From: Desulfobacteraceae bacterium
GTDB lineage: Bacteria > Desulfobacterota > Desulfobacteria > Desulfobacterales > Desulfobacteraceae
Direction: 5' to 3'
DNA: 64,000 bases
Assembly (NCBI GenBank): GCA_016744295.1
Contig: JADGEQ010000029.1
Coordinates: forward strand, 27,929 to 91,928
In this document: one piece after another, positions 1-64,000 of the stretch
Numbering within the stretch: the first letter of the stretch is position 1
How the letters are laid out: each line of letters opens with the position of its first letter
Notes under the pieces: model-generated
The model's database searches: none
Told to the model about the DNA's origin: nothing
Seen by the model: only the letters and a program-made list of their open reading frames with translations
Made by a program: the position numbers and the translations under genes

Positions 1-1560
1 AAACGAATGACACTCTCTCTTCTGGTGGTGGACGAGGCCCATTGCATTTCCGAGTGGGGTCACAATTTCCGGCCCGATTACCTGAAAATCCCAGAGTACA
101 AAGCAGATTACGCCATTCCCCAGGTGCTTTTACTGACGGCTACCGCAACCGACCGAGTAGCCGGTGACATCTGCTCAAAATTCGGCATGGGAGATACAAG
201 TACCATCCGAACGGGCTTTTTCCGGCCGAATCTTCACATACAGGTCCTACCGGCCAAAGACGACCATGAAAAGCGGGACCAACTTCTCACGGCCATGGGT
301 GAATTGCCCAGAGGTCCGGCCATCATTTACACCACCCTCCAGAAAACCGCCCAGGAGACCGCATCCTATCTGTCTCAAAACGGATTTAACTGCGAGGCAT
401 ATCATGCCGGTTTATCCACGGATGTACGCACAGATATTCAGGACCGGTTCATGGAAGGATCCCTTGGGGCTGTTTGTGCCACCATTGCCTTTGGCATGGG
501 CATTGACAAGAGCGATATCCGCAAGGTGATCCACTTTGATCCTCCCAAATCCATTGAAGGGTACAGCCAGGAGATCGGCCGGGCCGGAAGGGACAATTTG
601 CCTGCCGTCTGCACCTTTATCGGTTCCAGGAAGGGCATTCATACCCTGGAGAATTTCATCTACGGCGATACCCCGCCAAAGGACAGCATCCATTGTCTTC
701 TCACTGAGATTGCCAACCACGGCAGGCCTGAATGGGAAGTCCGCCAGAACAAGCTGTCACAGGATCTGGACATGCGGCCCCTGCCCCTGAAAACCCTTCT
801 GGTCTATTTGGAGCTTTTCGGCATCATCAAACCGGTTAGGGTCTTTTTTGAAAGTTATGCCTTTAAATATGAACAGAGCAAACAAAAGATCCTAAACCTA
901 TTTCAGGGAAATCGCCAAATTTTTGTCCAGACCCTCATGGATCTGAGTGATGACAAAAAGGTGTGGAGCTATCCCGATATGGAGGCCATCTGCCTCCAGA
1001 GCAATTCCCCCAGGGAGCGGGTTCTCTCTGCCCTGGCCTGGTTTGAAGAAAAGGGGTTGATTACCCTTAAGCAGGGGCGGGCTGTGGATGTGTTTAAGAT
1101 TCTGTCTCCTGACTTTGATGTCCATAATCTTGGTAAAAAAATATTTGACCTGTTCTCAGACAAAGAGCGGTCTGAAATCCGGCGGATTCACAGCGTACTA
1201 GAGCTTGTCAATCAAAAACACTGCCTGGCTTCAGCTCTTTCAGCCTACTTTGGAGAGCCCTTAAATGATCCCTGTGGCACCTGCTCTGTGTGCCGGGGGA
1301 TGCACCGGCCCATCCCGGATAGGGTGCAGGCTGCAGACCTCAATAATTTTAATATAGTTGATCTGGCCGGCCCGTTTATTGATAGTTTATCGATCAAAGA
1401 TCCCCGTGTTATCGCTAAATTCCTTTGCGGCATCCCGTCTCCCTCCCTATATCGATTGAAAAAAGAAAAGGGCTTTGCCGTTCTGGAATCCCTTCCCTTC
1501 CACGATGTCCTCTCCTGGTGCAAGAGCCTGGTGCAAGGACCTGGTGCGAAAATTGGATAA
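1..1560 (+). CDS. RecQ-family ATP-dependent DNA helicase (5' truncated by window edge)
   Basis: DEAH box VVDEAHCISEWGHNFRPDY, LTATAT, helicase C motif (AFGMGIDKSDIRKVIHFDPPKSIEGYSQEIGRAGRD), Zn-binding cysteines DPCGTCSVC. Frame is open to the window start. Confidence 0.93.
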   Translation, partial: KRMTLSLLVVDEAHCISEWGHNFRPDYLKIPEYKADYAIPQVLLLTATATDRVAGDICSKFGMGDTSTIRTGFFRPNLHIQVLPAKDDHEKRDQLLTAMGELPRGPAIIYTTLQKTAQETASYLSQNGFNCEAYHAGLSTDVRTDIQDRFMEGSLGAVCATIAFGMGIDKSDIRKVIHFDPPKSIEGYSQEIGRAGRDNLPAVCTFIGSRKGIHTLENFIYGDTPPKDSIHCLLTEIANHGRPEWEVRQNKLSQDLDMRPLPLKTLLVYLELFGIIKPVRVFFESYAFKYEQSKQKILNLFQGNRQIFVQTLMDLSDDKKVWSYPDMEAICLQSNSPRERVLSALAWFEEKGLITLKQGRAVDVFKILSPDFDVHNLGKKIFDLFSDKERSEIRRIHSVLELVNQKHCLASALSAYFGEPLNDPCGTCSVCRGMHRPIPDRVQAADLNNFNIVDLAGPFIDSLSIKDPRVIAKFLCGIPSPSLYRLKKEKGFAVLESLPFHDVLSWCKSLVQGPGAKIG

Positions 1561-1768
1561 AATAATTGTTTAGGAGGCGAAAATCAAAATAAAACCTTCA
1601 GGGGTCATCCTGAGGCAAATAGTGCTTGCCATTTAAAATCATTATGCTAAGTATTAAGCTCATTTATTGAAGGGTTTATCGTTATTTAGCATGGCTTCCT
1701 ACGGATTTCCGGGATTATTCACCCGGGCTGTATACAGTCAAACATTAATTTTTTTTAGGAGGAGAAAG

Positions 1769-2590
1769 ATGAAAAAAGTACTTATTTCATTGTTTGCATT
1801 GGCGTTTTTTTTCGTATCCGCACCTGTGTTTGCAGATAATATCGAACTTGCCAAAACATCCACCATTGAAGCAATTGTAAAATCGGGTAAACTTCGCGTC
1901 GGAATGGAATCAGGATACCTTCCCTTTGAAATGACCAACACCAAGGGAAAATACATTGGATTTGATGTTGACATGGGAAAAGCCCTTGCAAAAGCCATGA
2001 AAGTAAAATATGCCCCGATCAATACTGCCTGGGACGGTATTATTCCCGGCCTGATCACCGACAAATATGATATCATCATCTCCGGCATGACCTGTACCCA
2101 GGAAAGAAACCTGGCCATCAACTTCACCGATCCCTACATTGTTATCGGACAGGCCATCCTGCTCAACAAAAAGCATGAAGGCAAAATATTATCCTACAAA
2201 GATCTCAATGACCCCAAGTTCACCATTACTTCCAAATTAGGAACAACCGGCGAACAAGCGGTTAAGCGGATGATCCCCAAGGCTACCTATAAATCCTTTG
2301 AAGTTGAAACAGAAGCCTGCATGGAAGTTATCCAGGGCAATGCAGATGCCACTGTATACGACCTCCCCTTGATTGAAATCATGCAGGCACAGCATGGTGC
2401 AGGCAAAACCGTTGCCCTGACCACACCCTTTACCTTTGAGCCCCTGGCCATGGCCGTTAGAAAAGGCGACCCGGATTTTCTTAACTTTTTGAACAACTTT
2501 TTGCGCCAGTACAAAAATGACGGAAGATATGACAAAGCCTATGACAAATGGATCAGATCCGACAAATGGCAAAAAGACCTTCAAAACTAG
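1769..2590 (+). CDS. Amino-acid ABC transporter substrate-binding protein (SBP_bac_3 type)
   Basis: Signal peptide MKKVLISLFALAFFFVSAPVFA preceded by AGGAGG. GKLRVGMESGYLPFEMTNTKGKYIGFDVDMGKALAKAM is typical. The track ORF starts at 1667 but the signal peptide and RBS place the start at 1769. Confidence 0.93.
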   Translation: MKKVLISLFALAFFFVSAPVFADNIELAKTSTIEAIVKSGKLRVGMESGYLPFEMTNTKGKYIGFDVDMGKALAKAMKVKYAPINTAWDGIIPGLITDKYDIIISGMTCTQERNLAINFTDPYIVIGQAILLNKKHEGKILSYKDLNDPKFTITSKLGTTGEQAVKRMIPKATYKSFEVETEACMEVIQGNADATVYDLPLIEIMQAQHGAGKTVALTTPFTFEPLAMAVRKGDPDFLNFLNNFLRQYKNDGRYDKAYDKWIRSDKWQKDLQN

Positions 2591-2611
2591 ATTGATTGCA
2601 AAGATTTAATC

Positions 2612-2650
2612 GGGGCCGGCAGAAAAAATTTTCTGTCGGCCCGTTTTTTA
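2612..2650 (+). terminator. Hairpin plus T-run between the binding-protein and permease genes
   Basis: gggccg(g)cagaaaa / ttttctgtcggccc followed by gttttttaa. Confidence 0.75.
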
Positions 2651-2663
2651 AGGCATACAATAT

Positions 2664-3680
2664 ATGGAACAAAAGATATCCAATATAAAGCGGTTGAGTA
2701 ACCCAACCGCCCATGCATTTTCCGTTGCCGGCTTCATTACATTGATGATTTTGGTATTCGGCTCAGTCTATTATGCAACCGTGGCAGTTGAGTACCAATG
2801 GCGCTGGTTTAAAATCCCCAAATATTTCATGTACCAGGAGGCCATCACCGTCTATGTGGAAGTCGATGGGGAAATTGATACCATCACGGAGAACAAGGAC
2901 AAATTTGATATCGTCATCCAGGATGAGGAGGGGAAAACAACATATACTGTTCCTGCGAAATCCTTTGATTGGGACGAAGGGGACATGGTCTCCCCGGGAG
3001 ATATCCTTGCCGAATACAAGGGGGGATGGAAACCGGGGCTCATGGCCAAGGGATTGTGGGTGACCCTGAAAATCAGCTTTATTTCCACCCTTTTCGGCAT
3101 CCTTCTGGGAATTATCGGGGGGGTTGCCAGGGTGTCGGATACTCCGGTGTTGAAATGGTCGGCCATCACCTATGTTGAAATCATCCGAGGGTCGCCTCTG
3201 CTGGTCCAGATCATGATTTTTTATTTTGTTCTGGGAACCACCATGAACAAAATACTGATGATGAACGGAATTCCAAAGCTCGACCCCGAGTGGTACGGTA
3301 TCATGGCCTTGTCCATATTCACCGGTGCCTATGTGGTGGAAATTGTCAGGGCCGGTATCGAAGCCATTCATCCCGGGCAGGTAGAAGCAGCACGGTCCGC
3401 AGGCATGGGCTATTTCCAATGTATGTTTCACATTATTCTTCCCCAGGCCTTAAAAACCATTTTACCCCCCCTGGCAGGACAATTTATCAATTTGATCAAA
3501 GATTCATCTCTGCTGGGCATGATTTCCATCCGGGAGTTGACAAAAGCGACCCGTGAAGGGATTACCACAAGTCTTCAGACCTTTGAATTGTGGATTTTAT
3601 GTGCAATTCTCTACCTGCTCATGACCTTTACGCTTTCCATGTTTGTTCAGTATCTGGAAAGGAGGACAGCCCAAAAATGA
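2664..3680 (+). CDS. Amino-acid ABC transporter permease (HisM/GlnP family)
   Basis: [29 protein letters not shown]...[19 protein letters not shown]...[44 protein letters not shown]. Confidence 0.93.
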
Positions 3681-4408
3681 TTGAAATCAACAATATTTAT
3701 AAAACTTTTTATGTCCCCCACGAAGTACGTGCCCTGGTGGATGTTTCAAATAAAATTGAAGCCGGTGAAGTGGTGGTGGTCATCGGGCCCTCGGGTTCTG
3801 GAAAGAGTACTTTTCTGCGATGCCTGAACCGGTTGGAAACAGCAGACCACGGCCAGATTCTGGTAGATGGGGTGGATATATTTGATCCCAAAACCAATAT
3901 CAACAAAGTAAGAGCAGAAATGGGCATGGTATTCCAGTCCTTTAACCTGTTTCCCCACCAGACTATTTTGGGCAATGTCTGCCTGGCCCAGCAGCTGGTC
4001 CGAAAACGGGGAAAAAAAGAGAGGGAAGAAAAGGCCATGATGCTCCTTAAGAAGGTGGGGATTGCCGAAAAAGCCCATGCCCATCCCTCCAATCTTTCCG
4101 GCGGCCAGCAACAGCGGGTTGCCATTGCCAGAGCCCTTGCCATGGATCCCAAAATCATGCTCTTTGACGAACCCACATCTGCCCTGGACCCGGAAATGAT
4201 CGGCGAGGTTTTAGATGTCATGAAAACCCTTGCAAAAGAAGGTATGACCATGGTCTGCGTCACCCATGAAATGGGGTTTGCAAAGGAAGTGGGTGACCGG
4301 GTAATTTTCATGGACGAGGGCCGGGTGGTAGAAGAGGGTACTCCCGAGCATTTCTTTACCGCTCCCAGCCATGACAGAACCAAGCTGTTCCTAAAACAAA
4401 TTCTTTAA
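3677..4408 (+). CDS. Amino-acid ABC transporter ATP-binding protein (GlnQ type)
   Basis: Walker [10 protein letters not shown], signature [15 protein letters not shown], Walker [17 protein letters not shown] overlap with the permease stop gives the start at 3677. Confidence 0.95.
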
Positions 4409-4449
4409 AACAGTTTATTTTAAACCACTTATTTTAGATTTGATACACC

Positions 4450-4495
4450 AGACCCTGGCGGAACAAATGGTTTCCGGCCAGGGTCTCTTTCTTTC
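4450..4495 (+). terminator. Rho-independent terminator of the ABC operon
   Basis: agaccctggc ... gccagggtct perfect 10-bp stem followed by ctttcttt. Confidence 0.85.
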
Positions 4496-4499
4496 CTGC

Positions 4500-4700
4500 C
4501 TAAGAATTTTCCTGATTGATCAACCCATCTCTTGCAAAAAGATGAAAATAGATATTGGCAATGTACACAATTCCAATGGGCTCATTATTTTCTATAACAG
4601 GACGTCTGTGATACTTGTTTTTTACCATTCGATCAAAGAACATCATCAGATGTTCATCCGGCAAAGCGCCCGCGATTTCCGAGCTCATGATATCCCTGGT
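4500..4700 (-). pseudogene. Truncated single CBS-domain remnant
   Basis: Minus-frame TRDIMSSEIAGALPDEHLMMFFDRMVKNKYHRRPVIENNEPIGIVYIANIYFHL resembles one CBS repeat. An in-frame stop lies just upstream (KKKTRDIM...). Confidence 0.55.
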
Positions 4701-5191
4701 TTTCTTTTTTTATAAGTTTTTTGGGTTCTATGTTGACAAGAAAACCAAAAATGGTCATGCTGAGAATAATAATACATAAAATTCGTCGCGAAAGCTAGGG
4801 CAGATATCCTTATTCCCCTCCACGAAGCCAGATTTACAACCCTCTATCTATGTTATTGGAAAGTTTTCTTTGCCATTATATCTTTCTGACAACCCCTTGT
4901 TTTTATGCACAATAACAGCATGATATTTTTTTTGATTTTTTTATTTGTGCCACAACGTGGTATGTGCTATACTCATATTTATTTTAACAAGAGGCGGCTG
5001 GAACAAACGAGCAAAAAAGCTGGGTCTGCTGAAATTTCCGGAATAAATTCGCAGAACCCAGGATCAGTTATTTAGTCTCCTACGCCAACCTCTTCAATAA
5101 AACAAAGGATTTTCATGCCTTACGCGTTGTGCATAATTTGGAGCAACTTAAGTTAGCAACCCATTTTCAAATCAATTCAAAGGAGATACTT

Positions 5192-7153
5192 ATGGCCAGT
5201 GACAAACCCATCAATAAACAAGTGAGTTCATCGGAGAGAACCATGTGTGAGGCCACGGCCCAGATGCTGGACAAGGCTCGGCGGGATGGGGTGATAATTG
5301 CCCTTGACCGGGGGTATGAGATGAAACCTTGTCCCATCGGAGTGGAGTCTGCCTGTTGCAAGCACTGCTACATGGGCCCCTGCCGCCTGAACCCCAGAGA
5401 CCCTTATAAAAAAGTCGGGGTCTGCGGTGCCACCATTGACACCATCATGGCCAGAAATTTGGCCCGGAATGTGGCCACGGGTTCCGCTTCCCATAATGAC
5501 CACGGCATGCACATTCTTAAATTATTCAAGGAGATTGTAGACGGGCGCGTCAAGGATTTTTCCATTCAAGACACAATCAAGCTGGAGCGGGTGGCTAAAT
5601 CCATTGGCATTGATGTTGAGGGTAAAGAGGTCTATGCAGTGGCCAAGGAGCTCTATGTTGAGCTGGAAAAAACCTTTTCCAATGTGGATGGGGAGATGCC
5701 CTTTACCCGGCGGGCACCCAAGGCAACCCTGGAACAATGGCGCAAGGACGGCATCGTTCCCAGGGGCGCCATGCGGGAAGTCATGGAAATGATGAGCCGG
5801 ACCCACATCGGATGCGACCAGGAGTATAACAATATCACCAAACAGATCAGCCGGACAGCCCTTGCCGACGGATGGGGCGGCTCCATGGTGGCAACGGAAC
5901 TGTCCGACATTATGTTCGGTACCCCCTCTCCCACGGTGGCTGAGGTCAACATGGGGGTTCTTAAGGAAGACCATGTGAATGTCATTGTCCATGGCCATGA
6001 ACCGGCCATGTTTGAAGGGATGCTGGCAGCGGTCAGCGACCCCTTCTTTGTTGAAGAGGCCAAGGCCAAGGGTGCTGCAGGCATCAACCTTGTGGGAATG
6101 TGCTGTTCAGGGGCGGAGATGATGTCCCGGCATGGCATTCCCCATGCAGGCAATTTCAGTTCAACAGAAGCGGTATTGGTCACCGGAGCCGTGGATGCCA
6201 TGGTCGTGGATATCCAGTGCATCAAGCAGGGATTGGCGTCAATTGCCAAATGCTATGACACCCATTTAATTACCACCAACTCAAGGGCCCATATTGAAGG
6301 GGCCACCCATATTGAGTTTGAAGAGCAGGATCCAAGGGGTTGTACCGACCAGGTTTTAATAAAGGCCATCGCCCGTTTTGGCTCCAGAAGCATGCCCATT
6401 GAAATTCCGAAACAGGTTCAAAAAGGAGTTCACGGATTCACCCATGAATACATTGAATACATGCTGGGCGGTACCTTCAGGGGATCCTATTCTCCCTTGA
6501 ACGAGAACATTATCAATGGCAGAATCCGTGGGGTAGCCGGTGTTGTGGGCTGTACCAACCCCAAGGTCAAACAGGATTCATTCCATGTGGCCCTGGTACA
6601 AGAACTGATCCGAAATGATGTTCTGGTTCTCCAGACCGGGTGCTCCCAGATTGCCCTTGCAAAGGCAGGATTTTTGACACCGGAAGCAGCCCCCCTGGCA
6701 GGCCCTGGCCTGTCGGAAGTTTGTGAAACCGTTGGCATACCGCCGGTCCTGGGGCTGGGTTCCTGTGTGGATAATACCCGGATTCTCATAGCCGCCTCGG
6801 CCATGGTGGAAGCAGGAGGCCTTGGCAACAGCATTGCCGATCTTCCCGTTGCCGGGTGTGCACCCGAATGGATGAGTGAAAAAGCCCTGGCCATTGGTCA
6901 GTACTTTGTGGCGTCCGGGGTCTACACGGTCTTTGGCATTGGGTTTCCCACCATCAAAGGAACGAAGTTCCATGACCTGCTCTTTAACGGGCTTGAACAA
7001 CAGGGATATGGAAAATGGGGAACCGCAGCTGACCCCATTGAAATTGCCCAGATGATGATTGCCCATATTGATAAAAAACGAAAAGAACTGGGCATTGACA
7101 AAACAAGGGAAAGAACCCTTGTGGACATGTCCGACAGGCGGGATATTGCCTGA
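5192..7153 (+). CDS. cooS: Anaerobic Ni carbon-monoxide dehydrogenase catalytic subunit
   Basis: ESACCKHCYMGPCRLNP...VCGATIDTIMARNLARNVATGSASHNDHG; HGHEPAMFEGM; GVVGCTNPK; VLQTGCSQIALAKAG; GLGSCVDNTR. Start at 5192 after AGGAGATACTT. Confidence 0.95.
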   Translation: MASDKPINKQVSSSERTMCEATAQMLDKARRDGVIIALDRGYEMKPCPIGVESACCKHCYMGPCRLNPRDPYKKVGVCGATIDTIMARNLARNVATGSASHNDHGMHILKLFKEIVDGRVKDFSIQDTIKLERVAKSIGIDVEGKEVYAVAKELYVELEKTFSNVDGEMPFTRRAPKATLEQWRKDGIVPRGAMREVMEMMSRTHIGCDQEYNNITKQISRTALADGWGGSMVATELSDIMFGTPSPTVAEVNMGVLKEDHVNVIVHGHEPAMFEGMLAAVSDPFFVEEAKAKGAAGINLVGMCCSGAEMMSRHGIPHAGNFSSTEAVLVTGAVDAMVVDIQCIKQGLASIAKCYDTHLITTNSRAHIEGATHIEFEEQDPRGCTDQVLIKAIARFGSRSMPIEIPKQVQKGVHGFTHEYIEYMLGGTFRGSYSPLNENIINGRIRGVAGVVGCTNPKVKQDSFHVALVQELIRNDVLVLQTGCSQIALAKAGFLTPEAAPLAGPGLSEVCETVGIPPVLGLGSCVDNTRILIAASAMVEAGGLGNSIADLPVAGCAPEWMSEKALAIGQYFVASGVYTVFGIGFPTIKGTKFHDLLFNGLEQQGYGKWGTAADPIEIAQMMIAHIDKKRKELGIDKTRERTLVDMSDRRDIA

Positions 7154-7159
7154 TCACTT

Positions 7160-7190
7160 CCCGGCCCGGTATCCCCGGGCCGGGTTTTCC
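7160..7190 (+). terminator. Rho-independent terminator downstream of cooS
   Basis: cccggcccgg tatcc ccgggccggg tttt. Confidence 0.88.
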
Positions 7191-7347
7191 CTTCCCCAAA
7201 AATCAGATTTACCACCCCGCAAAAATCTATAGTCAAACCCATTGGATATGTCCCCAGCGTGTCCCATGAAATGAAACAAAAAAATTGACAACAAACAGGA
7301 GAATAATATATTAACGACCAGACAAACAATTAAACAATGGAGATACC

Positions 7348-7959
7348 ATGGGTCGAAAAAGCATATCACACATTCGCAAACCTGAAATTCTTAGAAATAC
7401 ATATAAAGTTGTTCAAGAAGAAGGATTCATGGGTATGACAATAGGGAAAGTTGCCACCCGCATGGGAGTCAACTCAGGGCTTTTAATCCACTATTTTAAA
7501 AGTAAGGAAGGGTTGATAATGGAGATGGTGGATTATCTCTATGAATCCTCCTTGACCGCCTACCAGGAAGAGCTGAAAAAGCACACAACTCCCAAAGAAA
7601 GGCTTGGGACAATGCTGGATATGATCTTTGACGTAAGCGGCAGCATGCCCCAGCGGGATGGGGTTTTCTGGTCCTGTTACGCCATGGGGTTCCGGAACGA
7701 CCAGATCAAAGAAAAGATTAAAGAACTAATGAAAAAATTTATTGATTTTGGCATTGCCGAGATTCAAAGCTGGGAGAAAAACGGGTTGGCCAATGTGGCG
7801 GATAAAGAAAAAGCCGCTGCAACCATCCTGGCACTTTCCGAAGGATTTGGCATCCTGAGAAATTCCATTGATGATATGACCACCTTAAAAGAGGTGTCTC
7901 TTTTCATGAAAAAAACCGCTTTAAATACATTGGGAAGCCAATATACCCCAACCCTATAA
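7348..7959 (+). CDS. TetR/AcrR-family transcriptional regulator
   Basis: N-terminal HTH: EILRNTYKVVQEEGFMGMTIGKVATRMGVNSGLLIHYFKSKEGLIMEMVDYL. Confidence 0.9.
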   Translation: MGRKSISHIRKPEILRNTYKVVQEEGFMGMTIGKVATRMGVNSGLLIHYFKSKEGLIMEMVDYLYESSLTAYQEELKKHTTPKERLGTMLDMIFDVSGSMPQRDGVFWSCYAMGFRNDQIKEKIKELMKKFIDFGIAEIQSWEKNGLANVADKEKAAATILALSEGFGILRNSIDDMTTLKEVSLFMKKTALNTLGSQYTPTL

Positions 7960-8886
7960 AAGAAGGGCTGCGGACAGGGAGACAAAAGAAAAAAGCGTGG
8001 ACAGCATGATGGCGGCTGAAGCGAGCTCTGTGTCGGAATTTAGCTGGGCCGACAATACATAAATGGCTGTGGATGTAGGCAGACAAAAAAATATCATTCC
8101 GGTTTTAAAGGGAATGCCTGTCACATCAAAAAGAGTTAACATCAAAAATCCCAGCACCGGCAGCACCAGCAATTTAAGCATAGCGGCAACCAAAGATGCC
8201 TTTGTATGGGAGGCAAGCCCCTTAAAGCTCAAGGTGCCGCCAATGGAAATCAAGGCCAGGGGTAGGGTAACCGATGTCATCAAGGAAAAGGTATTGTTCA
8301 TCACCCGGGGGAAGACAAACCCGGACCGGGAGACCAAAAGCCCGGCCACACACCCCAGGATCAATGGATTGGAAATAAGGGCACGGGCAAAAAAACGGAT
8401 TTTCTCCCTTATGTCGAGATTCTGGCCTGAATGCCAAATCAAAACAGAAACCGCCATGACATTTATCAAGGGAATGGCAAACCCCACCAGAATCCCAAAA
8501 TACCGGACCCCTTCCTCTCCTAAGGTATTCATAACAATGGCCATACCAATATACGTGTTAAACCGATAGCAGGCCTGGGAAAAGGAACCAGCCTGAAATC
8601 CGGGCATCCGGCTTTTATGAATAAAAACAAGGCTCAGGCTGAAAACAGCCCCCACCGCCAAAATCCCTGCCAGACAAAGTCCGAAACTAAATCCTGTGTG
8701 AGGTGCAGAATTTCCTATTTTCCAGAACAGCATGGCCGGAAAAAAAATATAATACACCAGCTTATCTGCTGTTTTTAAAAAAGCCTCATTTGTGATATGG
8801 GTAATCCTTAACACACAGCCCAGCAAAAGGAGGGCAAACAAAGGGAATATGGTATCCAGTACAATCATGATCTGTTCTGCCTTCAT
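7954..8886 (-). CDS. AEC (auxin efflux carrier)-family transporter
   Basis: About 10 hydrophobic segments; FPLFALLLLGCVLR..., VMNNTFSLMTSVTLPLALISIGGTL typical of AEC permeases. Confidence 0.85.
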   Translation of the reverse strand: MKAEQIMIVLDTIFPLFALLLLGCVLRITHITNEAFLKTADKLVYYIFFPAMLFWKIGNSAPHTGFSFGLCLAGILAVGAVFSLSLVFIHKSRMPGFQAGSFSQACYRFNTYIGMAIVMNTLGEEGVRYFGILVGFAIPLINVMAVSVLIWHSGQNLDIREKIRFFARALISNPLILGCVAGLLVSRSGFVFPRVMNNTFSLMTSVTLPLALISIGGTLSFKGLASHTKASLVAAMLKLLVLPVLGFLMLTLFDVTGIPFKTGMIFFCLPTSTAIYVLSAQLNSDTELASAAIMLSTLFSFVSLSAALLL

Positions 8887-9021
8887 TAACGACTGTTTAT
8901 GTTGATCTGTCCTGTCTGTCTTTGATTCATAGGTTTCAAAGAGTTTGACTATACCCAGGGTTGTTCAGGAATATCAATATCCAAAAAGAATTTTATGTGC
9001 ATCATTATTTCCCTTGACCCG

Positions 9022-9053
9022 AAACTGATATCTGATATATTAGATATCAGTTT
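9022..9053. promoter_or_regulatory. Perfect 12-8-12 inverted repeat, candidate GntR operator
   Basis: aaactgatatct gatatatt agatatcagttt in the divergent AEC / gntR-ackA intergenic region. Confidence 0.6.
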
Positions 9054-9122
9054 AATAAAGAGACACCTGTTCATTGACCGGGTCCTCCTCTTCGCATATA
9101 ATACAAAGGTTATTAACAGAGC

Positions 9123-9821
9123 ATGGAAAACAAAGGGCTGTATAAAAAAATGAAGACACCTTTAAATGTCTTGTCATTGCGAGAACAGGTATATGAATAT
9201 CTGAGAAATGAAATGACTGCCGGTAGCCTGACCTCCGGTTCCACCATTAACCTTACCAAGATTGCAGAACAGTTGGGGATCAGCAAAACCCCCCTAAGGG
9301 ATGCATTGATCCACCTTGAGATAGAAGGATTTGTCACCATACTTCCCAGAAGAGGCGTTATGGTCAACGCCTTGAAATTAAAAGATGTAAAAGATGCCTA
9401 TGAGGCAATTGGCATAATTGAGTCTTCCATTCTCCTGGATTGTTTTGATCAAATAACCCCCTCCCATATATCCCGGTTGGCGGAACTCAACCAGCGGATG
9501 ATCAAGGACATCCAAAATAATGATTTTTCACAATTGTTCCAGACAAACCTGGCATTTCATAATGTTTTTAACGCTCTTTCCAGTAACCCGCTTTTAAATA
9601 AATTCATGTTCCCCATCAAGCACCGGTTGTACGATTTTCAGGGCCAGAGTTATATCAGTGACTGGGAACTGAAAAATTGTGAAGAGCATTCACAGGTTAT
9701 CAGTTTTTTAAAACAGGGAAATTCCAGGGAAGCTGCTAAAATTTTAAAGGATTTTCACTGGTCCTATTCGATCAATGAGGCCTTTATTAAACAATTTTAT
9801 GCCATGACCGAGCAAAATTAA
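9123..9821 (+). CDS. GntR-family (FCD-type) transcriptional regulator
   Basis: LREQVYEYLRNEMTAGSLTSGSTINLTKIAEQLGISKTPLRDALIHLEIEGFVTILPRRGVMV. Confidence 0.92.
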   Translation: MENKGLYKKMKTPLNVLSLREQVYEYLRNEMTAGSLTSGSTINLTKIAEQLGISKTPLRDALIHLEIEGFVTILPRRGVMVNALKLKDVKDAYEAIGIIESSILLDCFDQITPSHISRLAELNQRMIKDIQNNDFSQLFQTNLAFHNVFNALSSNPLLNKFMFPIKHRLYDFQGQSYISDWELKNCEEHSQVISFLKQGNSREAAKILKDFHWSYSINEAFIKQFYAMTEQN

Positions 9822-9881
9822 TCGCTCCCTGCATATAATTTTATTTTTTTATCTTTATTTTTATCTTTACGAGGAAAATCC

Positions 9882-11057
9882 ATGAATGTACTGGTAATCA
9901 ACACGGGCAGTTCTTCATTAAAATATCAGCTGTTTGACATGAACAGTCAGGCCGTCCTGGCTGGCGGTGTCATGGAAAGGATTGGAGAAACAAAGGGAAT
10001 ACTGACCCATAAAGAGTTCTCCACGGGCAGAGAAGTAAAAACAAAAAAAACACCCGTCATCCAAAACCACCAGGAAGCCATGCATTTGATGGCAAAACTC
10101 ATCACCCAAAAAATTGACGCCATCGGTCACCGGGTGGTCCAGGGGGGTGAAAACTTCAAGACCGCCACCCCGATAAATGGGGATGTTAAAAATGCAATCC
10201 AGGCAAACAATCCCCTGGCACCCTTGCACAATCCCCCCAACCTCATCGGAATTCAACTGGCTGAGGATCTGTTCCCGGGCAAGCCCCAGGTGGCCGTCTT
10301 TGACACCAATTTTCACCAGACCATTCCGGAAAAAGCCTATCTCTATGCACTGCCCTATGAATACTATACAGATTATAAAATTCGCAAATATGGCTTCCAC
10401 GGCACCTCCCATAAATATGTGGCCAACAAGACCGCCGCACTCATGGGGAAAAAGCCCGATCAAGTGAATCTGATCACCCTTCACCTGGGCAATGGCTGTT
10501 CCATTAGCGCCATTAAAAAAGGGGAATGCCAGGACACCTCCATGGGCATGACCCCCCTGGCCGGAGTGATGATGGGAACCAGAACCGGTAACCTTGACCC
10601 GGCTATCTTCGGATATTTAATGGACAACACCGGCATGACACAGGCTCAAATTGACGATGTTCTGAACAAAAAAAGCGGGCTCAAGGGCATCTGCGGGCTC
10701 AATGACCTGCGGGACATCCATGAGAGGGCTGCCCAGGGCGACAAATTGGCGAAACTTGCCGTTGAAATGTTTGCCTACCAGATCAAAAAATATATTGGGG
10801 CCTATGCAGCCGTGCTCGGCCATGTGGACGGACTGGTGTTTACTGCCGGTGTCGGGGAAAATGATGAAATCGTCCGGGCCAAAGCCCTGGCAGACATGTC
10901 TGTTTTCGGCATTGAAATTGACCTTGCCAAAAATGATATCAGATCCTCTGAACCCCACACGATCCACAAGGAGGGCAGCCGGCTCCAGGTGTGGGTGGTA
11001 CCCACCAATGAGGAACTCCAGATTGCCACGGAGACCTGCCAGGTGTTAACAAAATAG
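9882..11057 (+). CDS. ackA: Acetate kinase
   Basis: MNVLVINTGSSSLKYQLFD; YGFHGTSHKYV; ITLHLGNGCSISAI; DTSMGMTPLAGVMMGTRTGNLDPAI; VFTAGVGEND. Confidence 0.97.
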   Translation: MNVLVINTGSSSLKYQLFDMNSQAVLAGGVMERIGETKGILTHKEFSTGREVKTKKTPVIQNHQEAMHLMAKLITQKIDAIGHRVVQGGENFKTATPINGDVKNAIQANNPLAPLHNPPNLIGIQLAEDLFPGKPQVAVFDTNFHQTIPEKAYLYALPYEYYTDYKIRKYGFHGTSHKYVANKTAALMGKKPDQVNLITLHLGNGCSISAIKKGECQDTSMGMTPLAGVMMGTRTGNLDPAIFGYLMDNTGMTQAQIDDVLNKKSGLKGICGLNDLRDIHERAAQGDKLAKLAVEMFAYQIKKYIGAYAAVLGHVDGLVFTAGVGENDEIVRAKALADMSVFGIEIDLAKNDIRSSEPHTIHKEGSRLQVWVVPTNEELQIATETCQVLTK

Positions 11058-11451
11058 CGCTGAGTTTTGGTCCATATACAAGGTGCATTAAAAGTTGCAT
11101 ACTATATTCAGCCTTTGATTCAACGAAGTAGATGGACCAAAATCTGCATTTTTCACTCATCGATGTCAATCTCTGGAAAATGAGTTCCATCTTTCAAAAA
11201 AGAGGTGGACTATTATTGATAGCCAGCCGCCGCTTAATGGCCCCTTGGAAAAGGAATATTGATTTTTACGCGATAGCTCCCTTTGATATTATCCTTAAGG
11301 TCAACTTCATATGATGTGTATTTGGATAACTTCTGACGTGAATAGCTGAGTGGTACTCGTATCGGTGGTTTCTTTAATGGTTCTGGGGTTGATGCTGGAA
11401 GGTAGGTGGCGGTACTGGCTTGGATGGGTACTGCATATTAATAGTTATTAT

Positions 11452-11826
11452 TCATTCGGAGCATAAAAAAACTGCTGCCTTATTCGTGTCATTAAACGCA
11501 CAATATTTAAATGGAAGTCGGGTAGCCATATTAATAAATAAATCTGCCATAGCCTTGTGCATCTGTCCTGGGACGACAATAGCAGATTTGTTTGCAAAAT
11601 CTTTTTCTTTTGGTTTGTAAAGGCTCAGAACACCCGCAATTTCTTTCAGATCCCCAATCGTTAATCCCATTGTGGAATCAGACAAATCCCAAAGTGAATG
11701 CTTGTACAAATACTCTGAATGCTGCATAAGTTCAGATATAGCGGCAACAAAACTTACTTTTTCTATAATGCCCGATACCGTAATTTTTATATACTTTTCA
11801 TGGGATGCATCAAGTGCATAAGCCAT
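11452..11826 (-). CDS. SpoIIAA/STAS-like small protein
   Basis: 124 aa, HEKYIKITVSGIIEKVSFVAAISELM...SLWDLSDSTMGLTIGDLKEIAG resembles SpoIIAA-like folds. Weak by-eye call. Confidence 0.5.
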   Translation of the reverse strand: MAYALDASHEKYIKITVSGIIEKVSFVAAISELMQHSEYLYKHSLWDLSDSTMGLTIGDLKEIAGVLSLYKPKEKDFANKSAIVVPGQMHKAMADLFINMATRLPFKYCAFNDTNKAAVFLCSE

Positions 11827-12051
11827 CTTATTCTCCTGTGAGTGAGGGTCAATATCGCAAGCTTGAATATAAAAAATGCAATTCTAATTTCATAGCAAAT
11901 TGTTTCAAGCAAGAAAAGGATAATCAAAGATTCAATTTTTTATAAAGTTGGAATCTGATCCTATTCCAAAAAAACGGAGACCGATTTAAGCCACGATCAC
12001 ACGAAAACGGGAAGCAGACTTAAAAATCAATTATAAGGATATGCCAGAGCA

Positions 12052-13272
12052 CTAGCAGGAAAAAACCCTATTCTCTGTTTGGCTCAAAAACCGGCTCCCG
12101 GTTTCGGTGATCAGAATGACACTCTCAATACCCGCAGCAAACCGGTTTTTAAAGATAAACTTGGGTTCCACGGCCAAAACCATACCCGGCTGAAGCCGTG
12201 CGGATCTTCCCCGGGCAAGGACAGGATGTTCTACCAATTCCAACCCAATCCCATGGCCCACAAACCGTGATTTCAAACTTGGAAGCCCCAGATATTCCTG
12301 CTCATATCCCATTTTTGCCGCCATTTTTACAGAAGTATCAAAGAGCTCTCCCATGACAACATCGGGTTTCATGGCTTCTTGAAGTTGGTTTAGTATTTCC
12401 ATGGAAGCCAGGCTTGCTTCCTTGGCAGATGGTTCCATCGCTCCCAGAACAAACATTCTGGATTCATCCATGTGGTATCCTTTGACCATGGTTCCAAAAT
12501 CAATGAGAATCGGTTCATTCTCCCGGATCAATTTGGGCCCGGCCCCAAAGGGATAGGCTGTACAGGTTCCGGTCCCGCAAACCGGTGAATCCAGGGCGCC
12601 GGCAAGCCCTCCTGTTCTTCCGCTCATAAGATGGAAGGAGAAACCTTCTGATCTATAATGGCGCATCTGGAGCTTGCCGGAATGACCGTGCCGCCGGGCA
12701 AAGGCTTCGACATAACCGCAAAATTCCATTTCAGTCATCCCTGGACTCAGCTTACCAGCCATAAAATCAAATATTTTTTTGGACACCCGACCAGCCGCTT
12801 CCATCTGCCCAATTTCATAGACAGATTTGATTTGACGGCAACCTTCAATCAAAGGGGTTCCATCCAAAAATGACGTATTCTTAAACAATTTCTGGTAAAA
12901 TTGAAAATCCCTGACCGGAACCACATCAAAGGCAATTCCCATGGTTGACGGAAGCCTTTGGTGGGCAGCCCTTATCCCATGGGGAATCTCCTTTACGGAC
13001 TGAACAGGGATGATATCTTTAATGCAGGTCTCCAGCCTGGCCCTTGGCAGGTAGCGTTTAACAAAGAGCAGGGGATCCTGATCCAGGCAAACATAAAGAT
13101 AGCAATCTTGGGCAGTACCTGAAAAATAATAGATATCTGGTTTATGGGTCAAAAAAAGGGCCTGGAGACCCGCCCCTTTCATATGCCGTTTCAAGATGTT
13201 GATCCGGGAAAGGATTTCAAATTCAGGGGTGATGTCCAGGAGCAAGTCAGGATTCATGGTCGGAAAATACAC
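12052..13272 (-). CDS. M24-family (Xaa-Pro/creatinase-like) metallopeptidase
   Basis: ILIDFGTMVKGYHMDESRMF, GHGIGLELVEHP, VLAVEPKF, IESVILITETG: metal ligands in order. Confidence 0.9.
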   Translation of the reverse strand: MYFPTMNPDLLLDITPEFEILSRINILKRHMKGAGLQALFLTHKPDIYYFSGTAQDCYLYVCLDQDPLLFVKRYLPRARLETCIKDIIPVQSVKEIPHGIRAAHQRLPSTMGIAFDVVPVRDFQFYQKLFKNTSFLDGTPLIEGCRQIKSVYEIGQMEAAGRVSKKIFDFMAGKLSPGMTEMEFCGYVEAFARRHGHSGKLQMRHYRSEGFSFHLMSGRTGGLAGALDSPVCGTGTCTAYPFGAGPKLIRENEPILIDFGTMVKGYHMDESRMFVLGAMEPSAKEASLASMEILNQLQEAMKPDVVMGELFDTSVKMAAKMGYEQEYLGLPSLKSRFVGHGIGLELVEHPVLARGRSARLQPGMVLAVEPKFIFKNRFAAGIESVILITETGSRFLSQTENRVFSC

Positions 13273-13481
13273 GATATATTATTTCTTCACAATGAAAATA
13301 ATCTTCAGAACCGCTTTTTTTGGCAGTTCCCAAAGGATGATTCTCCAGAAAGGCCATAAAGAAAAAATTGACTGTCCGATCCAAACTTTGTAAAAAGGAC
13401 AACAACAGGTGACTGACCTTTTTGAAAAAACAAACCGCAGACACGTACTCACCCGTGCAAATGAAAACAGCATAAGGAGTT

Positions 13482-14171
13482 TTGCCCATGGCCCTGCCCT
13501 GGAAGATTGTTGATCAATTCACTACCCAGGATGAAGGGACACTGGAACTTCGCCAGCGGGGTAAAAAAGATTTTCTCATCACCCTTGGCACCCAGGTACT
13601 CATGAACTCCATGGCCCAACGCTCGGAGATCGCCCTGGGAAAACTCGGCGCCAAACCCCTTAAAAACAATCCGGCCCCGCGGGTTCTTTTGGGAGGTCTG
13701 GGAATGGGGATAACCCTCAGGGCAGTTTTGGATTCCCTTGCCCAAACAGCAAAGGTTGTGGTCTGGGAACTCAACCCCAAAATCTGCCAATGGTGCCGAG
13801 GACCGCTTTCAGGCTTAACCGACGGGGCGGTCTCAGACCCCAGAGTTTGTGTTAAAATCGGCAATGTTGTCCAGGGAATAGAAGATGCCGCCAAAGGTAA
13901 AAACAACGGCCGGTTTGACGCCATCATCCTTGACCTCTACCGGGGGCCCCATCCCCACACAAACAAAAGAGATGACCCTGTTTACGGCAGCCGGGCTCTG
14001 GAGCGCACCCGCAAAGCCCTTAACCCCGGAGGAACCTTTGCCGTATGGGGGGAAGACCACGACCAAGGATTCATGAAACGCCTTGCCAACGCCGGATTTT
14101 TCCCAGAGTTTAAACGACCCGGCAAGGGCGGATATTCCCATGCTGTTTTTTTAGCCACAAAAAAAACTTAG
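13482..14171 (+). CDS. Spermidine-synthase-like / SAM-dependent methyltransferase-fold protein
   Basis: VLLGGLGMGITLRAVLD...VVVWELNPKICQW...FDAIILDLYRGPHP...LNPGGTFAVWGEDHD. Confidence 0.75.
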   Translation: MPMALPWKIVDQFTTQDEGTLELRQRGKKDFLITLGTQVLMNSMAQRSEIALGKLGAKPLKNNPAPRVLLGGLGMGITLRAVLDSLAQTAKVVVWELNPKICQWCRGPLSGLTDGAVSDPRVCVKIGNVVQGIEDAAKGKNNGRFDAIILDLYRGPHPHTNKRDDPVYGSRALERTRKALNPGGTFAVWGEDHDQGFMKRLANAGFFPEFKRPGKGGYSHAVFLATKKT

Positions 14172-14198
14172 AACACCGACGCATATCCGAACAACTCC

Positions 14199-14708
14199 CT
14201 AGGCGCGGGCAAGGAGAAAATCCACAACACCCGAAAGATCCGACCGTTGAAAACAATCAATTTTTTGCCCCCCTGCCCCGGCACCATCATCCATTGCCGT
14301 AGAATCATCCGAAACAAATGCGTTTACCTGCTTGATGGAAGAAAAAAGCGGGGGCCGCCCCACATCCTTGCGCCAGACTTCAATTTTATTATACGGACCT
14401 GAAATCCAGCCCTCAATAAGGACAATATCCACCTGGGCATAAAAGAGATCCAACAGCCGTTGGGGGGTGTACTCCGGTGTTCTTGGCAGGTAAACGGCGC
14501 TCATGGTCTCCGTGACCATGGACACGGGCACGGCCCCGGCCTGTCGATGACAAAATGAATCCTTGCCCGGCTTGTCCAGTTCATGAACATGGGCGGAATG
14601 CTTCATAGAACCGACCCGGATGCCTTTTTCAGACAAATGCCTGACCAGGTCTGTGATCAGGGTTGTCTTACCGCTACCGGCATGGCCGATGATGTGAAAA
14701 GGGGTCAT
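14199..14708 (-). CDS. mobB: Molybdopterin-guanine dinucleotide biosynthesis adapter protein MobB
   Basis: MTPFHIIGHAGSGKTTLITDLVRHLSEKGIRVGSMKHSAHVHELDKPGKDSF; VDIVLIEGW. The track ORF extends to 14747. Confidence 0.85.
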   Translation of the reverse strand: MTPFHIIGHAGSGKTTLITDLVRHLSEKGIRVGSMKHSAHVHELDKPGKDSFCHRQAGAVPVSMVTETMSAVYLPRTPEYTPQRLLDLFYAQVDIVLIEGWISGPYNKIEVWRKDVGRPPLFSSIKQVNAFVSDDSTAMDDGAGAGGQKIDCFQRSDLSGVVDFLLARA

Positions 14709-14964
14709 GGGTCTCCTTAAATTATCTCTTGTTTCCTGTATTACCACACAATAAATTTACCATACAATGTACATATTGTTGTTTTAGGAGTCTTGTCAAG
14801 GAATTGGACGTAAAGGATTAAAGATAATTGTTCTTGAATAAATCAGATAATTTTTTTACACTGACGGTAAGTTTCAGTGAAATTATTCAAAAACATTATT
14901 CAACCTGGTTTCAACATAGACTGTCAGCAATTTTTTATCCCCATCCCAGCAAAAAGGGAAAATC

Positions 14965-16161
14965 ATGAAGCAACGTATTTTATTTGTTGATGACGAGTCC
15001 AATATTTTAAAGGGTCTCCAACGAAGTTTAAGACCCTTGAGGAACCAATGGGAGATGACCTTTACGGGAAGTGCTGTTTCTGCCTTGGAATGCCTTGAAC
15101 GAGACCCCTTTGACGTTATTGTTTCTGATATGAGAATGCCGCAAATGGATGGAGCCCAATTGCTCGGGACGGTTCAGGAAAAATATCCCCTGATGGTCAG
15201 AATCATTCTTTCCGGGCATTCTGATCAGGAAATGGTTATGAAATCCGTAAAATCCGCCCATCAATATCTTTCCAAACCCTGTGAGAAACAGGTACTCATC
15301 GATACGATAACAAGGGCCTGTTTCCTGCGAAATACCTTGAATCAAAAATCCCTGCAATATGTGGTCTCCGGGATTGATACCATACCCATTTTACCTGCCT
15401 TGTATACGCAAATCATGGCGGAACTTAATTCAAAGGATGCCTCAGCCGCAAGTGTGGGAGAAATTATAACAAAGGATATCGGGATGACGGCCAAGATACT
15501 TCAATTGGTGAACTCTTCATTTTTTGGCATGCCCCGGCATGTGGCCAATCCAATGGAGGCGGTCATTTTTTTAGGAATTGATGTGGTAAAAACCCTGGTA
15601 TTGAGCATTGAGGTCTTTGCTGAATTCCAAGAAAGAACCCTGTCCATCCTGCCGGTAAAAAAAATATACGATCATTGTGTCAAAACCGGGATAATTGCCA
15701 AAAAGATCGCTGTTCTCGAGAAAATGGGCAAGGAAGAATCCGATAATGCCATGATCGCTGGAATTCTCCATGATCTTGGGCGTTTGCTTTTGGCAGAAAA
15801 TTTTCCCGATGAATACCAGGAGATCATGGAGAAGGTCAAAAAGGACCAGAAAGAGATTCATGTGGTGGAACTTGCGATCCTGGGGGTGACCCATGCCCAG
15901 ATCGGGGCCTATCTGCTGGGGTTGTGGGGGTTGCCCGATAATATCGTAGAGGGGGTGGCCTTCCACCATAACCCCTCCGCCGACATCGTAAAAAAATTCG
16001 ACCTTTGCGGTCTGCTCCATGTGGCAAATCTCATGGAGCACCACGAACAGATACTGCCCAATGGATGGGACCACTTGATCGGGGTGGATACCGATTACCT
16101 GGATCAATATGATATGACCAAAAGAATCCCTTTGTGGCGAGATTCTCTGCGGATAAAATGA
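14965..16161 (+). CDS. Response regulator with HDOD domain
   Basis: Receiver ILFVDDESN...VIVSDMRMPQMDG...LSKP; HDOD EIITKDIGMTAKILQLVNSSFFGMPRHVANPMEAVIFLGIDVV; GILHDLGRLLL. Confidence 0.9.
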   Translation: MKQRILFVDDESNILKGLQRSLRPLRNQWEMTFTGSAVSALECLERDPFDVIVSDMRMPQMDGAQLLGTVQEKYPLMVRIILSGHSDQEMVMKSVKSAHQYLSKPCEKQVLIDTITRACFLRNTLNQKSLQYVVSGIDTIPILPALYTQIMAELNSKDASAASVGEIITKDIGMTAKILQLVNSSFFGMPRHVANPMEAVIFLGIDVVKTLVLSIEVFAEFQERTLSILPVKKIYDHCVKTGIIAKKIAVLEKMGKEESDNAMIAGILHDLGRLLLAENFPDEYQEIMEKVKKDQKEIHVVELAILGVTHAQIGAYLLGLWGLPDNIVEGVAFHHNPSADIVKKFDLCGLLHVANLMEHHEQILPNGWDHLIGVDTDYLDQYDMTKRIPLWRDSLRIK

Positions 16162-18473
16162 AATTAAAAACCATCATTGAAACCTGTGCAGAGCCCATTG
16201 TGGTTTATGACAGACAAGGACTTGCAACCTATGTAAACCCTTGTTTTGAACGAGTGTTTGGTTGGGAGGGACAAGAAATCATCGGCAGCCGAATTGACTT
16301 TGTTCCCAAAGATCAGGTCGGAGCGACCGGACAAGCGGTTGCCGAAATCCTTTCCGGGAAAACCATTTCCGGTATGGAAACCCAGCGGCAAACAAAAAAA
16401 GGGAAGACAATCCATGTCCGGCTGAGTGCCGCCCCCCTCAAGGATGGGGAAGGCAATGTTGACGGAATGGTGGTGACCCTCCAGGATATCACTGATTTGG
16501 TCGGTTCCCGGCGGGAAGCCCTGGCAGCAAACCAGGCCAAAAGTGAGTTTCTTTCCAATGTCAGCCATGAGGTTAGAACCCCCATAAACCACGTCATGGG
16601 AATGGTAGAATTGCTACTCAATACCCGGCTGGATGCGCAACAGCAGGAGTTTGTGGAAATCCTTCAAAAAAGCGCTGATTCTCTTATGATGGTGGTCAAT
16701 GACATGTTGGATTACTCCAGGATCGAATCGGGGAAAGTTGACTGTGATGCCATCGGGTTTGATTTGCGAACCCTGGTTGAAAAGGTCGAAAACCTGGTGG
16801 TCCCTAAATCTGTGGAAAAAGGACTGGCCTTTGATCTTTTTGTCCATCAATTTGTTCCCTCCTTGCTCATGGGTGATCCGGGCCGCCTGCGCCAGGTATT
16901 GGTCAATCTTTGTCTCAATGCCATTAAATTTACGGAAAAGGGAGGGGCCAAATTAAACATTTTCCTTGAAAAGGAAAATGATACAACAGCCCGGATCCGA
17001 TTTGAGGTCAATGATACGGGAATCGGTATCGCCCTGGATCAGATCCCGGTGATATTTAATTCCTTTTCCCAGGTAGATGGATCTGCAACCCGCAAATATG
17101 GGGGAACCGGGCTGGGGCTAAGCATCTCCAGCAAACTGGTTCAGATGATGGGCGGTACCATTGAGGTCAAGAGCCTGCTGGGAAAAGGAACTTGTTTTTC
17201 TTTCACCCTGTCTTTTGCGAAACAGGTCCCTGGGACTAAAATAAATCGGGTAATCCCAACCTCCTTTCAGGGTAAAAAAATTTTGGTGGTGGATGAAAAT
17301 ATCACGGACAGGCTGGTGCTGAAAAGCTTGATTCTGGATTGGGGTTGCTTGTTTGATGGGGCAGGGACTTCCGAGGAAGCCCTTGAAAAATTGAAGCATT
17401 CCAAGGAGAGAACCCCTTGCTGTGATATTATATTGTTGAATCTTGAGCTGCCGGGGGGGGAAGCCCTGGCAAAAAAGGCTAAAACCCTTCCCTGGGCCAG
17501 GAACCTTGTGATTATAGTGCTGGCTTCCATGGGCAAACAGGGGGATGTGGCACGGCTTAACAAAATCGGGGTAAACGGATATCTTCCCAAGCCAATCAAA
17601 CCCCAGGAACTCTATGATTGTATTGCCACAGCTCTTACGGCCAGAAACCTGGGGCAAGAGATGATCACCCGTCATACCTTAACGGAGAATAGAAAACAGC
17701 AAGTAAAAATTCTTCTGATTGAAGAGAACCGAGTCAACCGGAAAATCATCCTTAATATTCTGGGCAAATCCGGTTATAGCCCAAAGGCAAAAAGCACTAT
17801 GGACAATGTTTTTAAAAGGTTTAAAACCGGAAAATTCAATTTGATCCTCCTGGATATTGATTCACCCGAAAGCGGGGGATTGCTCAACACCATCCGGCAG
17901 TATGAAACAAAAGAAAAACAAAAGCGGATCCCCATCATTGCCATGACAACCCCCCCCCTGGACGAAAAATGGCAAGAGGGCTTTCAAAAAGATGTGGAAG
18001 ACTGCTTGTTAAAACCCGTGACACCTGAACTATTATTGGCGTCAATCGAAACATGGACCTGGCGGAATGAAAATTTTTTAAGGGCCCAGGTTGGCGGATA
18101 TTTCCATATGAAGTTACAAAAAAAACAGGGAATCGTTTTCAATCTGAAGGCAGCTCTTGAAAGAGCAATGGGTGACAAAGAATTTCTTGAAATGCTGGTA
18201 ACTGAATTTACGGCCTCTCTTCCTTCAAAAATTGAGCTGATTAAAAAGGCCGTTTCAGAAAAAAAATTAGATGCAGTGATATTGGCAGCCCAATCCTTGA
18301 AAGGATCTTCAGCCAATATGGGGGCAAACATGATCAAGGCCGCGGCCCAAGCCGTTGAAAGGATGGGGGAAAAAGGTGACCTGGGCCTGGCCGAAAACAG
18401 GATTAACCGCCTTATGAATGAATCTGAACGGTTTATAGAGCATATACACACTATCGAATGGAGTGAGGTATGA
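16158..18473 (+). CDS. Hybrid sensor histidine kinase (PAS-HisKA-HATPase-REC-REC-Hpt-like)
   Basis: PAS IIETCAEPIVVYDRQGLATYVNPCFERVFGW; H-box FLSNVSHEVRTPINHVMGMVELL; RKYGGTGLGLSIS; two C-terminal receiver-like domains and an Hpt-like tail. ATGA overlap sets the start at 16158. Confidence 0.92.
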   Translation: MKLKTIIETCAEPIVVYDRQGLATYVNPCFERVFGWEGQEIIGSRIDFVPKDQVGATGQAVAEILSGKTISGMETQRQTKKGKTIHVRLSAAPLKDGEGNVDGMVVTLQDITDLVGSRREALAANQAKSEFLSNVSHEVRTPINHVMGMVELLLNTRLDAQQQEFVEILQKSADSLMMVVNDMLDYSRIESGKVDCDAIGFDLRTLVEKVENLVVPKSVEKGLAFDLFVHQFVPSLLMGDPGRLRQVLVNLCLNAIKFTEKGGAKLNIFLEKENDTTARIRFEVNDTGIGIALDQIPVIFNSFSQVDGSATRKYGGTGLGLSISSKLVQMMGGTIEVKSLLGKGTCFSFTLSFAKQVPGTKINRVIPTSFQGKKILVVDENITDRLVLKSLILDWGCLFDGAGTSEEALEKLKHSKERTPCCDIILLNLELPGGEALAKKAKTLPWARNLVIIVLASMGKQGDVARLNKIGVNGYLPKPIKPQELYDCIATALTARNLGQEMITRHTLTENRKQQVKILLIEENRVNRKIILNILGKSGYSPKAKSTMDNVFKRFKTGKFNLILLDIDSPESGGLLNTIRQYETKEKQKRIPIIAMTTPPLDEKWQEGFQKDVEDCLLKPVTPELLLASIETWTWRNENFLRAQVGGYFHMKLQKKQGIVFNLKAALERAMGDKEFLEMLVTEFTASLPSKIELIKKAVSEKKLDAVILAAQSLKGSSANMGANMIKAAAQAVERMGEKGDLGLAENRINRLMNESERFIEHIHTIEWSEV

Positions 18474-19738
18474 AAATACTAATTGCAGAGGATGATTTTG
18501 TTTCTAGGCTCCTGGTCAAAAAAGCAGTAACAGAAATAGGACATGAGGTCATTGTTGCTGAAAACGGGCAACAAGCCTGGGAAGCCTTTTTGGAGCATGA
18601 ACCCGACATGGTGATCTCCGACTGGATGATGCCGGAAATGGATGGTCTGGAACTTTGCAAAAAAATTCGAAGCGCCAGTAAAAAAACCTATTCATACATC
18701 ATGCTGCTGACAGCAAAGGACAAAACAACCGACCTTGTGGAAGTGTTTGAAGCTGGAGCGGATGATTATATTATCAAGCCCTTTAAACCCGATGAACTCA
18801 GATCCAGAATCAAAAGCGGTGAACGGATTGCCATTTTGGAAAGTCAGCACCATGAACTCCAGGAAAATTTGTCCCTAAAAAACAGACATCTGGATGAAGC
18901 CCTTAGAAATTTAAAGGCAACCCAGGTCCAGGCCATGCAGTCTGAAAAGATGGCTTCCATTGGTCAACTGGCTGCCGGGGTCGCCCATGAAATCAATAAC
19001 CCCATAGGGTTTGTAGGCAGCAACCTGGAGGCATTATCCGACTATCTTAAGGATTATAATAGACTGCTGGAACATTACCAGGCCATGGCAGCAAATCTGG
19101 ATAAGGCCGGGACCGACAATCTTGCCACAATAGTCAAGACGCATCTGGAGACCATTCAAACCTGTGAGAAAGATATTGAAATTGCCTATATAAAGGATGA
19201 TATTCCCGACTTGCTCAAGGATTGCATTGAGGGAACCTCACGGGTGGGGAAAATCGTCGCAGACTTGAAAAATTTTGCCCATCCCGGCAATGACAAGCAG
19301 ATGCTCATGGACATTAACAAGGGACTGGAATCCACCTTGAATGTTGTTGCCAATGAGCTCAAATACAAGGCAATTGTAACAAAAACGTTTGGAAAGATTC
19401 CCCTGGTGGAGGCCTGGCCCCAAAAATTGAACCAGGTATTTGTGAATATCCTTATCAATTCAGCCCAGGCGATTCTTGAAAAGGGCGAAATCCGCATCCA
19501 TACCTTTGCTGAAGGCCGTGAGGTGAAAATCGCCATTTCCGATACAGGATCCGGTATTTCACCTGAAAACCTGTCCAAAATTTTTGATCCCTTTTTTACC
19601 ACCAAGGCCGTGGGCAAGGGAACCGGGCTGGGCATGAACATCGCCTATAATATTGTTAAAGAGCACAAGGGAATAATTGAGGTCACAAGCGAAGTGGGAA
19701 AGGGCACCTGTTTTACCATCACCCTGCCCGGAAAATAG
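18470..19738 (+). CDS. Response regulator-histidine kinase fusion
   Basis: Receiver ILIAEDDF...MVISDWMMPEMDG...IIKPF; H-box QLAAGVAHEINNPIGFVGSNLEAL; FDPFFTTKAVGKGTGLGMNIAYNIV. ATGA overlap with the upstream gene. Confidence 0.93.
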   Translation: MKILIAEDDFVSRLLVKKAVTEIGHEVIVAENGQQAWEAFLEHEPDMVISDWMMPEMDGLELCKKIRSASKKTYSYIMLLTAKDKTTDLVEVFEAGADDYIIKPFKPDELRSRIKSGERIAILESQHHELQENLSLKNRHLDEALRNLKATQVQAMQSEKMASIGQLAAGVAHEINNPIGFVGSNLEALSDYLKDYNRLLEHYQAMAANLDKAGTDNLATIVKTHLETIQTCEKDIEIAYIKDDIPDLLKDCIEGTSRVGKIVADLKNFAHPGNDKQMLMDINKGLESTLNVVANELKYKAIVTKTFGKIPLVEAWPQKLNQVFVNILINSAQAILEKGEIRIHTFAEGREVKIAISDTGSGISPENLSKIFDPFFTTKAVGKGTGLGMNIAYNIVKEHKGIIEVTSEVGKGTCFTITLPGK

Positions 19739-19776
19739 GGAGAAGGGCTTTTTGGGGTCAGTAGGCCCCTATTTTC
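19731..19776. terminator. Bidirectional hairpin overlapping the ends of two convergent genes
   Basis: gaaaataggg ... cccTATTTTC: 10-bp perfect stem 19731-19740 / 19767-19776. Confidence 0.6.
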
Positions 19777-22178
19777 ATCTCGTAAAAATCGATCCCATGG
19801 GTTTCTCCAGTGTTTTTTTTAACCTCTGTTATCCTGCACCGGCTGTCGGGATTGTACAAGGTGATGGCGGTATTCGGCCCAAACACCCGGGTGCCGGACC
19901 GGATTTTTTTGCCCACACGTACCTGGGCCAGGGGCTGTTTTCTGGCGGTAAACTCCAGCAGCCGTTTTTTCTCCTCTGCCAGAGCCAGGTTCAGCTCTTC
20001 AAATTGTTTGATTCGGTTCTTTTTCTGTGAAATTTCCAACTCAATGGCATCCTGTCGTTCAAATTGGCAATTGATCTTTTCTTCTGCCTGGGCTGCATCT
20101 ATTTTGAGCTGCTTGGCCGCCTGTTTTACCTTTTGATAAGCCGCCATATTTCCCGAAGCCTTCAGATCGCCTATTTTGCTTTCAATCTTTTGCAATTCCA
20201 ACTGGGCCCGGTCCTGTACATGGGCATGTTGGGATATTTCTCCATGGAGACTGGCATCCTCTCGCTCAAGGATTGAGATCTCTTTTTTCAAGAGAGCTGC
20301 TGCCTCGGAATGAATCCGCATTTTCTCCGCCACCAATGCCACCAGCCGGTTAGTATGTTCGTCCACCCCCACCACAAGTTTGGCCGGGCTTGAAGCGTCC
20401 GTTCCGATGTTTCCGGCATCTATACCCATGTTGGCCGATATCTGGGAGGCAATGATGGTTCCATTGGTATTGATACAGGCACCGGAAAGCTGGATAATTG
20501 AATCCATGATTTCCCGTTGAACAATGAGATCCCCAAAGGCATTGATCGTTGAGTTGTGGATATATTTGGCCTGGACAGATCCTTTTACATTGACCAATTG
20601 TGTATCCACTATCCCTAGAGAAACATTCAAATCCCCGGTCAGGTCAATTTGGGCCCCTTCTATGGCCCTGGCCGTCAAGGAGGCTCCTTTCACTTTAAAG
20701 CCCTGTTTGACAACCCCTTCCACCACCACATTGCCTTCAAAAATCACATCCCCTGTTTCAAATCCCAAATCCCCCTTGATTTTCAGCTCCGGGCAGATGG
20801 TCACCTTGCCCATGGCATCCAGGTGGGGCTGGCCGTCAATTTCGGCATAGATTTTGTTCCCCTCTTCGGAAAGCCGGGTGCCGGGACCTGCTTCAAAAGC
20901 TCTGTCAATGGGGTCTCCTACCAGGATTTCTCGACCCGTCACGTCGATGCCGTCTTTCCCCTTTTTCGGAGATATCTTGGCTGCCAAAAAGGCATTTTTG
21001 CTCACAAAAGGGATTTCTCCCCTTTCCCTGAAATTGATGCTGCCATCCTCGTCCACCTTTCCGACATGACGAAAATCAGTGGAAAAATGGTAGTTGATGA
21101 CCGCATCTCCCGGAGGGACCGGTGCGAGTCCCCGGGCGATAACAAAGGGCTTGTTTTTTTCGGTCACAGACAGGAGCCAGGATCGGATGGTGCTGTCCGC
21201 TTCAATGCCATAGTTAATATTGTGCCAGAATAAAAAATACTTGATAATGGTCAGGTCCAGAATCCGGGGTTCCTTTTTTTTTACCTGAATAAAGGCTGTG
21301 GACCCGTCAGGGGAGAGGGTTATCTGGAGGTGGTTATCCAGGTATTGTTGGAATTCTTTCCCAAACAGATTCATCTTTGCCGCATTGCTCTGGTATAACA
21401 GCATCCGGATGGATGGGATCAGGGTTGCGGTCAGGTCGGCAAAGGGGTTGTCCTGGCCGGACCGATAGAGCGCATCTCTATAATACAGTGGGCTAAGCTC
21501 AATGGAGTGGCGAAAGACAGCGGTTTCAAGGATCAGCTTGACCTGTTCTTTGACTTTTATAAACTGGGCACCCAATCCCTGGGCGGACAATTCAACCTGT
21601 TTTGCTCCCAGGATTTCTTTTAAGGAAGGAATTTTATCAGGATTTATCGCCCCTTTTCCGATCTTTAATTTTGATTCAAGAATCCGTATTTGCCGCTGGC
21701 GATCTGATATTTGGACCAGGTCCGAGGCTTCCTGCTTTTTGAAATTACTGGCAATCTGAAACAATTGTCGATTTTGGCGCTGGGTAATTCTTTGAAGATT
21801 GTTAAGTTTCACGGAGGCTTGATACTGCTGACTGCACGCTTCCACCTGGACAATCAGGTCATGATCATCAAAGGGGAGGGTGAGGCAGGAATGGATCTGG
21901 GCCGTATTGATGGCAGAGAAAATGATCTCAAGATAAGCGGCATCCGCCATGAGAATACGAAGGGTTGAAGGCGATGCCTCCCTGGCCTTTAACAAAATTT
22001 GGTCCCCCTTCATTTTCGGCATGGCATAGCTTGCAATAATAACGGCATAGGGAAAATTTCCGGCATCTTTCAGGGCAAGCAGGCCAGCGACAGCGGTGTC
22101 AAAACAATGAACCTCAAACCCCTTTGCCGATAAAAGGTATTCCAACTGGGATCGTACCGAATCCAGGGCCTCAATCAC
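19758..22178 (-). CDS. FapA/DUF342 polymerising-domain protein with degenerate N-terminal receiver
   Basis: DUF342 block VARGLAPVPPGDAVINYHF...DEDGSINFRERGEIPFVSKNAFLAAKISPKKGKDGIDVTGREI...IEGAQIDLTGDLNVSLGI. The start codon is uncertain; the track start is GTG at 22178. Confidence 0.82.
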   Translation of the reverse strand: MIEALDSVRSQLEYLLSAKGFEVHCFDTAVAGLLALKDAGNFPYAVIIASYAMPKMKGDQILLKAREASPSTLRILMADAAYLEIIFSAINTAQIHSCLTLPFDDHDLIVQVEACSQQYQASVKLNNLQRITQRQNRQLFQIASNFKKQEASDLVQISDRQRQIRILESKLKIGKGAINPDKIPSLKEILGAKQVELSAQGLGAQFIKVKEQVKLILETAVFRHSIELSPLYYRDALYRSGQDNPFADLTATLIPSIRMLLYQSNAAKMNLFGKEFQQYLDNHLQITLSPDGSTAFIQVKKKEPRILDLTIIKYFLFWHNINYGIEADSTIRSWLLSVTEKNKPFVIARGLAPVPPGDAVINYHFSTDFRHVGKVDEDGSINFRERGEIPFVSKNAFLAAKISPKKGKDGIDVTGREILVGDPIDRAFEAGPGTRLSEEGNKIYAEIDGQPHLDAMGKVTICPELKIKGDLGFETGDVIFEGNVVVEGVVKQGFKVKGASLTARAIEGAQIDLTGDLNVSLGIVDTQLVNVKGSVQAKYIHNSTINAFGDLIVQREIMDSIIQLSGACINTNGTIIASQISANMGIDAGNIGTDASSPAKLVVGVDEHTNRLVALVAEKMRIHSEAAALLKKEISILEREDASLHGEISQHAHVQDRAQLELQKIESKIGDLKASGNMAAYQKVKQAAKQLKIDAAQAEEKINCQFERQDAIELEISQKKNRIKQFEELNLALAEEKKRLLEFTARKQPLAQVRVGKKIRSGTRVFGPNTAITLYNPDSRCRITEVKKNTGETHGIDFYEMKIGAY

Positions 22179-22220
22179 CAGTATTTTAAGTGCACTTTCT
22201 TCGATGAATGCTTCTCCCTC

Positions 22221-25106
22221 TTACAGGTTAAGGGTCTGATGGGTGATTTGTTTCGGATTGTCCGGATTTTGAGAATCAATTTCCATGAATTTTGACATGC
22301 CGATGTCATCGCCAAGGATGGTGGAAGCCATGGTTCCCATGATCTTAGTTCCCCGGTAAAGTTTTTTGTTGACCTTGAGGATGGGAATGGGATCTTCTCG
22401 CTCAAGCCTTTTGGTGGCCCCTTCCTTTTCTTTTTGCAGGTCCGCAATCTCCTGATTCAGCGCCTCGATTTTTGTGTCGCAATCCTGGATCTTATTCATC
22501 ACCCCATCCTGGGCTTCAAAAATTGTTTTAATGCGCTCATCTGCCTGTTCAATACTGGCTTCAATCTCTTTGAGCTCATTGACTAACTTTTGTTTTTCTT
22601 CTTTGCCTGATGCCTTGCCCATCATTTTTTCCAGAAACTCCATCTTTTTATTCAGCTTTTCCTGGGCAAAGGTCTGGTTGGCCACATCAACATGGAGCCC
22701 ATTATAATTTTCGTCATGGGATCGTTTTGTATCGATGATCTCATCCAGTTTCCTTTGAAGGGTGTCGATTTTAGCCTCAAATTTTTCGGCAATCCATCGG
22801 ATATGGTCATCAACCCCTGTTTTGATGGTGGAGGGTTCCGCCTTTTCCGTACCAATCTGTTTGACACTCAATCCCATCCTGGCGCCAATATGGGAAGCGG
22901 TTATCCTGCCGGCCTCATTGGCCAGTGCCCCTGAGATGAGGATACGGGATCCCATGATTTCCCGGGTGATCATCATATTCCCATGGGCAAATATTTTGAC
23001 ATTGTTGAGAAACTTTGCCTGGACATTTCCCTGGGTTTCAATATGGGAATTGACAATTCCGTTAGATACCTTAAGATCCCCCCGGATAAGGATGGTTGCC
23101 CCATTGATCTCATTTGCCGTCAGGTCATCACATTCCACCATAAATCCCTCTTTTACCATACCGGTCACCAACACATTTCCCTTAAAGTTTATGTTTCCTG
23201 TTTTAAAGTCCACATCCCCCTTAACAATGAATTGTTCCAGAACGCTGATGATGCCCTTGGCATCCATACTGGGTTGCCCCTGGATGGTGGCGGTCAGTTG
23301 CAGTTCATCTTCGGAAAATTTCACCCCTTCTCCTCCCAACAGGGGGATGTCCTCCACCTCTCCCACCAGAAGGGTTTCACCAAAAATATCTATGCCGGGT
23401 CTGGGATGTTCCATGTTTTTTTTTTCTGCCAGGAGCTGGCCTTTTTTCACAAAGGGTGAATCCCCCCTGGCGGAAAAATCAATGGAACCATCTTCCCGGA
23501 TCACCCCTGCGGCATCATGCTCGGTATTGAAATGGTAAATAATTCGGGCAGGGTTGCCCACACTGGCGGGCACCCCCCTGGCCACCACAAATTTTTCATG
23601 GGGATCGGTACAAGTTTGAACAAAGTTTCGAATCTCACTGTCGGGTAAAATTCCGTTTTTGATGCCCCGTTTCTTGACCATCTGCTTGATGGGGGTGATA
23701 TCTGTTGTCCCCTGTACTGTTTTGGGAACCCGTATCCAGGCTTCCACCCGGTCTTGGGACACCTGGAGATCCACAAAGGCGCCAAATTCCGAAGAAAAGG
23801 CAGCACCCGGGTCCATGGTTTTCTTTTTTCCCCCGGATCTGTCCTGCCCAGCCATGATCTCATCCCTCAACTCCGATGCGATAACCTCCGATTCCACCAG
23901 AATATCGCCGATGAGCATGGAAACCCCACTGTCTTCAAAATAGTTTAATTGTTTGCGGAGGGCCCTGTCCACATCCTTTTTGCTGGCAACCTCACGGTCC
24001 ATGAGCATTTTTCCAAACTCCCTGTCCAGCAACCGGGTTTCGATGAGCGCCATTTTGGCAAATAGCCGGCTTAGGTCTTTTCTCTGGAGAAACCCTTGGG
24101 AAATAAGCACCTTGTCGATGGTCAGACCGGTTGATTGTTCCGCTTCTTTCTCCTCCAGCTCATCCTGGGCCTTTTCAAATTCACCCCTGGTAATACATCC
24201 GTCATTAAAGGCCAGGGTGCCAAAATCAGGCAACTCTTTATAATCATCAATGAGAATGCCCGCAGTGGGTTCGGATCCAATGCCGAACAAGGTGGGCTCA
24301 ACTGCCTGGACCACATTTTCAATAATCTGGTCTATGATCTCGAAGGTATCGTCTTCAAGGTTGTCAATATTGGCGGGCATGCCCGCCGGAGAAAAAGGGA
24401 TCTTGCTTCTTTGGGCGATTTCCCCAAGGGTGGCCACAACTTCCGTCCTGGAAATAGAGAAAGCTTCTGCCAGGTTTTTCTGGTTCATGGTGATGGTCCG
24501 GGAAAGCAATTCATCCAGCCCAAGAAACACCTCTTTGTATTCCGCCTGTTCCTTATCCTCGGCCAGGGTCTGGGTCAAAGAATCCACTTGTTTTTTTTTG
24601 GTTTCAAGCTGTGCCGTGAAATCTTTTAGCTTTTTTTTCATGCCGGCAGCAATGTCGAATAGCTTGGCATTCTGGTGACGGGTAAGATTGAACAATCGTT
24701 TTCTTTCCTGAAATTGCTTATAAATATCCAGCTCCCCCAGGATTTTGAGCAACAAATCGTCATTGTTCCATGGTTTTGAAATATATTGGTGGATTTCTCC
24801 TTTGTTGACCGCATCCACAATGGCCTCAAAATTGGAATATCCTGTCATCAGCATCCGCCTCGATTCAGGGCTGAGCAATATGCTTTTTTCCAAAAATTCG
24901 CTACCGGAAATACCCGGCATCCGCTGGTCCGACATGATCAGAAAAAAATGATTCCGGGTATCTTCCAGCAACTTTATGCCCTGTTCTGCACTCAGGGCAG
25001 AGATCACCTTGTCAAATCCTTTCCGCTTTAACACCCGTCTCATGTTTTTTACGATGGGTTCGTCGTCATCCACCACCAGAATCGCATATTCATCTGTGTT
25101 CGGCAT
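22221..25106 (-). CDS. Response regulator with MshEN-like segment and FapA/DUF342 domain
   Basis: MPNTDEYAILVVDDDEPIVKN...FLIMSDQRMPGISG...KPWNND; IGDILVESEVIASELRDEI; DUF342 VARGVPASVGNPARIIYHFN...IREDGSIDFSARGDSPFVKKGQLLAEK. Start at 25106, 1 nt after the upstream gene. Confidence 0.87.
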   Translation of the reverse strand: MPNTDEYAILVVDDDEPIVKNMRRVLKRKGFDKVISALSAEQGIKLLEDTRNHFFLIMSDQRMPGISGSEFLEKSILLSPESRRMLMTGYSNFEAIVDAVNKGEIHQYISKPWNNDDLLLKILGELDIYKQFQERKRLFNLTRHQNAKLFDIAAGMKKKLKDFTAQLETKKKQVDSLTQTLAEDKEQAEYKEVFLGLDELLSRTITMNQKNLAEAFSISRTEVVATLGEIAQRSKIPFSPAGMPANIDNLEDDTFEIIDQIIENVVQAVEPTLFGIGSEPTAGILIDDYKELPDFGTLAFNDGCITRGEFEKAQDELEEKEAEQSTGLTIDKVLISQGFLQRKDLSRLFAKMALIETRLLDREFGKMLMDREVASKKDVDRALRKQLNYFEDSGVSMLIGDILVESEVIASELRDEIMAGQDRSGGKKKTMDPGAAFSSEFGAFVDLQVSQDRVEAWIRVPKTVQGTTDITPIKQMVKKRGIKNGILPDSEIRNFVQTCTDPHEKFVVARGVPASVGNPARIIYHFNTEHDAAGVIREDGSIDFSARGDSPFVKKGQLLAEKKNMEHPRPGIDIFGETLLVGEVEDIPLLGGEGVKFSEDELQLTATIQGQPSMDAKGIISVLEQFIVKGDVDFKTGNINFKGNVLVTGMVKEGFMVECDDLTANEINGATILIRGDLKVSNGIVNSHIETQGNVQAKFLNNVKIFAHGNMMITREIMGSRILISGALANEAGRITASHIGARMGLSVKQIGTEKAEPSTIKTGVDDHIRWIAEKFEAKIDTLQRKLDEIIDTKRSHDENYNGLHVDVANQTFAQEKLNKKMEFLEKMMGKASGKEEKQKLVNELKEIEASIEQADERIKTIFEAQDGVMNKIQDCDTKIEALNQEIADLQKEKEGATKRLEREDPIPILKVNKKLYRGTKIMGTMASTILGDDIGMSKFMEIDSQNPDNPKQITHQTLNL

Positions 25107-25107
25107 C

Positions 25108-25863
25108 TTATCTCCCCGGGATGTTATCGGGCATTTCAAATCCGTTTCTGGTTGCAATATCCTGGAATTGTTCAAACAGCTCTGCCATTATGGCAGCATA
25201 GAGTGTGTTGAGTTTTTCCTTTTCCAAAAGATTGTTTTCCTTGAGCAAGGCTTCTATTTCATTGATATAGTTCCGATTTTCAAATCCGATTTCCAGTCGC
25301 TTTTTGAGTTGTTCTACTTCCTTGTCCCGTTGAATAATGGCTCGCTGATGGACGACGGAACTTTTTTTCAAATCTGTATTCAAGGCGAATAATTTCGCAT
25401 TCTGGGCCTTGGCAAGCTTGAAGAGCCTTTCATTCTCAATGATCAATTCATACTGTTCCAAGCCCGCCTTTATGGTTTCAATACAGGCATCCTTGTTCCA
25501 GGGCTTGGTCATATACCGGTGAATGGACCCTTTGTTCACCGCCTTGGTAACGGCATCCACATCGGCATAGCCCGTAAGGAGAAAACGGATGGTATTTGGG
25601 GTTATTTTTTTTGCTTTTTCCAGAAATTCATCACCTTCCATCCCCGGCATCCGCTGATCTGAAATAATGAGGGAAAAGGGGGTTGCCGCAGATCTTATCC
25701 GGTCAAGGCCTGCCTGTCCGGAGTCCATGTACACATATCTAGCGCCGATCTGTTTCATTAATCTGCCAAGTGCTTTTCCAACTTGTTCTTCATCATCGAC
25801 GATTAATATGGTGTGATCAAATTTACCTGCCATCAAACCTCCATCTGACGCCATGAACCACAA
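25108..25863 (-). CDS. Response regulator (REC plus coiled-coil tail)
   Basis: HTILIVDDEEQVGKALGRLM...LIISDQRMPGMEG...FLLTGYADVDAV...MTKPWNKD. Confidence 0.88.
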   Translation of the reverse strand: MWFMASDGGLMAGKFDHTILIVDDEEQVGKALGRLMKQIGARYVYMDSGQAGLDRIRSAATPFSLIISDQRMPGMEGDEFLEKAKKITPNTIRFLLTGYADVDAVTKAVNKGSIHRYMTKPWNKDACIETIKAGLEQYELIIENERLFKLAKAQNAKLFALNTDLKKSSVVHQRAIIQRDKEVEQLKKRLEIGFENRNYINEIEALLKENNLLEKEKLNTLYAAIMAELFEQFQDIATRNGFEMPDNIPGR

Positions 25864-26167
25864 CGGTCAGCATCTCTTAGGTAGTCTTAGATTCAGTATA
25901 AAATTGTTCTGTCGCCTATATTGGCCTACCATGGGAGTTTAAGGCCTGGGCAACCGCTACTTTTTGTTTGTTCGCGCTCGGAATAAATTTTACTCGGTAA
26001 TGTTTTTTTTCTCAAGTGTTTTTTCCGATCATTTGTTGTTCCGACTTAAAATAAAGATTGAAATTCCCCCAGGAATTACATATGTTTAAAGGCGTAAATT
26101 CCAAACGAGTCTTTCTTCAACAGACCATGGGTGTCACCACACTTAAGTGCCAAGTTAAGGATATACA

Positions 26168-26917
26168 ATGAAGTCGATCCCTCAGATAGCTCAAGAGCTG
26201 GATATTTCTTCAACCACCATCAGGGAATATCTAAAACAGTTTAACAAATTTTTTGCAGATCCGGTAGAGCATGAAGGGGTAAAAGAATATCCGGATGAAA
26301 CCCTTGATCTGGCCCGACGGATTCACGAATATTACCAAACAACGGAAATGACAAAAGAAGAAATTCGGATCAAGCTTGGCGGCATTCAGGATTCCGAGGA
26401 TAACCCGCCTGCCGCCATGGCCATTGCATCCCCCATGGACACAGCACAAGTTTCACTTCTGGGAGAAAAGCTGGATCATTTGATATCAGTGATTGAAAAC
26501 CTGACAAACGCTCTTACCGGTTCAGGTGGCAAATTATTTCCCACTGTTAAAAAAAAAATCGGCAGCAATGAAAAACTCAACGAGATAAAAGCCCAGATAA
26601 CGGATATCATCGAAATGAGCAAGGGCAATGATAGTGAAAATCTTGAGGAAAACGTGCTGGCGGCAGACGGATCGATTATTTTTTCCTATGGAAGGCTTTC
26701 CCCCAATGCAGCAGATACCCTGAATTTCGCAAAGGCCCATAAAAAACCGTGGCTCCACATTGACCTTGAAACGGAAAAAAATCCCTCCCCCATTCTCCGT
26801 AAATGGCTGAATCAATTTCAGGTAAAAGTGCTGAATGTGGCGGGTAAAAGTGCCAGCAAGGTGCCGGGGCTGCAAAAATCGGTAAATGATATTATCTCCC
26901 TTGTTCTCAAGGAATAA
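26168..26917 (+). CDS. MerR-like HTH protein with C-terminal cpYpsA/putative-molybdenum-carrier-like half domain
   Basis: N-term SIPQIAQELDISSTTIREYLKQFNKFF; C-term VLAADGSIIFSYGRLSPNAADTLNFAKAHKKPWLHIDLE...KWLNQFQVKVLNVAGKSASKVPGLQKSVNDII resembles the second half of the putative molybdenum carrier family. Confidence 0.65.
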   Translation: MKSIPQIAQELDISSTTIREYLKQFNKFFADPVEHEGVKEYPDETLDLARRIHEYYQTTEMTKEEIRIKLGGIQDSEDNPPAAMAIASPMDTAQVSLLGEKLDHLISVIENLTNALTGSGGKLFPTVKKKIGSNEKLNEIKAQITDIIEMSKGNDSENLEENVLAADGSIIFSYGRLSPNAADTLNFAKAHKKPWLHIDLETEKNPSPILRKWLNQFQVKVLNVAGKSASKVPGLQKSVNDIISLVLKE

Positions 26918-26934
26918 TTTATAATAACAGGTGA

Positions 26935-27771
26935 ATGAAATTGGGATATATTTATATTTCCTATTGTGTACTCTTATCCTTGCTGACAATGGCAGCCTGT
27001 TTCAGGCTCAAACAACCAAAATGGTGGGCAGCGGTGATCTTGTTATTGCCCGTTGCGATCCCTTTTTTTATCCGTAAATCAAAAAAAAACACTGGCACTA
27101 TTTGGATGGCAGCCTTTTTTATCTCCTTTTTTGCCGTGGCAGGCACAGAATATTTTCTCTATACCTCAAACCAGAAAAAAGAGAACCGCCCCCCACCCAT
27201 TGTCCGGGAAATGATCCGGCTTAATAAGGGGGTGAAAACCTCCACCATTGAATTGTACAATGCATCGGCAAAACTCCAAAGCCTGACCATGGCCCAGTCA
27301 AGGATTACAGACCTTAAAACAGCCCTTGATCTCATTAAAGAGGTCCGGCAGCTGATCAAAAAAAATCAGGCAGCCATTGACGTTCTTAACGCTTATATTC
27401 AGAAACATGACAATTATATAAAACGAAAGAATCTGTCCTGGGCATTTTTGATCCACGAATTCTATACCGATCAGACTGTGACAAGTCACCGTCATTCCCG
27501 GAAAAATTATCTTTCGGCCTTTGAAGGCATGCTGCAATACACCCACGACAATTTTGATAACATAATGGAACTGCAGAGTTCCCAGCACATGGCAAACTAC
27601 GACGCGTATTATATGCGGTACCGGACGGTGGCCGACAACCACAACCGTACAAATAGAAAGAGGATCGGTTTCCAAAAAGGATTTATTCAAAAAAATCCTT
27701 TGGTCAAACCGTTTCTGCCCGGGGCGCACCAACTGGGAGCCTTTAAATTCTGGGATAAGTTTTCATTTTAA
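26935..27771 (+). CDS. Conserved membrane-anchored protein of unknown function
   Basis: Two to three N-terminal TM segments then a soluble helical domain; 17 nt after the HTH/SLOG-like gene on the same strand. Confidence 0.6.
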   Translation: MKLGYIYISYCVLLSLLTMAACFRLKQPKWWAAVILLLPVAIPFFIRKSKKNTGTIWMAAFFISFFAVAGTEYFLYTSNQKKENRPPPIVREMIRLNKGVKTSTIELYNASAKLQSLTMAQSRITDLKTALDLIKEVRQLIKKNQAAIDVLNAYIQKHDNYIKRKNLSWAFLIHEFYTDQTVTSHRHSRKNYLSAFEGMLQYTHDNFDNIMELQSSQHMANYDAYYMRYRTVADNHNRTNRKRIGFQKGFIQKNPLVKPFLPGAHQLGAFKFWDKFSF

Positions 27772-27792
27772 CCCTTGTTTTCACCCTGGGAA

Positions 27793-28680
27793 TTATTTTC
27801 CCAAAAAAAAGTTACAGGCATCATGAATTATTATTTTGACTTCAGGGAACCATTTTGAAGAGGACTCAATCCACAACCGCATCTTTTTGTGTGCACTGGG
27901 TTCAAAATAGCGGCCGATAATTTTACCGGGGCTTGTATTATTATTCAAGAAATCAGGAATATAACTATTGATGATTCCATCAGCCGTATTGACAATAATG
28001 TCCTCTTCAAAGGTAGATGACCCAACCTTGATTCCATGATGGGCGTAAATGGTGTTGGTCAGATGGGTTGGAAGCTTCCATTTTTTTGCCAAAAAATAGC
28101 CTATCTCATTGTGGAATACAGGAATTACAGCTCTTTCAGCATCCCGATAAATAAGTTTCTCGGTTCTTGCCAATTCATACACCCTTTTAAACTCATCCAT
28201 GAAATAATAGGCCGTCAAAAGCTTGCCCATATCATGAAGAAGACCTCCAACAAAACATTTTTCAGGATCTGCGTTGTTTGATCTGTCAGAGAGGTGTTTA
28301 CTTAAAACCGCCACACCAATGGAATGTTTCCAGAATGCTTCAATTTTAAATTGATCACAACACTGATCTTTGGTGATATTATTTAAGGCTTTAAAGGTTG
28401 AGAGTGAAACAATGATATTGCGAATGGCATCAAACCCAAGAACAATGGCGGCTTCCTTTACCGATGAGATTTCCTCTCTGAGTCCGAAAAATGGTGAGTT
28501 AACCAAAACAAGCATCTTGACAACAATAGCCTGGTCTTTTTCAATAACCTTGCTTAGGCTATCAATGGTGGTATATGGATCATCCAGCATCTGGTTCACC
28601 TTCATGACAATAGCAGGCAAAGATGGAAGATCCCTGATCATATCAAATTTCTTTAAAAAATCTGCTTTTTTATTTTCCAC
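27793..28680 (-). CDS. HDOD-domain protein
   Basis: IRDLPSLPAIVMKVNQMLDDPYTTIDSLSKVIEKDQAIVVKMLVLVNSPFFGLREEISSVKEAAIVLGFDAIRNIIVSLS; GGLLHDMGKLL. Confidence 0.9.
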   Translation of the reverse strand: MENKKADFLKKFDMIRDLPSLPAIVMKVNQMLDDPYTTIDSLSKVIEKDQAIVVKMLVLVNSPFFGLREEISSVKEAAIVLGFDAIRNIIVSLSTFKALNNITKDQCCDQFKIEAFWKHSIGVAVLSKHLSDRSNNADPEKCFVGGLLHDMGKLLTAYYFMDEFKRVYELARTEKLIYRDAERAVIPVFHNEIGYFLAKKWKLPTHLTNTIYAHHGIKVGSSTFEEDIIVNTADGIINSYIPDFLNNNTSPGKIIGRYFEPSAHKKMRLWIESSSKWFPEVKIIIHDACNFFLGK

Positions 28681-28798
28681 GGGAATAGACTCTGGTTAAA
28701 TATTTATGTGAATTCCATATTTTTTTACGAATTGCAATCCTGGGTTCGTTATGACTTAATCTGCATTGGAAGAAGACTAACATGCGCAAAGATCTGAG

Positions 28799-29956
28799 TC
28801 AATTGAATGGAAATGATATGGTAAAGGTGGTACCGGAATCTGGTTCGGATTCAACTGTTATGGTGCCATGATATCCTTCCACCATGGCCTTTACACTGGC
28901 AAGTCCGAGTCCTGTTCCCTTTCCAATGGGTTTGGTGGTAAAATTTGGTAAAAAAATATGTTCCAATTTTTCTTTCGCAATTCCGCAGCCTGTATCTGAA
29001 AGCCAAATGAATATCTTATCTTCTCTAAAACGTGTTTTAACAAAAAACCGTTTATCATCTGTATCTTCCATTGCATCAATGGCATTTTTAATAATATTGT
29101 CAAATATCTGTTTTAGCTGAATCCTTTTCCCCATGAAGCAAGGAAGGGAGTCATCAAGATCAATCTCCTTTTGAATCTTATTTTTAAAAAGAAAATTAAT
29201 ATCATATAATTTAAATTCACTCTTAATCAAAGCATTCATATCAATGGATTCTTCATCCTGATTTTCAGAATCCCGCATGTGAATAAGAATGCTCGAAATG
29301 ATCTGATCCATATCATCGGATGACTTTCTTGCAATATGGATATATTTTTTTATTTCATCCATGTTCGGCAAAGCTTGATTCGCCAGCAATTCGATTAGTT
29401 GCAAAGCACCGAGCATACCACTGAGGGGATTGTTCAGATTATGTACGATTTGTGACGTATATTTACCTATTTCAGCTGCATTTTGAATTTCAAACAATTC
29501 CTTTGTTTTTTTTGCTACCCGTGCCTCAAGTTCAGCTGTGTATTCTTGTAATTGATTGAGCAGATCTTTTTTCTCTTGTTTGAGATTATATAACTCAAAG
29601 GCCTGTTTTATAATATTGATCAGTTCAATATCATCCCAGGGTTTACTGATGTATCTTAGAATATTGCCGTCATTTATGGCATTTAAAACTGTTTGGGATT
29701 CAGAATTACCCGACAGAACCAGCCTGATGATGTCGGGGTGGGTTTTCTTAACCGTTTTTAAAAGCTCAATACCGTTCATCACAGGCATATTTAGATCAGA
29801 AAGCACCACATGAATCTTTCTATTTTTAATAATTTCAAGAGCTTCATTTCCGGATAAGGCAAAAAAACACTCAAAACCCATATTCCTTAAAAGCCTTTTT
29901 AAAGCCAATAGAATCATCTTTTGGTCATCGACGATCAATAATGCATTTGTTCCCAT
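28799..29956 (-). CDS. Response regulator-histidine kinase fusion
   Basis: LLIVDDQKMILLALKRLL...VVLSDLNMPVMNG...ISKPWDD; H-box YTSQIVHNLNNPLSGMLGAL; FTTKPIGKGTGLGLASVKAMVEG. Confidence 0.92.
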   Translation of the reverse strand: MGTNALLIVDDQKMILLALKRLLRNMGFECFFALSGNEALEIIKNRKIHVVLSDLNMPVMNGIELLKTVKKTHPDIIRLVLSGNSESQTVLNAINDGNILRYISKPWDDIELINIIKQAFELYNLKQEKKDLLNQLQEYTAELEARVAKKTKELFEIQNAAEIGKYTSQIVHNLNNPLSGMLGALQLIELLANQALPNMDEIKKYIHIARKSSDDMDQIISSILIHMRDSENQDEESIDMNALIKSEFKLYDINFLFKNKIQKEIDLDDSLPCFMGKRIQLKQIFDNIIKNAIDAMEDTDDKRFFVKTRFREDKIFIWLSDTGCGIAKEKLEHIFLPNFTTKPIGKGTGLGLASVKAMVEGYHGTITVESEPDSGTTFTISFPFN

Positions 29957-30274
29957 AAATACCTTTTGAGACCAGGTGGGTTGGGTTAGGCTTTTAAATA
30001 TTCCAAAACGTTGCTGCCTGTATATTGACTATCCTTAACTTTAATAATTACAATACCCAGAGATAAAAGTCAAAATTCCTTTTCCCCAAAATCCGCTGTG
30101 TGATTTTAACTGACGACTCCAAACTTGGTTCAATCTTTTTAAACAACTAGTTCGCATTTGGTTAATTTTGAGGTTTTATTTTATTTGAGAATGGGATATC
30201 CTGTTTCTGTTAAAAAATGGATTTATGGAACCAGTTGGCATTCAACTATAAAAGAAAGAGGTGGAAAATAAACG

Positions 30275-30874
30275 ATGAATGACTTTGAAACCCTTTTGGC
30301 AGGATCTGTCAGGGAACATGGCCACCTTTGCCCGGGTCAGGTCATTGGCGTTCGCATGGCGCTGCTGGGACTGGAACTTATAGGACTGAAAAATACCAGG
30401 GGAACCAGTGAAATCAAAAAACTCATCGTATATGTGGAAATAGACCGATGCGCCACAGATGCCATCTCCTACGTCACCGGCGTCAAGCTGGGCAGAAGAT
30501 CTCTAAAATTCAAAGATTACGGCATTATGGCGGCAACCTTTGTCAACCTTTCCACCCAAAAGGCCTTTCGAATTGTCTCAACAGAATCCTCAAGGGAAGC
30601 TTCCAAGGCCTATGCTCCCCAAGGGGAAAATCTCCATACCCGTCAACTTACGGCATATAAGATCATGCCCTTGTCAGAATTATTCAGGGTGCAGGAGGTA
30701 AGCGTTGATATTCCGGCGGCGGACATGCCCGGTCCCTCTGCATTTAAAATTGCCTGTGACAACTGCGGCATTGTCCTGAGAGATCAAAAAGAGGTCCGAA
30801 ACCAGGGCAGAATTCTTTGCCATGCCTGCGCCGGCACGGCCTACTATAGGGAAAAAAAGCTGATCTCCCTTTAA
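30275..30874 (+). CDS. FmdE-family protein with C-terminal zinc finger
   Basis: REHGHLCPGQVIGVRMALLGLELIG...VEIDRCATDAISYVTGVKLGRRSLKFKDYGIMAATF; CDNCG...CHACAGTAYY. Confidence 0.88.
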   Translation: MNDFETLLAGSVREHGHLCPGQVIGVRMALLGLELIGLKNTRGTSEIKKLIVYVEIDRCATDAISYVTGVKLGRRSLKFKDYGIMAATFVNLSTQKAFRIVSTESSREASKAYAPQGENLHTRQLTAYKIMPLSELFRVQEVSVDIPAADMPGPSAFKIACDNCGIVLRDQKEVRNQGRILCHACAGTAYYREKKLISL

Positions 30875-31158
30875 ATAAACGCTGCAACACTAATTTCCTT
30901 CTCTTCTAGGATTTTTCCATTCTGTTTTTCTCCAGGGGTTGTAACAGTGAACTCCTAAAATCGTTACATGTTTTACATGGTTGTTTGTTCTGTAATTTCG
31001 ATAACTTGCCCAGACTATGGACAATTTCAATTGACACAGCCCTGACCATGTGAGCTTAGTAAAGAATACTATTTTGTGGTATCCTGCCCGGTGCTTCCCG
31101 TCGGGAATTCGAGCGGACAAGAAGAACGATATGTTACACCTAACCTTAAGACTAAGGA

Positions 31159-31389
31159 GTGACAATGCCGATTTTCAGTTATCTGGTCTATCCTGAACAA
31201 GACAAAAAACAACAATTGATTACGGATCTCACCCGTGAACCCTTCTGTGAAATAAAGGTTGCTGAAAACCAAGAGGTGCTGATTCTGATCACAGACACCC
31301 CGGATGAGGAAACCAACAAATCCCTCCAGGACAGGATACAAAATCTGGATTCTTTGCAGTCCCTTTCCATGACATTCGGCCATAAATAA
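31159..31389 (+). CDS. napD: NapD-like chaperone
   Basis: Short ferredoxin-like-fold protein (MPIFSYLVYPEQDKKQQLITDLTREPFCEIKVAENQEVLILITDT) immediately upstream of napA. Confidence 0.7.
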   Translation: MTMPIFSYLVYPEQDKKQQLITDLTREPFCEIKVAENQEVLILITDTPDEETNKSLQDRIQNLDSLQSLSMTFGHK

Positions 31390-31455
31390 TGCTTGGTTAC
31401 TAAAGATACAGCCAATTTTATATAATCCTTCCACTCTAAAAAAGGAGTTTGGTCC

Positions 31456-33771
31456 ATGACGACGAACAGAAGATCATTTATCAAGGCCATGGCCATGAAC
31501 AGTGCAGCCGTTGCTGCCACTGCTATCTTTCCCGGCATTACGTTTTCCGGCTGGGAAAAAACCGACCCGCCTTCGGGATCAATCCTATGGAACAAGACAC
31601 CCTGCCGATTCTGCGGTACCGGGTGCAGCCTGCTTGTCGGCGTATCCGGGGAAAAAGCTGTGGCCGTCAAGGGAGATCCCAATTGTTCCGTCAACAAGGG
31701 TCTTTGCTGCGTGAAAGGATATCATTGTGTCCAGATTCTATATGGCAAGGACCGGTTCAAAACCGCCTATGTCCGAAAAAACGGAACGTTTGTGGCAACG
31801 CCCATAGCCGAAGCCCTGGACCTTGTGGCCAAAAAATTAGGAGAATCCATCCAGAAAACAGGCAAGGATTCCGTGGCCATTTATGGTTCCGGACAATGGT
31901 CCATCCCCGACGGGTATGCCGCCTCCAAACTGTTCAAGGGCTGTATCGGCACCAATAATGTGGAGGCCAATGCAAGACTCTGCATGGCCTCAGCCGTCAC
32001 CGGCTGTTTGACCAGTTTTGGCCTGGATGAGCCCATGGGCTGCTACGAGGACATTGACAATGCCGATGTCTTTGTCACCTGGGGCAACAACATGGCGGAG
32101 ATGCACCCGGTTCTCTTTTCCCGGATGCTGGCCAATAGAAAATCAAAAACCAATGTACAAATCATTGACCTTACCACCCGGTGGACCCGGTCCAGCCAGG
32201 CTGCAGACAAGTCCATTTTATTTGAGCCCCAGACTGATCTGGCCATTGCCAACGGCATTTGCCATGAGATCATTAAAAACAACTGGGTCAACTGGGAATT
32301 TGTGAACAACCATGTCTCATTTCACTCGGGTAAAACCAATATCGGTTATGGCACCCAGGACCATTTTAAATTCAAGGATGAGGCCAAAACAGAAGATTTT
32401 GCGGCCTATAAAACATTTCTTGCAGACTATACCCCTGAAAAAGTGGAAAAAATCTCCGGCGTGTCTGCGGAAGACATTAAATACCTGGCCTCCCTCTTTG
32501 GTGACCCGGACAAACGGGTCACCTCCTTCTGGACCATGGGAATGAACCAGCACACCCGGGGCACCTGGATTAACAACCTGGTCTATAATATTCATTTGCT
32601 CACGGGTAAAATTTCCACCCCGGGCAACTCTCCTTTTTCCCTGACCGGTCAGCCCTCGGCCTGCGGCACGGTGCGGGAGGTGGGAACCCTGACCCACAAA
32701 CTTCCCCACGGGGTGGTCATGAACCAAAAGGACCGGGAAATGGCGGCCAAAATCTGGGAGGTTCCCGTGGAAAACATTGATCCAAAGCCCACCTACCATA
32801 CCGTGGAGATGTTTCGGGCCCTGGACCGGGGGGATATCAATTTCATGTGGATCCAGGTGACCAACCCCATGGTGACCATGCCCAATTTAAAACGGTATCG
32901 CGACGGGGCCAAAAAGGATGACCGGTTCATTGTGGTATCGGAAATCTACCCCACCCCCACCTCGGATGTGGCAGACGTCATCCTGCCCTCGGCCCTCTGG
33001 GTGGAACGGGAGGGTTTTTTCGGCAATTCCGAACGAAGGACCCAGCACAATGCCCAATTGGTGCCCAAACCCGGCGAGGCCATGTGCAACACCTGGCAGC
33101 TCATCCAGGTGGCAAGGCGGTTGGGATTTAAACGTCAATTTTCCTGGAGCCAGGAAACCTATATTGAAGATATCTGGAACGAATATACAAGGTTCCATGA
33201 CAACCCCAAACATCGAATGGCTCCCTATAAACTTCTGAAGGAACGATCCGGGGTTCAATGGCCCTTTGTCAACGGCAAAGAGACAAGGTGGCGGTACAAT
33301 GGCAAATATGACCCGGCCTGTGAGGGGGATTCCTTTGATTTTTACGGGAAACCCGATCACAGGGCCTGGATCTGGCTGCGCCCCTATGAACCGCCAGCCG
33401 AATCCCCGGACAAAGAGTATCCCTTCTGGCTCAATACGGGCCGGGTGCTGGAGCATTGGCACACAGGCTCCATGACCCGTCGAATTCCCATTCTGCACAA
33501 GGCAGTTCCGGAATCCTATGTTGAAATAAATGCCGAAGACGCCAAAGAAATGGGGGTTGTCAACAAAAGTCTGGTAAACATCATTTCCAGGCGGGGGAAG
33601 ATGGCCATGAAGGCCAACATCAATGGGAGGGGCAATCCCCCCAGGGGTCAGGTCTTTGTCCCCTTCTTTGATGAAAATTTTCTGATCAACGAGGTCACCC
33701 TGGATGCCTTTTGCCCCATATCCAAGCAGCCAGATTATAAAAAATGTGCCGTAAGAGTGGAGAAAGCATGA
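31456..33771 (+). CDS. napA: Periplasmic nitrate reductase-type molybdoprotein, catalytic subunit
   Basis: N-terminal Tat-like NRRSFIKAMAMNSAAVAATAIFP; CRFCGTGCSLLVGVSGEKAVAVKGDPNCSVNKGLCCVKGYH; NARLCMASAVTG (Mo-ligand Cys region); HTRGTWINNLVYNIHLLTG. Confidence 0.9.
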   Translation: MTTNRRSFIKAMAMNSAAVAATAIFPGITFSGWEKTDPPSGSILWNKTPCRFCGTGCSLLVGVSGEKAVAVKGDPNCSVNKGLCCVKGYHCVQILYGKDRFKTAYVRKNGTFVATPIAEALDLVAKKLGESIQKTGKDSVAIYGSGQWSIPDGYAASKLFKGCIGTNNVEANARLCMASAVTGCLTSFGLDEPMGCYEDIDNADVFVTWGNNMAEMHPVLFSRMLANRKSKTNVQIIDLTTRWTRSSQAADKSILFEPQTDLAIANGICHEIIKNNWVNWEFVNNHVSFHSGKTNIGYGTQDHFKFKDEAKTEDFAAYKTFLADYTPEKVEKISGVSAEDIKYLASLFGDPDKRVTSFWTMGMNQHTRGTWINNLVYNIHLLTGKISTPGNSPFSLTGQPSACGTVREVGTLTHKLPHGVVMNQKDREMAAKIWEVPVENIDPKPTYHTVEMFRALDRGDINFMWIQVTNPMVTMPNLKRYRDGAKKDDRFIVVSEIYPTPTSDVADVILPSALWVEREGFFGNSERRTQHNAQLVPKPGEAMCNTWQLIQVARRLGFKRQFSWSQETYIEDIWNEYTRFHDNPKHRMAPYKLLKERSGVQWPFVNGKETRWRYNGKYDPACEGDSFDFYGKPDHRAWIWLRPYEPPAESPDKEYPFWLNTGRVLEHWHTGSMTRRIPILHKAVPESYVEINAEDAKEMGVVNKSLVNIISRRGKMAMKANINGRGNPPRGQVFVPFFDENFLINEVTLDAFCPISKQPDYKKCAVRVEKA

Positions 33772-34472
33772 TGGAAAAACCCAAACCGGCAAAATTATTT
33801 TTTCTTTTTGCAGGGATCTGCGTCATTGCCATACCATTTATTATATTTTCAGCCCTGTCCCTAAGCTCCCAGGAAATGGGATCCCAGGAGATTAAATCCC
33901 ATGGGACAAGCTCACAGACACAGAACCTTAATTTTGATCACAACGGCAGGGTGGTATTTACCGGATATGATGATACCACGGCTGACTATATGGAAGGCAA
34001 TTCCACCTCCCGCACCCTGAATTATTATTATTCCCTGCGCCAGTATCCGGGTTCCCCGCCTTACATTGTCCACACCCTTGAGGATGAGAAAGGAAGGACC
34101 TATGAATGCCTGTCCTGCCATGCCAGGGGCGGGTTTACCCAAAGCATGAACCGGTTTACCCCGGTCACCCCCCACCCAGAGCAAACCTATTGCCGACAAT
34201 GCCATGTGAAACCTGTCACAGAAAAATTGTTCAAGGAAACCGACTGGGCCAGCATCATGCCGCCGAGGCTGGGTCGGTCTGCCCTGCCCGGAAGCCCGCC
34301 ACCCATTGCCCATGAGCTCCAGATGCGGGAGAACTGTATTGCCTGCCATGTGGGACCGGGGGCGGTGGCCGTCATCCGGGTGGAACACCCCATGCGGGGA
34401 AACTGCAGGCAATGTCATTTGCCAATGGTTGCAACGGATGTGTTTAAAAGAGCCCCACAATCCAAAGAATGA
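33768..34472 (+). CDS. NapB-like c-type cytochrome with four CxxCH motifs
   Basis: CLSCH, CRQCH, CIACH, CRQCH; N-terminal signal anchor. Start taken as MMEKPKPAKLFF (track ORF starts 3744 upstream of this at 33744). Confidence 0.8.
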   Translation: MMEKPKPAKLFFLFAGICVIAIPFIIFSALSLSSQEMGSQEIKSHGTSSQTQNLNFDHNGRVVFTGYDDTTADYMEGNSTSRTLNYYYSLRQYPGSPPYIVHTLEDEKGRTYECLSCHARGGFTQSMNRFTPVTPHPEQTYCRQCHVKPVTEKLFKETDWASIMPPRLGRSALPGSPPPIAHELQMRENCIACHVGPGAVAVIRVEHPMRGNCRQCHLPMVATDVFKRAPQSKE

Positions 34473-34484
34473 GGTGGTATAAAA

Positions 34485-35105
34485 ATGCAGTTGGTTAAAA
34501 TGAAATTGCTTAAAAACAACCTTTTACGGATACTGCCGGTGTTGCTGATTCTGATTTTTACAGTTGCTTTTTCCGGCACCCCCGGAATAAACGAACGGAT
34601 AAAACAGGCCCAAGCCCCCTATGACAAAAGAATAGAACCGCCCATCCCCCTTCCCGTCAACACGGTAAAGGTATTGGTTCCCGACCAGGGCGGAACATTT
34701 TATACCCAGACCAGAAAGGACCAGATAAAACGCTTCCAATGCAGCGCCTGTCACAACAACAAAGAGGTGATGATCAAAAATGCCGCCCGAATCTCCCATG
34801 CAGACAAACGAATCGTCCATGGCAGCACATCGGGCCCTCTGGATTGCAACACCTGCCACAGCAAAGAAAATCGGGATTTTCTGACCACCAGCAAGAATAG
34901 AAAAATAGACATGGATCATGCCTATGCCCTTTGCGGGGAATGCCATTTCAGGCAGAAAAAAGATTGGATCGGCGGGGCCCACGGCAAGCCCGTGAGCCAC
35001 TGGGCCGGGGAAAGGGTGGTTAAAAATTGCACCTCCTGCCATGATCCCCATTCCCCCCGGTTTAAAAAAAGATGGCCGGCAACCTATTCTCCCCCGTTTA
35101 AATAA
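34485..35105 (+). CDS. Tetrahaem c-type cytochrome (NapM/NapC-like electron carrier)
   Basis: CSACH, CNTCH, CGECH, CTSCH plus signal anchor LLRILPVLLILIFTVAFS. Confidence 0.8.
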   Translation: MQLVKMKLLKNNLLRILPVLLILIFTVAFSGTPGINERIKQAQAPYDKRIEPPIPLPVNTVKVLVPDQGGTFYTQTRKDQIKRFQCSACHNNKEVMIKNAARISHADKRIVHGSTSGPLDCNTCHSKENRDFLTTSKNRKIDMDHAYALCGECHFRQKKDWIGGAHGKPVSHWAGERVVKNCTSCHDPHSPRFKKRWPATYSPPFK

Positions 35106-35117
35106 ACAGGAAAATAT

Positions 35118-36122
35118 ATGGATCCCAATAAAAAGACAAACAAGACTCCACAGGACAAGCACCCTGCCAATGACCCAATCGATAATCGGGTCAATAATCG
35201 GGTCAATAATCAGGTCAATCACCTGTCCCGGCGAAGCTTTCTGAAAGGGACGGCAGCTGTTGCAGGCTCTGCCGCAGCCTCCGGATGTAAGCCCGCAGGG
35301 CTTCTGGGCAGCACCGAAGCCTTTGCCCTGGAATTCCAGGAATACTTTAAAAAACATTACAAACTCATGACCCCGGAAGAACAGCTGGAGACTATACGCC
35401 GGTTGGAGCGCCTGGCAATGCTCAGGGAGAAGGCTGAGGTTAAAATTTCCACTCGACCTGCCCAGCCAAATGTCCTCTACGGCTATGCCTTTAACGTGAC
35501 CCGGTGCGAAGGATACATGGAATGCGTCAAGGCCTGTATCAAAGAGAACAATCTGGATCGTGACTCCAATACCCAGTATATCCGGATTTTTGAAATGGAG
35601 CACGGAAAAATGTCCCCGGACCAGGGGGATGGTAAATTTTTCCACGAGGTGCCAAGGCTTGGTCATTTCTACATGGGGATCCAATGTTTTCAATGCGAAA
35701 ACCCGCCCTGTGTCAAAGCATGCCCCACCAAAGCCACCTGGAAGGAACCCGACGGGATTGTGGTGGTGGATTATGACTGGTGCATCGGCTGCCGCTACTG
35801 CATGGCTGCCTGCCCATACTGGGGCCGGCGATTCAATTGGAATCAACCCCGGGTGCCAAAGGATGAGGTCACCCGGGACCAGCATTATCTGGGTAATAGA
35901 CTGCGGGTCCGGGGCATGATGGAAAAATGCACCTTTTGTATCCAGAAAAGCCGGAAGGGTGAACTGACGGCCTGCGCCCAGGCCTGTCCCACCGGGGCCA
36001 GGGTGTTTGGCAACCTTCTGGACCCTAGTTCAGAAATCCGGTTTGTACTGGAAAACAAAAAAGTTTACCGGCTCAAGGAAGATTTGGGAACCGATCCTAA
36101 ATTCTGGTTTTTTATAGATTAA
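35118..36122 (+). CDS. Tat-exported 4Fe-4S ferredoxin subunit (NrfC/PsrB-like)
   Basis: Tat motif SRRSFLKGTAAVAGSAAA; CFQCENPPCVKACPTKA; CIGCRYCMAACPYWGRRFNWN; CTFCIQKSRKGELTACAQACPTGARVFGN. Confidence 0.9.
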   Translation: MDPNKKTNKTPQDKHPANDPIDNRVNNRVNNQVNHLSRRSFLKGTAAVAGSAAASGCKPAGLLGSTEAFALEFQEYFKKHYKLMTPEEQLETIRRLERLAMLREKAEVKISTRPAQPNVLYGYAFNVTRCEGYMECVKACIKENNLDRDSNTQYIRIFEMEHGKMSPDQGDGKFFHEVPRLGHFYMGIQCFQCENPPCVKACPTKATWKEPDGIVVVDYDWCIGCRYCMAACPYWGRRFNWNQPRVPKDEVTRDQHYLGNRLRVRGMMEKCTFCIQKSRKGELTACAQACPTGARVFGNLLDPSSEIRFVLENKKVYRLKEDLGTDPKFWFFID

Positions 36123-36176
36123 AATTTAAGGACCAACTTCAAGGAGAAACTTAAAGTACGAAACCTAAGGAGAAAT

Positions 36177-37400
36177 ATGAATCAAGTCCAGTCGAAAAAA
36201 AATCTTGTTACCTTTATCAAGGATACCCTGGCATGGAATTTTTCCGGCTCCACCGGATATCAGCTGTATCTTTGCTTTACCCTCTGCCTCATGGTCACCG
36301 GTGTCTATGGATATTTTATTCAATTCAAACAGGGACTTGTTGCCACCAACATGTCCAATATTGTATCCTGGGGGTTTTACATCTCCAATTTCACCTTTCT
36401 GGTGGGGGTGGCAGCAGCAGCTGTCATGCTCATCCTTCCCGCCTATATTTTCAATGACAAGGATCTGCACAAGGTGGTTATCATAGGTGAAGTGGTGGCG
36501 GTGGGAGCTCTGATCATGTGCATGAGTTTTGTATTTGTGGATCTTGGCCGGCCCTTGCAGTTCTGGCACCTGATTCCAGGGATAGGCCAGCTCAATTTTC
36601 CCTCATCCCTTCTTGCCTGGGATATCCTGGTACTCAACGGATATCTGGCCCTCAACGCTCTGATACCGGCCTATATTGTCTATTGCCATTATCATAATAG
36701 GGAACCTGTGGGCAAATACTACAAACCCTTTATCTTTATCTCCATTGGCTGGGCCGTTGCCATCCACATGGTAACCGCCTTTCTCTACCAGGGGCTTCCG
36801 GCAAGACCCTTTTGGAACAACCCCCTCATGGGACCGCGTTTCCTTGCGTCTGCTTTTGCAGCCGGGCCTGCCATTATCAGCCTGGTCCTCCATGTGGTCA
36901 ATTCCGCCACAAATTATAAGATTGAGAACAAGATTTTCAACAAGCTGAGAATCATCATTGTGGTGGCCGCTGTCATCAATCTGCTCATGCTTTTTTCAGA
37001 GATTTTCAAGGAATTTTATTTCCCCACCCACCACAGCCAGTCGGCCATTTACCTGTTTTTCGGCCTGGAAGGGCACAATTCCCTTGTGCCATGGATCTGG
37101 ACCGCCATTTCCATAAACCTTCTGGGAACTCTTATCCTGGCCTTTAACCCCTTCAGAGAGCGTCAGATTTTTCTTTTTCCGGCACTGATCCTGATCATTG
37201 TAGGCATCTGGATTGAAAAGGGCATCGGCCTTATTGTCCCGGGCCTGGTTCCTTCCCCCATGGGCGAACTCATAGATTATGCGCCAAGCTTGGTGGAACT
37301 GATGATCACCCTGGGCATTGTGGGGTTGGGGATGTTTGTGATTACCATGCTCTTAAAACCGGCCCTGATCATTGAAAAAGAGTATGAAAAAAACCATTAA
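36177..37400 (+). CDS. nrfD: NrfD/PsrC-family integral membrane quinone-interacting subunit
   Basis: Polytopic; LAWNFSGSTGYQLYLCFTLCLMVTGVYGYFIQF..., FVDLGRPLQFWHLIPGIGQLNFPSSLLAWDILVLNGYL. Confidence 0.9.
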   Translation: MNQVQSKKNLVTFIKDTLAWNFSGSTGYQLYLCFTLCLMVTGVYGYFIQFKQGLVATNMSNIVSWGFYISNFTFLVGVAAAAVMLILPAYIFNDKDLHKVVIIGEVVAVGALIMCMSFVFVDLGRPLQFWHLIPGIGQLNFPSSLLAWDILVLNGYLALNALIPAYIVYCHYHNREPVGKYYKPFIFISIGWAVAIHMVTAFLYQGLPARPFWNNPLMGPRFLASAFAAGPAIISLVLHVVNSATNYKIENKIFNKLRIIIVVAAVINLLMLFSEIFKEFYFPTHHSQSAIYLFFGLEGHNSLVPWIWTAISINLLGTLILAFNPFRERQIFLFPALILIIVGIWIEKGIGLIVPGLVPSPMGELIDYAPSLVELMITLGIVGLGMFVITMLLKPALIIEKEYEKNH

Positions 37401-37425
37401 AAGATATTCTCATAAACCCCTCACC

Positions 37426-38721
37426 TCATCTCATCTGGCGGCAATGGGTCTCCTTGGTAAAGAACAGGAGTAAAACAGATAAAAGAACCCAGCACATCAT
37501 GGGGGTGAATCCAATCTCATAGGCATCCAGGGAATAGACCCTTACCCCCTTGATCAACTGACCGGTCCAGTGTCTGTCCAAAATCCAGCCAACAGCGGGC
37601 TGGAGAAACATGGGTCCCATCATCACCCCCATGTTGGTAAGGCCGGAAACTGTCCCGGACAAAGAAGGAGGAACCGATTCCCTGGCAAAGGCAAAACCTA
37701 AGATCATACAACCTGAAAAAAAACCAGTCACAAAAAAAACCAGAAAAAGCTGCTGAAAGGAAAGACTTTCCCGAAACAAAATCAAGGCCCATCCCATGGC
37801 GACCACCATGCTTCCAATAAGATACAAAGGTTTTCGTTTCCCCAGATAGTCTGACAGCCAACCGAAGAAAGGAGCACCCAGGGCCCAGGCAACCAGTAAA
37901 ACCGAGGTAAGGCCGGCTGCCCTGGCCGGACTCATTTGATGATGGGATATCAAATACGGCACCCCCCAGAGTCCGGAGAAAGTAAGGATACACCCCACAA
38001 TTCCGCCGGGGATGATAAACAACAACCAGGTATTCCGAAATGCAGCCACCTTTAAAAGAGACTGGCAAATGCTACGCCCGGACAATGGTATGGGCGGGGG
38101 GAGATTTTCTGTGAAACCCGGATATCCCTTTTCCTGGGGCCAATCCCTGACAACAAACCAGATCAGTCCGCCCAGAGCAAGGGTCATCACACCGGTGACA
38201 CCAATAACCATACGCCAATGGAAGGTGTCCATGAGAAACCGTAGGGGGGGACCTGCGGTGACCGCACCAATAAGACCAATGGACAGAGCATTCCCCCCAA
38301 CAAAGGCATAGATTTTTTCAGGGAACCAGGAAGAGGAGAGTTTAAGCAGTCCCACAAAGGCCACTGCCACGGACCCGCCAATGAGCAACCGACCCAGTCC
38401 GGCCAAAAAAAATCCAGAAGACAGGGCAAAAAGAAGGGTTCCCACACCTGCCACCAGACAACCGGCGGTGAGAAGTTTTCTGGGGCCCAGGGCATCTGCC
38501 AGAATCCCCGTGGGAATCTGCATGGCCACATAGGCATAGAAATAAAGACCGGACAGATGCCCCAGACCCGAGGCCGAGATATGAAAATCCTGCATCAATT
38601 CCAGCGTCATGACCCCCGGAGCCACCCGCTGAAAAAATCCAGCCAAATAAAAAAGGGCGCCCAGCCCCCAGACAAACCAGGCCAACGCCATGGGGGGCCC
38701 AATCTGTTTATTGATTTCCAT
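37426..38721 (-). CDS. MFS transporter
   Basis: 12-TM pattern, YVAMQIPTGILADALGPRKLLTAGCLVAGVGTLLFALSSGF. ORF extends to 38760; MEINKQIGPPMALAWFV is a plausible start. Confidence 0.88.
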   Translation of the reverse strand: MEINKQIGPPMALAWFVWGLGALFYLAGFFQRVAPGVMTLELMQDFHISASGLGHLSGLYFYAYVAMQIPTGILADALGPRKLLTAGCLVAGVGTLLFALSSGFFLAGLGRLLIGGSVAVAFVGLLKLSSSWFPEKIYAFVGGNALSIGLIGAVTAGPPLRFLMDTFHWRMVIGVTGVMTLALGGLIWFVVRDWPQEKGYPGFTENLPPPIPLSGRSICQSLLKVAAFRNTWLLFIIPGGIVGCILTFSGLWGVPYLISHHQMSPARAAGLTSVLLVAWALGAPFFGWLSDYLGKRKPLYLIGSMVVAMGWALILFRESLSFQQLFLVFFVTGFFSGCMILGFAFARESVPPSLSGTVSGLTNMGVMMGPMFLQPAVGWILDRHWTGQLIKGVRVYSLDAYEIGFTPMMCWVLLSVLLLFFTKETHCRQMR

Positions 38722-38915
38722 TGATATATTATCCTTTAAAAAATAATCATTTACAGGCATCTATCCCACATGGAAGAGGTGGAATCAAGTTATAATGCAA
38801 GGCTCAGATTTTCCTTGACACACCCCGAATGAAATGTGTATTTTTTAGAAACGTTCCATAAATTCTATCTGGTCACCTCAATTATTTCTTAATATAACGA
38901 TGAAACAGGGACCCC

Positions 38916-40001
38916 ATGCAGATAAACTCTGAAAACCATCCGCTTAGGAAAGCACATATTCTGATTGTGGATGATGATCCCACCATCTTAAGTCTGTTTA
39001 AACGGGCAATGAAAGTTGCCAGCCACAATTGTACCGTTGCCCATAGCGGAAAATCAGCTCTTTTTATGCTTTCCCACACCGCCTTTGACCTGGTTATCAC
39101 AGATATCAATATGCCGGAAATGAACGGAATTGAACTTGCCCAAAAGGTCCTCACTCATTTTTCAGCAGATGTCATTGTTATGACGGGCCAGGCAAAGGGG
39201 TACCAATATGATGAAATTATCAGTATCGGGGCCAGTGATTTTGTTGAAAAACCCTTTTCAATTCAGGAGATCATTTTGAGAATCCGCCGGGTCCTAAGGG
39301 AACGCCGCCTGAAGGAAGAGACGAAAAACGCCCATGAGGAACTCAAGGAGGCCTATGTGGATTCCATACACCGGTTGGTCATGGCCTCGGAATTCAAGGA
39401 TGAAGATACAGGGGACCACATCATCCGGATCGGGGATTATTCCTCCCTGATCAGCAGAAAACTCAACCAGTCCGACCAATTTGTCGAAAACATCAATTAT
39501 GCCTCTCCCATGCACGATATCGGAAAAATAGGCATTCCGGATATGATCCTGCTGAAACCGGGAAAACTGACCGAAAAAGAATTTAACATTGTGAAGGGTC
39601 ACACCCTTATCGGCGCAAAACTATTGTCCCAATCAAAATCCAGAATACTTCAACTGGCCATGGAGATTGCCCTGAGCCACCATGAAAAGTTTAACGGAAA
39701 GGGATATCCAAACGGGCTCTCAGGAGAAAGAATCCCCCTTGCCGGAAGAATTGTGGCAATTGCAGACACATTTGACGCATTGATATCCAAACGGCCCTAT
39801 AAAGACCCCTATCCTCCTGAAATGGTGTATGATATCATTAAAAGAGAAAAAGGCGCCCACTTTGATCCTGATATCACCGATATTCTCCTGGATAATTTTG
39901 AAACCTTTGTTGACATCAGGAATGAATCAGAAACTCTGCCCGTGGTAGGTCTTGAAAATTTCAAACTTAGCGAAAGAGATCAAATATGTATCCAAACATG
40001 A
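38916..40001 (+). CDS. Response regulator with HD-GYP domain
   Basis: ILIVDDDPTI...LVITDINMPEMNG...VEKPF; MHDIGKIGIPDMILLKPGKL; HHEKFNGKGYPNGLSG. Confidence 0.94.
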   Translation: MQINSENHPLRKAHILIVDDDPTILSLFKRAMKVASHNCTVAHSGKSALFMLSHTAFDLVITDINMPEMNGIELAQKVLTHFSADVIVMTGQAKGYQYDEIISIGASDFVEKPFSIQEIILRIRRVLRERRLKEETKNAHEELKEAYVDSIHRLVMASEFKDEDTGDHIIRIGDYSSLISRKLNQSDQFVENINYASPMHDIGKIGIPDMILLKPGKLTEKEFNIVKGHTLIGAKLLSQSKSRILQLAMEIALSHHEKFNGKGYPNGLSGERIPLAGRIVAIADTFDALISKRPYKDPYPPEMVYDIIKREKGAHFDPDITDILLDNFETFVDIRNESETLPVVGLENFKLSERDQICIQT

Positions 40002-40013
40002 GAGGGAGATCCC

Positions 40014-40394
40014 ATGCCCCAGCAAATACTGGTGATTGACGACGAAAAATCCATTCGATCCCTACTCAGACAATTGTTTGAAAGACAAGGCTACAAGGTT
40101 CTGGTGGCTGCCAATGGTGATGAAGGTATCCAAACCTTTAATGAGAATTCCGTGGACCTTGTGATCATGGACCTGATCATGCCTGAAAAAGACGGAATTG
40201 AAACCATCCGGGAACTCAGGAGCCTTGATCCGGACATAAAAATAATCGCTATTTCAGGTGGAGGTATTCTCAAGCCGGACCTTTATTTGAAACTGGCCAG
40301 AAAATTCGGTGCCCTCTATTCATTCCAAAAACCGATCGAAAATGATAAAATACTGACCTTTGTGGAAAATTTATTCGGCCAATCCCCGGCCTAA
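40014..40394 (+). CDS. Single-domain response regulator
   Basis: ILVIDDEKSIRSLLRQLFERQGYKV...LVIMDLIMPEKDG...FQKPI. Confidence 0.93.
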   Translation: MPQQILVIDDEKSIRSLLRQLFERQGYKVLVAANGDEGIQTFNENSVDLVIMDLIMPEKDGIETIRELRSLDPDIKIIAISGGGILKPDLYLKLARKFGALYSFQKPIENDKILTFVENLFGQSPA

Positions 40395-40515
40395 TATTAA
40401 ATACTGGACCCCAGGCATGAACCGCCCTAAGCAACCTCCCCTATTTTTTCGTTTGACAATTAAGAAGGAAACCTTAATGTTTGGTCATATTTTTATTTAA
40501 TTTAAGGAGATAAAT

Positions 40516-41046
40516 ATGGCAGACTTAACAGCTATAATGGAAACAAGCAAAGGACCGATCCGCATCAAACTTTTTGCAGATCTTACCCCTTTTACCTGTG
40601 GGAATTTTGTAAACCTTGCCAAAAGGGAATATTATAATGGTCTTAAATTCCACCGTGTCATCCCGGATTTTATGATCCAGGGCGGATGCCCTTACGGAAC
40701 CGGCATGGGCGGCCCCGGATATGAATTTGAAGATGAATTCAAAAAAGATCTGAAACATGAAAAAGCAGGAATTCTTTCCATGGCCAATGCAGGTCCCGGC
40801 ACAAACGGCAGCCAGTTTTTCATCACCCATGGCCCCACCCCCCACCTTGACGGTATGCACACGGTATTTGGTGCGGTCGAAACAGATGAAGACCAGAAAA
40901 TTGTGGACAGCATTGCCCAGGGAGACATTATTGAAAAGATCACCATCCAGGGAAATATCGGCGCACTTTTAAAAAAGGTAAAACCCAAAGTGGATGAATG
41001 GAATAAAACATTGAGCAAATCCTTTCCAAAGCTTCCCAAAGCATAA
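40516..41046 (+). CDS. Cyclophilin-type peptidyl-prolyl cis-trans isomerase
   Basis: [74 protein letters not shown]. Confidence 0.96.
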
Positions 41047-41079
41047 CCAAACCAGCGGGAAGAGCAAAACGCCTTAATA

Positions 41080-41117
41080 AAAAAGGCTGGATTGAGATTC
41101 AATCCAGCCTTTTTTTA
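41080..41117. terminator. Bidirectional rho-independent terminator
   Basis: aaaaaggctggatt gagattc aatccagccttttttt. Confidence 0.9.
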
Positions 41118-41135
41118 TTCCTTTGGAATCCTAGG

Positions 41136-41531
41136 TTAGGACAATTTAAGATACAGCGGAATCACGTGGAGTGTGGCGCTGTTTTCTTCGGTCTCTCCCA
41201 AGCGCCAGCTGGCCACAGTAAGGCCAAATTCTTCAATTTTCCGAACCATGCCTTTGATATCAATCAGGGGGTGCCGCTGGAAAACAGTGGGAAGCCCATA
41301 GGTCAGATTGCATACCAGACATTTGCCCGGCCGCTGGATCAGATTAAAAGCAAGCACAATCCTGTCTGATGAAGCAGAGAGACACTCCAACCGGATATCA
41401 TAGGCACCCTCTGATGCATCCCCGAATAGGGCCTCAAAAAACTGATCACTTTTTTCCGGGGGCAATAGGCTGTCCAAAAAATCCTGGGTAACTATTTTTT
41501 CTAAACCGCTCTGATTCATTATAATCACCAA
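41136..41531 (-). CDS. Conserved protein of unknown function
   Basis: 131-aa ORF, DQFFEALFGDASEGAYDIRLECL...RPGKCLVCNLTYGLPTVFQRHPLI; convergent with the PPIase gene across the shared terminator. Confidence 0.65.
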   Translation of the reverse strand: MVIIMNQSGLEKIVTQDFLDSLLPPEKSDQFFEALFGDASEGAYDIRLECLSASSDRIVLAFNLIQRPGKCLVCNLTYGLPTVFQRHPLIDIKGMVRKIEEFGLTVASWRLGETEENSATLHVIPLYLKLS

Positions 41532-41713
41532 TCCTTTATCAACTTAAGTGTCAAACCATAAACTTCACTTTTATTAGACCTGGTTTATAAAATCAAGGGT
41601 TAAAAAAACAGAAGGACGGATACTCGACTCTATCCGGCAATTACAGCAAGCTTATTCATACCCTCACACCGATTTCGGATCCTATAAAGCTGTGAACTGG
41701 AGTCCAGTAGCTA

Positions 41714-41800
41714 CTCAAACAACACGGTTTTCTTAACGCTCCACTGCATTAAGAACCTGTACGCAATTGCAATCAATGATACACCCACAATCCCCCCTCT
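41714..41800. repeat. Partial copy of the inverted-repeat element that flanks the intron at 61.5-63.7 kb
   Basis: cactgcattaagaacctgtacgcaattgcaatcaatgatacaccc versus cactgcattaagaacctgtacaaaattgcaatcaacgattcaccc at 63680-63724; both also have ctcaaacaa about 20-30 nt upstream. Confidence 0.75.
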
Positions 41801-42250
41801 AACAAACTCAGACAGGATCTCCACAGCCAAAGCTATTCACTTTTTTGGAAATAATTTGGAACTCTTGCCGGGCTGAAATTTAATGAATGTTACCTCAAGT
41901 CTCCAATAAAATTTACCGGGAAAATGATTCATTTAAAAATGCCTTGTCCCATATGGATGAATTTCACTTTAAAAATTTGGTTTATCCCAGATGTTGTGGC
42001 TTGAAGATTTTCTTTAAAGCGACACATACACGTTAAAAGACTCACCTTGACTCAAAGGTAGATCACCACAAGCACTTCTTTTTCCAGTTCTGCCTGTTTT
42101 GAATTCATGAAAAGCGACCATGTATAGCATCTATAGTCACGACTAAACTGAAATTAATTATTTTTGAAATATAGGACTTTTTAATGTATTCTATTCTTTA
42201 AGAAATTTCACAAATACAATTTAAATTATATTTAAGGCGAATGAAGGAAA

Positions 42251-44170
42251 TTGAATTTGACGATAACAAATCAAAGCTTCAAAGAACGATATGCGTTTAT
42301 TGCTTGGGTGATCCTCTTGGTTTTATCAATCATAGCAGCTATTCTGTTGGGTGAATGGACTGAAAATAAACGTTTTCTGGAAAACCAGCGTCAATCTGTA
42401 GTTAAACAACTCAGTGCGATTCGAGCAAGATTAGAAGGTGAGCTAAATATGGAGTTGTTATTGGCTCAAAGTATCATTGTCGATGTGGAAACAAATACAG
42501 ACATTACAGAAGATAGATTCTTTAAAATCGCTCAGCACTTTATGAAAACATCGAAGCATATAAAAAACATCGGGCTCGCCAAAGGAACCGTATTGACATA
42601 TGTCTACCCCAAAAAAGGAAACGAGAAAGCAATAGGGTTTGATTACAAAAAAAATGCGCAACAATGGCCAGTAGTCCAGCGAGTCATTCAAGGACGTAAG
42701 ACCATTGTGGCAGGACCCCTTAATCTTGTGCAGGGTGGAGTGGGAATTATTGGTCGAACCCCTATATTTATTGGCAATGACGGTTCTGAAAATCACAGAG
42801 GAGAGTATTTGGGTATATTGTCAATTGTTATTAACCTGCCGAGTTTGCTCGAAGCGGCCGGGTTGGGTAAAAAGGACTCGCTACTAAATATATCAATAAG
42901 AGGAAAGGACAGTTTGGGCGCGAAGGGTGAATATTTTTACGGCTCCAAAGAGCTTTTTGAAAACAATCCCGTCCTGATGGGGGTCACCCTGCCTGGAGGT
43001 TCTTGGCTGATGGCGGCACTTCCTGTGAACGGATGGAAAATAAAATCTCCGCGTATTAAATACTATCGCATAGCGACGATGGCAGTAGGTTTGGTAATTT
43101 TATCCCTATTATTTATCCAGCATCGTGAAGTGAATAGGCGAAAAGCTGCAGAAAAAACTATGGTCGAAAAAGAAAAATTTATAGGGTCATTACTCCACGC
43201 AATCCCTGTTCCTGTTTTTTATAAAGATAGAGCAGGTATCTACCAAGGATTTAATGATGCTTATGAAGCTTTTTTTGGAAAAAGTAAAAATCAATTGATT
43301 GGAAAAAGCGTATTCGACATTAGTCCAAAAGAGCTTGCACAGATTTACCATGCTAAGGATACTGAACTTTTTGATTCGGGGGGAATCCAGCATTACGAGT
43401 CAAAGGTAAAAAATTCTAGACACGAAATACGGGATGTGGTTTTTGATAAATCAGTTTACACAGACGACAAAGGCAACGTTATTGGCTTGATTGGAACGAT
43501 ATTAGATATCACCACACGTAAACGAATGGAAGATGCCTTGAAGCAAAGTGAAGAACGGTTTAGAGAAATGGCCGATCTTCTGCCCGGGGCGATTGTTGAG
43601 ACAGATGCCGATTTAAGAGTCACCTATGTGAACCGACAAGGATTGAAACTATTCAATTATAGTGAGGAAAATGTGTTAACAGGCATGAATGCTCTGGATT
43701 TCATTCATCCCGATGACAGAGGGAAGGCCCGGAAAAGAGTCGCAGATCGGTTAGCAAAAAAAACTATCACAGCAACAGAATATAGAGTGCTAAAAAAATG
43801 CAATGAAGACTGCTGGGTATTTTCCAACGCTTCTCCAATTTATAAAATAGATCAAATTATTGGTTTTCGAATAGTCTTAACCGACATCACTGTGCGCAAG
43901 CAAATAGAAAAAGAACGTGAAAAGTTAATTGATGAATTACAGAGTGCTTTAGCAGAAATAAAGACGTTAAAGGGGATTGTTCCAATTTGCTCAAATTGTA
44001 AAAAAATCCGAGATGATGCAGGGTATTGGAATATCTTGGAATCGTATATTCAAAAACATTCCGATGCATCATTTAGTCATGGTATATGCCCTGAATGTTC
44101 CGACGAATTATATGGCAAAGAGGATTGGTATATTAAGATGAATCAAAACAAAGGGAAAAAGGATGAATAA
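42251..44170 (+). CDS. CHASE-PAS-PAS membrane sensor with C-terminal Cys-rich motif, no kinase or GGDEF output
   Basis: TM plus CHASE-like extracellular domain, TM, PAS (LLHAIPVPVFYKDRAGIYQGFNDAYEAFFG), PAS (LLPGAIVETDADLRVTYVNRQGLKLF), then LKGIVPICSNCKKIRDDAGYWNILESYIQKHSDASFSHGICPECSDELY. Likely TTG start. Confidence 0.82.
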   Translation: MNLTITNQSFKERYAFIAWVILLVLSIIAAILLGEWTENKRFLENQRQSVVKQLSAIRARLEGELNMELLLAQSIIVDVETNTDITEDRFFKIAQHFMKTSKHIKNIGLAKGTVLTYVYPKKGNEKAIGFDYKKNAQQWPVVQRVIQGRKTIVAGPLNLVQGGVGIIGRTPIFIGNDGSENHRGEYLGILSIVINLPSLLEAAGLGKKDSLLNISIRGKDSLGAKGEYFYGSKELFENNPVLMGVTLPGGSWLMAALPVNGWKIKSPRIKYYRIATMAVGLVILSLLFIQHREVNRRKAAEKTMVEKEKFIGSLLHAIPVPVFYKDRAGIYQGFNDAYEAFFGKSKNQLIGKSVFDISPKELAQIYHAKDTELFDSGGIQHYESKVKNSRHEIRDVVFDKSVYTDDKGNVIGLIGTILDITTRKRMEDALKQSEERFREMADLLPGAIVETDADLRVTYVNRQGLKLFNYSEENVLTGMNALDFIHPDDRGKARKRVADRLAKKTITATEYRVLKKCNEDCWVFSNASPIYKIDQIIGFRIVLTDITVRKQIEKEREKLIDELQSALAEIKTLKGIVPICSNCKKIRDDAGYWNILESYIQKHSDASFSHGICPECSDELYGKEDWYIKMNQNKGKKDE

Positions 44171-44553
44171 GTTGTTTGCTTAAAAAGCTTTTTAAAGTAA
44201 TCTTTGCCAAATAGAAAACGATTATAATGTCTATAATCAAACACTGACACTTCCTGTATAAATGGCGACTGATTATTTTTCCAGAATAGAACCCATTCAA
44301 ATATATGAACCTGGACATTATCAGGGGCAATTTTTCCAACTGTTTGAGGGAGCGAAGCGAGTGAGTTTTGCTGTTCAAATGAAGTGAGGATAGCGATTGT
44401 AAAAGGATCAAAGCCAGCGATTACAAGGTGATCAGACCGGAGCGGGTTAACCTGTCTAATTGAATATTTATCATACATTCGCTTATTATTAAATGAAACC
44501 GTTCTGGTTGATACAACCTGTTTATTTTTCTAATTTTATGATACCCATTTCCC

Positions 44554-45264
44554 ATGAAACCACGATTGTCCATCATCATTCCTGTTTACAGGGAAGCAGC
44601 TTTTTTATCCGCCACTCTTCAATCTATTTTGGATCTAACAATTCCCATTCCCTTTGAAATTATTGTATCTGATGGGGATTTGGCTCAGTCAACCCTGGCC
44701 CACCTTAGGTCGGATACCAGCATCGATAGCAGTCAACCTATCAAAGGGATCACTTCTCCTAAAGGCAGGGGGGCCCAATTGAATAGGGGGGCCAACGCGG
44801 CTGCCGGAGAATTATTCCTTTTCCTCCATGCCGATACCCGGTTGGATCAAAGGGGGCTGGACCTGATGATAAACGCATGGCAAAATCATGTGGACTCTCT
44901 TTTTTGCGGCGCCTTTGATCTTCATATTGATTCTGAAAAAAAAATTTTCCGAATGATTGAACGAGTTGCTTCGGCCCGATCAAGACTTACAAAAATTCCC
45001 TATGGAGACCAGGGTATTTTTATGTCACGACACTTGTTTGAAAAAATCCACGGATTTCCAGATGTTCCCATCATGGAAGATGTGGGGATGATGTCAAAGG
45101 TAAAAAAAGAAGCGGTTAAACCAATTTTTATTGCCCATCCCATTTCCACATCTGCCCGGAGGTGGAAAGACCAGGGTATTGTATTCACAAGTTTGAGAAA
45201 CTGGATACTAATTTGTCTGTATATCCTTGGTATTCCCCCGCGAGTGCTGACAAAATTTTATTAG
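44554..45264 (+). CDS. Family 2 glycosyltransferase (TIGR04283 type)
   Basis: RLSIIIPVYREAAFLSATLQSIL...EIIVSDGD...GITSPKGRGAQLNRGANAAAGELFLFLHADTRL; DQGIFMSR. Confidence 0.87.
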   Translation: MKPRLSIIIPVYREAAFLSATLQSILDLTIPIPFEIIVSDGDLAQSTLAHLRSDTSIDSSQPIKGITSPKGRGAQLNRGANAAAGELFLFLHADTRLDQRGLDLMINAWQNHVDSLFCGAFDLHIDSEKKIFRMIERVASARSRLTKIPYGDQGIFMSRHLFEKIHGFPDVPIMEDVGMMSKVKKEAVKPIFIAHPISTSARRWKDQGIVFTSLRNWILICLYILGIPPRVLTKFY

Positions 45265-45292
45265 ATTCGGTTGGATATAAATGAAACCGACA

Positions 45293-45946
45293 TCAACCCT
45301 CAAAATTATTCTCTTGAAAAACCTTAAGATCTTCCAGGGTGTCAATATCCCGGAGGACAGGCAAAATACCAGTGGACAGGCCGGCTGCTTTGCATTTTTC
45401 AATGGTGGCTGAAAACACCCCCTCCGTTCCCCAGTCAATTTGCCGGAAAAGCTCGGAACAATACCCATCCCTTTGAAATCCGATGAGCCAATACCCCCCG
45501 TCAAGGCTGGGACCAATGACCACATCCTTTTTGCTGAGCAGATCCAGGGCAGACAAAAGATGGTGAGCACTGATATCCGGGATATCAGTGCCAATCAGAA
45601 TGGCTTTTTGGACCCCCTGGGAAAACACCCGGGACAGGGCATTGTCCATGCGACCTCCCAAATCCTCTCCTGCCTGGTGCATATAGGTATGATTCTGCCC
45701 CAGCCATTCTTCCACCATCGCTTGGCCTTTGGCCGGGAAAAAACATATCCTATGATCCACACCTGATTTTTCAACAGCCAGAAGGGCTTTTCGAACAAAG
45801 TTTTTATACAGGGCAAGGGCTTTTTCATCCCCTATATCTCTGGCAAGACGGGTCTTTACCCGGCCTTTTTCAGGGGCCCTTAAAAAAACAAGAATTGTTT
45901 CGCTATTTTTTTGATCCAACAGGATAGTCCATTCCTTTCCAGGCAT
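45293..45946 (-). CDS. TIGR04282-type (CofC/ArsG-like) glycosyltransferase
   Basis: ILVFLRAPEKGRVKTRLARDIGDEKALALYKNFVRKAL; AILIGTDIPDISAHHLLSALDLL; VVIGPSLDGGYWLIGF. Start approximate. Confidence 0.85.
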   Translation of the reverse strand: MPGKEWTILLDQKNSETILVFLRAPEKGRVKTRLARDIGDEKALALYKNFVRKALLAVEKSGVDHRICFFPAKGQAMVEEWLGQNHTYMHQAGEDLGGRMDNALSRVFSQGVQKAILIGTDIPDISAHHLLSALDLLSKKDVVIGPSLDGGYWLIGFQRDGYCSELFRQIDWGTEGVFSATIEKCKAAGLSTGILPVLRDIDTLEDLKVFQENNFEG

Positions 45947-46190
45947 AAATGCCGCCGGAAAACCGATACACATTTTTATATCCCAGTTTCTTGGCCCACA
46001 ACGCCCCGTTGTGGCTCCGGGTACACTTGACAACACCGCAGTATATCACAATCCGTCTCTCCTTGTCAGCCCCGAGGAGCGCTTCAAACTCTTGTTGGGT
46101 TTTCTGGTCGGTCTGACCCGTATCCCTGGTGTCCATTTCCAGAATGGGAAACAAAAACTGAACAGCACCAAGTACCAGCAAAAAGGCCAA
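45903..46190 (-). CDS. Rhodanese-like domain protein
   Basis: EFEALLGADKERRIVIYCGVVKCTRSHNGALWAKKLGYKNVYRFSGGIYAWKGMDYP; active-site C in IVIYCGVVKC. Confidence 0.82.
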   Translation of the reverse strand: MAFLLVLGAVQFLFPILEMDTRDTGQTDQKTQQEFEALLGADKERRIVIYCGVVKCTRSHNGALWAKKLGYKNVYRFSGGIYAWKGMDYPVGSKK

Positions 46191-46241
46191 TAACGATGCC
46201 CATTGGGGCTCGATTTCATGTTCTTCTCTCCTTAAATTGAT

Positions 46242-46511
46242 TTACTTTCGCTTGGATTCATTGGGAAAAACAGGAACGGGACAATGCCCGGTTTTATGCC
46301 GCCACAGGTAAAGATAGCCTGTAACCGCCAGCACAATCATAAAGGCTGCCGACAATGAAAAGCTGTTCGGGGTAATCACAAAGGCCTGGATGATCTTTGA
46401 AAAAAAGAACAAATCCATACACTTTGCAAGGCCGGAATAAATAAAAACCAGCCCCAGACACACCCTTAACACCATGTAAATAGGGGATAAAAACATAAAC
46501 CGCATCATCAT
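46242..46511 (-). CDS. Short MauE/DoxX-like membrane protein
   Basis: YMVLRVCLGLVFIYSGLAKCMDLFFFSKIIQAFVI then about 2 TM segments. Shorter than typical family members. Confidence 0.55.
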   Translation of the reverse strand: MMMRFMFLSPIYMVLRVCLGLVFIYSGLAKCMDLFFFSKIIQAFVITPNSFSLSAAFMIVLAVTGYLYLWRHKTGHCPVPVFPNESKRK

Positions 46512-46860
46512 TCCTTTTCCCGCTTATTTCCGCAATTGTACCCGCTAAAAACAGCAGATAATTTGGAAAGACATACTAGAAAAAAAACAGAAAACAGGCA
46601 AGTTGATAATACGGATAGATCCAAGGAATAAAGATAGATTATTCCTATATCTACCTTTTGCAAAACCAATAATTTGAATCACTCTCCTATTTATGATAAC
46701 AATAGAAATTATTTTTTGTGTTTTATAATATCTGCCTTGGGGTTGATATTAACTAAAGATTTGCTAAAATGATCTGTCTTTTAAAAAACAAGATTTCAAA
46801 CAAGCAATTGCCTGATTCAATTTTAGTTTTAACACTAATTTATTATATGGAATTTAATTG

Positions 46861-48207
46861 ATGGAAAAAATCAAGATTTCCAAAGGGTTTACCCCAAAAC
46901 TTGCCGGAATGCCGGACACGAGCCTCATAAAATTACCCCCACCCCATACCATCGGACTGTCGGCCATGGATATTCCCCATATCCGTCCCAAACTACTGGT
47001 AAAGGAAAACGACAGGGTAAAAACCGGAACGCCTTTGTTCTGCGACAAACGGGATATTTCCATTCAATATGTATCTCCGGGCACAGGATCAATCAAAAAA
47101 ATCCGATTTGGAGAACGCAGAAAATTGCAGGAAATAGTCATTGCCCTGGACAAATCGGATAAATCAGCCAAATCAGAAGCCTTTATCCAATTTGATCCTG
47201 TCTCACGATCAACGCTTAAAAGCCTTTCCAAACAAGAGTTGATCCTCCAACTCAAACAGGGGGGACTATGGCAGTGCCTGCGCCAGTTTCCGGCAAAGGA
47301 TACTGCGGACAGCAGCCATATCCCGGCCATGATCATTGTCTCTCTGAACGGCAATGATATTTTTTCTCCCCACCCGGGCATTTTGATTGGACGGGAAAAA
47401 GCCGCCTTTGAATTTGGTCTGGAGATGCTAAAACTATTCTCCAATCGGATTGTTGTAACAGCCCGGCAAAGCAGTCTGCCTGAACTCGAATCTGTCAAAG
47501 CCCATATCACCCACCAGGTCACAGATACCTACCCGGCCTGGGATCCGGGAGTAGTGCTTTTTCACTTGAAAAAATCCATGGAAGAAAATACAGCCTGGTG
47601 TATCACTGCAGAACACCTGGTCATGATGGGTAAATTTTTGCTCACGGGCCGATACCCCATTGAAAAAATAGTAACCATCACAAAAAAAGGGGATAAAAAA
47701 CCCCATATCCTGACCCGGCAGGGAGCCCCCATTAAAACCATAGCCGGCAGTTTTCACCGGGAGGGAATGATCACCACGGGCCGGTTCAATGGCAGGATTG
47801 CCGATATAGAAGACCATTTGGGTCTCTTTGAAAACACCCTGAACATCATTGATAACGCCGGAGAAGAGGAATTATTCGGATTCATCAAACCCGGCACTGA
47901 CAAAACAAGCGTTTCAAGGGCCTTTCTGTCCTGTCTTTCCAACAGCCCCAAACAAGAGGACTGCACCCTCCACGGAGAGGAAAGGGCCTGTATTAATTGC
48001 AGCTATTGTGAAAACATCTGCCCCAATGATCTGATGCCCAATTTCATCATGAAGGCCCTGCACAGCGATGAGATAGAAAACGCTCTGGAATACGGGTTGC
48101 TGGACTGCTGTCGCTGCGGGCTATGCTCCTATACCTGTCCCTCCAAAATAGAACTGGCAAAAATTTTATCCCATGGAATGGATTCCCATTATAAGGACAA
48201 AGCATGA
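46861..48207 (+). CDS. nqrA: Na+-translocating NADH:quinone reductase subunit A, with intact C-terminal Fe-S motifs
   Basis: MEKIKISKGFTPKLAGMPDTSLIKLPPPHTIGLSAMDIPHIRPKLLVKENDRVKTGTPLF; first gene of an nqrABCDEF-order cluster. Confidence 0.85.
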   Translation: MEKIKISKGFTPKLAGMPDTSLIKLPPPHTIGLSAMDIPHIRPKLLVKENDRVKTGTPLFCDKRDISIQYVSPGTGSIKKIRFGERRKLQEIVIALDKSDKSAKSEAFIQFDPVSRSTLKSLSKQELILQLKQGGLWQCLRQFPAKDTADSSHIPAMIIVSLNGNDIFSPHPGILIGREKAAFEFGLEMLKLFSNRIVVTARQSSLPELESVKAHITHQVTDTYPAWDPGVVLFHLKKSMEENTAWCITAEHLVMMGKFLLTGRYPIEKIVTITKKGDKKPHILTRQGAPIKTIAGSFHREGMITTGRFNGRIADIEDHLGLFENTLNIIDNAGEEELFGFIKPGTDKTSVSRAFLSCLSNSPKQEDCTLHGEERACINCSYCENICPNDLMPNFIMKALHSDEIENALEYGLLDCCRCGLCSYTCPSKIELAKILSHGMDSHYKDKA

Positions 48208-49364
48208 ATCCCTTAAAAAAACTGTTCGATGAAAGTGAACCCCATTTTACAGAATCCGGAAAATATAAAAAATTTGCGCCCCTGTTCGAAGCCACCAAAA
48301 CATTTTTCTTTTTTCCCTCGCCTAAAAACAAGGTAATGCCCTTTATCCGGGACCATTTGGACCTCAAACGGTATATGAGCTTTGTCCTTATTGCGCTTTT
48401 ACCTGTTCTGCTTTTTGGCATGTATAATACGGGGTTTCAATCCGGAATTGCCACGGGGGAAAGTTTTGGTTTAGGCAAATCCTTTCTGGTGGGTGCCGGC
48501 TATGTGCTGCCCATCATCATTGTTTCCTATGGCGTAGGATTTTTTTGGGAAATCCTCTTTGCCGTTATCCGAAAACATAAAATCAGTGAAGGATTCCTGG
48601 TAACCGGAATCTTGTTTCCCCTGACCCTGCCGGCCACCATTCCTTTGTGGCAGGTAGCTTTAGGGATCTCCTTCGGGGTTGTCATCGGCAAGGAAGTCTT
48701 TGGCGGCACCGGCCGGAATATTTTAAACCCGGCCCTGACCGCCCGGGCCTTTGTCTTTTTTTCCTATCCGGTTACCATGTCCGGAAACGTCTGGGTGGCG
48801 GTAAAAGACGGTGTGGATGGGATCTCCGGTGCCACCGCCCTTGCCGTCTCAGGGATGGAGGGTGAATCCATTACCGCAGCCCTTTCTTCTGCGGGCTTTT
48901 CATTGTCCGATCTTTTTCTGGGAATTGTACCGGGCAGCATCGGTGAGAGTTCGGCCCTGTGCTGTCTGTTGGGCGCTTTTTTCCTCATCCTCACCCGCAT
49001 CGCAAATTATCGCATTATTATAGGCGGAATTGCAGGATTGGTGGTAACGGCCATCTTCTTTTACCTCATTCCGGGAGGGCAGGAAACCTGGGCCAATGCA
49101 GGCCCCCTCTACCATTTATGCGCCGGGGGGTTTTTGTTCGGAATCTCTTTCATGGCAACGGATCCGGTTTCCGCCCCGGGCACCCATTGGGGGAGATGGG
49201 CATTTGGCTTTTTCATCGGATTTCTCACGGTGACCATCCGGGTGATAAATCCGGCCTTTGTGGAAGGCACCATGCTGGCCATTCTTTTCATGAATGTATT
49301 TGCCCCCCTGCTGGACCACATGGTCATCAAATACAAAACATCAAAGAGGATACCCAATGTCTGA
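48204..49364 (+). CDS. nqrB: Na+-translocating NADH:quinone reductase subunit B
   Basis: LDLKRYMSFVLIALLPVLLFGMYNTGFQ...; FMN attachment DGISGATAL; ATDPVSAP. Confidence 0.93.
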   Translation: MNPLKKLFDESEPHFTESGKYKKFAPLFEATKTFFFFPSPKNKVMPFIRDHLDLKRYMSFVLIALLPVLLFGMYNTGFQSGIATGESFGLGKSFLVGAGYVLPIIIVSYGVGFFWEILFAVIRKHKISEGFLVTGILFPLTLPATIPLWQVALGISFGVVIGKEVFGGTGRNILNPALTARAFVFFSYPVTMSGNVWVAVKDGVDGISGATALAVSGMEGESITAALSSAGFSLSDLFLGIVPGSIGESSALCCLLGAFFLILTRIANYRIIIGGIAGLVVTAIFFYLIPGGQETWANAGPLYHLCAGGFLFGISFMATDPVSAPGTHWGRWAFGFFIGFLTVTIRVINPAFVEGTMLAILFMNVFAPLLDHMVIKYKTSKRIPNV

Positions 49365-50082
49365 ATCCAAGCCAGATAAAAATAGCAGAATAAATGTGAT
49401 CAAATTTGCATTGCTGGTTTCCTTTGTCTGCAGTCTGCTGATCACGGGGGCCGCCGGTGGTTTAAAAAAATTCCAACTGGAAAATATTGAGCTGGATAAA
49501 CAACTCAATCTTCTCAAGGCAGCCAACCTCGTCGAGCCCGGGAACAAACCCTCCAGAGAAGAGATCAAGCGACTATATGATACCCATATCCAGGCGGTGA
49601 TCGTGGACAGCCAGGGAAAAATTCTTGCAGCAGACATTGGGGATTCCCTGCATCTGTATTTTTTTAAAACCGAGGATGTGATCCAGGGGTATATTCTGCC
49701 CATCAACAGCCGGGGGCTCTGGGGGAAAATCAGAGGATACCTGGCCTTTGAAAATGATGGTCAGACCGTGTCCGGTTTTTCCGTGTTCAGCCATTCCGAA
49801 ACCCCCGGGCTGGGAGGTGAGATTGAAAGTGCCTGGTTTCAAAAAAATTTCAAGGGGAAAAAAATACTCAATTCCCAGAATAAATTTGTATCCGTGGGCA
49901 TTGCCAAGGGAAAAGTTGCCAACCTGCCTGAAACAGACAGAGGAAACTATGTGGATGGTATCAGCGGGGCCACCCTGACCGGAAAATACCTTTCCCAGGG
50001 CATCAAATCCACCCTTGCGCAATATGAAGCCGTCTCCATCACCTTCCGTCAGAAAAAACTGACCGCCACAGAAGAAAAGTAA
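49357..50082 (+). CDS. nqrC: Na+-translocating NADH:quinone reductase subunit C
   Basis: FMN attachment NYVDGISGATLTGK; ETPGLGGEIESAWFQKNFKGKKI. Overlaps nqrB by 8 nt. Confidence 0.93.
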   Translation: MSESKPDKNSRINVIKFALLVSFVCSLLITGAAGGLKKFQLENIELDKQLNLLKAANLVEPGNKPSREEIKRLYDTHIQAVIVDSQGKILAADIGDSLHLYFFKTEDVIQGYILPINSRGLWGKIRGYLAFENDGQTVSGFSVFSHSETPGLGGEIESAWFQKNFKGKKILNSQNKFVSVGIAKGKVANLPETDRGNYVDGISGATLTGKYLSQGIKSTLAQYEAVSITFRQKKLTATEEK

Positions 50083-50091
50083 AGGATACCC

Positions 50092-50724
50092 ATGTTAAAA
50101 GAAAAAAGTCACTATATGGAAATACTGATCCGGGGTATCTGGAAAGAGAATCCCGTGGCCTACCAGGTCCTAGGCATATGTTCAGCCCTTGCCGTCACCG
50201 TGAAGATGTCCACTGCCATTGTCATGGCCATTGCCCTGACAGTGGTCACGGCATTTTCCAGCATGATCATCTCTTCTTTGCGAAAAAAGATCCCCTCCAA
50301 TATCCGGATCATCGTAGAGCTGGCCGTCATTGCTTCCCTGGTAATCGTCACCGATGAGGTACTCAAGGCCTTTTTCTATGATACTTCCAAGCAGCTGTCC
50401 ATCTTTGTGGGGTTGATCATTACCAATTGTATCGTGTTGGGCAGGGCCGAAGCCTTTGCCCTGGCAAATGACCCCGTTGATTCCTTTGTGGACGGAATCG
50501 CCAACGGCATCGGCTACGGAATGATACTGGTTTTTGTGGCCTTTTTACGGGAATTGCTGGGATCGGGAAAAATATTCGGTCTGCCCGTGATCCCACAAGT
50601 GTTATTTGATGCCGGTTACCAGAACATGGGACTCATGGTATTGGCCCCGGGTGCATTCTTCATTATAGGGCTGCTGGTCTGGCTCAAAAACAGTTTGCCG
50701 GGGGTTTCCAGTGAAAAGAAATAA
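50092..50724 (+). CDS. nqrD: Na+-translocating NADH:quinone reductase subunit D
   Basis: [35 protein letters not shown]...[14 protein letters not shown]. Confidence 0.95.
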
Positions 50725-50747
50725 GGGCAAGGAAATAAGGAGTTACA

Positions 50748-51356
50748 ATGGGTGATTTATTAAGTCTGTTTATCAATTCTGTGTTTATCGGAAATATCCT
50801 TCTGGCATATTTTTTGGGGATGTGTTCCTTTATTGCCGTATCCAAAAATATTGAAACTGCAACCGGGTTAGGGTTTGCCGTTATCTTTGTCCTCACCGTC
50901 ACAAGCCCCGTAAACTGGCTGATCTACCACGGCCTATTAGCGCCGGGGGCCCTTGCCTGGGCCGGATTTCCCGACCTGGACCTAAGTTTTTTAAAATTTA
51001 TCACCTTTATCGCTGTAATTGCCGCCATTGTTCAGGCAGTTGAAATGATCATTGATAAGTATTCCCCTTTGCTCTATGCCACCCTGGGGGTGTTTTTGCC
51101 CCTCATTGCCGTGAATTGTGCCATCCTGGGCACCTCGCTTTTCATGGTGGAAAGAAACTATACCCTGGTCGAATCCATTATTTTCGGGGCGGGCTCGGGC
51201 ACAGGCTGGATGCTGGCCATTGTGTCCATGGCAGCCATCCGGAAAAAGGCCCAATATGCCGATGTCCCCAAGGGACTTGACGGATTTGGTATTACCATGA
51301 TCATTGCAGGCCTCATGGCCATGACATTTATGATGTTCTCGGGAATTACCCTTTAA
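50748..51356 (+). CDS. nqrE: Na+-translocating NADH:quinone reductase subunit E
   Basis: [50 protein letters not shown]...[13 protein letters not shown]. Confidence 0.95.
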
Positions 51357-51368
51357 AGGAGAGAATAA

Positions 51369-52580
51369 TTGATTTACCTTATCAGCATACTTGTCTTTTC
51401 AGGCGTCATCTTTTCCCTGGTCGCGGTTCTGCTTTTTGTGGAAGCCAAGGTTACCAGTGAGGGAGAACATGAGGTCATCATCAACAATAACCGGGAAACC
51501 CCCCTAAAAGTTTCCGGCAATCCCTCCCTTTTGTCTGCCCTGTCAAACCAGGAAATTTTCCTGCCTTCGGCCTGCGGCGGATCAGGCTCCTGCGGCATGT
51601 GCAAATGCGAGGTAACGGCAGGGGGAGGAAGCATTTTACCCACGGAGCTGGCCCATCTGAGCCGCAGGGACAAGCTGACAAACAAGCGGCTCTCCTGCCA
51701 GCTCAAGGTAAAAGAAAATCTTGAAATCAAAATTCCCGAATCCATTTTCGGCATCAAAAAAATCAATGCCACGGTCATCTCCAATGATAATGTGGCCACC
51801 TTTATCAAGGAGTTGGTATTGAGCCCCGAGATCCCCATGGATTTCAAGGCCGGGGCCTATATCCAGATTGATGTGCCGGAATATGATTTAACCTTTAAGG
51901 ATTTTCAAATTGCCAGTAAATATGTCAGTGAATGGAAAAAATACAATTTTCTCTCCCTGAGTTCCAGGGGGAAAAAAGCCGGTTTCAGGGCCTATTCCCT
52001 GGCAAATCCCCCCCATGACAATGGGATCATGATGATGAATGTCAGGATTGCCACCCCGCCGCCGGGTACCGAGGGTATCCCCCCGGGATTCGGCTCCTCC
52101 TTTGTCTTTGGTCTGAAACCCGGGGACAAGGTCCAGATCAGTGGGCCCTACGGGGACTTCATGGCCAAAGAAACAGAGAATGAAATGTGTTTTATCGGCG
52201 GCGGCGCCGGCATGGCCCCCCTGAGAAGTCATATCCTTCACCAGCTGGATGGGATTAACACCCAGCGGAAAATCAGCTTTTGGTATGGCGCCAGGTCGAA
52301 AAAAGAGATGTTCTATGATGAAACCTTCAAGGATCTGGATCAGCGCTATGCCAATTTTGATTACAAGATTGCCCTTTCCAATCCTGATCCCGAGGATAAT
52401 TGGACCGGGATGACAGGGTTTATTCACAACCATTTGTGCGGGGGCTATTTGTGTGACCATGAAGACCCCACAGAGATCGAGTTCTATTTGTGCGGCCCGC
52501 CCCCTATGATTGATGCCATTATCAACGCCCTCCATGATCTTGGTGTGGAAGATGACATGATTTTTTATGATAAATTTTAA
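51369..52580 (+). CDS. nqrF: Na+-translocating NADH:quinone reductase subunit F (probable TTG start)
   Basis: 2Fe-2S LPSACGGSGSCGMCKCEV...RLSCQLKV; FAD RAYSLANPP; GGGAGMAPLRSHI; YLCGPPPMIDA. Confidence 0.95.
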   Translation: MIYLISILVFSGVIFSLVAVLLFVEAKVTSEGEHEVIINNNRETPLKVSGNPSLLSALSNQEIFLPSACGGSGSCGMCKCEVTAGGGSILPTELAHLSRRDKLTNKRLSCQLKVKENLEIKIPESIFGIKKINATVISNDNVATFIKELVLSPEIPMDFKAGAYIQIDVPEYDLTFKDFQIASKYVSEWKKYNFLSLSSRGKKAGFRAYSLANPPHDNGIMMMNVRIATPPPGTEGIPPGFGSSFVFGLKPGDKVQISGPYGDFMAKETENEMCFIGGGAGMAPLRSHILHQLDGINTQRKISFWYGARSKKEMFYDETFKDLDQRYANFDYKIALSNPDPEDNWTGMTGFIHNHLCGGYLCDHEDPTEIEFYLCGPPPMIDAIINALHDLGVEDDMIFYDKF

Positions 52581-52594
52581 AAAGAGCCAACACC

Positions 52595-53539
52595 ATGACA
52601 ATTAGATTTCTTGGTAAAACATTAAAAAATCCCCTGGTGCTGGCATCGGGGGTTCTTGGGAACAATAAGGAAATTCTGGAACGTGTCCATGCGAGCGGAT
52701 GCGGCCTTGTGACCATGAAATCCATAGGTTTTGCCCCAAGGGACGGACATAAAAATCCAACCGTCATTGACCTTGGACACGGAATGATCAATGCCGTGGG
52801 CCTGCCCACCCCGGGATACGCCCACATGGAAGCGGAGTGGGAAGCCCTTGAAACGAGAGATTTCCCCATCAATGCCAGCATCTACGGCGGCTCGGTAAAA
52901 GAATACCAAACCGTGGCAAAATTTGTTTCAGCCAAAAATCCCGATTTCATTGAGATTAATATTTCCTGCCCCAATTCCGACCAGCACGGCATGATCTTCG
53001 GAGTAAACGAACAATCGGCCTTTGACGTGGTTGCAGCGGTTAAGCAGGTGATTGATCTTCCTTTGATTGCCAAGCTGACCCCCCAGGCACCTGATATCGC
53101 CAAAATTGCAAAGGCCTGCGAAGATGCCGGGGCCGATGCCATCTGCGCCATTAATACGGCCGGCCCGGGCATGGTCATTGACATTGAAGCCCAAATGCCC
53201 GTACTGGCATTTAAAAAGGGCGGACTTTCAGGCCCCATGATAAAACCCATTGCCATTCGATGTGTCTATGATATTTACAGAGAAGTTTCCATCCCCATCA
53301 TCGGCCTTGGCGGCGTAACCACGGGAAAAGATGCCGTGGAAATGATCATGGCGGGAGCCAGCCTGGTGGGCATTGGTTCAGGCGTCCGGTACAGGGGTAT
53401 GGGCATTTTTAATCGGGTCAACCAGGAGCTTGATGACTGGCTTACTGCCCATGACACCACCATCAAGGATATCCGGGGTGCCGCCCATAAAAAAGACGCA
53501 GTCCATAAACATGTTCCCCTAGAAGAGAGTCCCCAATGA
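52595..53539 (+). CDS. pyrD: Dihydroorotate dehydrogenase, class 1B catalytic subunit
   Basis: LGKTLKNPLVLASGVLGNNKEILERV; EINISCPNSDQHG; GLGGVTTGKDAVEMIMAGASLVGIGSGV. Confidence 0.94.
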   Translation: MTIRFLGKTLKNPLVLASGVLGNNKEILERVHASGCGLVTMKSIGFAPRDGHKNPTVIDLGHGMINAVGLPTPGYAHMEAEWEALETRDFPINASIYGGSVKEYQTVAKFVSAKNPDFIEINISCPNSDQHGMIFGVNEQSAFDVVAAVKQVIDLPLIAKLTPQAPDIAKIAKACEDAGADAICAINTAGPGMVIDIEAQMPVLAFKKGGLSGPMIKPIAIRCVYDIYREVSIPIIGLGGVTTGKDAVEMIMAGASLVGIGSGVRYRGMGIFNRVNQELDDWLTAHDTTIKDIRGAAHKKDAVHKHVPLEESPQ

Positions 53540-54399
53540 AAGACGTTACCGACCAGAACCCCATCATGCTCAGGGTGGTCAAAAAAGAGAGCCATGGCCC
53601 ACACTTTGCCACCCTGCATTTTAACTATACCCTAGGATTCAAGCCCGGACAGTTTGTCATGGTCTGGATTCCCGGTCTGGATGAAAAACCCTATACCATT
53701 TCCCATCATACCCAGGCAGGGTTCGGCATCACCATCGAAGCCAAGGGTATTTTTTCCAAACGAGCCGTGGGTCTGGAACCCGGGGATCTTGTGGGATTTC
53801 GGGGGCCCTTTGGCAACGGGTTTCGCATTTCTTCACCCGACAATATTGCTGTTGTGGCCGGCGGTTGCGGCATGGCCCCCCTGGCCCCCCTGGTTGAAGC
53901 CCTTGAAAAAAAGGCCAACACTGATAAAACGAACAAAACAGATAAAAACATCCTGTTTATCCACGGTGCCAGATCCAAAGCGTTTATCCTGTATCCCAAT
54001 CGGTTTGAAACACAGAGACAAATCTGCACCGACGACGGCAGTGAGGGACACAAAGGATTTGTCACCGATCTTTTGGAACAAGAAATTTTGAGCCGGAAAA
54101 AAACCCGAGAAAACCCATTGGAAATGGTCTATGCCTGCGGCCCGGAAATCATGATGCACCGTATTTATCTTATCTGTGAATCCTTTGGCATTCCCTGCCA
54201 GGTATCCCTGGAGCGATATATGCGCTGTGGATTTGGTGTATGCGGTGCCTGTGTCTGCGGAAAACAGGTGGTGTGCAAGGACGGGCCGGTATTTGAGTCA
54301 AACCGTCTTCGAACCATGGATGATTTTAACAAAACAGCCCTGTTAAAATCCGGAAAACCCGTCACCATGGACCAGTATTTTTCATGGAGATGTCAGTAA
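53536..54399 (+). CDS. pyrK: Dihydroorotate dehydrogenase electron-transfer subunit (PyrK-like)
   Basis: FKPGQFVMVWIPGLDEKPYTIS; VAGGCGMAPLAPLVEAL; YACGPEIMM; RYMRCGFGVCGACVCGKQVVCKDGPVF 2Fe-2S motif. Confidence 0.93.
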   Translation: MKDVTDQNPIMLRVVKKESHGPHFATLHFNYTLGFKPGQFVMVWIPGLDEKPYTISHHTQAGFGITIEAKGIFSKRAVGLEPGDLVGFRGPFGNGFRISSPDNIAVVAGGCGMAPLAPLVEALEKKANTDKTNKTDKNILFIHGARSKAFILYPNRFETQRQICTDDGSEGHKGFVTDLLEQEILSRKKTRENPLEMVYACGPEIMMHRIYLICESFGIPCQVSLERYMRCGFGVCGACVCGKQVVCKDGPVFESNRLRTMDDFNKTALLKSGKPVTMDQYFSWRCQ

Positions 54400-54474
54400 C
54401 CCGATATTTCAACTCATATTTATCAACTTAATATTTAACTGCTTACTATTTAACTGCAAAAACAAAAGGACCCC

Positions 54475-55143
54475 ATGACATACCAACACCAATTTATTGA
54501 ATTTTTAGTGAGATGCAATGCCTTAAAATTTGGTGAGTTTGAATTAAAAAGCGGTCGCATCGCCCCCTACTTCATCAATACCGGCATGTTTGACACCGGC
54601 AGCAAAATCAAAAGACTGGGCACCTATTATGCAAAAGCCATCCAGGAGCACTTTGGACAAGATTTTGACGGGATATACGGCCCTGCCTATAAGGGAATCC
54701 CCCTGTGCATTACCGCCGCCGCCGCTCTGTCTGACATGGGCCTTGACAAGGGATATGTTTTCAACAGGAAAGAAGCCAAAACCTATGCTGACAAAAGCGC
54801 TGTGGTGGGCATGCCCCTAACCGCCGGCACCCGCCTTGTTCTGGTGGATGATGTCATCACCTCGGGCAAGGCCATCCGGGAATCCCTTGAGACGCTGAAA
54901 GCCTGTGACAATCCAAAGGTTACCGGAATTGTCATCAGCGTCAACCGCCAGGAAAAGGGAAAAACAGATGAAAATGCCTTAACAGAAGTTGAAAAGATCC
55001 TGGGGATACCCATTTTTTCCATTGTCACCATTTCAGATATCGTTGGCTATCTGCATAACAGGGTTATTGACGGGAGGGTAATTTTAGACGATACCATGAA
55101 GGAAAAGATTACTCGCTATCTTGAAGAGTACGGGGCAAATTAG
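54475..55143 (+). CDS. pyrE: Orotate phosphoribosyltransferase
   Basis: FELKSGRIAPYFINTGMFDTG; DGIYGPAYKGIPLC; LVLVDDVITSGKAIRESL. Confidence 0.96.
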   Translation: MTYQHQFIEFLVRCNALKFGEFELKSGRIAPYFINTGMFDTGSKIKRLGTYYAKAIQEHFGQDFDGIYGPAYKGIPLCITAAAALSDMGLDKGYVFNRKEAKTYADKSAVVGMPLTAGTRLVLVDDVITSGKAIRESLETLKACDNPKVTGIVISVNRQEKGKTDENALTEVEKILGIPIFSIVTISDIVGYLHNRVIDGRVILDDTMKEKITRYLEEYGAN

Positions 55144-55185
55144 CCCGTACTGTATCTGTTTTACATTGACAATAAAAGACCGGGC

Positions 55186-57714
55186 TTGCTAAGGTATCTG
55201 ATATCAATCATTTGCGATTTTCTGATAACCCGAGGATGGATATTTTCCATGGCCGGTCAAAGAAGCCTTATCAATATATTCTGGACCAGTATGACACTCA
55301 TTTACCTGACCCTTGTGTGTCTGCTGGTCTATTTATGGGTGGGAGGGGAGTTAAAAAACAGACAATTTGTATTTGAAAAAATCCGAGAAACCTATCTTGC
55401 CACCCAGAAAGAAACCATCCGGACCCAGGTAACTCAGGCCGTTCGCTACATTGAACACCAAAAATCCCTTGCCGGGAGCAGGGCCCGCAGTCAGGTAGCC
55501 TCCCGCACCCGGGAAGCCCATGAAACAGCAAGCTATCTCTACGAAAAGAACAAAACCCTCCTGCCCATCAAAAGAATAGAAGGACTGATCCACGATGCCT
55601 TGTTCCCAGCGGCCTGGGATGATGGCAAGGGCTATTATTTTGTTGAGGACATGGCAGGCACGGAAATGGTAAACCGAAATAATCCAGAACTTGAAGGAAC
55701 CAATATTCTGGACATTAGGGACAGCAAGGGAAAATATATCGTAAAGGAAATCCTTGCCATTGCAAAATCCCGGTCGGGGGAGGGATTTTGCACCTACCAT
55801 TGGAACAAGCCCAACAATCCTCAAATTCTTGTTCCCAAAATTTCCTTTGTCAAGTACTTCCCCCCTCTGGACTGGGTCATTGGCAATGGAAAATACCTGG
55901 CCGATGAAGAAGAGAAAATAAAAACCGAGGTGATCGACTATATCGAACAGATCCGTTATGGCGATGGCAGCTATATATTTGCAGGCACCCTTGAAGGTCG
56001 CAGCCTTTCCGGTCCCTTTAAAGGGGAAGACAGACGGGATATCACAGATATCAACGGCGTAAAAATTGTCAAACAACTCATCAATGCTGCAAAATCGGGC
56101 GGCGGGTTTGTCTCCTATGTTGCCCCTGAATTCAAAGACCAGGCACCCGTGCCCAAAATAAGCTATGCCAAAGCCATTGCCGATTGGGAATGGTATATTG
56201 GCACAGGGGTGTCCATTGATGCCATAGAAAAGGTTATCCTGAAAAAACAGACCCTGATAAAAAAGAGTATCCACGCCCTGATTGTAAAAAGCAGTATTGC
56301 CCTCGGTATTTTTCTGGTGCTCTCCTTTTTCATGGCCTGGCTGCTTTCCAAAAAAATAAAAAAAAATATGGATCTGTTTAGCCAGTTTTTTAGCAGGGCT
56401 GCCACCCGAAACCTGCCCATTGAAAATGACCAAATCTCCTTTATTGAATTTCAGTCTCTTGCTGTTTCTGCCAATAAAATGATCCAGAAACGGAATGAAT
56501 CGGAAACCGCCCTTAGAAAAAGTGAAGAAAAATATAGAAGGCTCTTTGAAAAATCCAAGGATGCGATTTTGATCATTGAAAATGAAATATTTGTGGACTG
56601 CAACCAGGCCGCGGTGGACATGCTCGGCTATAATGACAAGAAACAATTGCTCCTGATCCACCCGGCAGAACTTTCCCCTGATCACCAGCCAGACGGACAA
56701 CCCTCCATTTTAAAGGCCAAAAAGATGATAGCCCTTACAGCAGAAAAGGGCAGCCACAGATTTGAGTGGGATCATGTCCGGGCCAATGGGGTTGTGTTTC
56801 CCGTGGAAGTGCTGTTGACCTTGATCTCGTCGGACCAGGGCAAGCAGGTAATCCATACCAACTGGCGGGACATTACATACCGCAAAAAGGCCGAAGCTCT
56901 GGTAATCCAGTCGGAAAAAATGATGACCGTGGGAGGCCTTGCCGCGGGCATGGCCCATGAAATCAATAACCCCCTGGCCGGTATGATGCAAAATGCCCAG
57001 GTAATCAAAAACCGGCTTACCAAACCTATTCCGGCAAATAATGAGGCAGCCTCATCACTTGGGATATCTTTTCCCGACATCCAGGCCTACATGGAAATGC
57101 GGGGTATCCCCAAAATGCTGGAATCCATCGTTGATACGGGTGCACATGCCGCAAAAATCGTAGCAAATATGTTGGATTTTACCCGGAAGAAATCATCAAA
57201 AAAATCAGCCCAAGACCTGGGGCTGTTGTTGGACAAAACCATTGAGCTGGCCCAAAATGACTACAGCCTGAAAAAGAACTATGATATCAAAAAAATTGAG
57301 ATCGTAAAGGAATATAAAAAAGACCGGCTCCTGGTCTTTTGCGATGACAGCAATATTCAACAGGTTTTTTTCAATCTCATCAAAAATGCCGCCCAGGCCA
57401 TGTTCGATTCCCCCCAAAAAACAGAACACCCCCAACTTATTCTCAGGCTGTCCAGGGAGGGCTTCTTTGCCAGGGTGGAAATCCAGGACAATGGGCCGGG
57501 CATGAACAAGGCCACCTGTAACAGAATTTTTGAACCCTTTTTTACCACAAAAGACGTCAACAAGGGAACGGGTCTTGGGTTGTCAGTCTCTTATTTCATC
57601 ATTGTTGAGGACCATGGCGGAACCCTGAACCTGGAGTCAACACCTGACCAAGGAACCACCTTCTTCATCCGGTTACCCCTGTCAAGGCCGCCTGAAACCG
57701 ACCCTATGAATTGA
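55186..57714 (+). CDS. Cache-domain PAS sensor histidine kinase
   Basis: Two Cache-like repeats (DGKGYYFVEDMAGTEMVNRNNPELEGTNILDIRDSKGKYIVKEI; GDGSYIFAGTLEGRSLSGPFKGEDRRDITDINGVKIVKQL), PAS, H-box GGLAAGMAHEINNPLAGMMQNAQVI, FFTTKDVNKGTGLGLSVSYFI. Confidence 0.92.
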   Translation: MLRYLISIICDFLITRGWIFSMAGQRSLINIFWTSMTLIYLTLVCLLVYLWVGGELKNRQFVFEKIRETYLATQKETIRTQVTQAVRYIEHQKSLAGSRARSQVASRTREAHETASYLYEKNKTLLPIKRIEGLIHDALFPAAWDDGKGYYFVEDMAGTEMVNRNNPELEGTNILDIRDSKGKYIVKEILAIAKSRSGEGFCTYHWNKPNNPQILVPKISFVKYFPPLDWVIGNGKYLADEEEKIKTEVIDYIEQIRYGDGSYIFAGTLEGRSLSGPFKGEDRRDITDINGVKIVKQLINAAKSGGGFVSYVAPEFKDQAPVPKISYAKAIADWEWYIGTGVSIDAIEKVILKKQTLIKKSIHALIVKSSIALGIFLVLSFFMAWLLSKKIKKNMDLFSQFFSRAATRNLPIENDQISFIEFQSLAVSANKMIQKRNESETALRKSEEKYRRLFEKSKDAILIIENEIFVDCNQAAVDMLGYNDKKQLLLIHPAELSPDHQPDGQPSILKAKKMIALTAEKGSHRFEWDHVRANGVVFPVEVLLTLISSDQGKQVIHTNWRDITYRKKAEALVIQSEKMMTVGGLAAGMAHEINNPLAGMMQNAQVIKNRLTKPIPANNEAASSLGISFPDIQAYMEMRGIPKMLESIVDTGAHAAKIVANMLDFTRKKSSKKSAQDLGLLLDKTIELAQNDYSLKKNYDIKKIEIVKEYKKDRLLVFCDDSNIQQVFFNLIKNAAQAMFDSPQKTEHPQLILRLSREGFFARVEIQDNGPGMNKATCNRIFEPFFTTKDVNKGTGLGLSVSYFIIVEDHGGTLNLESTPDQGTTFFIRLPLSRPPETDPMN

Positions 57715-57733
57715 GGCAGACATCTGTCAGCTC

Positions 57734-58396
57734 TCAAAAAATAAAATCGGTAATATAAATATTTTCTTTTATCTCTTTTTCCAGGGTGGATTCTGTTCGA
57801 ATACCGGTGCGATGATGCCCGGGGTGAATAATGGTCTTTTTATCCAACACCATGATCCGGTCCCTGATGGACGCGATAAGCTGATCCAGATTTCCACCGG
57901 GAAGATCTGTCCGGCCTGCCTCCCCGGCAAAGAGGGCATCCCCGGTGAACAAATGGTCCTCCCATGAAAAACAAACCGACCCCGGCGTATGGCCCGGCGT
58001 ATGGATGACGGACAGGGTTGACCTGCCCAACTGAATTTGGTCTCCATGAAAAAGCGCTATGTCCGCCGGATAGGGAGGGGGCAGTCCCACCGCTTTTCTG
58101 GTCAGCTCTCTGACCTCTGGATCCATAAAAAAATTATTATCATGGGCATGAAGGCAACTGGGGATATCATGGGTTTCTTTAAAGAGCTTTGTGGAAAAAA
58201 ACGGGTCTGCATGGCCATGGGTATGAAGAAGCCTGACAGGTATGAGTTTTTTTTCTCTGATGAAACGAATCACCTCTGCAGTATCATCACCGGGATCAAT
58301 AATCACAGACTCCCCTGTCCTGGTACAGACAAGAAAATAAGTATCCAGATTATAGGGGCCGGAGGTCCGCCTAAAAATGTCAACCTTATCCTGCAT
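57734..58396 (-). CDS. MBL-fold metallo-hydrolase (glyoxalase II-like)
   Basis: VIIDPGDDTAEV; LHTHGHADPFFS; VIHTPGHTPGSVCFSWEDHLFTGDALFAGEAGRTDLPGG; IIHPGHH. Start at MQDKVDIFRRTSGPYNLDTYF, overlapping the iorB stop. Confidence 0.92.
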   Translation of the reverse strand: MQDKVDIFRRTSGPYNLDTYFLVCTRTGESVIIDPGDDTAEVIRFIREKKLIPVRLLHTHGHADPFFSTKLFKETHDIPSCLHAHDNNFFMDPEVRELTRKAVGLPPPYPADIALFHGDQIQLGRSTLSVIHTPGHTPGSVCFSWEDHLFTGDALFAGEAGRTDLPGGNLDQLIASIRDRIMVLDKKTIIHPGHHRTGIRTESTLEKEIKENIYITDFIF

Positions 58397-58961
58397 AGCG
58401 ATTAAAAACATCCAGATTTCGGGCCAATATCTCGCCGGCGAGCAGATCTTCCAGGGCCCTTGTATAATTTGTCCGGGACACCCCGGGAATGAGCCCGTGT
58501 TTTGCCACACTTCCCACAAGGGCCATGTTCTGCATCCTGGAATCTGATATTCCGCCGGTTTCCACCTCAATGCTGCGAACATCCAATTGGGAACAGACTC
58601 TGGTGATATCCTCTGCCATAATCTCCCTGCTCTGACCCAAACGAACAGGAAGGGGCTGCCAGGAAATATCCATATAGACAAGAGTTCCTCCCTTTTTCAT
58701 GGCAACACCCAATCCGCGCAGGGCTTCGTGGATTTCCATCCCCAGCACCAGATCACAGTGGTGTGCCAGGGTCAAAGGAGAAAATACCCGGCCTCCGCAG
58801 CGGATCCTGGAAACCACCACCCCCCCCCGCTGGGCCAACCCATGGGTATCCACTGCCAGAACCTCTAACCCTGCATCATCCGCACCCCTCAACAGGGTTT
58901 GACTGAGCAGGCCGATCCCCTGGCCACCGACGCCGGTGATATAAATATTAAATTCTTTCAT
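58386..58961 (-). CDS. iorB: Indolepyruvate ferredoxin oxidoreductase, beta subunit
   Basis: NIYITGVGGQGIGLLSQTLLRGADDAGLEVLAVDTHGLAQRGGVVVSRIRCG. Confidence 0.92.
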   Translation of the reverse strand: MKEFNIYITGVGGQGIGLLSQTLLRGADDAGLEVLAVDTHGLAQRGGVVVSRIRCGGRVFSPLTLAHHCDLVLGMEIHEALRGLGVAMKKGGTLVYMDISWQPLPVRLGQSREIMAEDITRVCSQLDVRSIEVETGGISDSRMQNMALVGSVAKHGLIPGVSRTNYTRALEDLLAGEILARNLDVFNRYAG

Positions 58962-60835
58962 TTTTCTCCCCCTTCAAACCCAATGGCCTGTTCCGGACAG
59001 GAGGGCCTGCAGGAGCCGTCCCCTATGCAAAGATCGGTATTAACATCCACACTTCCATCTGAATTTCGAACAAAACTGGGGCAGCCAAAGGCCTGGACAC
59101 AGGTATGGGTTTGGTTACAGGCCTTTGGATCAATGGAAATATGTTTTTGAACATATCCCTGTTTCTTTTGCTGACTTCGGGTGAATTTAAGCATGCAGGG
59201 GTGCCTGGCAATGACCACGCTGATCCCCTCGGTTTTAAGAGAGGTTTTTACAAGGGTTGTCAATTTTTCCTGGCTATAGGTATCACAGGCAAAAACCTGG
59301 TCAATTCCAAACCCCTTTAACAGGGTTTCAATTTTGATAATTCCGCCGGCATGGTCCTGGTGACCGGTCATGGCAGTGGTGCCATTTTCCATAATGATCA
59401 GGGTAATATTATGGTGATTAAAAATTGTATTGATCAATCCGGGCAACCCTGCATGGAAAAAAGTGGAATCCCCTAGAAAAGCCACCACATTTCTTTCCCT
59501 GTTGTACAAAGAAAGCCCGGAAGCGATACCCGGAGAAGCCCCCATACACATGAGCACCTCCCCCACTTCATAGGGCGGCATGTAACCCAGGGTATGGCAG
59601 CCGATATCGGCCACGGTCACATCATTTTCATCCAGGGCTTTTTTGATGGCAAAAAACGCGCTTCTATGACCACAGCCGGGACACATCTGAGCCGGCCGCT
59701 CAGGCACATTTACCGCTGGAAAGTTCCCTGGCTCCTTTTCTTTTCCTCTGATTTCTTTGATTTTGTCCGGTATCATCTCCGGCCAGGTGGCAATAATTTT
59801 ATCCATGGTTTTATCCGGGGTAAATTCACCCACAAAATCCTCATCACAAATTTTTCCGATTATTTTTGTTGAAATCCCATGGTCATATGCCATGGCCTTG
59901 ATCTGATTTTCAAGGATATCATCCAATTCCTCTAAAATCAAAACCTGGTCATGGGCTGCTAAAAAAGAGAGAATTACCTCTTTTTCAAGGGGATTTGTGA
60001 CCCCCAGTTTGAGAAGGCCGGGCCGGTATTCGGCTTTTTCCAGCACATCCATCACAGACAGCCAGGTCAGTCCCGAGGTAATAACCCCACGGCCCCGGCT
60101 GTCCTTACTTTTATCGATCCGGTTCAGCCCATTTTTTTTAATAAAAGAAATAATTGGGCCAGTTCTTTTCAGACTCCGGCGTTTCATTTCCAGGGCCAAT
60201 ACGGTCAAGGGAATATAGGGGCCATTTTCTCTGTTAAATTCCGTTTTATATCCCTTTTCCTCTTTATATCCGGCAAACTTGATTTTCTGCCGGGCGTGGC
60301 AGACATGGGTGGTCAACCTCAGCACCACCACCGTCTGATGGGCAACGGCCAATTGGGCGGCATGTTTATAATATTCATAGGCTTCCTTGGGGGAAGCCGG
60401 TTCCAACACAGTCACCCTGGCCATGCGATAGATATTTCGATTGTCCTGCTCATTCTGGGACGAATTGGCCCCGGGATCATCCCCAATGACCACCACCATA
60501 CCGCCAATAATATTTAAAAGACCCAATTGAATAAAGGTATCAAGGGCCACATTCAATCCCACACTCTTAAAAAATGCGCAGGACAGGTTTCCATTCAGCG
60601 CCGCACCAAATGCCACTTCAGTGGCCACCTTTTCATTCACTGAAAATTCAAAATAAAAGGGCTGCCGATCTTTTGGAATATCGGCGATGGCAGATGCGAT
60701 TTCCGGCGTGGGTGATCCGGGATAGGATGTCACCACACGGGTTTTAGATTCCACCATGGCCCTGACAAGGGCCTGATTCCCCATTAGAATTTCTTCAAAG
60801 GGATGTTCTTGAACAAGTAACTCACCCAGTTTCAT
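58958..60835 (-). CDS. iorA: Indolepyruvate ferredoxin oxidoreductase, alpha subunit
   Basis: ILMGNQALVRAMVESKTRVVTSYPGSPTPEIASAI; CPGCGHRSAFFAI; TPP-binding GDSTFFHAGLPGLINTIFNHHNITLIIMENGTTAMTGHQDHAG. Confidence 0.95.
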   Translation of the reverse strand: MKLGELLVQEHPFEEILMGNQALVRAMVESKTRVVTSYPGSPTPEIASAIADIPKDRQPFYFEFSVNEKVATEVAFGAALNGNLSCAFFKSVGLNVALDTFIQLGLLNIIGGMVVVIGDDPGANSSQNEQDNRNIYRMARVTVLEPASPKEAYEYYKHAAQLAVAHQTVVVLRLTTHVCHARQKIKFAGYKEEKGYKTEFNRENGPYIPLTVLALEMKRRSLKRTGPIISFIKKNGLNRIDKSKDSRGRGVITSGLTWLSVMDVLEKAEYRPGLLKLGVTNPLEKEVILSFLAAHDQVLILEELDDILENQIKAMAYDHGISTKIIGKICDEDFVGEFTPDKTMDKIIATWPEMIPDKIKEIRGKEKEPGNFPAVNVPERPAQMCPGCGHRSAFFAIKKALDENDVTVADIGCHTLGYMPPYEVGEVLMCMGASPGIASGLSLYNRERNVVAFLGDSTFFHAGLPGLINTIFNHHNITLIIMENGTTAMTGHQDHAGGIIKIETLLKGFGIDQVFACDTYSQEKLTTLVKTSLKTEGISVVIARHPCMLKFTRSQQKKQGYVQKHISIDPKACNQTHTCVQAFGCPSFVRNSDGSVDVNTDLCIGDGSCRPSCPEQAIGFEGGEK

Positions 60836-60863
60836 TTGCCCGCCCTCCCATGCTTTGGATTAA

Positions 60864-61049
60864 TCAGTCAGTTTCAGGATGTATTTGATAGGTGTTATCC
60901 AGCCGAAGCCACATCTGCTGATGGCGTTTCTCAAGATCTGCCACTGCTGTTTCAAATTGGACCGACGTCATTTTTTTTTGCCCGCGCCGGAATACCAAAA
61001 GATCATATTCATTGTCATACCATTTATCAGGATCAAAATTATAGGTCAT
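60864..61049 (-). CDS. Small hypothetical protein upstream of iorA
   Basis: MTYNFDPDKWYDNEYDLLVFRRGQKKMTSVQFETAVADLEKRHQQMWLRLDNTYQIHPETD; same strand, about 28 nt before iorA. Start approximate. Confidence 0.55.
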   Translation of the reverse strand: MTYNFDPDKWYDNEYDLLVFRRGQKKMTSVQFETAVADLEKRHQQMWLRLDNTYQIHPETD

Positions 61050-61522
61050 ACTGATACTTCCTTGTGACACAGGGCAATTTATTTCCCCAAAAAGTTGATC
61101 CCTTTGTTTAAAGCGCACCCCTGATAAAAACAATTGCCCAGACTTTTTTTATTGGATTGCTTATTATGAAGCAGATTGGGGCGCTATGTCAAGGAGGGAA
61201 GCATCGGGATTTCACCTGTATACAAAATCTCCGATGAATTTGACATCTGTCCTAAAAAAACACTTGGCTGGCTGGCACCAACCCCTGCCGATTGTCAAAT
61301 AGCACGGCGATCTTAATAATTCGATTTCCACCTATTATTATCAGCTGATTTGAAAAGCCTGAATAAAAATGTTTCTATGGAATAGATAGACTCTTTATGA
61401 GCCAAATTTAATTTGCCTAAACCAACAGATTGTATCCGGTTTTAATTGGACACCCCCAAGACGTTTAATAATAGTCCGAAATTTCAAATCCAGCATTTGG
61501 AGAGATCGGATTTGCCAGTACC

Positions 61523-61576
61523 GGCCGGGGTGGGATGCAGTTCACGGATTGAACAATTTTGACAGGTTCTAAATTC
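61523..61576. repeat. Inverted arm of the element flanking the group II intron
   Basis: ggccggggtgggatgcagttcacggattgaacaattttgacaggttctaaattc aligns with the reverse complement of 63684-63740 (ggtcggggtggaatgcgggtgaatcgttgattgcaattttgtacaggttcttaatgc). Confidence 0.75.
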
Positions 61577-61618
61577 ATCGGGTCGGAGGAGGCCTATATC
61601 AGCCCCCGTCCGCCCACA

Positions 61619-61648
61619 GAACCGTGCGTACGGGTCCGTACACGGCTC
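61619..61648 (-). ncRNA. Group II intron domain V
   Basis: GAGCCGU-GUACG[GACC]CGUAC-GC-ACGGUUC: two helices split by a 2-nt bulge, with the AGC triad. Confidence 0.85.
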
Positions 61649-61649
61649 C

Positions 61650-62996
61650 TCATCTAACTTTTACCCACCGACGTACGTTAAACCAGTGTTTCATCTTGTC
61701 CTCAGACCTTATTTTCTGTCCCCATTCATTAATAAACAATCTATTGGGGTATGCTTTATTTAAAGCATATGTCCTGGACAGTGCCCAGATCCCTTTGTTG
61801 GAGTATGCAGCCTCTTGTGCCCTTTTCTTTGGTACCCCTTGTTTGATAAGTTTATTTGAAAGATGACGCCGTCTTTTCTGTTGGTAGACAAAGCGTGCCC
61901 TCAGACGACGTCTAATATGGGCTTCAATCACACGCAATTGATATGGATATTGGGTTATCAGATAATAGCCGGACCACCCTGTATACCAATTGTTGATTCG
62001 CGTTACTGTCTTTTCCAGATTTAGGTACGTGCCACGTGGCGTCAGGTCTTTGACCTTCTGCCAGGCTCGTCTCATTGATTCAACTGAGATGGCTACCGTT
62101 CCTCTGACTATTGTCATCCCTAAAAACTTCACGTCCTGGGATTTGCCTACTTTACTCTTATCCCAGTTAATCTTTAATTTGAGTTTCTTTTCGATAAACC
62201 GGCTGATGCTATCCATCACCCGATTTGCGGCTTTGAAGGACCGCACAAATATATTGCAATCGTCTGCATATCGGCAGAACTCAAGACCACGACATTCCAG
62301 CTCTTTATCCAGTTCATCAAGCACTACATTGCTAAGCAAAGGACTCAAAGGGCTGCCCTGAACGGTTCCTTCCCTCGTCAACAGCACTGTTCCCTTGTCC
62401 ATTACTCCGCTTCGCAGTATCATACCTATCAAACGCAAAATGCGTTTATCAGTCACACGGCCTGACAACAGATAAATAAACCGATCATGATTTACCCGGT
62501 CAAAAAATTTGGATAAATCAATATCAATCACATATTCTTTCCCTTTTTTAATGATCTGCTTTGCCGCTTCCACAGCTTTCTGCGGACTACGTCCGGGCCG
62601 AAAACCATAGCTGTGGTTCGAAAAAGTGGGATCGAATATCGGTTCCAATAATAACTTCAATGTTGCATGCACGATTCTATCACGCACACAAGGCACTCCG
62701 AGGAGTCTAACCCCTTTACCCTTTCCGGGTTTAGGAATCTCTACACGCCGAACTGGTTCCGGTTTATAGCACCAGCTTTCCAAATCCTTTTTCAGCTGGG
62801 CCAGCTCTTTATCAAGGCAAGCACTAAACTCCTGTATGGTGACACCGTCTATACCTGGGGAGCCACCATTCTTTCTCACCTGTTCGAAACCTGTGGCCAG
62901 ATTGGCTTGGTCACAGAGTTTCTCGAAGAGACTTCGTTTATCGACAAATAGGCTTTGTTGTCTCATTTTGCTTTGATTTATGGGCTGTATCTTCAT
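61650..62996 (-). CDS. ltrA: Group II intron reverse transcriptase/maturase
   Basis: NGGSPGIDGVTIQEF; RLLGVPCVRDRIVHATLKLLLEPIFDPTFSNHSYGFRPGRSPQKAV; GTVQGSPLSPLLSNVVLDELD; RYADDCNIFV; no HNH endonuclease tail. Confidence 0.95.
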   Translation of the reverse strand: MKIQPINQSKMRQQSLFVDKRSLFEKLCDQANLATGFEQVRKNGGSPGIDGVTIQEFSACLDKELAQLKKDLESWCYKPEPVRRVEIPKPGKGKGVRLLGVPCVRDRIVHATLKLLLEPIFDPTFSNHSYGFRPGRSPQKAVEAAKQIIKKGKEYVIDIDLSKFFDRVNHDRFIYLLSGRVTDKRILRLIGMILRSGVMDKGTVLLTREGTVQGSPLSPLLSNVVLDELDKELECRGLEFCRYADDCNIFVRSFKAANRVMDSISRFIEKKLKLKINWDKSKVGKSQDVKFLGMTIVRGTVAISVESMRRAWQKVKDLTPRGTYLNLEKTVTRINNWYTGWSGYYLITQYPYQLRVIEAHIRRRLRARFVYQQKRRRHLSNKLIKQGVPKKRAQEAAYSNKGIWALSRTYALNKAYPNRLFINEWGQKIRSEDKMKHWFNVRRWVKVR

Positions 62997-63631
62997 CGTT
63001 CCGCATTTCCTTTGGTGTCCGAGAATCTATACGTCTTCTCCCCAAAAAAAACTCCATAATGGCTGAACTCTCTACATCCGCTGGATGAGGTTCCATTGCC
63101 TGTTAAATGTTCCGCCCTTCGGCTCCAACATCCGTGTTGTTTTCCGATAGTTTTCCCCTCAGATACGTCACCGCATCCTCATCGGCTACCGATTTTACGC
63201 CTACTATGGCATCATCTGAAGACCCTCTGTCCGTAACGGCTACATTGCTGCTCCGCTTAGGGCTTGGCTGTCGTAGTTATAACGGCCCAGTACAGACGGC
63301 CCTTCACCGGGTAAGGTCATACACTTTCATTGCCCACCCACCTCCTGTACCCTGTGGAAATACGAAAAGGATATTGGGCTTTGATAGTCGCGGGTATCTC
63401 GCCCTTTCCACATGGCCTGCCAGAGGTTCGCACCAAGCTTGGGTGACAATTTTGACGCAGGCTTCCTTCAGATCCCTCATTGGCTTTCATTCACCGTTTT
63501 ATCCCTCTTCGGGCAGATCCAGAAAGTTTCTTCGGGCACCCTTGCCGTTGTCTATACATTCCCTCCTTTCTGGGCTGTAGTTGGATTCCCACCAACTAGT
63601 TTATAACCATGCCGGTCACACCGCTACGCTG

Positions 63632-63669
63632 AAGGTGGAAAACTCGCTGCGCTCAAACAATTCCACCTT
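63632..63669. repeat. Stem-loop just upstream (5' exon side) of the intron
   Basis: aaggtggaa (63632-63640) / ttccacctt (63661-63669), loop contains aactcgctgcgctcaaaca; ends about 10 nt from the intron 5' boundary. Confidence 0.75.
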
Positions 63670-63683
63670 TTAACCGCTTCACT

Positions 63684-63740
63684 GCATTAAGAACCTGTAC
63701 AAAATTGCAATCAACGATTCACCCGCATTCCACCCCGACC
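63684..63740. repeat. Arm of the intron-flanking inverted-repeat element
   Basis: gcattaagaacctgtacaaaattgcaatcaacgattcacccgcattccaccccgacc; inverted homologue at 61523-61576, direct partial homologue at 41744-41800. Confidence 0.75.
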
Positions 63741-64000
63741 TCAACCCCAGATCCCAATCGGTCTTAATATTTCAAATCTCATATAGTAAAATTTTAGGCT
63801 AAGTAAAGTAGAGAATTGATTTCCGGTAGGCAAATTACAATTTCCCCCAACCACAAGATATTGTGCTAGGTTATGATTCTGAAACTCCCAGCCTATTAAT
63901 AAGAACTGAACCGCTTCGCGGAAGTAGCCTCGGCATATTTTAAAGTAGCATAAATTTTTAAAGACCTTTAGAATAAGGGGTCTCAAAGCCTTTGTGCGTG

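Follow-up and report, generated by a model that had tools for sequence, protein, structure and literature searches.

The open reading frame at 26168-26917 on the plus strand of the window, a stretch of 64,000 nucleotides from a Desulfobacteraceae bacterium, encodes a protein in which a MerR-like winged helix-turn-helix (HTH) is fused to a truncated cpYpsA domain. The architecture is real and represents a variation on the MerR-like regulators in which the SLOG domain is degenerate. The best explanation, to which we assign a probability of about 0.55, is that the protein is a DNA-binding transcription regulator dedicated to its own locus, where it would control the adjacent receiver/FapA cassette. 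The frame is intact, starts with ATG and is organized as follows.

26168..26917, plus strand: HTH-truncated-cpYpsA protein of 249 aa (open reading frame; orthologs in 15 genomes)
26168..26383, plus strand: MerR-like winged HTH, residues 1-72 (Pfam PF13411, AF2, Foldseek)
26384..26581, plus strand: variable linker with predicted helices, possibly a coiled coil (AF2 helices, raised dN)
26582..26914, plus strand: truncated, motif-less cpYpsA domain (pseudo-SLOG), residues 139-249 (PF12694, AF2 core, Foldseek match to 3imk, motif loss)

With regard to the domains, PF13411 (MerR_1) matches residues 3-68 (E 7e-5) above its own cut-off, which identifies the N-terminus as a winged HTH of the MerR type. 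PF12694 (cpYpsA) matches residues 146-245 with a score of 69.4 bits against a curated cut-off of 26.2 (E 3.6e-19). This match covers profile positions 44-143 of 145, and positions 1-43, including the SGGQTGxDRAAL loop, are missing. Thus both the HTH-truncated-cpYpsA composition and the absence of the GGQTG loop, which an earlier note had read from the letters of the DNA, were borne out. The same note estimated the remnant at about 85 aa or half of the domain; the assignment to cpYpsA stood but the extent did not, since about 100-110 aa or roughly two thirds of the domain are present. The architecture is also unusual as claimed, and no description of an HTH with truncated cpYpsA was found in the libraries searched, which fall short of a full domain-architecture database. 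A literature search by name retrieved no paper on cpYpsA. The same genome also encodes a full cpYpsA with the GGQTG loop (L002, 270 aa), so the truncation is specific to the HTH protein.

AF2 modelling of the whole protein with 11 orthologs as input gave a mean pLDDT of 58.7, with HTH residues 1-70 at 73-89 and the remainder poor; helices of the linker were predicted at residues 92-117 and 133-151 with pLDDT below 50, so the coiled coil given in the earlier note amounts to a helix prediction of low confidence. When residues 117-249 were modelled with 46 homologs, an alpha/beta core reached pLDDT 86-95. The top PDB match of this second model in Foldseek was 3imk, the crystal structure of cpYpsA (E 9.5e-8, probability 1.00), which was the only PDB match below E 0.001, and the ortholog profile matched the 3imk sequence at residues 57-156 of 158. 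The cpYpsA fold was thus upheld against assignment of the C-terminus to a different fold. According to the model and the Foldseek alignment, the truncated domain keeps the Rossmannoid fold and lacks the first strand-helix unit. The HTH resembled that of GlnR (TMt 0.65 over 72 columns), and the full-length model gave weak structural matches to MerR proteins, none of them below E 0.001, with CarH as a distant match (E 4e-3). In profile comparison, CadR reached only E 0.04.

To characterize the degeneration of the domain, we compared 13 fused with 33 full cpYpsA domains. The R158 column is Arg in 32 of the 33 full domains and in none of the fused ones. The G179-G180-S181 columns, conserved in 27, 32 and 32 of the 33 full domains, are mostly occupied by Pro/Thr, Asn/Ser and Ala after fusion; Ser of the S181 column is replaced by Ala in 13/13, and Gly of the G180 column persists in 2/13. 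Similarly, the T184 column (Thr in 31/33) became Ser, Thr or Ala, and the Y236 column (Tyr in 30/33) became Lys or Gln. The columns D167-G168, S173xG175xL177, P194, H197xD199, W213, LNVAG at 222-226, S230 and P233 are kept in the fused domains. No GGQTGxD-type motif was found upstream of the truncated domain in any fused member, and among 76 distinct domain matches, those with no visible N-terminal glycine loop are the HTH fusions, the single receiver fusion and sequences that are degenerate, frameshifted or cut by a contig end. The fused domain is a pseudo-SLOG, in which both glycine (phosphate-binding) loops are lost and the fold core is kept. The half ligand domain proposed earlier was correct as to truncation but understated the loss, because the GGS loop has gone too.

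SLOG domains are known to bind or produce nucleotides in systems of signalling and conflict. Judging from the lost motifs, canonical binding of a ligand or nucleotide by the truncated domain is unlikely, and loss of the motif residues with the core kept suggests another use of that core. In Bacillus subtilis YpsA, G53 and E55 of the glycine/acid motif, which are predicted to bind the substrate, are needed for activity (PMC6459960). A ligand-sensing one-component regulator is a rather doubtful alternative: the truncated domain would bind a small molecule such as a nucleotide or an ADP-ribose derivative through the DGxxxFSxG and LNVAGxxASK loops that it still has, and a second subunit might complete it, much as in CarH-like MerR regulators, which have a Rossmann-type sensor. 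The DG, SxGxL, HxDL and LNVAGxxASKxP stretches are equally conserved in fused and full domains, and the distant match to CarH is in line with such sensing, but the GGQTG and GGS loops and the R158 and Y236 columns are lost in the fused members, and the residues that remain may have a purely structural role.

The same architecture occurs in 15 genomes (G000, G001, G002, G003, G005, G009, G059, G366, G371, G375, G381, G383, G388, G390 and G395), belonging to Desulfobacteraceae and, in one case, to another family of the order, with 55-83% identity over the full length. These are bacteria of the sulfate-reducer type, for which most of the knowledge comes from environmental genomes. Sampling of 395 genomes across the phylum yielded no further orthologs. 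In the domain tree, the fused domains and the one receiver fusion form a single group (support 100/100), which is placed with short standalone cpYpsA of the same family and not with the long ones (98/88). The fused domain thus has a single origin beside the short standalone lineage. Short standalone cpYpsA genes were also seen adjoining a gene for a MobA/VirD2-type relaxase (L078:704-2917, L079:1339-3910, L080:210-2203), which was confirmed by Pfam in L078 and resembles it in sequence type in L079 and L080; in L080 a phosphoribosyltransferase-like protein follows the short cpYpsA. This arrangement is possibly a mobile-element cassette. A phage origin was rejected, as the HTH protein had no match in phage records. 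In the plasmid collection, the matches were confined to full cpYpsA genes and to the N-terminus, which matched a MerR regulator encoded on a Desulforapulum plasmid. On L084, a replicon of 68,709 bases whose match positions are those of the Desulforapulum autotrophicum plasmid NC_012109, tandem-duplicated MerR-like HTH proteins (4936-5901 and 10683-11648) share a related N-terminus and have a different C-terminus.

Between close relatives, the HTH and the C-terminal domain each had a dN of about 0.06-0.08 and a dS of about 0.6-1.3 (dN/dS about 0.06-0.1), while dN of the linker was about 0.2, a two- to threefold excess over the domains on either side. Both domains are under purifying selection and the gene is not decaying. 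A decaying fusion without function might be suspected from the lost binding motifs, but it is very improbable in view of these ratios, the conserved promoters described below and the intact frame in 14 genomes, the copy of the fifteenth (G381) being cut solely by the contig end.

The neighbourhood of the gene includes the following genes.

25108..25833, minus strand: receiver-domain protein of 241 aa, counted from a conserved ATG (PF00072)
22221..25175, minus strand: receiver, FapA_N and FapA beta-solenoid protein (PF00072, PF20250, PF03961)
19758..22178, minus strand: second receiver and FapA protein (weak receiver match)
26935..27771, plus strand: membrane protein with no Pfam family (kept in 8/14 ortholog loci)

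The HTH gene is divergent from the receiver, receiver-FapA, receiver-FapA operon at all 15 loci, as far as the contigs reach, a conserved partner that the earlier note overlooked. Because the gene always stands back to back with the receiver/FapA genes, it is most likely a dedicated switch of those genes. The start codon and ribosome site of the single-receiver gene align across orthologs, and orthologs of the first receiver-FapA protein beside the HTH gene are 61-86% identical. The receiver of the second FapA protein falls below the Pfam cut-off, its acceptor-aspartate position is apparently serine (IIASYAMP), and it is probably a pseudo-receiver. On the other side, the membrane protein gene begins 17 nt behind the HTH gene, with a 4-nt start/stop overlap in L120, and probably belongs to the same operon; its conservation downstream does not fit the orphan status given to it before. 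In several relatives, the next gene after that of the membrane protein encodes a DUF3786-type protein (L032:7688-8275, confirmed by Pfam; L034:5253-5840; L120:3727-4317), and there is no such gene at this place in the window.

The cassette also occurs without the HTH gene, both in the close relatives G034 and G004 and in more distant forms that neighbour CheA/CheW or CheR genes. The HTH gene therefore seems to have been added to the cassette and is not essential to it. In three further loci, a FapA_N gene adjoins the HTH gene on the opposite flank, and in G009 CheW, MCP, CheD and further che-type genes follow, where CheA, CheB and CheR were named from sequence only. In Vibrio, FapA functions in flagellar assembly and is bound by EIIAGlc in its dephosphorylated form (PMC6877527). 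The FapA proteins of the cassette may have a flagellar link by homology only, and a flagellar/chemosensory or cell-surface programme is the probable output.

A related G019 gene (L076:15558-16133, the same gene in L009) encodes a receiver fused to the same truncated domain, with PF00072 at residues 3-94, where the receiver breaks off at 90 of 111 positions, and PF12694 at profile positions 44-144; cheD and HDOD genes come next. This fusion gives some room to the idea, which we consider improbable, that the HTH serves protein-protein contact or structure and the protein is a signalling adaptor that does not bind DNA, as it shows the domain existing apart from an HTH. However, it was seen once, its receiver is incomplete, and the HTH is constrained as much as the C-terminal domain. 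The truncated domain of G019 is closest to that of G009 from the same genus, and the fusion may be a deletion product of a che-linked locus like that of G009, or an assembly artefact.

Between the divergent genes, a scan detected exactly two sigma-70-like promoter-like sites, back to back.

26058..26086, plus strand: promoter-like site of the HTH gene, TTGAAA, 17 nt, TATGTT (scan; counterpart in orthologs)
25987..26015, minus strand: promoter-like site of the divergent operon, TTGAGA, 17 nt, TAAAAT (scan; inside a conserved A-tract)

As 1.0 such site is expected by chance in the intergenic region, the weight of these sites rests on their conservation: the minus-strand site is kept with its 17-nt spacer in 14/15 orthologs, and the plus-strand site has a counterpart of the same spacing in 13/15. 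Their -35 boxes are 42 bp apart. MerR-activated promoters typically have spacers of 19-20 nt, while both adjacent sites have 17 nt; the protein may have other targets. An unconstrained search for operator motifs returned only the promoter/A-tract element and no separate conserved dyad, a search for palindromic operators returned weak AT-rich patterns only, and the A-tract/-35 pattern had 5 matches in the own genome against 5 for the control, giving no evidence of a regulon.

The dedicated regulator is thus favoured by the fold, the constant divergent cassette, the conserved promoters, the motif loss and the purifying selection, and is weighed down by the missing dyad operator, the 17-nt spacers and the occurrence of the cassette without the HTH gene; on this balance it keeps the probability given at the outset. 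The HTH would bind the intergenic region as a dimer, between the promoters, and would control both of them, that of the FapA/receiver operon and that of the operon which its gene forms with the membrane protein gene. The divergent promoters suit a local regulator better than a DNA-bound scaffold or spatial marker, which would use its MerR HTH in a RacA-like way and tether FapA/receiver complexes to the nucleoid instead of controlling transcription. The long variable linker would agree with such a role, and two citing papers state that HubP recruits FapA to the cell pole in Vibrio vulnificus (PMC12918733, PMC8789113), but we regard a scaffold as unlikely.

In the regulator, the C-terminal domain would take up its signal as a protein-interaction or dimer-completed module, for example from one of the receiver or FapA proteins that the cassette encodes, and not as a nucleotide or molybdate pocket. 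A more specific and quite tentative version is that the pseudo-SLOG acts as the signal input by pairing with the cassette receiver/FapA or with itself, which would complete the missing strand-helix unit. If this version is true, a transcription factor would give a direct readout of two-component signalling and of a FapA assembly, a new way of coupling receivers to a separate DNA-binding protein. A SLOG member without both binding loops and a third of the fold, yet strongly selected in a putative DNA-binding protein, is a defined and testable case of a SLOG domain turned regulatory module. It also provides a candidate regulator for the little-studied receiver-FapA cassettes of Desulfobacterales.

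A molybdenum function was also considered and is rejected on the neighbourhood comparison, which revealed no conserved linkage to molybdenum genes. Of the mobB, fmdE and napA neighbourhood invoked earlier as context, mobB lies about 11 kb and a napA-like gene about 5 kb from the HTH gene in the window, behind unrelated signalling genes, and no homologs of the three were found in the flanks read of the ortholog loci. "Molybdenum carrier" is an old annotation name of the cpYpsA family; the molybdenum reading, resting on this name and on non-conserved neighbours, is unsupported, and a misleading label is thereby removed.

Among known systems, the closest is cpYpsA itself (PF12694; 3imk, "putative molybdenum carrier protein"; the circularly permuted YpsA SLOG family), with 35% identity over about 100 aligned positions. 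The HTH protein shares its fold core and the DG, FSxG, HxDL and LNVAGxxASK stretches, but lacks the first 43 profile positions with the GGQTG loop, has lost the GGS loop and the conserved Arg, Thr and Tyr columns, and carries a fused HTH. B. subtilis YpsA, which affects cell division (PMC6459960), also belongs to the SLOG superfamily but has a non-permuted full domain with its activity motifs and no HTH. The MerR regulators (CueR, CadR, NmlR, and GlnR for the HTH) are similar in the N-terminal winged HTH, a helical linker (here predicted), the separate C-terminal domain and the divergent gene arrangement. On the other hand, the C-terminal fold of the HTH protein is different, its promoter spacers are 17 nt instead of 19-20 nt, and it contains no cysteine and hence no CueR-type metal site. 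CarH/LitR proteins consist of a MerR HTH, helices and a Rossmann-type cobalamin domain. The HTH protein follows the same plan of HTH, helical part (here predicted) and Rossmann-like C-terminal domain, but by inspection it is without the cobalamin DxHxxG motif, and its domain is of the SLOG type and not of the B12 type.
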